The notes under the pieces were generated by a model. The model had not been told where the DNA came from. It saw only the letters and a list, made by a program, of their open reading frames with translations, and did no database searches. From Patescibacteria group bacterium (GTDB lineage Bacteria; Patescibacteriota; Patescibacteriia; 2-12-FULL-60-25): 33,638 nt of DNA. Position numbers and translations under genes: made by a program. Where the stretch lies: contig JARGGJ010000016.1 of NCBI GenBank assembly GCA_029210915.1, positions 1-33,638 on the forward strand, written 5' to 3'. This document shows, piece after piece, positions 1-33,638 of the stretch. Every line of letters starts with the position of its first letter. Position 1 is the first letter of the stretch.

Positions 1-2
1 AT

Positions 3-122
3 TTGACTGATTGGGCAAGAATATGCAGAACCGAGCCATTTATTAAAGGGTGGTGCATTGAGTATAGAATGTGGGAATCAGATATTTGTATTGACTTTTA
101 TCTTGATTCGTGCAAATGTTAA
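3..122 (+). CDS. possible C-terminal end of a truncated upstream gene
   Basis: Reading frame 3 is open from the left edge of the window to a TAA at 120-122, giving about 39 residues that end in ...DFYLDSCKC. The composition is protein-like, with several Trp, Cys and charged residues, but 39 codons without a stop is weak evidence in AT-rich DNA. No domain can be recognised. It would end 25 bases before the next gene on the same strand. It could equally be non-coding leader of that gene. Confidence 0.3.
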   Translation: MTDWARICRTEPFIKGWCIEYRMWESDICIDFYLDSCKC

Positions 123-147
123 GTTGTTCCTTGGAAAGGATTAAACC

Positions 148-705
148 ATGCAACAAACACCGCATATTTTGTGTATTTGTGGTAAACCCGCTTCCGGAAA
201 AAGCACCTTCCGAAAGATGTTGAAGGAACTTGGTTGGAATACGCTGGAAACGAGTGAGATAATTGCTGAAATGCTAGCTACCAAGAATGTCCGAGAATTA
301 ACCGGCTTGGAGCAAGCGCGATATCGCAAATCGGCCTTGGAGCTGGTCAGCGGGCCAAGACCGCAAGCATTATCGAACGAACTTTTATTGCGCATTTCCA
401 AGATGAACAGACCGATAGTAATATCGGGTATACGCAATGTCAGTACTTTGTTTGATCTTTCCGAGACCGGTGTAGATCTGATCATCCTTTTTATGGATAC
501 ATCCTATTTAACTTGTATCGATCGTTTTGTTGCACGCGGTGGAGAACGCGCCGGTTATCAAAACTTGATGAGCGATCCCATAGAAAGTGAGTGGCCAAAG
601 ATTTACGACAGGTCGAATGAGCGTGTTCCAAATAACGGATCAATCGATGAGCTTCGCAAAAGAGCTAACGCTTTACACAACAAATTCTTTCCCCTTTGCG
701 CGTGA
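148..705 (+). CDS. P-loop nucleotide/CoA kinase-like protein
   Basis: The protein has 185 residues. A Walker A P-loop, GKPASGKST, lies at residues 12-20 directly after a hydrophobic strand (HILCIC). A second strand, LIILFMD, near residue 112 could be the Walker B-like strand. The length and layout fit the adenylate/dephospho-CoA kinase-like group of small P-loop kinases, which transfer phosphate from ATP to a small metabolite. The substrate cannot be read from the sequence. The ATG at 148 is preceded by a GGAAAGGA ribosome site about 7 bases upstream. The stop codon lies in the loop of the terminator that follows, so the gene is probably the last of its transcript. A gene-specific name such as coaE is not justified because the CoA-binding signature was not seen. 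Confidence 0.7.
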   Translation: MQQTPHILCICGKPASGKSTFRKMLKELGWNTLETSEIIAEMLATKNVRELTGLEQARYRKSALELVSGPRPQALSNELLLRISKMNRPIVISGIRNVSTLFDLSETGVDLIILFMDTSYLTCIDRFVARGGERAGYQNLMSDPIESEWPKIYDRSNERVPNNGSIDELRKRANALHNKFFPLCA

Positions 706-719
706 GCAGAGGGTTTTTT
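692..719 (+). terminator. Rho-independent terminator overlapping the stop codon
   Basis: An 8-bp stem (692-699 with 706-713, one G-U pair) has a 6-base loop and is followed by six T. The TGA stop of the P-loop gene (703-705) lies in the loop. Confidence 0.85.
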
Positions 720-740
720 GTAAATCAAATGAAAGAATTA

Positions 741-833
741 AGCCCTTCGACGTAGCTCGGGATAAATAATTAAGGGATGAAAAAATTAAAGAATGAAGGT
801 AGGAGAATGAAACCTGTCGACGTAGCTCAAGAT
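741..833. repeat. two copies of a CTTCGAC..AGCTC..GAT repeat
   Basis: Copy one (741-763) and copy two (811-833) share GTCGACGTAGCTC or its near form followed by GAT. A third relative, CCTTCGACAAGCTCAGGAT, lies at 12876-12894. No gene is visible between 720 and 904. Confidence 0.55.
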
Positions 834-856
834 GAAAAAATGAAAAAAATTTGGTT

Positions 857-883
857 CTGTGATCAGTGGACAGTGACCAGTGG
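857..883. repeat. GATCAGTG/GACCAGTG short inverted repeat
   Basis: The stretch alternates GTGATCAGTG and GTGACCAGTG and can fold on itself. It lies just past the 3' end of the minus-strand lipid-kinase-like gene and has a T-run beyond it on that strand, so it may also act as a weak terminator. Confidence 0.4.
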
Positions 884-904
884 CTTGGGAGGATTATGGT
901 GGAT

Positions 905-1684
905 TTAGCTTAGTCTGCGCATTCTGCCGGTTATAATTTTTAGTTTTCCTGGGACTGCGGAGATGGGGAAACTAAATCCACTAACCGCAAAGCGGTCTGC
1001 TTGTGCTTCGATTGGTTGCTCGGAGATTATTTCCGCTTCACTTACTTGAATGCATGTACGATTATGTTTTTTGCGCCCCAAACGATTCCAAATTTTTGAA
1101 CTAAAATTATTTGGTTCATGAGGTATCATGGTAATTTCCAGACGGCCATCACGGGCATCGGCAACCGTGTAGCGACCGCGGGTTATACTGCCAAGATTTT
1201 TAACGCGGATTGTGCCACCACCAATTAATGAAAGCGTGTAAGAGTTGTTGACCCTGACTTTGGCGGTTGTGTTTTCAAAAACAGCTTGGGTTAAAAAATA
1301 TCTGTCGCCGAGTTTGCCCAAATCCAGAGATTCGATTAAACGCGCGCCGATAGCCTCACAGGCATCCAGGCCAACGGGGACGTTTAGTAAAGCGGCAACA
1401 TCGGAGGGCTCTGCGATTGGAATGTAACCAACCACTATCGGCAAGTCGGGTAAAAACCACATTACCTTATTTAAGGTATCATCATTACCTACAATTATAA
1501 TATTGGTGGCGCCTTGATTAACAAAACCCTCAACCAGCTCTTTGGCACTGCGAAAAAGCGCCAAGCGGCCAATTTTGCCATCTAAGCTCATGCTGGAAAG
1601 CCGCGTTTCGAGTGCGGCTACAATATCTTGATAACGACGATCAGTTAAAAAATCATCGTATATGTAGGCATATGCCGGATTCAT
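905..1684 (-). CDS. diacylglycerol kinase-family protein with altered GGDGT motif
   Basis: The protein has 259 residues. The fold pattern is that of the DAGK/LCB5 lipid kinases. An N-terminal segment (AYIYDDFL) is followed near residue 66 by IIIVGNDDTLNKV, at the place of the family nucleotide-binding motif GGDGTxxxV, and then by a beta-rich C-terminal half. These enzymes phosphorylate diacylglycerol or related lipids at the inner membrane face. The usual GGDGT reads GNDDT here and the N-terminal NPxSG motif is not evident, so the activity or substrate may differ. A GGAGGGG ribosome site lies 9 bases before the ATG. It is the last gene of the argS, histidine kinase, bactofilin operon, 32 bases after bactofilin. 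It is short compared with typical bacterial members (about 290-300). Confidence 0.65.
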   Translation of the reverse strand: MNPAYAYIYDDFLTDRRYQDIVAALETRLSSMSLDGKIGRLALFRSAKELVEGFVNQGATNIIIVGNDDTLNKVMWFLPDLPIVVGYIPIAEPSDVAALLNVPVGLDACEAIGARLIESLDLGKLGDRYFLTQAVFENTTAKVRVNNSYTLSLIGGGTIRVKNLGSITRGRYTVADARDGRLEITMIPHEPNNFSSKIWNRLGRKKHNRTCIQVSEAEIISEQPIEAQADRFAVSGFSFPISAVPGKLKIITGRMRRLS

Positions 1685-1716
1685 AAGGCAAGACCCCTCC
1701 GGCCAAATTACGTATC

Positions 1717-2253
1717 TTATGAACCTTTAACAGAAGCCGCCTCTGCTTTATTGGTGTTTTGCTCCGGTTTGGGCGAGGATTGTGGACTTGTGTTCATTGC
1801 TGGGGATTTTACGGGCTCTACCGAAGTTTTTTGAGTGCTGTCGGATCCGCATTTAATATTACCCTGCATCTTGGCGCCAGCTTCGACTACTATAGTGGCA
1901 CATGAGATTTCGCCATTAACTTTTGCTGTTGATTTTAGTTCGAGCTTGTTTGTTACACTGACATTCCCAATAATTTCGCCGGCGATTACCGCATTGGCAG
2001 CTTTGACTCCGGCTGTAACTTTGGCCTCAGAGCCTACGCTTAACATAGCGCTGGTTTCGATAGTACCCAATACTTCGCCCTCGATTTGTACATCGCCTTG
2101 GCTTTTAAATTCACCCTCTAAACGTACACCGTTGGCAATAATAGTTGCCGGTGAACCTTTAGCAGGTGATGGTTTGGCCATAGGTGGTTGCACCGTTGGC
2201 ATGGATTGGTTATCCAACCCATTTTCTGTTTGTTGAGATCCAAAAAGTGGCAT
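1717..2253 (-). CDS. bactofilin (polymer-forming cytoskeletal protein)
   Basis: The protein has 178 residues. A central bactofilin domain (about residues 35-138) shows the regular short beta-helix periodicity of the family (IIANGVRLEGEF, DVQIEGEVLGTI, VIAGEIIGNVSV, KLELKSTAKVNGEI). Pro/Ser/Lys-rich, apparently disordered tails flank it on both sides, as is usual. Bactofilins polymerise without nucleotide into filaments at the membrane and position cell-wall or shape factors. The gene starts 12 bases after the histidine kinase stop and is followed by the lipid-kinase-like gene, so it sits in one transcript with them. The ribosome site (AAGG) is weak. There is no membrane segment. Confidence 0.9.
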   Translation of the reverse strand: MPLFGSQQTENGLDNQSMPTVQPPMAKPSPAKGSPATIIANGVRLEGEFKSQGDVQIEGEVLGTIETSAMLSVGSEAKVTAGVKAANAVIAGEIIGNVSVTNKLELKSTAKVNGEISCATIVVEAGAKMQGNIKCGSDSTQKTSVEPVKSPAMNTSPQSSPKPEQNTNKAEAASVKGS

Positions 2254-2265
2254 AGTGGTAAAACC

Positions 2266-3000
2266 TTATCTGTTAGTATTCCCGCCGTCAACTTTTACGG
2301 CCGGCAAATGAACAATAAATGTAGACCCCTTATTTTTGCCTTTACTTTGTATATCTATTGTACCATTGGCCGACTTGATAAATTCGGCAACGATATACAA
2401 ACCAAGCCCCATCCCGCAACCTTTTGATCGGTTCTTTTTCATGCAATATTTGGGATGCTTAAAGAGCTCTTTTTTTATTTCTGTGGTTATTCCGCGACCG
2501 GTATCTTTGATTAAAATCGTAAGAATGCCCGCACGCCATGTTACATTTACTTCGATGAAACCCGAGTCTGTATATCTGATGGCGTTGTCTAGCAAATTAT
2601 AGATTACGTGTGTTAAAAGAGCTTGGTCTATAAATAATGTATCCGGTATATTTCTGAATGCGGATTTTAATTTTAATTTTTTTAGTTTTGCTTGAGGCTT
2701 CCATTCGGCGATAAGTTTTTTTATTAAGTCCTCGACTGCGTATGGTTCGTTTTGCGCCTCATAAAATCCACTTGATAATTGCATTAGGCGAAGATAGCCC
2801 TCGGTTTGGCTTAAGAGCCTATCTGCGGCATTTTGGATGAGCATCGCCGTTTCCTTGGCTTTGCGGGGCAATTTTCCATAGGAACCATCTGCAAGAAGTG
2901 ATGCTGCCGCGCGAATAGCGCCTATCGGGCTTCGTAGCTCGTGAGCTATCATGGAGCTCATTTCAGCGTTTTTTGGGCTGTTTTTGACTGTTTTTTTCAT
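2266..3000 (-). CDS. sensorless histidine kinase (HisKA + HATPase_c)
   Basis: The protein has 244 residues. The H-box AHELRSPIG places the phospho-accepting His at residue 20. The N-box is NLLDNAIRYTDSG (135-147), the G1 box KDTGRG (165-170) and the G2 box GCGMGLGLYIV (194-204). All catalytic boxes are present, so it should be an active kinase. There is no membrane span, PAS or other sensor domain before the H-box, and no response regulator is encoded nearby. The input must therefore come from a partner protein. The ATG lies 2 bases after the argS stop and the bactofilin start lies 12 bases downstream. The tight spacing implies co-transcription and suggests a link to the bactofilin or envelope, which is inference only. 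Confidence 0.88.
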   Translation of the reverse strand: MKKTVKNSPKNAEMSSMIAHELRSPIGAIRAAASLLADGSYGKLPRKAKETAMLIQNAADRLLSQTEGYLRLMQLSSGFYEAQNEPYAVEDLIKKLIAEWKPQAKLKKLKLKSAFRNIPDTLFIDQALLTHVIYNLLDNAIRYTDSGFIEVNVTWRAGILTILIKDTGRGITTEIKKELFKHPKYCMKKNRSKGCGMGLGLYIVAEFIKSANGTIDIQSKGKNKGSTFIVHLPAVKVDGGNTNR

Positions 3001-3002
3001 AG

Positions 3003-4874
3003 TTACATTGCATCCGGAATTGGGATAGCTAAACCGTGCAATCCGTTTTGAAGTGCGATTTTGGCGGCAGCCGCTAACCGTAACCTGGCATCACGGAGCT
3101 CGGGAGCGGCGTCTAAGACAGGGATATCGCGATAGAAGGCGTTGATTGCGGAGGCGGTATCCAAACACCAGTGAGCTAGGATAGACGGCTTGTACTCCAA
3201 AGCAGCACGAGAGTAAGCCTCGGGAAGACGGGCGATTACCAGAGCAAGATTCTTCTCGGCAGGTTCTTTGCAGAAACTGGCATCACCTTTCAGTGAATTG
3301 ATATCCTCTACTTTGGCTTTTTCCAAAATTGAGTTTAGCCTGGTAATTGAATATTGCACGTAAGGCCCCGTATCTCCCTCGAATGCGAGTGCTTTGTCCA
3401 TCTCAAAAGTAATTGCTTTTTCGGGATCTTGTTTGAGCATGGTAAAAATGATTCCTCCCATGGCTATGCACCAACTTGTGTGATCGACTTTGCCCTGATT
3501 CCAATCTTTGTGACGTAAAGTAACTTGGGCCTCGGCGAGTTCGATGGCGCGTGCGATAAAATCTTGGAGCGTGATGACAGTACCTTTGCGTGAAGACATG
3601 GCACCCTCGGGTAGAGTGACGAATTCGTAGCCAAGATGTTTAAGAGGAATGTTGTAGCCCATGATTTTGAGGACGGCAAAAAGCTGTTTAAAATAATGAG
3701 CTTGGCGAGTATCCACAACAAGCAGACTTTCATCCATCTTGGGATATTCTTCGAGCTTTTTCTCGGCGAGTGGAATATCTTTTGTAGCATATAGCATGTT
3801 GCCGTCGGATTTTCTGAGCATGAATACACCAAGCTTTTGTTTTTGAATATCAGGATCGGGATATGCATCCAAATCGACAATAATGGCTCCGTCGGATTCT
3901 ATGGCGATGCCGTCGGAAATTAGTTTTTCGACAACTTTTTTACTCACATCCGTGAACTCACTTTCCAAATACTGTCGTTTAAGCACGACTCCAAAATCTT
4001 GCAAGTAATGATAAAGCTCTTGCAAACTCCATCTGCGTGTTTCTTGCCATAAAAACTTCCAAGCGTTGTTGTTCTTTTCAAGATTGGCTTGAATCAGCGA
4101 AACTTCTTTTTTAAAATCTTCATTTTCATCTAAAAGCTTGGTGGATTCGGCGTAAATGTTTCCCAAGTATTTACCGGTGCGATCTTTGGCAGGTACGTTG
4201 TCGATAATTGCCTTGGCCCAATCCATGGTCATATTCGTGATAACGTATGACGACCAGATATCGGCGGGCATTGGTACAAAAGGTTTTTCTTTTTCACCTT
4301 TTTTGAGCTTTGGTGGTATTTGCGCAATTTCGGCAGAGCCTTGGCGGACCAGCAACCAAATGCATTTGGAAACGTTTACACCCATGTCGTTGATGTAAGA
4401 AACCGGGATGGTTTTGTAGCCGGAAAAATCCAACAGACGATAAACGGATAAGCCGTAGAGGATGTTTCTTAGGTGGCCAACATGGAATTCTTTATGCGAG
4501 TTTAAGTTGGCATATTCGAGCATCACCTCTTTACCCAAGCCTAACCGGCTGGAACCATATTTTTCCTTATTTTCCAAAACCTCGTGCAAAACACGGTGAA
4601 CCAAAAGCGGGCCGTTTAATTTGAAGTTGACGTACGGACCTTCGGCAGAGGCTGATTCCACACCGTGATCACCGGATTTTATTTTTGATGCAATAACTTT
4701 CGCGAGTTCCGCGGGATTTGCTTTGCGCTCTTTTGCCAAGCGAAAACAGCCATAAGCAAAATCCCCCATTTCTTTGTTGGGAGGAAATACTATTTCAGCG
4801 GGTTCGATGGCGACTTCCGTTATTTCGCTTACGAGCCTGGCTATGTTGGAGCGGAGAGCGTCTAGGGTGTACAT
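3003..4874 (-). CDS. argS: arginyl-tRNA synthetase
   Basis: This class I aminoacyl-tRNA synthetase charges tRNA-Arg. The 623-residue protein has the arginine-specific N-terminal domain, then the HIGH-type motif HVGHLRN (131-137), the KMSKS-type motif MSSRKGT (426-432) and a C-terminal helical DALR anticodon-binding domain. It is somewhat longer than the usual 560-580 residues, with a charged insertion around KKGEKEKP (191-198). No ribosome site is seen before the ATG, and the leader is made of a GAACCTTGATT-type repeat. It is the first gene of an operon with a histidine kinase, bactofilin and lipid-kinase-like gene. Confidence 0.97.
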   Translation of the reverse strand: MYTLDALRSNIARLVSEITEVAIEPAEIVFPPNKEMGDFAYGCFRLAKERKANPAELAKVIASKIKSGDHGVESASAEGPYVNFKLNGPLLVHRVLHEVLENKEKYGSSRLGLGKEVMLEYANLNSHKEFHVGHLRNILYGLSVYRLLDFSGYKTIPVSYINDMGVNVSKCIWLLVRQGSAEIAQIPPKLKKGEKEKPFVPMPADIWSSYVITNMTMDWAKAIIDNVPAKDRTGKYLGNIYAESTKLLDENEDFKKEVSLIQANLEKNNNAWKFLWQETRRWSLQELYHYLQDFGVVLKRQYLESEFTDVSKKVVEKLISDGIAIESDGAIIVDLDAYPDPDIQKQKLGVFMLRKSDGNMLYATKDIPLAEKKLEEYPKMDESLLVVDTRQAHYFKQLFAVLKIMGYNIPLKHLGYEFVTLPEGAMSSRKGTVITLQDFIARAIELAEAQVTLRHKDWNQGKVDHTSWCIAMGGIIFTMLKQDPEKAITFEMDKALAFEGDTGPYVQYSITRLNSILEKAKVEDINSLKGDASFCKEPAEKNLALVIARLPEAYSRAALEYKPSILAHWCLDTASAINAFYRDIPVLDAAPELRDARLRLAAAAKIALQNGLHGLAIPIPDAM

Positions 4875-4882
4875 ATTTCGTC

Positions 4883-4999
4883 TGAACCTTGATTAAACTT
4901 GATTTGCTCTCAAATTTCCTTGATTACAATAGGATAAAATTTCATCATATTGAAAATCCGGTGTGGAATCAGAATTAATCACGTTTAATCATGGTTCAA
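4883..4999. repeat. GAACCTTGATT imperfect inverted-repeat element, copy 1
   Basis: The left arm GAACCTTGATTAAACTTGAT is mirrored by the right arm (AATCACGTTTAATCATGGTTC) around an AT-rich centre. It fills the gap between tyrS and argS. Related elements lie at 11963-12114, 15999-16196 and 24550-24685. Confidence 0.7.
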
Positions 5000-5009
5000 A
5001 GATTTGACG

Positions 5010-6410
5010 TTATTTTTTGATTAATTTTACAAAACTTCTTTTACCTTTTTGTAGGACGGTGCCTTTGGCGGTGATGATTATTTCCGATGTTTCGTCTTTG
5101 ATAACTTCACCATCGATACGAACCGCACCTTGGCTAAGTTGACGGCGGGCATCGGTTTTTGATGTGGCGAGGCCGGATTCTACAAGAAGATCGATTATGT
5201 TCTTTTTTGAAGATTTGACCTTTAGCTCGGGCATTTCATCCGGAGCGGAATGATTTTTGAAGAGATTGTTAAAATGTTCTTCGGCTTTTACCGCGGATTC
5301 TTCGTTGTGCCAAGCGGTAACGATGGCGCGGGCGAGCAAACGTTTAAACTCCATCGGGTTCTCCCCTGTTTCCATTTTATTTACCATGTCTTTAATTTCC
5401 TCTATGCCAACATCGGTGCACAGTTCGAAGCCCGGTTCTATCATGCCGTCTGTCCAGCTCATTACTTTGCCAAACATATCCTCGGGGGTATCGGCGAGAG
5501 TAATCATGTTGCCCTCGCTTTTACCCATCTTTTTGCCGGTTGGATCGGTGAGAAGTTTACATGTGAGAACGAATTTTTCTTTACCTTTTAGACTCTTTAA
5601 GAGATCACGGCCGGCAAGCATGTTAAAAGTTTGATCATTACCGCCGATTTCGATATCAACATCCATAGCAACAGAATCGTAGGCCTGCATAAGCGGGTAC
5701 ATGAACTCGTGAATGTAGACAGGGCGAGGTGAATGCAATTCATCCCCTCCTTCGGTGGTGTATTCGGCTTCGCAGTTTTTACAGTGCCAGTTTAATGTAC
5801 CGATTGTTGAGATAACCATAGGGCCGGTAGAGCCATCGGGGGCAATACTAACTGTTTCCGGTGATACGTAATTTTCATTACCGCACTCGGGGCAAGTGGA
5901 TCGCCAACTCATACGGCGGCGAAACATATCGCGCTCGAGCATTTGTTGAACAGTAAAGTTTGACGAGAGTTCCAAAACATCGGCAAAAGTCATAACCCCC
6001 AACCATTCGCTGTTGTATTTGATCTCAACGGGATTATTGGTCTCCGACCCATCCATATCTAAAATTTTATCGGCTTGTTCACGATAATTTTTACAGTTTT
6101 CGAGTACTTCATCCCGAGTGAGCTTTTTACGCGCAGCACCCTTATCGGTTGGGTCGCCGATCATGGCGGTGAAATCGCCGATAAGCAAAATGATGCGGTG
6201 GCCCATGTTTTGCAACTCACGAAGTTTGCGCATGGCAATAGCATGCCCCAAATGCAGAGTTGGGCCGGTTGGGTCTATGCCCAAATAAGCAGTGAGGCGT
6301 TTGCCGGATCCAAGAGCTTTTGCAAAGGCTTTATCGTTTGGATAAGCATTTTCAACTGCACGCTCGAGAAAATTGGCTACAACCTCCTTGTCGGTATTGA
6401 TGTTAGACAT
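5010..6410 (-). CDS. tyrS: tyrosyl-tRNA synthetase with zinc-ribbon-like insertion
   Basis: This class I synthetase charges tRNA-Tyr. The HIGH motif is HLGH (53-56) and the KMSKS motif KMGKS (294-298). A C-terminal S4 RNA-binding domain starts near residue 405 (DLLVESGLATSKTDARRQL). The 466-residue length exceeds the usual 400-430. The excess lies between DMFRRR (161-166) and YIHEFMYPL (232-240), where the family normally has about ten residues. Here about 60 residues carry CPEC (173-176) and CKNC (210-213), a likely zinc ribbon. The start is supported by a promoter whose -10 (TATTAT) ends six bases before the ATG. No Shine-Dalgarno is present, so a leaderless mRNA is likely. Confidence 0.96.
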   Translation of the reverse strand: MSNINTDKEVVANFLERAVENAYPNDKAFAKALGSGKRLTAYLGIDPTGPTLHLGHAIAMRKLRELQNMGHRIILLIGDFTAMIGDPTDKGAARKKLTRDEVLENCKNYREQADKILDMDGSETNNPVEIKYNSEWLGVMTFADVLELSSNFTVQQMLERDMFRRRMSWRSTCPECGNENYVSPETVSIAPDGSTGPMVISTIGTLNWHCKNCEAEYTTEGGDELHSPRPVYIHEFMYPLMQAYDSVAMDVDIEIGGNDQTFNMLAGRDLLKSLKGKEKFVLTCKLLTDPTGKKMGKSEGNMITLADTPEDMFGKVMSWTDGMIEPGFELCTDVGIEEIKDMVNKMETGENPMEFKRLLARAIVTAWHNEESAVKAEEHFNNLFKNHSAPDEMPELKVKSSKKNIIDLLVESGLATSKTDARRQLSQGAVRIDGEVIKDETSEIIITAKGTVLQKGKRSFVKLIKK

Positions 6411-6416
6411 GCAGGA

Positions 6417-6445
6417 ATAATAGCGAAGTTGACTTAATTTAGCAA
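6417..6445 (-). promoter_or_regulatory. tyrS promoter, leaderless type
   Basis: Read on the minus strand, the order is TTGCTA, 17 bases, TATTAT, 6 bases, ATG. With the usual distance from -10 to transcription start, the mRNA would begin at or next to the A of the start codon. Confidence 0.6.
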
Positions 6446-6464
6446 CAATCGTATTCTTTTTATA

Positions 6465-6611
6465 ATGTTTTGGATTATAATGATACTCTGTTTAGTAATG
6501 GGTTTATGGCAAACATTCTCCAATGGCACCGCATCAAGAATTATCGGTGGTGTATTTTTATGGGTTGTATTTTTCATGATACTATATAAAATTATCACAT
6601 ATATAATCTAA
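6465..6611 (+). CDS. small hydrophobic (membrane) protein
   Basis: The 48-codon frame begins MFWIIMILCLVMGLW and ends ...VVFFMILYKIITYII, giving two hydrophobic stretches joined by a short polar turn (SNGTASR). It would be a two-pass small membrane protein. The stop lies two bases before the next ATG (6614), suggesting translational coupling. No ribosome site is visible, and TATAAT overlaps the first ATG, so the second ATG at 6480 is an alternative start. The stretch ILCLVMGL and its DNA (ATACTCTGTTTAGTA) recur in the small gene at 20537-20650. The function is unknown. Confidence 0.45.
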   Translation: MFWIIMILCLVMGLWQTFSNGTASRIIGGVFLWVVFFMILYKIITYII

Positions 6612-6613
6612 AT

Positions 6614-6973
6614 ATGTTAAATAAATTTGTCGCAAAAAGAAGAGTAAAACAGATGTTAAAAGCTTTTAATGAGAAAAAGCAAACTAGCAATCTTCCAGAT
6701 GAGGAAATATGCAAATTTTTATTGATTAATTGGTTTGTAAATACTAATGCGATAAAAACAAGAAATTTTCAGAGAGTAAAAGAATATGTCGACGAACTAT
6801 ATAAAGATAATAAACCTACATTAAATAATGTATGTAGTATGGGTATTTCTATGGAACTGCCTTATTATAATATGTTTCATAATTACTCATCGGATAAAGG
6901 AATTGATACAAAGAAAGCCTTTGTGCGCACGACAGAATTAAATGAAATAATCGAGAGTCTTATAAAAAGATAA
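6614..6973 (+). CDS. hypothetical protein, AT-rich
   Basis: The protein has 119 residues with a basic N-terminus (KFVAKRRVKQMLKAFNEKK). It is otherwise helical in appearance, without membrane segments or recognised motifs. The DNA is more AT-rich than its neighbours, which together with the preceding small membrane gene may mark an acquired pair. The start follows the upstream stop by two bases and lacks a ribosome site, consistent with coupling. No function can be assigned. Confidence 0.6.
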   Translation: MLNKFVAKRRVKQMLKAFNEKKQTSNLPDEEICKFLLINWFVNTNAIKTRNFQRVKEYVDELYKDNKPTLNNVCSMGISMELPYYNMFHNYSSDKGIDTKKAFVRTTELNEIIESLIKR

Positions 6974-7046
6974 ACCATTCTATATTTTTAAGACTTACTT
7001 CTTTACAATTGGTTAAAAATGTGGTTTGCTTTGCGCGGAGGTAGTA

Positions 7047-8147
7047 ATGAGTTATACGCACCTTAAAATTTGTGAGGAAATTACGGAGGATGATTTTCGT
7101 TCGGCAATTGTTTCCAAAGAACAAACCGAAGCTTTTCTGAGACATATCGAAGCTATTTCCAAACCGGGAACCAGTGTTGGAAAAATCTTGTTCTTTTTTG
7201 CTCGCCTGGCTCTGCGCAACAAAGAACTCGCGGGATCTACGAATTATGTTTATGAGGCTTTGGCACTTCAGGTTGCACCAAGCAGACACAATCCAACTTT
7301 ATTCGAAATTCGTTATATGAACGATATCGGTGGTACTTTTGAACAAATTTTTAAGGTAGTTGTTTGGTGTATTTTTGATGAGCTCTTGGAAGCGGTACGA
7401 GATAGCAAAAACATCTCCCCGTTTACATGCGAAGATGGCAGAGAGAATTTCTTGCTCTTAAAAGCAACAGCTGATCAAATAAAGACATCCATTCCACCCA
7501 AAGCCTACACCGATGCAGATGCTCGTTACCAAGAACTGCTGGATGCCGGAATGATACAGCCAGTTACAATGTTATCGCCAAGCCGCGTAATACCCACGAT
7601 ACCGGCTCCGGAAGATGATGACCCGGCCGAGTTATTAGCCGGGGCGGTTGTAAGAGCTGATGAAAAGCCTCTTAGCGATAGGCTGATGGAGGCAAGGCGG
7701 ATGGGAAAGCCACTAACATCAATTACTTGCAATGTGGCGCCGATACCGCATGAAAAGATTGAAGCTCCAGACGAACTATCGCATGCGACCGTTGGCGGGA
7801 TACTCCCGCCACCTCGTAAAAAGTATGATTCGCTGGCAGACGAGGCTATGGCTTTGGCGCAGCAACCTCCAAGTATTCCATCCGAGCCGATATGTTCCGA
7901 AGATTCGGTGCGGATTAGACAAAGTGAAGCCATTGCAAGATTGTCGTTGATAAAAGCACCGGCCGATCGCGCTAACCGGCCGGTATCAAAACACAAACCG
8001 AATCAATCGCCTCATCTGCAGAATCGACCGGAGACCGTGAGGCCTGCGGGGATTGAGGAAACTGAGGATGAGGATGTGGACGTTGATGAAGGTTGGGGCG
8101 ATGTAATACTTCCCATAGTTCATGGAAAGCGAGAAAAAAATGAGTAG
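7047..8147 (+). CDS. hypothetical protein, two-part, paralogue of 8450-9076
   Basis: The protein has 366 residues. The start is set by GGAGG five bases before the ATG at 7047; an upstream in-frame start lacks this. Residues 1 to about 160 look folded. Residues 160-366 are rich in Pro, Ala, Asp and Glu and probably disordered, with an acidic tail (ETEDEDVDVDEGW). The N-terminal part matches the protein at 8450-9076. ILFFFARLALR (47-57) equals ILSFFSRMVMR at the same residue numbers, and SIPPKAYTDADA (148-159) equals TLPPSAFTYADA. No known domain was recognised. It overlaps the next gene by eight bases. Confidence 0.75.
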   Translation: MSYTHLKICEEITEDDFRSAIVSKEQTEAFLRHIEAISKPGTSVGKILFFFARLALRNKELAGSTNYVYEALALQVAPSRHNPTLFEIRYMNDIGGTFEQIFKVVVWCIFDELLEAVRDSKNISPFTCEDGRENFLLLKATADQIKTSIPPKAYTDADARYQELLDAGMIQPVTMLSPSRVIPTIPAPEDDDPAELLAGAVVRADEKPLSDRLMEARRMGKPLTSITCNVAPIPHEKIEAPDELSHATVGGILPPPRKKYDSLADEAMALAQQPPSIPSEPICSEDSVRIRQSEAIARLSLIKAPADRANRPVSKHKPNQSPHLQNRPETVRPAGIEETEDEDVDVDEGWGDVILPIVHGKREKNE

Positions 8148-8340
8148 AGGATATTATCACGAATTCTATGTGACTTGGCGAAAGAGACTAAGTGTTTCCG
8201 ATCATAGTTATACTTGTGAATGCAAATTATGCCGAAAAGCTGCCGGGATTGCCGAGTTACTCGTGCTGACTACGGAGCCGCAAGAAACCAGAGCGGCTTT
8301 CACGGACCACCATGGATCATTTGATCATGACGACTACTAA
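8140..8340 (+). CDS. small CxCxxC protein
   Basis: The protein has 66 residues from the ATG at 8140, which overlaps the end of the preceding gene; an in-frame ATG at 8122 is the alternative. The motif YTCECKLC gives three closely spaced cysteines, and the C-terminus is His/Asp-rich (DHHGSFDHDDY), so metal binding is plausible. There is no membrane segment. A purine-rich GGAAAGCGAG precedes the chosen ATG. Translational coupling to the 366-residue protein suggests a shared role. The function is unknown. Confidence 0.6.
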   Translation: MSRGYYHEFYVTWRKRLSVSDHSYTCECKLCRKAAGIAELLVLTTEPQETRAAFTDHHGSFDHDDY

Positions 8341-8343
8341 AAA

Positions 8344-8369
8344 CCGCTGATTGTTTCAGCGGATTTTTT
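8344..8369 (+). terminator. Rho-independent terminator
   Basis: The stem is CCGCTGA/TCAGCGG with a 5-base loop, then A and six T. It closes the plus-strand unit that begins near 6465 or 7047. A TATAAT at 8388-8393 then opens the next unit. Confidence 0.9.
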
Positions 8370-8449
8370 ATTAAAAAATTTTTGTGTTATAATTTCACCG
8401 CTTTGGCAATTCGGCCAAAGTTTTGTTCCTTAAACAAGGGGGTCAGCGC

Positions 8450-9076
8450 ATGCATTTTCCAGAACCCAGATCTTGCAGAGATCTTAATGAAGAGCTGTTC
8501 GCCTTTTACAGCCAGTCGGCGGATCTGGCAACGCGGTTGCTGGATCACATGTCGAGGCTTTCATCGCCTTATGACTGTGAAGCGCACATTCTTTCATTTT
8601 TTTCGAGGATGGTTATGCGGATCTGGCTTCCCGGTAACGTGAGCCTAACCATCATACCCATCGAAACATATACTGCCTGCATTACGCTGGCCACCGAGCC
8701 AAACAATGATGATCCGGAAATTATTTACCAAAATAATTTCAACGTGAGCATGAATACGATTCTCGAAATCCTTTCTGTAAGCCATGCAGTTCTGCCGTTT
8801 ATGCTGGAAGGCTGTTCTCCAAGCAAGGTTGTGCTTACCGCAACAATGAGTAAAAGGCGTAATACACTGCCTCCTTCGGCTTTCACCTACGCGGATGCTG
8901 ATATCGATAGCGACCACCCTGAGAATCTAACTCTGATGGCGCAAACCGTGATTGCCAACGATATTTCCAACACCGGTGTTTATCTAAGGCCTCCTCCGGT
9001 TGGAGATCTTGTAATGGCGCTTAGTACTGCCGATGAACTGCCCTATGTTGAATCTAGGGGGCGAGCAAAAACCTAG
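8450..9076 (+). CDS. hypothetical protein, paralogue of 7047-8147
   Basis: The protein has 208 residues. The start at 8450 is set by AAGGGGG seven bases upstream. A TATAAT at 8388-8393 is a likely -10. It shares ILSFFSRMVMR (47-57) and TLPPSAFTYADA (139-150) with the N-terminal half of the protein at 7047-8147 and ends in its own variable tail. Both seem to belong to one uncharacterised family with a folded N-terminal domain and a diverged C-terminus. There is no signal peptide or membrane span. It is the last gene before the convergent valS. Confidence 0.72.
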   Translation: MHFPEPRSCRDLNEELFAFYSQSADLATRLLDHMSRLSSPYDCEAHILSFFSRMVMRIWLPGNVSLTIIPIETYTACITLATEPNNDDPEIIYQNNFNVSMNTILEILSVSHAVLPFMLEGCSPSKVVLTATMSKRRNTLPPSAFTYADADIDSDHPENLTLMAQTVIANDISNTGVYLRPPPVGDLVMALSTADELPYVESRGRAKT

Positions 9077-9096
9077 AACATAAACCTAAACAAAAA

Positions 9097-9121
9097 CGAG
9101 CCGTCTGGCCCGCTTTTTTTT
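9097..9121. terminator. bidirectional terminator between convergent genes
   Basis: The stem CGAGCC/GGCCCG (one A-C mismatch) has loop GTCT. It is followed by eight T on the plus strand and preceded by five A, which is a T-run for the minus strand. It serves the 8450 gene, and its T-run overlaps the valS stop codon. Confidence 0.8.
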
Positions 9122-11822
9122 ACAATGATTTCATTCGTTCTTTTAGAGCTTGCTGTTTCTTTTTTGCCTCATCGAGCTTATCTTTCATACTGTTTACGAC
9201 ATGTTCCGGAGCTTTGGATGTAAAATCGGCATTTTCGAGTTTCGCTTCGGTCGATTTTATGTAAGGCGCAAGCTCTTCGATTTCTTTTTGTAGTTTAATC
9301 TTTTCCGCTTCGACATCTATTGCGCCGGCGAGGTTGAGGCCAATAGTCATAGTACCCGATACATCGGTTGCCCAGCCTTCGGCGATCGTTTCCTCGATAT
9401 TGATAGATTCGGCGCGAGTGAGAGATTTGATAACTTCGTGATTTTCCTCAATCAGCTGGTGCTGATATGTATCGGCGACTATTGAGTACTCTACGAATTT
9501 TGCGGCTTCAATTCCCTGCTCTGCGCGTAGGCGGCGGAGATCGGTAATCAAACTTCGTAATGTTTCAAAACTATTTACTTCTTGGTCCATGGTCCTCGGT
9601 ACATCGTCCTGGCTCTGGGGCCAGGGGGCAACTATGAGTTGGTCTTGGTTGAATTGGCTCCAGATGAACTCGGTGACAAAAGGCATGAATGGGTGCCAGA
9701 GTTTTAGAATCGTGGGCAATATGTGCATTAGGATTTCTTGTTTGCCTTTTTCAACTTTAGCGATTTCCAAATACCAGTCTGCTAAATCGTTCCAAGTGAA
9801 ATCGCGGAGCTCTTCACCGGCTGGAGAGAATTGATAAGTTTCCAACTTCTTTGTAACAGATGCTGTAACTTCTTCGAGGCGCGATAAGATCCATTTATCA
9901 GATAAGGTTCGAATTTCGTATTTCGAACTACGAACTTCGCCTTCGGAAGAATCGTTGTTCGTGGTTCGTCGAGCTGAGCTCGATTCTTGTTTGATATTCG
10001 TCAAAATGAAGCGTGAGATGTTCCAGAGTTTGTTGGTGAAGTTGCGTCCGTTTTCAATTTTTTCTGTGTAATAACGAGAATCATTTCCTGCTGATATGCC
10101 AAATAGTAAACTGATTCTAAGAGCATCCGAGCCATACTCATCGACAACTTCGATTGGATCGATGCCATTGCCAGATGATTTGGAGAATTTTTTACCCTCT
10201 TTATCGCGCAAGATTCCATGAATGTAAGCGTCTTTAAAAGGGATATCGTTAAAGAGATATGTACTCATTAACACCATACGCATCAGCCAGAGATACAAAA
10301 TTTCGTAACCCATTTGCATCCATTGTGTTGGATGAAAAGTATTGAGATCGAGTGTTTCGTTTGGCCAGCCCAGAGTAGAAAATGTCCAGGAACCGGATGA
10401 GAACCATGTGTCTAAAGTATCCGGATCTTGCTCCCAGCCTTCGCCTTCCGGAGCTGTATTGCCAACGTGAATCTCCTCGCCTTTGTACCAAACCGGGATG
10501 CGATGACCCCACCAGATTTGGCGAGATAGGCACCAATCGCGAAGATTTTCGACACGATCCAAATAGAGTTTGGTAAAACGATCCGGGGTGATTGTAACTA
10601 GTTTTTCTTTATCACCATCCAAACCGGTGGTAACCGCATCTCGCATTAAATCGCGTAAACTTTTTCCACGGCCCGGAATTTCTTTGTTCATATCGAGCCA
10701 CCACTGAGTTTTGGGAATTGCTTCAATCACATCGCCATAGCGGTCGGAAGTGCCGACGCTTTGATCGATTTCTTCTTCTTTGATTAGCAAATCGTTGTCT
10801 TTGAGATATTGAACAAATTTTTCCCGAGCTTCCACTGCGGTTAATCCTTGATAAGCCTCGCCTGCTTCGGCAGTCATTCTTCCATCTTCGCCGATAACCG
10901 GGATGATATCGATTGGGTCACCCTTGGCTTTTTGTTTTTCGTACATCGCAAAATCCACTGCGCTGTGAGCGGGCGTAACTCCGAGGGCGCCGGTACCAAA
11001 TTCCGGATCAACTTCTTCGTCGGCTATGACTTTGATGTTTAGGGGTTTGGATGCGCCAACATCTACAGAGAAGGTTTGGCCGATAAATTGTTTGTAGCGG
11101 TCATCGTTTGGATGAACTGCAACGGCAGTATCACCGAGTTTTGTTTCGGGGCGGGTTGTGGCGATGACGATTGGGAAATCTTTGCTGTATTTAAAAGTAT
11201 AAAATTTAGCCTTACGATCTACATACTCGATCTCATCGTCTGAACAAGTTGATTGACCTTTTACTGTCCAATTTACAACCCTGTATCCGCGATAGATGAG
11301 GCCATCATTGTACATTCTGGTGAAGAGCTCGTTTACAGCCGTATTGCGCTCTTCATCAAATGTATAAGCCAAACGCGACCAATCGCAACTGGTACCGATT
11401 TTACGGATTTGATTTATCATTGTTGCTTTAGAACCCTCTGCGAATTCGCGGATTTTCTCCAAAAGCTTTTCACGACCTAATTCTTCACGAGGATATTCCA
11501 TGCCATCGGCGATAAGCATTTTCTCCACTTTAGCCTGGGTGGCAATAGCAGCATGATCTGTTCCCGGTACAATGACGGCTTTTTTACCGCGCATGCGCTC
11601 GAATCGAACCATGGTATCCATAAGTGCGTTTTCCAGAGTATGCCCAAGGTGAAGGACACCGGTTACATTTGGTGGCGGCATGGAAATGCAGAACGGAGCT
11701 CCTTGCTGATTGCGCTCGGGGAGTTTATCGGGATTAAAAAAACCGTTCTCTTCCCAGCGCTTGTAAATATAGGCTTCTACGTCTTTTGAATCGTAGGCTT
11801 TTGGTAGATCTTTGAAATCCAT
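9120..11822 (-). CDS. valS: valyl-tRNA synthetase with repeat-derived inserts
   Basis: This class I synthetase charges tRNA-Val and edits mischarged tRNA. Over 900 residues it has HLGH (58-61), the editing-domain motif TTRPETKLGDTA (222-233), the KMSKS-type motif KFSKSSGN (545-552), the anticodon-binding helical domain and a C-terminal coiled coil (IKLQKEIEEL). Two stretches match repeats found elsewhere. Residues 612-640, between KLWNISRFILTNI and LSDKWILSRLEE, are Ser/Arg/Glu-rich and lie in a CGAGCTGAGCTCG-type repeat. Residues 734-746 (PQSQDDVPRTMDQ) lie in a copy of the palindrome arm at 23034-23064. The frame is intact. The ATG has no clear ribosome site, and its leader is an AT-rich repeat. 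Confidence 0.97.
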   Translation of the reverse strand: MDFKDLPKAYDSKDVEAYIYKRWEENGFFNPDKLPERNQQGAPFCISMPPPNVTGVLHLGHTLENALMDTMVRFERMRGKKAVIVPGTDHAAIATQAKVEKMLIADGMEYPREELGREKLLEKIREFAEGSKATMINQIRKIGTSCDWSRLAYTFDEERNTAVNELFTRMYNDGLIYRGYRVVNWTVKGQSTCSDDEIEYVDRKAKFYTFKYSKDFPIVIATTRPETKLGDTAVAVHPNDDRYKQFIGQTFSVDVGASKPLNIKVIADEEVDPEFGTGALGVTPAHSAVDFAMYEKQKAKGDPIDIIPVIGEDGRMTAEAGEAYQGLTAVEAREKFVQYLKDNDLLIKEEEIDQSVGTSDRYGDVIEAIPKTQWWLDMNKEIPGRGKSLRDLMRDAVTTGLDGDKEKLVTITPDRFTKLYLDRVENLRDWCLSRQIWWGHRIPVWYKGEEIHVGNTAPEGEGWEQDPDTLDTWFSSGSWTFSTLGWPNETLDLNTFHPTQWMQMGYEILYLWLMRMVLMSTYLFNDIPFKDAYIHGILRDKEGKKFSKSSGNGIDPIEVVDEYGSDALRISLLFGISAGNDSRYYTEKIENGRNFTNKLWNISRFILTNIKQESSSARRTTNNDSSEGEVRSSKYEIRTLSDKWILSRLEEVTASVTKKLETYQFSPAGEELRDFTWNDLADWYLEIAKVEKGKQEILMHILPTILKLWHPFMPFVTEFIWSQFNQDQLIVAPWPQSQDDVPRTMDQEVNSFETLRSLITDLRRLRAEQGIEAAKFVEYSIVADTYQHQLIEENHEVIKSLTRAESINIEETIAEGWATDVSGTMTIGLNLAGAIDVEAEKIKLQKEIEELAPYIKSTEAKLENADFTSKAPEHVVNSMKDKLDEAKKKQQALKERMKSL
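9585..9622. repeat. in-frame TCCATGGTCCT repeat arm inside valS
   Basis: 31 bases from 9585 match the reverse complement of the right arm of the intergenic palindrome at 22994-23064 at 28 positions (differences: C for A, C for G, T for C). The reading frame of valS continues through it. Confidence 0.7.
9905..9990. repeat. in-frame repeat inside valS
   Basis: The stretch is made of TTCGAA/TACGAA-type short inverted repeats plus CGTCGAGCTGAGCTCGAT. The latter 18 bases occur identically at 25555-25572, upstream of rsmA. It encodes an extra Ser/Arg-rich linker between the catalytic and anticodon domains. Confidence 0.65.
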
Positions 11823-11825
11823 AAA

Positions 11826-11926
11826 TCAACAAATATTTACCAAATATTGCCCAAGATACAAATCTCACCAAACATTGTTTGCTTAGTATTTGTAAAAACT
11901 TGGGAAAGATTTGATTATGTTTATTT
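11826..11926. repeat. CAAATATTTACCAA inverted-repeat element, copy 1
   Basis: AT-rich arms (CAAATATTTACCAAATATTG and its mirror ending in GTAAAAACTTGGGAAAG) form an imperfect inverted repeat directly before the valS start. Sister elements lie at 13980-14080 and 16046-16160. A valS promoter could lie inside, with TTTGTA and TAAATA spaced 17 apart, but this is weak. Confidence 0.65.
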
Positions 11927-11962
11927 AGGGATATTACGGGAATGGAGGGGAAATATCAAGCC

Positions 11963-12114
11963 GAACCTTGATTCGCTTGATTACCTATTATCTTGAACCT
12001 TGATTATCAAACCGATTACAAAACCTAATTAAACTTGATTACTTATTGAATAAAATTATACCTATGGTAATCAAGAAAATATGAGCTAGAATCAAGTTTA
12101 ATCAAGGTTCAGAC
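11963..12114. repeat. GAACCTTGATT element, copy 2
   Basis: The left end GAACCTTGATTCGCTTGATT contains a second internal GAACCTTGATT at 11995. The right end ATCAAGTTTAATCAAGGTTC mirrors it. With the preceding element it fills the 340-base gene-free gap between valS and 12163; no gene is seen there. Confidence 0.7.
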
Positions 12115-12120
12115 AATTTA

Positions 12121-12142
12121 AAAACCCTCGAGAGTTCGAGAG
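12121..12142 (-). terminator. Rho-independent terminator (minus strand)
   Basis: On the minus strand, CTCTCGA/TCGAGGG forms a 7-bp stem (one G-U pair) with a 4-base loop followed by a T-run. A second hairpin, GCCGCG/CGCGGC, just upstream contains the TAA of the 12163 gene in its loop. Confidence 0.7.
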
Positions 12143-12162
12143 CTTGGGAGTTGGCCGCGTTT

Positions 12163-12546
12163 TTACGCGGCGAAGATTCTGATGACTGTTGCGAGTGGCA
12201 TCCTCTGCCTCAATGATCGCATCCAGACAATATTTAGAATATCCGGAGAGAGTTGTTTACAGACCTCACTGCAATTATCCGGCACCTGCATGAGCTCCAT
12301 CCATTTCACAACGATGGCTCCGTTAACAGGAGGATTTTTGCGAAGGCTGGCGAGTTCATCACGGAGCCAGCGCAATTGGTGCGCAAACCCGTGGAACGAG
12401 AGTGGTACATGGCTGACAAAAACCAGCCTGCCCGTGCGTGACTCGCGATTGTCGATTTTTGGCAAACCGTTTTGAAGCAGGAATGCCAATGACTGGTTGA
12501 CAGTGCATGGAACACGGATGTTCCCGGTATGGCATTCGAGCTTCAT
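12163..12546 (-). CDS. hypothetical protein
   Basis: The protein has 127 residues from the ATG at 12546, with GTGGGG five bases upstream; a GTG two codons earlier is the alternative. It carries about four Cys, several Trp and mixed basic and hydrophobic residues. No domain or membrane segment is recognised. It is the second gene of a two-gene unit, 27 bases after the 65-residue acidic protein. Its stop codon lies in a hairpin loop and a terminator follows. The function is unknown. Confidence 0.62.
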   Translation of the reverse strand: MKLECHTGNIRVPCTVNQSLAFLLQNGLPKIDNRESRTGRLVFVSHVPLSFHGFAHQLRWLRDELASLRKNPPVNGAIVVKWMELMQVPDNCSEVCKQLSPDILNIVWMRSLRQRMPLATVIRIFAA

Positions 12547-12573
12547 GATCACCCCACTTGTTTGCGATTCATT

Positions 12574-12771
12574 CTACTCTTCTTCGGCTTCCGCTTCGAG
12601 ATCGAACAGGCTGTCACTCGGGCTCTCACCGTAGAGCCGCGCTTCCGCGGTTGCAGTTTCGTCTGATTGTGGGGCTTCACCCAATCCGCGACTCAAGCCA
12701 TACAAAACGTCCGGCGATGAGGGAGATTCGTTTCGGAACATACTGTTGGGATAATCACTGCCTGCGCTCAT
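12574..12771 (-). CDS. small acidic hypothetical protein
   Basis: The protein has 65 residues from the ATG at 12771. AAGGAAAG lies six to seven bases before this ATG but directly against an upstream in-frame ATG, which favours the downstream start. It is rich in Ser, Pro and Glu and ends DLEAEAEEE, so it is probably disordered. A promoter with a consensus TTGACA lies at 12830-12859. It is the first gene of a two-gene unit. The function is unknown. Confidence 0.58.
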   Translation of the reverse strand: MSAGSDYPNSMFRNESPSSPDVLYGLSRGLGEAPQSDETATAEARLYGESPSDSLFDLEAEAEEE

Positions 12772-12829
12772 TAACATCTTTCCTTTTGTTTGGGTCGTTT
12801 TCAAGCAAGTTATAAAAAAGAGCAACTGC

Positions 12830-12859
12830 ATTATTGCCTGAATTTTAGCATTTTGTCAA
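12830..12859 (-). promoter_or_regulatory. promoter of the 12771-12163 unit
   Basis: On the minus strand, TTGACA, 18 bases, AATAAT. It precedes the 65-residue gene by about 60 bases. Confidence 0.55.
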
Positions 12860-12872
12860 GAGTTGGGAAATA

Positions 12873-12894
12873 AACCCTTCGACAAGCTCAGGAT
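12873..12894. repeat. CCTTCGACAAGCTCAGGAT repeat
   Basis: A solitary copy of the family seen in altered form at 741-763 and 811-833. Confidence 0.55.
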
Positions 12895-12960
12895 ACTCCT
12901 ATTAGAAATAAACTCTTAGATTAGACTTAAGATATTTACAACCTAATGACTAATGAAAAT

Positions 12961-12989
12961 AAAAATCCCCCAACCGAGTGGTTGAGGGG
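12961..12989 (-). terminator. Rho-independent terminator (minus strand)
   Basis: The stem CAACC/GGTTG, extended by CCCC/GGGG past a bulged A, is followed on the minus strand by ATTTTTATTTT. It ends the 13017-13250 gene. Confidence 0.85.
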
Positions 12990-13016
12990 TGGGTAGCCCC
13001 GTGGAAGATCCCGGGA

Positions 13017-13250
13017 CTATGGTTTGCGAGGCTCGACGCGGTATCCGATCATGTTCGTGACCAGGATAGGTTCGAGCCTGCCGCAGGTTGTGAAGTGTAG
13101 ACCGTCGGCGCGATTTGCGCAGATGCGCAGGCTGACGCCGGTCTGGACATCTTCGATGAAGACTTCGCCCGAAGGATTTGTGTAAACCTTCAAGTTACGA
13201 TCTTCGTAGTGAACCGGGAACTGCGCTCCTCTGGTTTTTCCTGCACTCAT
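13017..13250 (-). CDS. small hypothetical protein
   Basis: The protein has 77 residues and looks all-beta (NLKVYTNPSGEVFIEDVQTGVSLRI in outline), with one Cys in ICANRADG and one in TTCGRLEP. GGAGAT sits seven bases before the ATG. There is no membrane span or known motif. It lies 74 bases downstream of the Ala-rich helical gene, in the same orientation, and a strong terminator follows. The function is unknown. Confidence 0.65.
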   Translation of the reverse strand: MSAGKTRGAQFPVHYEDRNLKVYTNPSGEVFIEDVQTGVSLRICANRADGLHFTTCGRLEPILVTNMIGYRVEPRKP

Positions 13251-13324
13251 CTCGTATCTCCTTGGTTTTCGGTGGATAATAGTTCAAAACCAGGATAACC
13301 GGGCTGAGTGGTTGGATCGTACGC

Positions 13325-13615
13325 CTAACGTTGCATGGTATGCGCCGCGCGTAACATCTGCTCCGCAGCTTCTGCCATTTGCTCCGCTGCTCTGGAGTTG
13401 GCCTGCGATGCTTCGAGCATCTTTTGTGCGGCACTGCTATTTATCTCCGCAGCTCTGAACATGTCTTGGGCTGCGCTGTACAGCTCACCAAGGTGTTTTG
13501 TTAGGAGCTTGTCGACAGAGTTAATCATCTCAGCAACTTCTCTCGTGGCAGACACCACAGAGAGATCGAAGACCCTAGCGGCAGCTTCAAGCTTCTTGAC
13601 GTTTTCTTCGTTCAT
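13325..13615 (-). CDS. small Ala-rich coiled-coil protein
   Basis: The protein has 96 residues. From about residue 45 a heptad-like pattern repeats with little variation (AAQDMFRAAE, AAQKMLEASQ, AAEQMAEAAEQMLRAA), which should give a long amphipathic helix or coiled coil. GGAGAGGG precedes the ATG. The start lies only 22 bases after the 3' end of tRNA-Leu, and the ribosome site lies within that gap, so the mRNA is probably released from a tRNA-mRNA co-transcript by tRNA 3' processing. The partner and function are unknown. Confidence 0.65.
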   Translation of the reverse strand: MNEENVKKLEAAARVFDLSVVSATREVAEMINSVDKLLTKHLGELYSAAQDMFRAAEINSSAAQKMLEASQANSRAAEQMAEAAEQMLRAAHTMQR

Positions 13616-13637
13616 AACCCTCTCCTCTTTTTTGTTT

Positions 13638-13722
13638 TGGTAGCCCCGAAGGGAGTCGAACCCTTAATGCCTTGCGGCCGCGGATTTTAAATCCGCCGCG
13701 TATGCCATTCCGCCACGGGGCC
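13638..13722 (-). tRNA. tRNA-Leu(UAA), CCA encoded
   Basis: The 85-base gene folds with acceptor GGCCCCG/CGGGGCT, an anticodon stem GCGGA/TCCGC holding loop TTTAAAA (anticodon TAA), the long variable arm typical of tRNA-Leu and a GGTTCGACTCC T-arm. A CCA end is encoded. G1 faces U72, a wobble pair. It decodes UUA. Confidence 0.95.
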
Positions 13723-13813
13723 AGAAACAGAAGTCGCAAGTCCATCAAGCGAAAAGTCCATAAAGTACTTTAAGATGACTGAAAATATAAAGAACCAAAT
13801 GAATATAATTGCT

Positions 13814-13842
13814 AAGCTATCATATTTTTGTGTTTTTGTCAA
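13814..13842 (-). promoter_or_regulatory. likely tRNA-Leu promoter
   Basis: On the minus strand, TTGACA, 17 bases, TAGCTT, about 90 bases before the tRNA. The -35 is consensus and the -10 is weak. Confidence 0.4.
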
Positions 13843-13900
13843 TGGTGGCTGACGGATTTTGGTGGGGTTTCTGGGCTTGGTTGAGATAAGGGGTTAAAAA

Positions 13901-13941
13901 CATGTCAAACCGTTGACATGATGCTAAATTAAAGGTAATCT
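13901..13941 (+). promoter_or_regulatory. promoter with palindromic operator-like site
   Basis: CATGTCAA and TTGACATG form a perfect 8-bp inverted repeat around ACCG. The right half supplies a consensus TTGACA -35, followed after 17 bases by TAATCT. It points towards the DHH-like gene at 14093. Confidence 0.45.
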
Positions 13942-13979
13942 ATCCCATTCCCTAGTTCACCCTCATGCACTAAGGTTTA

Positions 13980-14080
13980 CACAAATATAACCAAATATTT
14001 ACCAAGTTAATCCAAATATATCCCAAACTCTATAAAGTTAAGTTTGATAATATTTGTATCTTGGTCAATATTTGGGAAAA
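13980..14080. repeat. CAAATATTTACCAA element, copy 2
   Basis: The left arm (CAAATATTTACCAAG) and right arm (ATTTGTATCTTGGTCAATAT) are inverted copies of each other. It forms the leader of the DHH-like gene, ending 13 bases before its ATG. Confidence 0.65.
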
Positions 14081-14092
14081 GTTTAGTTTAGT

Positions 14093-15232
14093 ATGGCCTA
14101 TCAAGGATTTACGCAAGCAACAGAGGCCTTAAAGCGCGCCAAACGCACCCTCGTAGTTGCTCCAGAAAACCCAACAGCAGACATAGCGGCAGCCATGGCT
14201 GGGCTTTTTGCGTATTTGCGGGCCCATGGGCTGGAAGTGGATGCATACTCCCCTAATCTGAATATCCTGAAATTGCCGGCATATTTGCCCATGAAGGAGC
14301 TTATTTTACCGCAATTATCTGCAATGAGAGATTTTAGAATTTCTTTAAAAGTAGATAAAATACCGGTCAGCGAGATGTCTTATGATGTAAAGGATGGCAA
14401 TTTGGATATTGTGCTTACACCAAAACACGGTGAGTGGAGCGCGCATGATTTAAGTTTTCACCAAGGCGAAGATAGGTACGATTTAATTGTCGCTTTGGGT
14501 TGTTATGATAGAAACATGCTCTCCGATTTGTTTCCCAATCATGCCGATTTTGTTTACAGAACTCCGGTTATCAATATAGATCATGATGCCAAAAACGAGC
14601 ACTGGGCCGCGATAAACTTGGTGGATATGACAGCGGGTTCGGTAACCGAGGTATTACATGGCTGGTTTACGGATTGGAACGAACAAAAAATTGATGAAAA
14701 GATTGCAACGGCTCTTATGGCCGGAATGATTTGGAAGACACAGTCTTTTAAATCCGCGAGTGTGACGCCAAAGACTTTGGAACGCGCATCAAAACTTGTA
14801 TCGCTTGGCGCAGATAGAGAGTCGGTTGTGCATCAGCTTTGGAGAACCAGAAGCGTGAGCACGCTTAAACTTTGGGGAAGGGCTTTGACACGGCTGGAAC
14901 AAGATACTGCTAACGAAATGGTTTGGACCAGTTTGAGCAAGCAAGACATAATGGAAACCGGAACAACAGAGGCTAAGCTTGATGAGTTGGTACAAGAATT
15001 AATTGCCTATGCACCGGATGCAAAGTTGGTTGCGATTTTTGTTGAGCACGATGAAAATACAACTCGAGCAGCATTATTCGCAGAAGCTCCGCATGATGCA
15101 AGGATATTGGGGAGAGCGCTTGGATTTGATGGAACGCGCGAAAAATCCGGCGGTGCCATTGCGATGCCGGTTGTGGAGGCGAAGGAACATGCTATTGCTA
15201 CGCTCAGACAGAGTCTTCGCAATAACCAATAA
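14093..15232 (+). CDS. DHH-family phosphoesterase-like protein with degenerate active site
   Basis: The 379-residue protein has the order of a DHH/DHHA1 (NrnA/RecJ-like) phosphoesterase. The N-terminal ENPTADIAAAMAGL corresponds to the HxxPDGDAxGS segment, INIDHDAKN to the DHH motif, ALMAGMIWKTQSF to the segment holding the fourth metal aspartate, and a C-terminal SGGAIAM to the DHHA1 GGxxxAA motif. Several metal ligands are replaced: H and PDGD at the first site, HD for HH in DHH, and no TDTG. The family cleaves nanoRNA or pAp; this member may be inactive or altered. The last codons (AATAACCAATAA) come from a repeat. Confidence 0.6.
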   Translation: MAYQGFTQATEALKRAKRTLVVAPENPTADIAAAMAGLFAYLRAHGLEVDAYSPNLNILKLPAYLPMKELILPQLSAMRDFRISLKVDKIPVSEMSYDVKDGNLDIVLTPKHGEWSAHDLSFHQGEDRYDLIVALGCYDRNMLSDLFPNHADFVYRTPVINIDHDAKNEHWAAINLVDMTAGSVTEVLHGWFTDWNEQKIDEKIATALMAGMIWKTQSFKSASVTPKTLERASKLVSLGADRESVVHQLWRTRSVSTLKLWGRALTRLEQDTANEMVWTSLSKQDIMETGTTEAKLDELVQELIAYAPDAKLVAIFVEHDENTTRAALFAEAPHDARILGRALGFDGTREKSGGAIAMPVVEAKEHAIATLRQSLRNNQ

Positions 15233-15296
15233 TCAAATTCCAATCACCAATAAATAATCAATATTCAATAACCAAATAACCAATTGGTTATTTTTT
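15221..15296. repeat. AATAACCAATAA repeat tract ending in a terminator-like palindrome
   Basis: Irregular copies of AATAACCAA/AATCACCAA run from inside the 3' end of the DHH-like gene to the perfect 20-base palindrome at 15274-15293, which is followed by a T-run to 15296. The tract supplies the stop codon of the gene and probably its terminator. Similar tracts lie at 18398-18505 and 28618-28752. Confidence 0.7.
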
Positions 15297-15299
15297 GTA

Positions 15300-15440
15300 T
15301 TTGTAGGGGCGCATCCTTGTGATCGCCCGCGCTATATCAAAGCTAATCAAGTTACGCCTTTGGCGACAGAACGGGCGAACACTAGGTTCGCACCCTACAA
15401 CAGATGATGGACGAACACGAGGTATCGCCCCTACAAATTA
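15300..15440. repeat. TTGTAGGGGCG inverted-repeat element
   Basis: The left end TTGTAGGGGCGCATCCTTG is mirrored by the right end GAGGTATCGCCCCTACAAA. The centre also holds GCCCGC and GGGCGAAC blocks. A half copy lies at 23189-23215. The right end overlaps trmH and contributes its stop codon. Confidence 0.7.
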
Positions 15441-15997
15441 CCGTTAACCAGTCTCTGACGCATCGCTTCCTCGAGAACTGTTGCGGCGGTGACGGAGACG
15501 TTTAGGGATTGAACAAAACCTCGCATGGGGATGGCTATGATGTGATCTGCAAGGGATTTTAGTTCTGCTGTTATGCCGTGGGTTTCGTTGCTGATGATGA
15601 TGGCTGATGGCGCGGCGAGATTGTAATCAAAATGCGGTTTGCCTTTTGAATCGAGTGCGGTTGCGTAGATGGTTAGGTTGCGCGATTTGATATCTGCGAT
15701 GCAATCTTTGATAGAAGTCCACTTTTTTATATTGAGCCACTTGGCGGCAGAGGCGGCGGAATCACCGCGCATTTCTCTTAAACGCGGAGGGCTTCCTTCG
15801 GGGTAAAGGAGATGAACAGTGCCAACTCCAACCGCATCGCAAGTGCGCAAAATCGCCCCGATGTTATGCGGGTCGTCGACATTATCTATTATTACTTCCA
15901 AATCTTGCCAGCGGTTCTCCATGACTTTGTTGATACGCTCTTCGCGAGTTCCACCTAAAGGCGAGATTCTATCGTGCTTATTGTGCCTGATCGACAT
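15431..15997 (-). CDS. TrmH/SpoU-family RNA 2'-O-methyltransferase
   Basis: The 188-residue protein has the three SPOUT-knot motifs of the TrmH family: NVDDPHNIGAILRTCDA (39-55, with catalytic Arg 51), IIISNETHGI, and IPMRGFVQSLNVSVTAA near the C-terminus. It should methylate a ribose 2'-OH in tRNA or rRNA using S-adenosylmethionine. The motifs best resemble tRNA Gm18 methyltransferase, though the target is not proven. It is shorter than E. coli TrmH (229), lacking most of the C-terminal extension. The last Leu codon and the TAG stop (TTGTAG) belong to the TTGTAGGGGCG repeat, so the insertion may have set the C-terminus. Confidence 0.88.
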   Translation of the reverse strand: MSIRHNKHDRISPLGGTREERINKVMENRWQDLEVIIDNVDDPHNIGAILRTCDAVGVGTVHLLYPEGSPPRLREMRGDSAASAAKWLNIKKWTSIKDCIADIKSRNLTIYATALDSKGKPHFDYNLAAPSAIIISNETHGITAELKSLADHIIAIPMRGFVQSLNVSVTAATVLEEAMRQRLVNGNL

Positions 15998-15998
15998 A

Positions 15999-16196
15999 TA
16001 CCTTGATTACCTTGATTAACGGGATTTGCAGGATTGAACAGAATTGTAAATAAATATTACCAAATTTTTACCAAGAATTTCCAAATATTTACCAAACTAA
16101 CAGAACCGTGTTTGAGTTTATTTGTATCTTGGGCGATATTTGGTAAATATTTGCAAAGGTTACAATCCTGCTAATCGGTTTCTAATCCTGTAAATC
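15999..16196. repeat. nested inverted-repeat elements (CCTTGATT type around CAAATATTTACCAA copy 3)
   Basis: The outer arms ACCTTGATTAACGG...GATTTGCAGGATTG and CAATCCTGCTAATCGG...AATCAAGGT are inverted. Inside, 16046-16160 holds the third ACCAAATATTTACC/GGTAAATATTTG element. No gene is visible from 15998 to 16350; a short inverted pair GATGGTAAGTGAG / CTCGCCTACCATC also lies at 16209-16274. Confidence 0.65.
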
Positions 16197-16350
16197 AAGG
16201 TCAAAAAAGGATGGTAAGTGAGATCTCGAACGGTATCCTCGCCAGAACACGTTCGTAGAACTCGCCTACCATCCCTGTCGTGAAAGAATAGCAAAAGCGG
16301 AGAATCTTTGCAATTGATCAATTCAACGCCTGTTTTTGTAATTTTTAGCC

Positions 16351-16800
16351 TTAGTTTAGTGGTGGAAACACGGAATCCGGTGTTACGTTGTTATCATTTC
16401 CCTGTGCGCGGAACAACCCTTCGATGTCCCGTTCCATAACATCTATGCGTGTTTCTAAACTGTCTAACTTATTTAGTATTTGTTCGGTTGAGTTTTGTGA
16501 CAACTCACGATCTATCTGTTTGTTTTGCGCATTGACGGTTTGATACGAAATCGCACCTGTTAACACAATAGCCAAGCCGGCTATAATTACAGCGGGCCAA
16601 ATATGCGAAATACCACGAGCCGCATGCAATATGTGGTGATCGCGAACATGAGTAGTGGGGCCGATATAGCGAACACGACATTTGTCATCGCAATGCGAAT
16701 GGCCGCATGGGCCGCACTTTGATTTTGCGGATGGTGATGGGCTATTGCCGGCTTTCGTGCGCTTGCGTATCACACGCTTTTTAGATGTTTCCTTTGTCAT
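16351..16800 (-). CDS. single-pass membrane protein with Cys/His-rich N-terminus
   Basis: The protein has 149 residues. A basic start (KKRVIRKRTK) leads to CGPCGHSHCDDKC (29-41), a compact Cys/His cluster that could bind a metal. One membrane helix follows (IWPAVIIAGLAIVLTGAISY, about 67-86). The C-terminal part is predicted helical (ILNKLDSLETRIDVMERDIEGL), probably a short coiled coil outside the membrane. The family was not recognised. TATAAT (16816-16821 on the minus strand) lies 15 bases before the ATG and there is no ribosome site, so the leader is at most a few bases long. Confidence 0.7.
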   Translation of the reverse strand: MTKETSKKRVIRKRTKAGNSPSPSAKSKCGPCGHSHCDDKCRVRYIGPTTHVRDHHILHAARGISHIWPAVIIAGLAIVLTGAISYQTVNAQNKQIDRELSQNSTEQILNKLDSLETRIDVMERDIEGLFRAQGNDNNVTPDSVFPPLN

Positions 16801-16815
16801 AAGAAGGGTAACCTG

Positions 16816-16821
16816 ATTATA
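16816..16821 (-). promoter_or_regulatory. -10 box of the 16800 gene
   Basis: TATAAT on the minus strand lies 15 bases before the ATG. No good -35 is seen. Confidence 0.4.
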
Positions 16822-16908
16822 ACATAAGTTCTTATATCATGAAACATTTATAACAATGGATAAAATATCCACATATTGTTTATAAAAAACCACAACTAAC
16901 ATCGCAGT

Positions 16909-16997
16909 TTTTATATGGGCCGTGCCACGTGAAATCGCGTACATTAAAATTGTTTGCCCCGTAAAATCCGCTACGCGGATCACGGACCATATAAAAA
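16909..16997. repeat. 90-base structured inverted-repeat element
   Basis: The ends TTTTTATATGGGCCGTG and CACGGACCATATAAAAA mirror each other. Inside lies the hairpin ATCCGC-TAC-GCGGAT. The right end merges with the tRNA-Val terminator. No gene is seen between 16801 and 17030. Confidence 0.55.
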
Positions 16998-17027
16998 ATC
17001 GCCAAATTTTACTTATAGCGATTTTTT
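16993..17027 (-). terminator. tRNA-Val terminator
   Basis: AAAAAATCGC and GCGATTTTTT pair around a 15-base loop, giving a T-run on the minus strand just downstream of tRNA-Val. Confidence 0.7.
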
Positions 17028-17030
17028 ACG

Positions 17031-17107
17031 TGGTGGACGTTGGAGGACTCGAACCTCCGACCTTTCGAATGTGAATCGAACGCTCTAACCAGCTGAGCTA
17101 AACGTCC
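17031..17107 (-). tRNA. tRNA-Val(CAC), CCA encoded
   Basis: The 77-base gene has acceptor GGACGTT/AACGTCC, D-stem GCTC/GAGC, anticodon stem TTCGA/TCGAA around loop TTCACAT (anticodon CAC), T-stem GGAGG/CCTCC and an encoded CCA. It decodes GUG. Confidence 0.95.
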
Positions 17108-17184
17108 TGAATAACAGGGCACATGCTATGTGTTTTAATTATTAATGTCAATACAAAAAAAGACTGCAAACTATAATTTTTGTA

Positions 17185-18378
17185 CTATTCCACCTCTGTA
17201 TTACGTGATTTTGGTGTGTAAACATCCAAATATTTTTCGATCATCAAGCCCTCGTGCCAGAGTTGGGGCGTGATGGATGTGATACCAAATACTTCCAGGC
17301 GTGTGGCTATGCCTGCGATCATGGCGAGGGCGTTGGCAAAGCGGATATAGTTTAATACATTTAGTGTATTGGCTTTGGTGCGGATATCGATTTCTTGACC
17401 GTGTTTGATAAGAAGTGATGCTTTGCGAATGAGATCGAAATTTAATTCCGCGGGCGATAGTGCATCCATTAAGAAAGGTTCCCAAACATTGGTTTCGTTT
17501 TTAACAAACATTACATTCCCTCCGCCCGCCATATCGATAATCTCATTTGTGTCCGCGGAGTATTTCATTGCGCGTTTAATATAGCTTGCCAATGCGTGGC
17601 GGAAGCCTTCGTCTTCGTTGGCGATTTTTATTATTTTCTTTAGAGATGGATAGATGTAGGAAATTATTTTTTCGCGGGTTTCTTTTGCGACAGGGCCTAT
17701 GGATTGTGCTGATGCAAGCAAGCGATGGCCCTCGGAATAATATTCGAGTTTGATTGTGCGGTTTAATTCCGAATAGCTGGAGTAGATATCGATTCTATCT
17801 TCTTTTTTAGGGCGAGATATTTTGTGTTGCAGAGTACAAAGAACCGGCATGGTTTTGGGAACAACGAGATTTTTGGGGATTTCTATATTGCGGTCTTTTA
17901 GAACAGCAACCACAACTTTTTTTGTCAGCGGGATTTCTTTAACACGAACAATCTCTATCGGGACTTGACCGGGCAAGAAATAGGATTGCAGACGTTTGAT
18001 GCGATTACGATGATCATCGGCTTTGCGAGAGATATCAGCGATAGCTTTTGCAATTACTTCTTCGCCGCGCGCTTGAGCATAAAGAACAGGCAAACTTTCG
18101 ATAAAGTCGACTTTGAGTATGTAGTTGGGAAAGCGAATATCTTCAAAAACAATATGTTCCCCTCCTTTACCAATAAGATGCAAGATGTGAGGGAGCACGC
18201 GGCAATTATCCGATGCCATCATTACAAGCTTGTGGCCAAACTCACTTAAAGCAGCCTCCAATTCTTTTGGAGATGGACGCAGGGACCGAGAATCCCCCAA
18301 TCCAACGCTTTGCGTTGGATATCCCCCTTTGACAAGGGGGCGTATTGTTCGTTTAGTTTTTGTGGCCGATGCTGGCAT
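17185..18378 (-). CDS. kinase-fold-like hypothetical protein with N-terminal in-frame repeat
   Basis: The protein has 397 residues. LIGKGGEHIVF (68-78) followed by ILKVD (87-91) resembles the glycine loop and beta-3 lysine of protein-kinase-like folds. IIDMAGGGNVMFV (280-292) and WEPFLMDAL (299-307) sit where the catalytic-loop Asn and the metal Asp would fall (N288, D305). No HRD motif is present. A kinase or pseudokinase is inferred, not shown. Residues 13-33 (RPLVKGG..TQSVGLGDSR) are a translated palindromic repeat also found in RsmA and the ligase. TATAAT ends six bases before the ATG with no ribosome site, implying a leaderless mRNA. Confidence 0.55.
   Translation of the reverse strand: MPASATKTKRTIRPLVKGGYPTQSVGLGDSRSLRPSPKELEAALSEFGHKLVMMASDNCRVLPHILHLIGKGGEHIVFEDIRFPNYILKVDFIESLPVLYAQARGEEVIAKAIADISRKADDHRNRIKRLQSYFLPGQVPIEIVRVKEIPLTKKVVVAVLKDRNIEIPKNLVVPKTMPVLCTLQHKISRPKKEDRIDIYSSYSELNRTIKLEYYSEGHRLLASAQSIGPVAKETREKIISYIYPSLKKIIKIANEDEGFRHALASYIKRAMKYSADTNEIIDMAGGGNVMFVKNETNVWEPFLMDALSPAELNFDLIRKASLLIKHGQEIDIRTKANTLNVLNYIRFANALAMIAGIATRLEVFGITSITPQLWHEGLMIEKYLDVYTPKSRNTEVE
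18283..18341. repeat. in-frame ATCCCCC..GACAAGGGGGCG palindromic element, copy 1
   Basis: It holds two hairpins, ATCCAACGC-TTT-GCGTTGGAT and CCCCCTT/AAGGGGG. Copies with altered but still pairing arms lie in rsmA (25219-25271) and the ligase gene (31264-31320). Confidence 0.85.
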
Positions 18379-18384
18379 GGAGAC

Positions 18385-18413
18385 ATTATACTTTAATAAT
18401 CAATAACCAACAA
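18385..18413 (-). promoter_or_regulatory. leaderless-type promoter of the kinase-like gene
   Basis: On the minus strand, TTGTTG, 17 bases, TATAAT, 6 bases, ATG. The -35 falls inside an AATAACCAA repeat tract. Confidence 0.55.
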
Positions 18414-18544
18414 AACAATCACCAATCAATTACCAATAATCAATAACCGAATAACCAATTGGTTATTAGTGATTGTTATTGGTAATTGATTATTTATTGG
18501 TTATTGGTCTTCGACTCTGAGGGAGGATCCCTCAGAGTCGAAGA
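18398..18544. repeat. AATAACCAA tract and 17-bp perfect hairpin
   Basis: The tract 18398-18505 includes AATAACCAATTGGTTATT and both strand forms of the repeat. It is followed by a perfect 17-bp stem with a 3-base loop at 18508-18544 (TCTTCGACTCTGAGGGA and its complement). Confidence 0.75.
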
Positions 18545-18563
18545 GAGCTTGATGATTGGTTAT

Positions 18564-18597
18564 TAAAAACCCTCAGTATTTAGCTGAGGGTTTTTTG
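18564..18597. terminator. terminator after HU
   Basis: The stem ACCCTCAG/CTGAGGGT is flanked by A and T runs and is functional in either direction. It lies 17 bases past the HU stop codon on the minus strand. Confidence 0.85.
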
Positions 18598-18613
18598 TTT
18601 TTTTTGAGGTTGA

Positions 18614-18895
18614 TTACAAGACAGCTTCTTTAGCTGCTTTGGCAACGCGGAATTTTACAACTGTTTTTGCCGGGATCTTAATTGTTTCACCTGTTGCGGG
18701 GTTGCGGCCCATGCGAGCTTTGCGAGCTACCTTTACAAGCTTACCGATACCCGGGAGTGTAAACTCACCATTCTTTTTAACTTCTTTATATGCGAGCTCT
18801 GTTAACTCTTCAATAAGAGTTGTAACATCTTTTTTAGACATTTCGCATTTCTCAGAGAGAGTAGTCAACATTTGTGACTTGGTCATTTTTGGCAT
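18614..18895 (-). CDS. HU/IHF-type DNA-binding protein
   Basis: The protein has 93 residues from the ATG at 18895 (MPKMTKSQML). The family core is clear: an N-terminal helical pair, then GEFTLPGIGKLVKVARKAR, the DNA-bending arm RMGRNPATGETIKIPA, and a C-terminal helix (KAAKEAV). It is a histone-like dimer that bends and compacts DNA in the nucleoid. An upstream in-frame TTG is a less likely start. There is no ribosome site. The probable promoter at 19029-19057 leaves a leader of about 125 bases that contains an ACATGTAAC inverted repeat. The hup/ihf subtype cannot be fixed. Confidence 0.95.
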   Translation of the reverse strand: MPKMTKSQMLTTLSEKCEMSKKDVTTLIEELTELAYKEVKKNGEFTLPGIGKLVKVARKARMGRNPATGETIKIPAKTVVKFRVAKAAKEAVL

Positions 18896-18947
18896 AACTA
18901 AATTCAATTAAAATTACAAATTAAGTAATTAAAAATTAAGGAATTAA

Positions 18948-19018
18948 TTACATGTAACTTGTAACATGTAACTTGTAACATTTATCTTGTTACATGCTAC
19001 GTGTTATATGTTTCATGA
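18948..19018. repeat. TTACATGTAAC inverted repeats in the HU leader
   Basis: Direct copies of GTAACATGTAACTT are mirrored by TTGTTACATGCTACGTG. It lies between the HU promoter and start codon. Confidence 0.6.
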
Positions 19019-19026
19019 TATGTGAA

Positions 19027-19057
19027 CAAGTATACTTGAGTATAATTGCATGCGCAA
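19027..19057 (-). promoter_or_regulatory. HU promoter with palindrome over the -10
   Basis: On the minus strand, TTGCGC, 17 bases, TATACT. The -10 lies inside the perfect 12-base palindrome CAAGTATACTTG (19027-19038), a possible operator. Confidence 0.45.
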
Positions 19058-19198
19058 GCATTTTGGCCAATAAAATCAAGGGTTTTGGGGCCGACCTGTG
19101 GAAAACCCTAAGGAAATGCCCTTTTTTGCCTCAAAATGTGGCTATCTTTAGATAATATGCCCGATTTTTTTAATATTAAGTAAAGAATCTATGTAATT

Positions 19199-19226
19199 TA
19201 AAAAAGCTCTGCAGTAATAGAGCTTA
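19199..19226 (-). terminator. Rho-independent terminator (minus strand)
   Basis: AAGCTCT/AGAGCTT with an 8-base loop, then a T-run on the minus strand, just beyond the stop of the 19231 gene. Confidence 0.8.
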
Positions 19227-19230
19227 GAGT

Positions 19231-19611
19231 TCATGCGGTTTGGTCGTTTTGTTGCTCGCGAAATCTCAATTCACGGTTACTGGCCCAAAGCGAAAGTGTT
19301 GTTTGGTCGTTTGAGTAACAAGCTACCCAACCATCCACATCATCATCATTACCCGGGGCGGGGAAGATTTGTTTTCCCATTCTTTTAATATCAGAGATCT
19401 CATAATTCCGCATAAGATAATCTCCGACGACCCAGATTTTTTCCTCATCCCAATACACTTTCAAAGCTTTAGTAAAGCCTGAAATGTATATGTTAACAAT
19501 CTCAAAAGGAACAATTTCTTGATAGACTGTGCTCGTAAACACATCACCTTCTTGATTTTTTTCGACCACAACAATACAAACGAGCTTAGAGTTTTTATCT
19601 GATTTTGTCAT
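19231..19611 (-). CDS. hypothetical protein
   Basis: The protein has 126 residues, alternating beta-like stretches (KLVCIVVVEKN, KIWVVGDYLM, GWVACYSNDQTTLSLW) with polar loops. It is acidic in the middle (GNDDDVDG). There is no signal or membrane span and no recognised family. The start is well supported by GGGGGGAGAA directly before the ATG and a promoter 17 bases further upstream. It has its own promoter and terminator, so it is a single-gene unit. Confidence 0.68.
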   Translation of the reverse strand: MTKSDKNSKLVCIVVVEKNQEGDVFTSTVYQEIVPFEIVNIYISGFTKALKVYWDEEKIWVVGDYLMRNYEISDIKRMGKQIFPAPGNDDDVDGWVACYSNDQTTLSLWASNRELRFREQQNDQTA

Positions 19612-19627
19612 TTCTCCCCCCTTACAT

Positions 19628-19657
19628 TAAGTATGTCATGGACATAATATTTGTCAA
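19628..19657 (-). promoter_or_regulatory. promoter of the 19611 gene
   Basis: On the minus strand, consensus TTGACA, 18 bases, TACTTA. Confidence 0.5.
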
Positions 19658-19676
19658 ATCAGTACCTTGTAACGCC

Positions 19677-19705
19677 TTGCAAAATTTCTAAAAATATGAG
19701 ATAAC
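19677..19705 (+). promoter_or_regulatory. promoter for the tRNA-Pro transcript
   Basis: TTGCAA, 17 bases, GATAAC. The predicted transcription start falls near 19712, just before the tRNA-like relic. Confidence 0.5.
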
Positions 19706-19714
19706 TATGCCACA

Positions 19715-19784
19715 TCGGGCTATGGGTTTCCTTCGGCGACTAAACTCCGCCCGCCAGCGGTCGCAGCGGCGACCATGGGGTGCA
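19715..19784 (+). pseudogene. possible broken tRNA-Pro copy
   Basis: TCGGGCTATGG (19715-19725) equals the 5' end of tRNA-Pro at 19819-19829. CATGGGGTGCA (19774-19784) equals its anticodon region. About 48 unrelated bases, partly a GGTCGC/GCGACC hairpin, separate them where the intact gene has about 20. No 3' half is present. Confidence 0.4.
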
Positions 19785-19819
19785 ATCAAAAAAAATAACA
19801 AACTAATCATCTATCGAGT

Positions 19820-19896
19820 CGGGCTATGGCGCAGTTGGCTAGCGCGCATGCATGGGGTGCATGAGGCCGTGAGTTCAAGTCTCACTAGCCCGACCA
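19820..19896 (+). tRNA. tRNA-Pro(GGG), CCA encoded
   Basis: The 77-base gene has acceptor CGGGCTA/TAGCCCG (C1-G72, usual for tRNA-Pro), D-stem GCGC/GCGC, anticodon stem CATGC/GCATG around ATGGGGT (anticodon GGG), T-stem GTGAG/CTCAC and CCA. It decodes CCC and CCU. A hairpin-forming stretch (CAGTCA/TGACTG) follows. Confidence 0.94.
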
Positions 19897-20010
19897 TCAG
19901 TCAGCGGTAATGCGTTGACTGGTCCGACTTGATGGAGGATAAAAAATTTATTTTTATTTAAAAAACATAGGCAACTGTGTTTTTTATATTATGATTTTTT
20001 TTAAAAACTA

Positions 20011-20049
20011 CTTATCAATATATGATAAGAGTTGTAATTATGTTAAAAT
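20011..20049 (+). promoter_or_regulatory. palindrome and -10 upstream of the 20071 gene
   Basis: CTTATCA-ATATA-TGATAAG is a perfect 7-bp inverted repeat (20011-20029). TAAAAT at 20044-20049 is a likely -10, so the palindrome would cover the -35 region as an operator might. Confidence 0.4.
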
Positions 20050-20070
20050 TATTTTTGAAAGGAAAACTAA

Positions 20071-20400
20071 ATGGATAGCGTAAAAGAATCCGGAATACGC
20101 ATAAGAACAGACATCGAACTTTTTCAAACACCAGATGATTTTTTCAAAACATTAATTGATAATCAAGAGATCGACCTCATAACATTTACAGATACTTTTG
20201 CGCCCGCGGGACAAGTTGCTGTATACCTTAGAAACTCTAGAACCGGTCGTGGTTTTGGTGGCGGTGCGATTTCTATCGATGATTTTACAATTCTATATAA
20301 TCGTATAAACGCTGATATTGAGTTATCAGAGCGCCACATTATTTTTTGTGGTGGAATTACCAGAAAAAATCAAAAGGTACCTAAATCAATCCTCGCTTGA
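20071..20400 (+). CDS. hypothetical protein
   Basis: The protein has 109 residues of mixed alpha/beta appearance with a Gly-rich turn (RTGRGFGGGAISIDDF) and a Cys near the end (IIFCGGITRKN). No domain is recognised and no membrane segment is present. GAAAGGAAAA precedes the ATG. It stands alone with its own putative promoter. The TGA stop is built into the stem of the terminator, so the coding and termination signals overlap. The function is unknown. Confidence 0.65.
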   Translation: MDSVKESGIRIRTDIELFQTPDDFFKTLIDNQEIDLITFTDTFAPAGQVAVYLRNSRTGRGFGGGAISIDDFTILYNRINADIELSERHIIFCGGITRKNQKVPKSILA

Positions 20401-20410
20401 GGATTTTTTT
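20388..20410 (+). terminator. terminator sharing the stop codon
   Basis: ATCCTC-GCTT-GAGGAT followed by seven T. The TGA stop (20398-20400) spans the loop-stem junction. Confidence 0.85.
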
Positions 20411-20536
20411 ATAATTTTCTACTGATTTTGTCTTTTTAAATGTTTATGAAACTGATAACATTGTAACAGGATTGACCGATTATACTTTTTAAGATAGTTT
20501 AAATTGCAGAACTTTCCAACTAGGAGATTGCCTGTA

Positions 20537-20650
20537 ATGATATTGTTAACCAGTTCTTGTTTTATACTCTGTTTAGTATTGGGATTTGGAGTATTTTTTG
20601 TGTCACAAATAGCACTTGCAATTTTTCTTATGAAATCATTAATTCATTAA
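20537..20650 (+). CDS. small hydrophobic protein
   Basis: A 37-codon frame begins MILLTSSCFILCLVLGFGVFF in outline and is hydrophobic nearly throughout, so it would be a small inner-membrane peptide. AGGAG lies ten bases before the ATG. The piece ILCLVLGF and its DNA (ATACTCTGTTTAGTATTGGG) are almost the same as in the small gene at 6465-6611. No family is recognised, and chance cannot be fully excluded at this length. Confidence 0.45.
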   Translation: MILLTSSCFILCLVLGFGVFFVSQIALAIFLMKSLIH

Positions 20651-20732
20651 AGAAAATTTTCTTTTTAATCTCAGATTTTTGATATTATCTAGTCTGACGA
20701 CCTTTGTTCTCTTTTATATCTCATGGCGAATA

Positions 20733-20860
20733 TATAATGAAAACTAATCTCACAAATCCTCGAATGAGGATTATTCAATTTACAAAATCAAGGTTTTCGT
20801 ATCGGTTAGACTAAATGATGACTACCGCACGCCAATACAATATAAGGTGTGCGTTTTTTT
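20733..20860 (+). ncRNA. candidate small RNA or tiny transcript
   Basis: TATAAT at 20733-20738 is followed by about 110 bases with a hairpin (AATCCTC/GAGGATT, about 20755-20772). A strong terminator follows (CGCACGCC/GGTGTGCG then seven T, 20826-20860). Only a 25-codon frame (20737-20814) fits inside. No -35 is evident. A named RNA family was not recognised. Confidence 0.35.
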
Positions 20861-20896
20861 ATCTAACAAGAAACATGTTACCAATATTGATAACCA

Positions 20897-20921
20897 AAAA
20901 TCAGGCAGTAAGCCTGATTTT
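20897..20921 (-). terminator. 16S transcript terminator
   Basis: AAAATCAGGC/GCCTGATTTT with a 5-base loop, T-rich on the minus strand. It lies just past the processing stem, so the rRNA transcript ends here without a 23S gene. Confidence 0.75.
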
Positions 20922-20928
20922 ATTTTGC

Positions 20929-20961
20929 ACAATGAAATAGTGACCATCTGAAGGAAATACG
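20929..20961 (-). other. 16S precursor processing stem, 3' side
   Basis: ACAATGAAATAGTGACCATC...GGAAATACG is the inverted counterpart of 22753-22784. Together they would base-pair around the whole 16S rRNA, as RNase III substrates do. Confidence 0.75.
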
Positions 20962-21080
20962 CCGAAATGAGATGTCATCCAAGTAAACTTGGTGATACAT
21001 CATCGACCTCGGGTCTACCTAACTGAGCAAGCTCAATTTCGGTAGAATCGAATTTCCAACAGTGTTGGAGTTTCTCCCTA

Positions 21081-22586
<1,506 letters not shown>

Positions 22587-22589
22587 AAA

Positions 22590-22745
22590 GCCTTACGACT
22601 TTTAACCCCTGCACTCCTGGTAGATATGCAGGGTCAATTTTTAGCCATTCCCTGACGGGAAATGGCAACGACCTTCTCTTTGAAGACCGGTTCCCCTAAA
22701 ACATAAAGCTTTAGAGGCCATCCCCAGAGCCGAAGCTTTGGGGTG
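22590..22745 (-). other. 16S 5' leader with hairpins
   Basis: Between the processing stem and mature 16S lie two obvious hairpins: CCATTTCCCGTCAGGGAATGG near 22645-22667 and CCCCAAAGCTTCGGCTCTGGGG near 22722-22743. No gene is present. Confidence 0.5.
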
Positions 22746-22752
22746 GAATAAA

Positions 22753-22784
22753 CGTATTTCCTTAGACGATCACTATTTCATTGT
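22753..22784 (-). other. 16S precursor processing stem, 5' side
   Basis: The arm is complementary to 20929-20961 over about 32 positions with a few mismatches. Confidence 0.75.
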
Positions 22785-22883
22785 CCAATTTACGTCTCAC
22801 TTCCTTGTTCTCTTGATATGTCGTGTTCGCTGAGAACCATTAGGAAAATTGAGATTTTTTACCTTCTTTAAGAAGGTGCGAGA

Positions 22884-22912
22884 AATATAGCCAATTCCCA
22901 ATAACTTGTCAA
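22884..22912 (-). promoter_or_regulatory. 16S rRNA promoter
   Basis: On the minus strand, TTGACA, 17 bases, TATATT, a near-consensus promoter. An ACCTTCTT/AGAAGGT hairpin near the transcription start (22861-22877) follows. Confidence 0.75.
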
Positions 22913-22993
22913 GAAAACCCGCTTGATTTTTGTGGATAAGCCTAAAAACCGATTTTTAGCCATGTTTAGAGGAGGAATACGCTTCTTGCTCAC

Positions 22994-23064
22994 AGGTCCT
23001 AGGTACATGGTCCTGGGTCCTGGCTCTGGGTTCGGAGCCAGGACCATGTACCTAGGACCATGGA
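22994..23064. repeat. GGTCCTAGGTACATGGTCC palindromic element
   Basis: A 25-base arm is repeated in inverse orientation around a short centre; the left arm has an internal GTCCTGG duplication. One arm recurs inside valS at 9585-9622. Confidence 0.8.
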
Positions 23065-23134
23065 CGATTCGGTGGGGTTGACAATTGGGCAATTTTATGC
23101 TATATTAAGCGGTTCCTTACAAATGAGTTTATAA

Positions 23135-23215
23135 AGTTAAAAGTTCATAAAGTCCATCAAGTGGGCTTATTGCGTGTATTTTGAAACTGTAGGGGCGTAT
23201 CCTTGTGATCGCCCT
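23135..23215. repeat. AAAGTTCATAAAGTCCATCAAG and half TGTAGGGGCG repeats
   Basis: 23135-23163 resembles 13738-13775 (CAAGTCCATCAAG, AGTCCATAAAG). 23189-23215 is a half copy of the TTGTAGGGGCG element of 15300-15440. Both lie just upstream of the 23240 gene. Confidence 0.6.
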
Positions 23216-23239
23216 TGCCAAGTAACCGGGAGATAAAAA

Positions 23240-24031
23240 ATGCCGAAACGTAAGAGGTCTCGTGAGGGACGCAACGTTACCGCGGAGAAGAAGTCCCGAG
23301 TACAGAGCGGAAGTTTATACTTCTGCCCGAGAGACTCGGTCTTCGACTTCCAACTGACCGAGGTGCGCACTCTGTGCATGATCGAAACACGCGATTGGAA
23401 GGGCGCCGCCCAGATGGTGTACAAACACTGGTTGGGCGGGTCGGCCATGGAGGAAATCCTCATGGTCGGCAAGGCCGCCCCAATCGTTGCAGGACTCCTC
23501 GAGGCGATGAGGAATGGAATGCGCATCGAAGCTGATGCGCAGACTGTTTTGACTTCCGCTCCGCAGAGCTTGAGATTGGCCATCGCTGAAGCTTTCGAGG
23601 CTGAGGCGGCCGAGCTCTCGCTCACTTGTGACGAGGGTAAGGAGCGCCAGGCGCGTTTCTTGCAATCGCTCGCAAGTCGAATGAGCTGGAAGCCCAAGGT
23701 AAAGGCTCAGAAGCCGACAAAGCAACCCAAACTGAAGCCCGAACAGCTACAGGCTGTTCTCGACCGCGAGCTGGCTCGAGGCGATACCAAGGCTGCGGCC
23801 AAGGCTATTGCTGAAGCAAGGCTCGTGGACGAGAAGGTGATCGAAGGTCTCGAGAAGCTCCAGGACATAGATCCGGAGTTGGCTCGAGTACTTGCGGTGA
23901 ACCTACGCCGGCGTGCGCGAAAGGAAAGCGGTGGTAAATCCCGCTTCTTGCACTCGCTCGCCATGCGCACCGAACCCAAAGGCGTGACTCAGCTTCCGCA
24001 GAGGAAGCAGAGCAAGCGCCAGGCTGCATAG
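23240..24031 (+). CDS. hypothetical basic protein, G+C-rich island gene 1
   Basis: The protein has 263 residues. The N-terminus is strongly basic (MPKRKRSREGRN) and the rest helical and Ala/Arg/Glu-rich. Two segments echo each other: RQARFLQSLASRMSWKPK (about 147-164) and GKSRFLHSLAMRTEPK (about 232-247), each following a charged stretch, suggesting an internal duplication. No family is recognised. GGGAGAT lies before the ATG. Codon use and base composition are clearly more G+C-rich than in the housekeeping genes on either side, which suggests a different origin or selection. The next gene follows after eight bases. Confidence 0.68.
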   Translation: MPKRKRSREGRNVTAEKKSRVQSGSLYFCPRDSVFDFQLTEVRTLCMIETRDWKGAAQMVYKHWLGGSAMEEILMVGKAAPIVAGLLEAMRNGMRIEADAQTVLTSAPQSLRLAIAEAFEAEAAELSLTCDEGKERQARFLQSLASRMSWKPKVKAQKPTKQPKLKPEQLQAVLDRELARGDTKAAAKAIAEARLVDEKVIEGLEKLQDIDPELARVLAVNLRRRARKESGGKSRFLHSLAMRTEPKGVTQLPQRKQSKRQAA

Positions 24032-24039
24032 GTGATATT

Positions 24040-24474
24040 ATGTGCCATGCAGCAAAAAGGCTCCAGGAGCTTCGTGACCTAACCGAACTACTTCAGCGGG
24101 GCGAAGATCAAAAGTTCTTCGACCTGCTTTTTCCCAAACCGGAGGAGCACGAAAGCTCCACCAACCGGCCGGCGATCGAGGAGATTCTACTCTCCCGAAA
24201 GCTTCGTGAGCTTCTAGTGAATTTCGCCCGCCTCGCCGACAAAGAACTCGCCGGCAAGGCAAGCGGAATTATTTACGAGAATTCGGAGGTTCTGCGGCGG
24301 CTCGCGGAATCTGAAAGACAGAGTTTTGGAGGTACCGCTACAAGGCGATTCCTCGACCTGAGCAATCAGGCAAAACTTCTGAAGCGCTTGTTCAACGATA
24401 TGAAGCAAGCGCGACTCGCGCCAGTTAAGACTTTGCCTCCGCCTGCGGAGGAACCCAAAGTCGAAGCTGCGTAA
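24040..24474 (+). CDS. hypothetical helical protein, G+C-rich island gene 2
   Basis: The protein has 144 residues, mostly charged helices (KRLQELRDLTELLQRGEDQK, LLKRLFNDMKQARLAP), with a Pro/Glu tail. AGGTGAT precedes the ATG, which lies eight bases after the 263-residue gene, so the two form an operon. FARLADKELAG (about 63-73) resembles FARLALRNKELAG in the protein at 7047-8147, possibly by chance. It is G+C-rich like its partner, and a perfect terminator follows. The function is unknown. Confidence 0.65.
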   Translation: MCHAAKRLQELRDLTELLQRGEDQKFFDLLFPKPEEHESSTNRPAIEEILLSRKLRELLVNFARLADKELAGKASGIIYENSEVLRRLAESERQSFGGTATRRFLDLSNQAKLLKRLFNDMKQARLAPVKTLPPPAEEPKVEAA

Positions 24475-24492
24475 ACCCACCCTCACTCAACA

Positions 24493-24529
24493 AGGCTCCG
24501 ATGATCACTCGATTATCGGAGCCTGTTTT
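24493..24529 (+). terminator. Rho-independent terminator
   Basis: AGGCTCCGAT/ATCGGAGCCT is a perfect 10-bp stem followed by GTTTTA. Confidence 0.85.
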
Positions 24530-24549
24530 AATTGCATTTTTATTGTCTT

Positions 24550-24685
24550 GAACCTTGATTCACTTGATTAAGGGATTAACTTGATTATTGACTATATTTC
24601 GAGAGCAAGTTTAATAATAATCGTGCTAATCGGAATAATCCAATGAATCGTGGTTCAAGACAAAAGGAGTTAATCAAGGTTCAGA
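24550..24685. repeat. GAACCTTGATT element, copy 3, overlapping rsmA
   Basis: The left arm GAACCTTGATTCACTTGATT and right arm TTAATCAAGGTTCAGACA mirror each other. The right arm encodes the last residues (LNLD) and the TAA stop of rsmA. Confidence 0.7.
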
Positions 24686-25524
24686 CATTTCGCCAACTCT
24701 ACCCATTCTTTGGCTGTAAGCTCTTCGGCGCGGGCTTTGGGGTTGATGTGTAGCTTTGTTGTTATTTCTTCCCATGCCTCGGTTTTGATGCCAAGGTTGC
24801 GGCCTAAGAGCTTGCGCGGGTGGGAGAATCCAAGTTTGGCTACCTTCATGACTGCCTCGGGGTCTATCCCCCATTTTTTTAGGCGATCTTTTGCAGACAG
24901 TGGAACCATTTTGATTATCGCGGAATCGACTTTTGGCTCCGGATAAAACGATGTAGGTGAAACGCGATGGATGATTTTGATCTCGGCACAAGCCAGATGC
25001 GACATTAAAGCCAAGAGCGACATTTTCTCTTTTTTATCTTCTGCGAGGATTCTCTCCGCTACTTCTTTTTGAATGAGAGCGATAAGAAGTGTTGGTGGGT
25101 TTTTAGCGTAGAGTGCCTTGCGGAGAGCTAAGGATGTTATTGAGTATGGGAGGTTGGAGACGAACTTCCAGGGTTTTGCGCCCATTAGGTCGTCGAAGTC
25201 GGATTTGGCTGCGTCGGCGCAAATCCCCCGAATCGCGCTTTGCGTGATTATCCCCCTTTGACGAGGGGGTCGCTGTTGCGAGAGTCGATCGGCTAAGACT
25301 TTATCTTTTTCGATAACTGTCAATTGTGCGCCGGATTCTAAGAGGGCTTCTGTGAGGACACCGAGGCCGGGGCCGATTTCTAATACTCTATCCCCTTTTT
25401 TGATTTCTGATGTAGTTACGATCTTCCCGAGAATGTTTTTATCAATTAAAAAATTCTGGCCCAAGCCTTTGTTTGGGCGTCGTCCAAGATCTTTCAAAAT
25501 AGAGATTATCTCGTTTTTGTTCAT
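24670..25524 (-). CDS. rsmA: 16S rRNA dimethyladenosine transferase RsmA/KsgA with in-frame repeat
   Basis: This S-adenosylmethionine-dependent enzyme dimethylates two adjacent adenosines near the 3' end of 16S rRNA. It shows GQNFLIDKNIL (22-32), the cofactor motif VLEIGPGLG (47-55), acidic IEKD (71-74), and the catalytic FVSNLPYSIT (121-130). The 284-residue length is normal to slightly long. Residues 85-101 (RPPRQRGIITQSAIRGI) come from the same palindromic repeat as in the kinase-like and ligase genes. It sits between the second and third strands, where the family has a shorter loop. The C-terminal LNLD and stop come from another repeat. No ribosome site is seen. It lies downstream of prfB and tsaC in the same direction. 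Confidence 0.96.
   Translation of the reverse strand: MNKNEIISILKDLGRRPNKGLGQNFLIDKNILGKIVTTSEIKKGDRVLEIGPGLGVLTEALLESGAQLTVIEKDKVLADRLSQQRPPRQRGIITQSAIRGICADAAKSDFDDLMGAKPWKFVSNLPYSITSLALRKALYAKNPPTLLIALIQKEVAERILAEDKKEKMSLLALMSHLACAEIKIIHRVSPTSFYPEPKVDSAIIKMVPLSAKDRLKKWGIDPEAVMKVAKLGFSHPRKLLGRNLGIKTEAWEEITTKLHINPKARAEELTAKEWVELAKCLNLD
25219..25271. repeat. in-frame ATCCCCC..GACGAGGGGGTCG palindromic element, copy 2
   Basis: Hairpin AATCGCGC-TTT-GCGTGATT (one G-U) plus CCCCCTT..GAGGGGG. Relative to the other copies it has one extra C and one fewer G, which cancel, so the frame at ACGCAAAGC is the same in all three genes. Confidence 0.85.
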
Positions 25525-25547
25525 ATCTTAACTAATCGTACATCGTC

Positions 25548-25590
25548 GAGCTGAGCTCGATCACTTCTCGTACATCGTACAAATTTTTTA
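25548..25590. repeat. CGTCGAGCTGAGCTCGAT repeat upstream of rsmA
   Basis: GTACATCGTCGAGCTGAGC... is flanked by GTACATCGTAC. The 18-base core is identical to the one inside valS (9905-9990). Confidence 0.65.
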
Positions 25591-25607
25591 TTATTCACGA
25601 GCGGATA

Positions 25608-26204
25608 TTACAATATAACAGCTCCTTGGCGGTGGATTGTGGCTTTTCCGTCATCTGCAATACTTGCGACTGTAGTGGGTAGGTTTTTATCGATGGCGCC
25701 GACATCAAGTACGAAATCGGGTTTGCTCTCGTAGTTCTTGAACGCGCGCGTTACGCCGATACCGGAGACTGCCGGTGACATTCCACTGCGGTTGGCGGAT
25801 GTTGCGGTAATGGGGCGGCCAAAAGCTTTGACTATGGCTGATGCGATTGGTGAAGATGTTATGCGGATGCCGATTATTTGATTGGGACTAATCTGAGGCG
25901 CCAGTTTAATATCTTTTTTAAGTTTGATGAGCAAGGTTAACGGCCCGGGCCAGTATTTTTTGGCTACACGGTTTTCGGCGGTTGTAAGATCTGCCAAGGA
26001 TTCCACTTGCGCAAAGCTCGAGGCTATCATCTGTAAAGGTTTGCCGTCGTTGCGTCCTTTGATGGCAAAGATTTTTTGCACCGCATTTATATTTCGCGGA
26101 TCGCAAGCAAGGCCGTAAACGGTTTCGGTGGGAATGGCGATAACTCCTCCGGAGTTGAGGATTTGTACCGCGGTTTTAATATCATCTTTCAATTTTTCAT
26201 CCAT
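25608..26204 (-). CDS. tsaC: threonylcarbamoyl-AMP synthase (Sua5/YrdC family)
   Basis: This protein makes threonylcarbamoyl-AMP from threonine, bicarbonate and ATP for the t6A37 modification of ANN-decoding tRNAs. Its 198 residues fit the short TsaC form without the Sua5 C-terminal domain. Family motifs are GGVIAIPTETVYGLACD (18-34), KGRNDGKPLQMI, GPLTLLIKLK and GRPITATSANRSG. The ATG follows the prfB stop by one base, so the two genes are translationally coupled. rsmA follows after 83 bases that hold a repeat. Confidence 0.95.
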   Translation of the reverse strand: MDEKLKDDIKTAVQILNSGGVIAIPTETVYGLACDPRNINAVQKIFAIKGRNDGKPLQMIASSFAQVESLADLTTAENRVAKKYWPGPLTLLIKLKKDIKLAPQISPNQIIGIRITSSPIASAIVKAFGRPITATSANRSGMSPAVSGIGVTRAFKNYESKPDFVLDVGAIDKNLPTTVASIADDGKATIHRQGAVIL

Positions 26205-26205
26205 A

Positions 26206-27336
26206 CTAATCTTTGTTCAAATCCCCTCTTACATCTTTTTTGGCGGCATCTTTACGGAGTTCGGCCTCGATAAAAGCATCCAAATCACCGTCTAACACCG
26301 CGTCGGTATCCGATGTTTCGTATTCGGTGCGCAAATCTTTTACCATGTGATACGGATGAAGTACATACGAGCGGATTTGGTTGCCCCATTCGGCACTGTG
26401 ATACTCACCGCGAAGTTCTTGTTTTTCTTGGAGTAATTCCTCTTCTTTAAGCTTCGCGAGTTTGGCTTTAAGGATCGTCATGGCGGTTTCCTTGTTTTGC
26501 GTTTGCGAGCGCTCATTTTGGCAGGAAACGGTTATTTTGGTTGGAATATGCACAATACGCACAGCTGAATACGTAGTATTTACAGATTGCCCGCCTTTAC
26601 CTCCGCTCATAAATGTATCAATACGCAAATCGTCGGGTTTGATTTCGATTTCAACCTTATCATCCAGTTCGGGTATGACTTCGACTAAAGCAAATGACGT
26701 TTGCCTTAGTGCATCGGCATTAAAAGGAGATTGGCGGACCAAGCGGTGAACACCGGCTTCGCGCTTGAGGTGGCCGTAAGCGTGGCGCCCCTGGACAAAG
26801 AAAGTTACAGACTTAATGCCGGCTTCGGTTCCACGGCTTTCGTCTACGAGTTTAACTTTCCAATTCTTTTTCTCGGCAAACCTAAAGTACATGCGCATAA
26901 GCATCTCGGCCCAATCTTGAGCATCCGTACCGCCGGCGCCGGCGTGGATACTCATGACCGCGTTAGCGGAATCGTGTGGCCCTGATAGGAGCATTGCGAA
27001 TTCCATCTTTTCAAAAGCTGATTCCAATTCTGTGATTTTAGTTTCCGCTTCAGCAATAACACCCCCATCTTTTTCGGTTTCGGCGATTTCCACCAACTCG
27101 CGCAGATCTTTCAGCTCTGTTTTAAAATTATTCCAAAGATCATATTCAGTTTTTAAATCCGACAGCTTTTGCATTTCATCTTTAGCACGATCTTGATCTG
27201 ACCAAAAATCCGGGGCACTGACTTCGACTTCCAGTGCATCCGCATCTTCTTTGCGCGCATCCAAATCCAAAATCTTCCAGGCTTCCATGAGTCGGGATTC
27301 GAGGGATTCGATGCGATCGTTTAGTTCTTGGATCAT
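26206..27336 (-). CDS. prfB: peptide chain release factor 2, no programmed frameshift
   Basis: RF2 releases peptides at UAA and UGA. The 376-residue protein has the N-terminal helical domain, the stop-codon tripeptide in VRQSPFNAD (SPF, RF2 type) and the catalytic GGQ in SGGKGGQSVNTT. The frame is continuous through the region where many bacteria have an in-frame UGA and +1 frameshift: KILDLDARKED is read without interruption, so autoregulation by frameshifting is absent. No ribosome site is evident; a TATTTA lies seven bases before the ATG. It is the first gene of a prfB-tsaC pair, with rsmA downstream. Confidence 0.96.
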   Translation of the reverse strand: MIQELNDRIESLESRLMEAWKILDLDARKEDADALEVEVSAPDFWSDQDRAKDEMQKLSDLKTEYDLWNNFKTELKDLRELVEIAETEKDGGVIAEAETKITELESAFEKMEFAMLLSGPHDSANAVMSIHAGAGGTDAQDWAEMLMRMYFRFAEKKNWKVKLVDESRGTEAGIKSVTFFVQGRHAYGHLKREAGVHRLVRQSPFNADALRQTSFALVEVIPELDDKVEIEIKPDDLRIDTFMSGGKGGQSVNTTYSAVRIVHIPTKITVSCQNERSQTQNKETAMTILKAKLAKLKEEELLQEKQELRGEYHSAEWGNQIRSYVLHPYHMVKDLRTEYETSDTDAVLDGDLDAFIEAELRKDAAKKDVRGDLNKD

Positions 27337-27398
27337 TGGAATCTAAATAATAATTAACAAATAATAAATAATAAAGTAATTTGAGGAATTTATAATAA

Positions 27399-27716
27399 TT
27401 AAATGTTACTTTGTAACTCTTGCAAAGCTTGCCTATATCGCTCACCCGTTTCTTTCGCTTCTTTAATTAACTCAACCTCTTTTGCGTCTATAGCAGCAAG
27501 TTCCTCCACGGTTTTTAAGACAAGATCTTTGGTATCGGTTTTTGGCAGTTTATAACTAGATGCGACACCGGCCACTAAATCCTCTGGAGAGTTATGAGCT
27601 TTTTTTAATTTGAAAAAATTATTTATAAGCTCAAGAGCACCAGAGACACTAATATTATCTTTAGGCGAAAAAACCTCCTGACGCGGTTCTTCGTTGTTAT
27701 TCTTTAGTATCTCCAT
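27399..27716 (-). CDS. hypothetical small protein
   Basis: The protein has 105 residues, acidic to neutral, with a helical C-terminal half (ELAAIDAKEVELIKEAKETGERYRQ in outline) that could form a coiled coil. No membrane span or known domain is seen. It overlaps the end of the preceding gene by 20 bases, so it is probably translated by coupling. The gap to prfB (27337-27398) is an AT-rich AATAATTAACAAATAATAA tract with no other feature. Confidence 0.6.
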   Translation of the reverse strand: MEILKNNNEEPRQEVFSPKDNISVSGALELINNFFKLKKAHNSPEDLVAGVASSYKLPKTDTKDLVLKTVEELAAIDAKEVELIKEAKETGERYRQALQELQSNI

Positions 27717-27903
27717 AAGCTTGTTCTTTTACTCTTTGTTGCATTTTGGCGACTTCTATCTTTTCTAAACGGCGCGCGAAAAGACGGAGGATCTCACGGC
27801 GTTCGACTCCGATTTTTTCCAATCGACGATTGTAATCGTCGAGATCTGTTTCTATTTGTTTTAAAAGCTCCTTGATTTCGTGCTCGGCTTTTATCTTGTT
27901 CAT
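27697..27903 (-). CDS. small coiled-coil protein, probable leaderless gene
   Basis: The protein has 68 residues from the ATG at 27903 and is almost entirely a charged helix (EHEIKELLKQIETDLDDYNRRLEKIGVERREI in outline), likely a coiled coil. This start follows a promoter (TTGGAG, 17, CATAAT) by exactly six bases, the same layout as tyrS and the kinase-like gene. Longer starts exist at 27909, 27930 and a TTG at 28005 with its own TATAAT at 28017-28022, so the true N-terminus is uncertain. The coding frame overlaps the next gene. The function is unknown. Confidence 0.6.
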   Translation of the reverse strand: MNKIKAEHEIKELLKQIETDLDDYNRRLEKIGVERREILRLFARRLEKIEVAKMQQRVKEQAYGDTKE

Positions 27904-27909
27904 TGTCAT

Positions 27910-27938
27910 ATTATGCCATGAAATTGCCATATCTCCAA
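27910..27938 (-). promoter_or_regulatory. leaderless-type promoter of the coiled-coil gene
   Basis: On the minus strand, TTGGAG, 17 bases, CATAAT, 6 bases, ATG. Confidence 0.45.
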
Positions 27939-28051
27939 GAATCGCGTTAAAGAGATGGGTGTATAAACAGCGTAAATTTTTACGTTTGTTTAAAGGAATT
28001 CCCAATTGAGGTGTAACATTATACCCTCTTGAAACGTCTTATATTATATGG

Positions 28052-28090
28052 TCACCATGGGTTGCCGGGTCCAAACCGGTGATCAGGGAG
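28052..28090. other. G+C-rich foldable stretch of unknown role
   Basis: TCACC/GGTGA and GGTT/AACC enclose GCCGGGTCCA; an alternative fold pairs TTGCCGG with CCGGTGA. It lies in the gene-free gap 28006-28209 between a terminator and the TATAAT at 28017-28022. Confidence 0.35.
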
Positions 28091-28138
28091 TTACAAATAT
28101 TAACGCCTTTAAACGATCGTAAATAAAATAAAGATTAT

Positions 28139-28166
28139 AAAAGAGCGGTATTCCACCGCTCTTTTG
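28139..28166. terminator. strong bidirectional terminator
   Basis: AAGAGCGGT/ACCGCTCTT with a 5-base loop and A/T runs on both sides. It can end the 28210-28551 gene on the minus strand. Confidence 0.85.
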
Positions 28167-28209
28167 TTTGCTACAATTTGATGATAATTTCGCAGTTTAA
28201 AACCATTGC

Positions 28210-28551
28210 TTAGAACTTAAACGTACTGCGATATTTTCCGATAACCGGGATTTCCCAAAACTCACCTTGAAGGGTTTTTATAATTGCAATGATAGCAACT
28301 ATCAAAACCAATAAGGAACCAATTGGACCGATTAAAAACCATCCAATTACAGGAATAACCATACCGGCAATCCAGATAATAAGAGCGGCGATGGCAAGCA
28401 CCAAACCTTGCTTTGCGTGCTCCATGGCGAACTTGGAATCTTTAGCCGCTAACATTGGGATAAAAAAGATAATGTAGGCCAAACAGGCGATTACTTTATT
28501 ATCACTGACATCCTTAGCATCAAATGCCGGGACTTTTGTTTCTTCTGACAT
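28210..28551 (-). CDS. DUF4870/Tic20-like membrane protein
   Basis: The protein has 113 residues with three to four hydrophobic segments (about 22-36, 49-67 and 70-90). The characteristic stretch ACLAYIIFFIPMLAAKDSKFAMEHAKQG is read in outline at 23-50. Small proteins of this type are common in Patescibacteria; their role is unknown. The polar N-terminus (MSEETKVPAFDAKDVSDNK) has no signal peptide. No ribosome site is present. The gene stands alone with a strong terminator 44 bases downstream. The assignment rests on the FFIPxLxxKDSxFAxxHAKQG pattern. Confidence 0.75.
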   Translation of the reverse strand: MSEETKVPAFDAKDVSDNKVIACLAYIIFFIPMLAAKDSKFAMEHAKQGLVLAIAALIIWIAGMVIPVIGWFLIGPIGSLLVLIVAIIAIIKTLQGEFWEIPVIGKYRSTFKF

Positions 28552-28617
28552 AAACTTTATTCAATTATGAATTACTAATTACGAATTAAAAATTCTGGAG
28601 GGATTATAACATAACTA

Positions 28618-28752
28618 CCTGTAAATAACCAATAACCAAGTTCCAATTACCAATCAATTACCAATAACCAAGCTCCAATTACCAATTGATTATTTGGTTA
28701 TTGGTAGATTGGTTATTTATTGGATATTGTAATATTGGTGATTGGTTATTAC
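28618..28752. repeat. AATAACCAA tract with mirrored TTGGTTATT half
   Basis: Left half copies of AATAACCAAG and CAATTACCAAT are followed by GGTTATTGGTAGATTGGTTA and related forms, so the whole can fold into a long hairpin. It lies just past the groEL stop and may end the groESL transcript. Confidence 0.7.
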
Positions 28753-28755
28753 GAG

Positions 28756-30387
28756 TTAGTATCCCATTCCGCTCATATCGGGCATGCCCCCGCCTGCCAT
28801 AGGCTCTTCTTTTTTGGGGAGATCTATGATTACACATTCGGTTGTTAGGAACATGCCGGCGACCGAGGAAGCGTTTTGCAATGCGGAGCGAGTAACTTTA
28901 GCCGGGTCGATGATTCCGCGTTCTAACATATTTACATTCATTTCATCTTTTGCGGCGTCGTAGCCCATATCGCCTCCGGAGATTTTGACGGCTTCGACGA
29001 TTACATCCCCTTTACGACCAGCGTTCTCGGCGATTGCGTAAACAGGTGCTTCGAGAGCCTTTCGTAAAATCTGGACACCTGTGGCTTCGTCGCCTGTGAG
29101 GTTAAGAGCGTCCAAAGCTTTCGTGGATTTTATTAACGCTACACCTCCGCCCGGAACGATACCCTCTTCGACTGCGGCTTTGGTTGCGGCGACAGCGTCA
29201 TCAATACGATCTTTCTTTTCTTTCATTTCCACTTCTGTGGCTGCGCCAACTTTGATGACACCTACTCCACCCGTAAGTTTTGCCAAGCGTTCTGCCAGCT
29301 TCTCTTTATCGAATTCAGAATCGGAGTTTTCGATTTGTTGTTTAATTTGAGAAATGCGAGTATCAACATCGGCTTGATTGCCCTTGCCCTCTACGAAGGT
29401 TGTAAATTCTTTTGTAGAAATTACTTTGTGGCAAGTGCCCAAGTCTTCCAATGTAACAGAATCCAGCTTGCGTCCGAGATCTTCCGTGATAACCGTTGCG
29501 CCGGTTACAGTTGCTATATCCTGTAAGGTTTCTTTTTTGCGATCGCCAAAGCCCGGGGCTTTAACCGCGAGCGCGGAGAAAGTACCGCGGAGTTTGTTTA
29601 AAACCAAAGTTGTAAGCGCTTCACCCTCTACATCATCGGCAATGATGACGATTTCTTTTTTACCGGTTTGCACAACTTTTTCGAGAATCGGCAAGAGCTC
29701 TTGAACGGAGCTGATTTTTTTGTCGGTAATTAAAATATAAGGTTCTTGATACTCGGCAACCATGCGCTCGCCGTTTGTTACCATGTATGGTGACGCATAA
29801 CCTTTTTCGATGCGCATACCAAGCACAACTTCTTTGTCGATACCAAAAGATTGGGATTCTTCGACAGTGATTACGCCGTCTTTACCCATCTCTTTCATTA
29901 CTTCGGCAATTATTTTGCCGATTTCGGGATCATTTGCTGAAATTGTTGCAACTTTTTCGATATCATCATCTTTAACCGGAGTTGCGATTTCATCTTTGAT
30001 CATTTTAACGATAGCTGAGGTGCCGGTATCAATCCCGCGTTTAACAGCCAGTGGATTTGCACCCGCGGTGATGTGCTTAATGCCTTCGGCTATCATTGCT
30101 TGCGCTAAAACAGTGGCTGTTGTTGTGCCGTCGCCGGCTACATCGGAAGTTTTAGATGCGGCTTCTTTAACGAGTTCGGCGCCGATGTTTTCGAACTTAT
30201 CCTCGAGTTCGATTTCTTTAGCCACGGTGACACCATCTTTAGTGATTGATGGTGCGCCATAACCGCGATCTATTACTACATTACGGCCTTTGGGGCCAAG
30301 TGTGACTTTGACTGCGTTTGCAAGCTGATCCACCCCGCGCTTTAGCGCTTGGCGAGCTTTATCATCGTAGATTAATTGTTTGGACAT
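28756..30387 (-). CDS. groEL: chaperonin GroEL (Cpn60)
   Basis: This is the subunit of the double-ring ATP-driven folding chamber. From the ATG at 30387 ([15 protein letters not shown]) it is 543 residues, the normal size. Motifs include [12 protein letters not shown], the ATP site DGVTVAKEI and [13 protein letters not shown], the apical-domain stretch [10 protein letters not shown], and [13 protein letters not shown] near the C-terminus. The tail ends [12 protein letters not shown], a short form of the usual Gly-Met tail. An in-frame start 11 codons upstream lies in a repeat tract and is unlikely. It follows groES by 95 bases of AT-rich inverted repeat and shares its CIRCE-controlled transcript. 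Confidence 0.98.
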
Positions 30388-30482
30388 ACCTAAATTTAAA
30401 TAATAGTTAATAAATAACAAATAACAAAGCGAGCGGAGGGATTTTCTTTATTATTTATTATTTGTGATTTGTAATTTGTTAA
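30388..30482. repeat. AT-rich inverted repeat between groES and groEL
   Basis: TTAATAAATAACAAATAACAA and TTATTTATTATTTGTGATTTG mirror each other around a short G+C centre (AGCGAGCGGAGGG). It may attenuate or stabilise the groESL mRNA. Confidence 0.5.
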
Positions 30483-30776
30483 TTAGTTTTCCACGATTGC
30501 TATGATTTCGTATTCGGAAAGAATTAGATATTCCTCCCCGTCGATTTTTACTTTATCGGAACCGTATCCGCCTTTATACATTACGGTGTCTCCGGGCTTA
30601 ACATCCATGGCAATGCGTTGGCCATCTTTTATTGCACCGGGCCCAACCGCGAGAACCTTGCCCTGTAAAGGATTGCTGTTATCAGCGGTTTCGGGGATGA
30701 TGATACCCGATTTGGTAACCTCTTCTTTGGGAAGCGGTTTGACGATCAGACGATCGTTTAAGGGACGTAAATTCAT
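30483..30776 (-). CDS. groES: co-chaperonin GroES (Cpn10)
   Basis: This is the heptameric lid of the GroEL chamber. Its 97 residues match the family: LRPLNDRLIVKPL at the start, the mobile loop EEVTKSGIIIPETA (18-31) that contacts GroEL, the VGPGAIKDG turn, and the C-terminal GEEYLILSEYEIIAIVE. No ribosome site is visible before the ATG. It leads the groES-groEL operon. A CIRCE-like inverted repeat lies 136 bases upstream of the start codon. Confidence 0.98.
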   Translation of the reverse strand: MNLRPLNDRLIVKPLPKEEVTKSGIIIPETADNSNPLQGKVLAVGPGAIKDGQRIAMDVKPGDTVMYKGGYGSDKVKIDGEEYLILSEYEIIAIVEN

Positions 30777-30911
30777 AGAACTTTTGAACCAGGGTTTACC
30801 TGGATTAAGGAATGATTAGTAGGTTTAAACTTTAATGACAAATAGCAAATGGCAAATAGCAAGAGTTAATAAGTTGTTTAAGTTTTTTGCAATTTTTAAT
30901 TTACCATCGAA

Positions 30912-30938
30912 TTAGCAATCAAAGTATTCGACTGCTAA
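30912..30938 (-). promoter_or_regulatory. CIRCE-like operator (HrcA site) upstream of groES
   Basis: TTAGCAATC, nine bases, GACTGCTAA. The CIRCE consensus is TTAGCACTC-N9-GAGTGCTAA, so spacing and 16 of 18 arm bases match. A TTGATT followed after 17 bases by TTAAAA on the minus strand overlaps it. Heat-shock control by HrcA is inferred. Confidence 0.8.
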
Positions 30939-30966
30939 TGTGGAGATATGATATACAATTTGCGAG

Positions 30967-32469
30967 TCAGGCGTCAAGAATATCGGCTTTGTTTTTATTT
31001 AGCCAAAAAATGATAATGAAAGCTGTGAATATTGTTAATAATTGACCGCTCCAAAGCGTGTAGAGATAATGGTCGAAAAGAGAGATTATGAGCCATGAAA
31101 ATAATAACGCCACCGAGAGACTGCGGAGGTTTGAATCTCCACTACGCCAATGAATGAGGATCTGCCTAAGCAAGAAAAGCAGAAAGCCAAAGATGATGAG
31201 TGCGCCGGCTGTGCCAAAGTTGGCGAGAATTAGGACGAAGACGTTATGAGGCGGTTCGAGGGGGCGGAAATCCCCCGATTTAACGCCTTGCGTTAAATCC
31301 CCCCCTTTGACGAGGGGGCGTTCTATGGCTGATAAAGCTGGGAGTTCGGAGTTGGGGCCGGTGCCGAAGATGGGATAGGCTTGGAAGACTTTGATGCCAT
31401 CCGTGAGGCTATCGCTTCTAGCTGAAGTTGATTGTATTTCGAGGCGAGCAGGTTCCGGAGCAAGTCCGACTCGTGTGCTGAATAGTTCCCAATTAAGGTA
31501 GGCGAAGAAGGAAAAAGTGGCTATGATGAAAAATAAGACACCTAAAGATCTTAAGGAAATTATCCCCCTCCCCCCTCCATGCGTCGGGGTACCCCACCTT
31601 GCATCAATCTTATTTTTTATTTGATCAAAGGGGAGCTTTACCAGTACAAGGGACAGACTGACCGCGAGAGCTATCCAGGCAGAGCGGGAAAAGCTGTAGA
31701 AGAGAGCCATGGCGAAAAGCGGGATGGTCGTAATAAGAAAAATCCCCCTCCCCCCTCCTTGTGTCGGGGTACTCCCCCTTGCATCTATCTTATTCTTTAA
31801 TTGATCAAAGGGGACATTTGTTGAGATCCATGTGGCTATTAGGATTCCGAACGTCATGAAACCGCCAAGGATGTTGGGGTGCGGGAAGCCTCCGTAGGCG
31901 CGGAGAAAACGCAGATCGCCGGCTTCCACGACAGAGACACCGAGGTTTTTTGGATCTTGTGTAGCTACGCCAATCCATGACCAGCCGTGGACGTATTGCA
32001 GTGAAACTTGAACGAAGGCGAGGATTGCGTGCGGTATGAGGGAGATTACGAACCAGGATAGAATTGATTTAAGTGAGATATTTGCGCGCAGCAGTGTTAT
32101 GAAAAAAGCTGTAAGTAAAAATATTTGAATCCACCACATTCCCGAGGCTCGTATATCTACAGGAGTTGAAACTATGTTAATTGCTCCGAGCAGTACTACG
32201 AACCAGAAAAGATTGATGCGCAGTTTTTTTGAGAGATTGGTTTTGGGAACAAAAAAACTTAAGATGATGGTGATGATGAGTGGGATCCAAGAAATGTAGA
32301 AACTTAATCTACCTTGCTCGAAGGGCCATCCGGCTAACGTTGAATTGCTGAACCAACGAGTTTGTAACGGCAAAAGGAGAATAGTGAGGCGCCAAATAAA
32401 ACCGAAGATTGTATCTTGTATCTTGAATCTTGTATCTTGCGGTTTATTATGGCTGGATATTGAGGTCAT
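30967..32469 (-). CDS. O-antigen ligase/polymerase-like membrane protein with in-frame repeats
   Basis: This is a protein of about 500 residues with roughly ten membrane segments. The Wzy/WaaL-type signature is present: AYGGFPHPNILGGFM, YSFSRSAWIALAV, and the large outer loop with FGTGPNSE and PPHNVFVLILANFG. Such proteins join or polymerise lipid-linked glycans at the outer membrane-leaflet face. Three blocks are translated repeats: two NKIDAR..TPT.GGGRG blocks between membrane segments (31742-31816 and 31562-31636) and RPLVKGG.LTQGV in the outer loop (31264-31320). The N-terminal PQDTRFKIQDT also comes from a CAAGATACAAG tract. The start is uncertain: ATG at 32469 or GTG at 32493, both inside the previous gene. 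Confidence 0.85.
   Translation of the reverse strand: MTSISSHNKPQDTRFKIQDTIFGFIWRLTILLLPLQTRWFSNSTLAGWPFEQGRLSFYISWIPLIITIILSFFVPKTNLSKKLRINLFWFVVLLGAINIVSTPVDIRASGMWWIQIFLLTAFFITLLRANISLKSILSWFVISLIPHAILAFVQVSLQYVHGWSWIGVATQDPKNLGVSVVEAGDLRFLRAYGGFPHPNILGGFMTFGILIATWISTNVPFDQLKNKIDARGSTPTQGGGRGIFLITTIPLFAMALFYSFSRSAWIALAVSLSLVLVKLPFDQIKNKIDARWGTPTHGGGRGIISLRSLGVLFFIIATFSFFAYLNWELFSTRVGLAPEPARLEIQSTSARSDSLTDGIKVFQAYPIFGTGPNSELPALSAIERPLVKGGDLTQGVKSGDFRPLEPPHNVFVLILANFGTAGALIIFGFLLFLLRQILIHWRSGDSNLRSLSVALLFSWLIISLFDHYLYTLWSGQLLTIFTAFIIIFWLNKNKADILDA
31264..31320. repeat. in-frame ATCCCCC..GACGAGGGGGCG palindromic element, copy 3
   Basis: The variable hairpin reads GATTTAACGC-CTT-GCGTTAAATC, differing from copies 1 and 2 but fully paired. 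The constant hairpin is CCCCCTTTGACGAGGGGG. Confidence 0.87.
31562..31636. repeat. NKIDAR-type in-frame element, copy B
   Basis: 75 bases starting ATCCCCCTCCCCCCTCC and ending TTTGATCAAAGGGGAG match copy A with about eight differences. Encodes NKIDARWGTPTHGGGRG. Confidence 0.85.
31742..31816. repeat. NKIDAR-type in-frame element, copy A
   Basis: 75 bases, exactly 180 bases from copy B and in the same orientation and frame. Encodes NKIDARGSTPTQGGGRG. Confidence 0.85.
32404..32442. repeat. CAAGATACAAGATTCAAGATAC tract in the ligase 5' coding region
   Basis: Tandem variants of TTGTATCTTG/TTGAATCTTG on the plus strand; read in frame as PQDTRFKIQDT in the ligase. Confidence 0.6.
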
Positions 32470-33385
32470 GGCAGAGGTTGTAGTATTTATCACGGTAAAG
32501 TTTGCGGTTGTCTGTTACATGAAATTTTAGCACATTATCGTTAATAATGACGCGTGTATCTTGATTGGCGATTTCGGCGAGTACCTTTGGAAAACGGACA
32601 CTTTGGATTTGGCGCAGCCATCTCTCTATCAATAGTGTTGGTTGCTCGCCGGTATCTTTTTTGATTGTGACTGTGCCGGGAACCGGGCTTTTATCGAGCG
32701 CTGTCCATTTTTGCGCATTGGGATGCCTGCGACGTAATTCGAGATTTTCCTGCCAAAGAAGCGACAAGATTCCATCGTCGGTGAGTGGAAGCAGAGAGAG
32801 AAACCAGTAACGCATGTACGGATCATCCATTTCAAGCGAGAGGTTGCTTAGATTCAGAGCATCTTCGGTTACAAAAAAAGACAAGCAGACCGGGTCGACT
32901 TTTCGTTCTCCGGGGCGGGCGTTTAGAATCTTAAATGGAAGTGTTGCAAAAAAGCGTGTACGCCAAATGGTACCCGCGTGGCAAATTATAAAAAAATCCA
33001 AATCGCCGTTATCGCGAGCTTGGCCAAGAGCGGTGGTATTGCAAAGGCAGATGGAACGGACCCATGGCAAGAGTTTTAAATACTTGATGGCACGACGGAC
33101 GTTTCTTAGTTTGCGAGGGAAATAAATTTCGTTATCTCTACCCTCTTCAATTATCTGCGAATGAGATTTGAGGGTTATGCGGTTAGCGTCTTCGATAAGA
33201 ATGTTTTTTGATATCAACTCATCAACGATTGTGTTCATTTCCGCAAACAATTCTTTTGAATCGAGCTTGATTTCTTGGCCGGCGGAATCCAAAAACAAAA
33301 ACAACTGTAAGCGCGTGGGTGCATAATTCCAAGCAGTTTGGAATGCCAGGGTTCTTAGGATCGCGCTTTTTAGTTGTTCTTGCAT
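32447..33385 (-). CDS. nucleotidyltransferase-like protein
   Basis: The protein has 312 residues. TTALGQARDNGDLDFFIICHAG (about 117-138, in outline) resembles the nucleotidyltransferase core GSxA.G...SDID with the metal-binding aspartates as DLD. A helical domain with MRYWFLSLLPLTDD follows. The first 90 residues look like a winged-helix segment (LQLFLFLDSAG, ELISKNILIED). The substrate is unknown. It overlaps the ligase gene, so the two are probably co-translated and may act in one glycan pathway. No ribosome site is seen. Confidence 0.65.
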   Translation of the reverse strand: MQEQLKSAILRTLAFQTAWNYAPTRLQLFLFLDSAGQEIKLDSKELFAEMNTIVDELISKNILIEDANRITLKSHSQIIEEGRDNEIYFPRKLRNVRRAIKYLKLLPWVRSICLCNTTALGQARDNGDLDFFIICHAGTIWRTRFFATLPFKILNARPGERKVDPVCLSFFVTEDALNLSNLSLEMDDPYMRYWFLSLLPLTDDGILSLLWQENLELRRRHPNAQKWTALDKSPVPGTVTIKKDTGEQPTLLIERWLRQIQSVRFPKVLAEIANQDTRVIINDNVLKFHVTDNRKLYRDKYYNLCHDLNIQP

Positions 33386-33392
33386 AACTCTA

Positions 33393-33547
33393 ACATTCTG
33401 ACGTTCGTAACCTTCGTAATTTTTATAACGAGTTTAGTGATATTTTAACAACTCGTTCGTAACGTTCATAAAGTTCGTAACGAGTTCAGTGGTACTTTAA
33501 GCAACTGCATTAACTCGTTATAAACGTTACGAACGTTATGAACGAAC
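33393..33547. repeat. GTTCGTAACGTTCATAA inverted and direct repeats
   Basis: The arms GTTCGTAACCTTCGTAA and its mirror ending ACGTTACGAACGTTATGAAC flank a direct duplication of AACGAGTT(T/C)AGTG. The unit lies between two diverging genes. Confidence 0.7.
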
Positions 33548-33586
33548 AACCTATTTATTATGGCTCTAGACTAGCAAACTCTATGC

Positions 33587-33592
33587 TAAAAT
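33587..33592 (+). promoter_or_regulatory. -10 box six bases before the edge gene
   Basis: TAAAAT, six bases, ATG, the same spacing as the other leaderless-type genes. No clear -35. Confidence 0.4.
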
Positions 33593-33598
33593 AGAGAT

Positions 33599-33638
33599 AT
33601 GCTCGTCAACAAAGCGAAAATATCAGACTACAGAATTA
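33599..33638 (+). CDS. start of a gene cut by the window edge
   Basis: The first 13 codons read MLVNKAKISDYRI and run off the window. The ATG follows a TAAAAT -10 by six bases. Thirteen residues are too few to name a product. A passing resemblance to transposase N-termini of the KxKISxYKI kind is noted but unproven. Confidence 0.45.
   Translation, partial: MLVNKAKISDYRI

Follow-up and report, generated by a model that had tools for sequence, protein, structure and literature searches.

A palindromic in-frame repeat present twice in loops of a Wzy_C family membrane protein of a Patescibacteria group bacterium

Short palindromic repeats that lie in frame within unrelated protein genes, where they add a segment and leave the protein intact, are known from Rickettsia as Rickettsia palindromic elements (RPEs; Ogata 2000, as given in PMC10969869). 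Intragenic MITEs and ERIC-type units, which are small and non-autonomous, can be fused to ORFs, that of a membrane protein among them (Delihas, PMC2759123). REP and REPIN sequences are short hairpin repeats with a genome-wide distribution, which are mostly extragenic and are characterized by GTAG/CGTC tags and RAYT transposases (PMC3116915, PMC3733652). In Corynebacterium diphtheriae, the very small repeat Cod-2 is found in various CDSs and encodes frame-dependent peptides (PMC2267715). For RPE-like elements in genomes of the Candidate Phyla Radiation/Patescibacteria, no relevant paper was found in the open literature.

The window analyzed here, i.e., the whole stretch of 33,638 nt from a Patescibacteria group bacterium, contains a gene at 30967..32493 (-) that encodes a 508-aa membrane protein of the Wzy_C (O-antigen-ligase) family and carries all inserts. 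The protein matches PF04932 with an E-value of 2.1e-13 and 50.7 bits, above the curated cut-off of 31.7 in the Pfam search; a protein scan of genome contigs gave no confirmed match to a relative. Across 16 aligned members, the residues R270, R341, R350, R359 and H416 are invariant. Since every invariant residue is retained, the ligase is probably functional, and by comparison with WaaL these arginine and histidine residues would be catalytic. As no relatives were found in the PDB by sequence or profile search, the topology was based on hydropathy and charge. In the family average, loops 1 and 2 are net-positive (K + R 2.6 and 4.0 vs. D + E 0.6 and 1.1) and the large loop with R341-H416 is charge-neutral, which places loops 1 and 2 on the cytoplasmic side and the large loop presumably in the periplasm. 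In the window, the ligase and groES genes are adjacent and separate; in one relative (L017, 1426-3219) the ligase and the downstream groES share one open frame of 598 aa.

A repeat search revealed two copies of an element at 31562-31639 and 31742-31819, with a length of 78 nt, an identity of 88% and a start-to-start distance of 180 nt. In the whole-genome BLAST search, the core of this repeat comprised 73 nt with 90% identity (E = 4.5e-23). Both copies are located in one frame of the ORF, with the translations PFDQLKNKIDARGSTPTQGGGRGI and PFDQIKNKIDARWGTPTHGGGRGI. By repeat search, BLAST and alignment, copy A (31742..31814 (-), about aa 227-251, VPFDQLKNKIDARGSTPTQGGGRGI) was assigned to loop 1, which exceeds that of most relatives by about 17-23 aa, and copy B (31562..31634 (-), about aa 287-311, LPFDQIKNKIDARWGTPTHGGGRGI) to loop 2. 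The copies lie on either side of a transmembrane helix pair at 31635..31741 (-), which is present once according to the alignment to relatives and includes the invariant SFSR arginine R270. The preliminary description had reported two in-frame copies of 75 bases exactly 180 bases apart, flanking a helix pair on the same side of the membrane; the copies and their spacing were confirmed, and the net-positive charge of both loops points to a common, cytoplasmic side. In both copies, stop codons are absent from two frames only, coding frame 1 and one antisense frame. The peptide NKIDAR..TPT.GGGRG is kept in both, and about three of the seven core differences are synonymous. The element ends are inverted (TCCCC...GGGGA) and the predicted hairpins are of moderate stability, with z-values of -1.35 and -2.82. 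No obvious direct (target-site) duplication was detected in the flank sequences of either copy.

For comparison, 29 homologs belonging to the genus and the family were aligned to the ligase. The two blocks are absent from all 29, in which the loops at these positions are short and basic (e.g., AKRQAER). NKIDAR..TPT.GGGRG was found in no relative, neither in the alignment nor by peptide search, and the 24-aa peptide gave matches in relatives only with an E-value of 0.2 or more. The stretch between the blocks, IFLITTIPLFAMALFYSFSRSAWIALAVSLSLVLVK, aligns to a single helix pair in every relative covering it, with no sign of an additional pair. At an offset of 180, the DNA identity is 80-93% within the element and drops at once to 26% and 24% in its two flanks of 90 nt, compared to 28 ± 5% for arbitrary offsets. 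The element alone was doubled, and the helices were not; the spacing of 180 nt results from the conserved length of the helix pair plus one insert.

In the 1.455-Mb, 98%-complete genome, BLAST detected two full-length copies of the element, both in the ligase gene, and no further match of comparable length. The copy number rests on this whole-genome search and on 423 kb of own-genome sequence, within which the motifs CCCCTTTGAT and GGGGGGAGGGGG are restricted to copies A and B. Searches of 381 genomes of its class and 41 of its order gave no match to the element DNA, and none was found in viral contigs. The genomic copy count that the preliminary description had called for thus yields full-length copies in the ligase gene only, and the finding by which it would have been refuted, conserved blocks in ligases of genomes without the DNA repeat, was not made: the blocks are absent from the relatives and from these class and order genomes. 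A search of genome contigs with the DNA pattern of the element gave six matches; two of them (L080 and L082) look like chance matches within GC-rich coding DNA, and the others are from Klenkia, Sphaerotilus and Blastococcus.

Like RPEs, the twin element is a palindromic in-frame insert that lengthens an intact protein (PMC10969869) and is absent from orthologs. It differs from them in its host and sequence, in being shorter (75 nt, compared to about 100-150 nt) and in being confined to one gene. As copies in unrelated genes are lacking, it is described here as RPE-like in its working and not as a member of the RPEs. The fusion of a small repeat to an ORF is shared with the MITE and ERIC-type units, but the twin element has no clear target-site duplication. 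Since no copy was found outside the ligase gene, the case for its mobility comes from other elements, which occur in the same loops of congeners and elsewhere in the genome.

In the congeners G002 and G005, loop 1 contains the hairpin DNA CCCCTCTTAAATTAAGAGGGGG. In G001, loop 1 contains two hairpins and loop 2 a TCATTGCGAGCGAAG...GCAATGACAG repeat, and a more distant member of the family (L040) carries a different palindrome in loop 2. The inserts of G001 recur at about 34 other places of its own genome (about 30 for the loop-2 insert and about four for the loop-1 insert); a search with the helices between them gave no matches in that genome. Several more copies of the G005 loop-2 insert were likewise found in its own genome. 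Loop 2 of G005 contains a clean in-frame hairpin of 39 nt that is absent from the G002 ortholog of about 89% identity (alignment columns 811-849, L020 vs. L015), and the pair also differs by a 21-nt insert in loop 2. Across the whole ligase alignment, lineage-specific inserts are located in loops, and the ORFs contain 16 perfect-stem hairpins compared to 8.1 in synonymous-codon shuffles, i.e., about twice as many. Because the same loops of sister species hold different repeat DNA, loops 1 and 2 appear to tolerate small selfish repeats.

A third insert of the ligase gene is a copy of the two-hairpin element E1 at 31269..31318 (-), identified by BLAST copies and a covariance model. It lies in the large, presumably periplasmic loop, ends about seven residues before the invariant H416, and matches the E1 model with 62.7 bits (E = 4.5e-18), being one of its seed sequences. 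E1 consists of a CCCCCTYGTCAAAGGGGG hairpin, a second hairpin with covarying arms and a terminal GGGGGATT. Among 15 copies, 99% of the cells are paired, and 37 double-change cells were counted compared to 12.6 after shuffling. BLAST located E1 at 17 places in its own genome, and the covariance model gave 54 matches there (E ≤ 0.01). Eight congeners have 2-26 matches each, and other genera have few. Of the 17 BLAST copies, ten fall within open frames exceeding 150 codons, and several reading frames are represented. The host genes include ksgA, an hflX-like GTPase gene, a dinB-like polymerase gene and the N-terminal edge of ruvC; having copies in several unrelated genes, E1 behaves like RPEs. 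Within the window, further in-frame copies are found in the gene of an unknown protein (18291-18340) and in ksgA (25222-25269). One radical-SAM/DUF559 gene (contig C5 of genome G000, about 34954-36286; L091, L097 and L102) harbors three copies, each in open frame, with both orientations represented. In addition, E1 is clustered, as 16 of 49 places have a neighbor within 1 kb compared to 3.2 expected.

Like Cod-2, E1 gives different peptides in different frames; the hosts are unrelated, as are the sequences as far as known. With REP and REPIN sequences, the elements described here share the form of short dispersed hairpins, whereas they are C5/G5-ended and often genic. Longer, intergenic E1 variants (L135-L141; G000 C47, C33, C1 and C45) have an A/T-rich second hairpin that resembles a bidirectional terminator, and several intergenic second hairpins are of the form AAAAAAGACCCATGAGTCTTTTTT. 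Other repeats of the window comprise three related, apparently intergenic blocks at 11820-11887, 13978-14084 and 16037-16153, which are about 70-84% alike and occur in direct and inverted orientation, as well as a 26-nt stem with 96% complementarity at 22995-23065, which is composed of GGTCCTAGGTACATGGTCC-type repeats.

Taken with the alignment, these elements make it probable that the blocks derive from an RPE-like palindromic insert in insertion-tolerant loops of the ligase, of which a second copy arose by copying of the element alone, probably locally, and which is translated passively. A hairpin-forming insert would have entered one loop-coding stretch in frame, and its translation would be a passive, glycine-rich extension of the loop. 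The second copy would then have been made from the element alone over a short distance, by local transposition or template switching. Short-distance copying is slightly favored, because a third full-length copy is missing and the two copies share one 1.5-kb gene, for which the chance is about 0.001; the arrival of the two copies independently of each other is a serious possibility for this step. Selection would retain only in-frame, stop-free events in solvent-exposed loops, and such selection would explain the common frame and side of the copies as well as a spacing that equals the helix pair plus one insert. The added peptide as such is probably close to neutral.

A distinct explanation assumes that a mobile element inserted twice independently, the loops being good targets; its other copies would have been lost, or it would have come from an unsampled genome. 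Loops 1 and 2 of the congeners are repeatedly occupied by different elements, and insertion from a lost source is conceivable because E1 has entered one gene several times, as in the radical-SAM gene. Yet the 98%-complete genome has no full-length copies beyond these two, both in one gene, where a second hit has the chance given above, and they share orientation and frame. Taken together, this explanation is rather unlikely.

It is improbable that selection keeps the peptide in duplicate for a function of its own, e.g., binding at the cytoplasmic face. In favor of such a role, both copies have remained open with NKIDAR..TPT.GGGRG preserved and a share of synonymous differences, but the motif is absent from all relatives, the same loops of sister species carry unrelated peptides, and no match to the peptide was found elsewhere. 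Even less probable is a role of the hairpins as RNA or DNA, be it in translation pausing during membrane insertion, in mRNA stability or in an off-switch by deletion of the SFSR helix pair. Both copies are able to fold, and if they recombined with each other, exactly 60 codons would be lost in frame, R270 among them; against this stand the weak folding, the lack of anything similar that is conserved and the irreversibility of such a deletion. A segmental duplication of loop and helices within the gene, which the preliminary description had put forward and to which the regular 180-nt spacing and the common frame might point, is refuted by the alignment, because the ligase has one helix pair, the homolog of the only pair in the relatives, and identity in the flanks is at chance level.

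When the twin element was compared with the E1 model R1, the region 31741-31769 gave an E-value of 0.07 and the region 31561-31589 one of 2.5, and the alignment covers only the CCCC..GGGG stem and the terminal GGGGGATT. The order of parts is E1-like, with a CCCCTTTG...CAAGGGGG hairpin, a second CCCC..GGGG stem and a GGGGGAT end. This architecture suggests that the twin element may belong to the E1 family, with weak model matches. The corresponding modular reading consists of a fixed C5/G5 hairpin, an interchangeable second hairpin and the GGGGGATT end. Tentatively, the genus may host modular, locally copying palindromic elements that lengthen proteins in frame, the twin element being a divergent member copied very locally and the ligase loops a landing site that recurs across species.

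In-frame palindromic repeats were thought to be remarkable in Rickettsia, and a bacterial genus with small genomes shows the same habit. Several unrelated repeats in the same enzyme loops across species, together with one clean pair of occupied and empty sites in orthologs of about 89% identity, provide a natural series for testing how proteins are lengthened by selfish repeats and for identifying the enzyme responsible for their movement.
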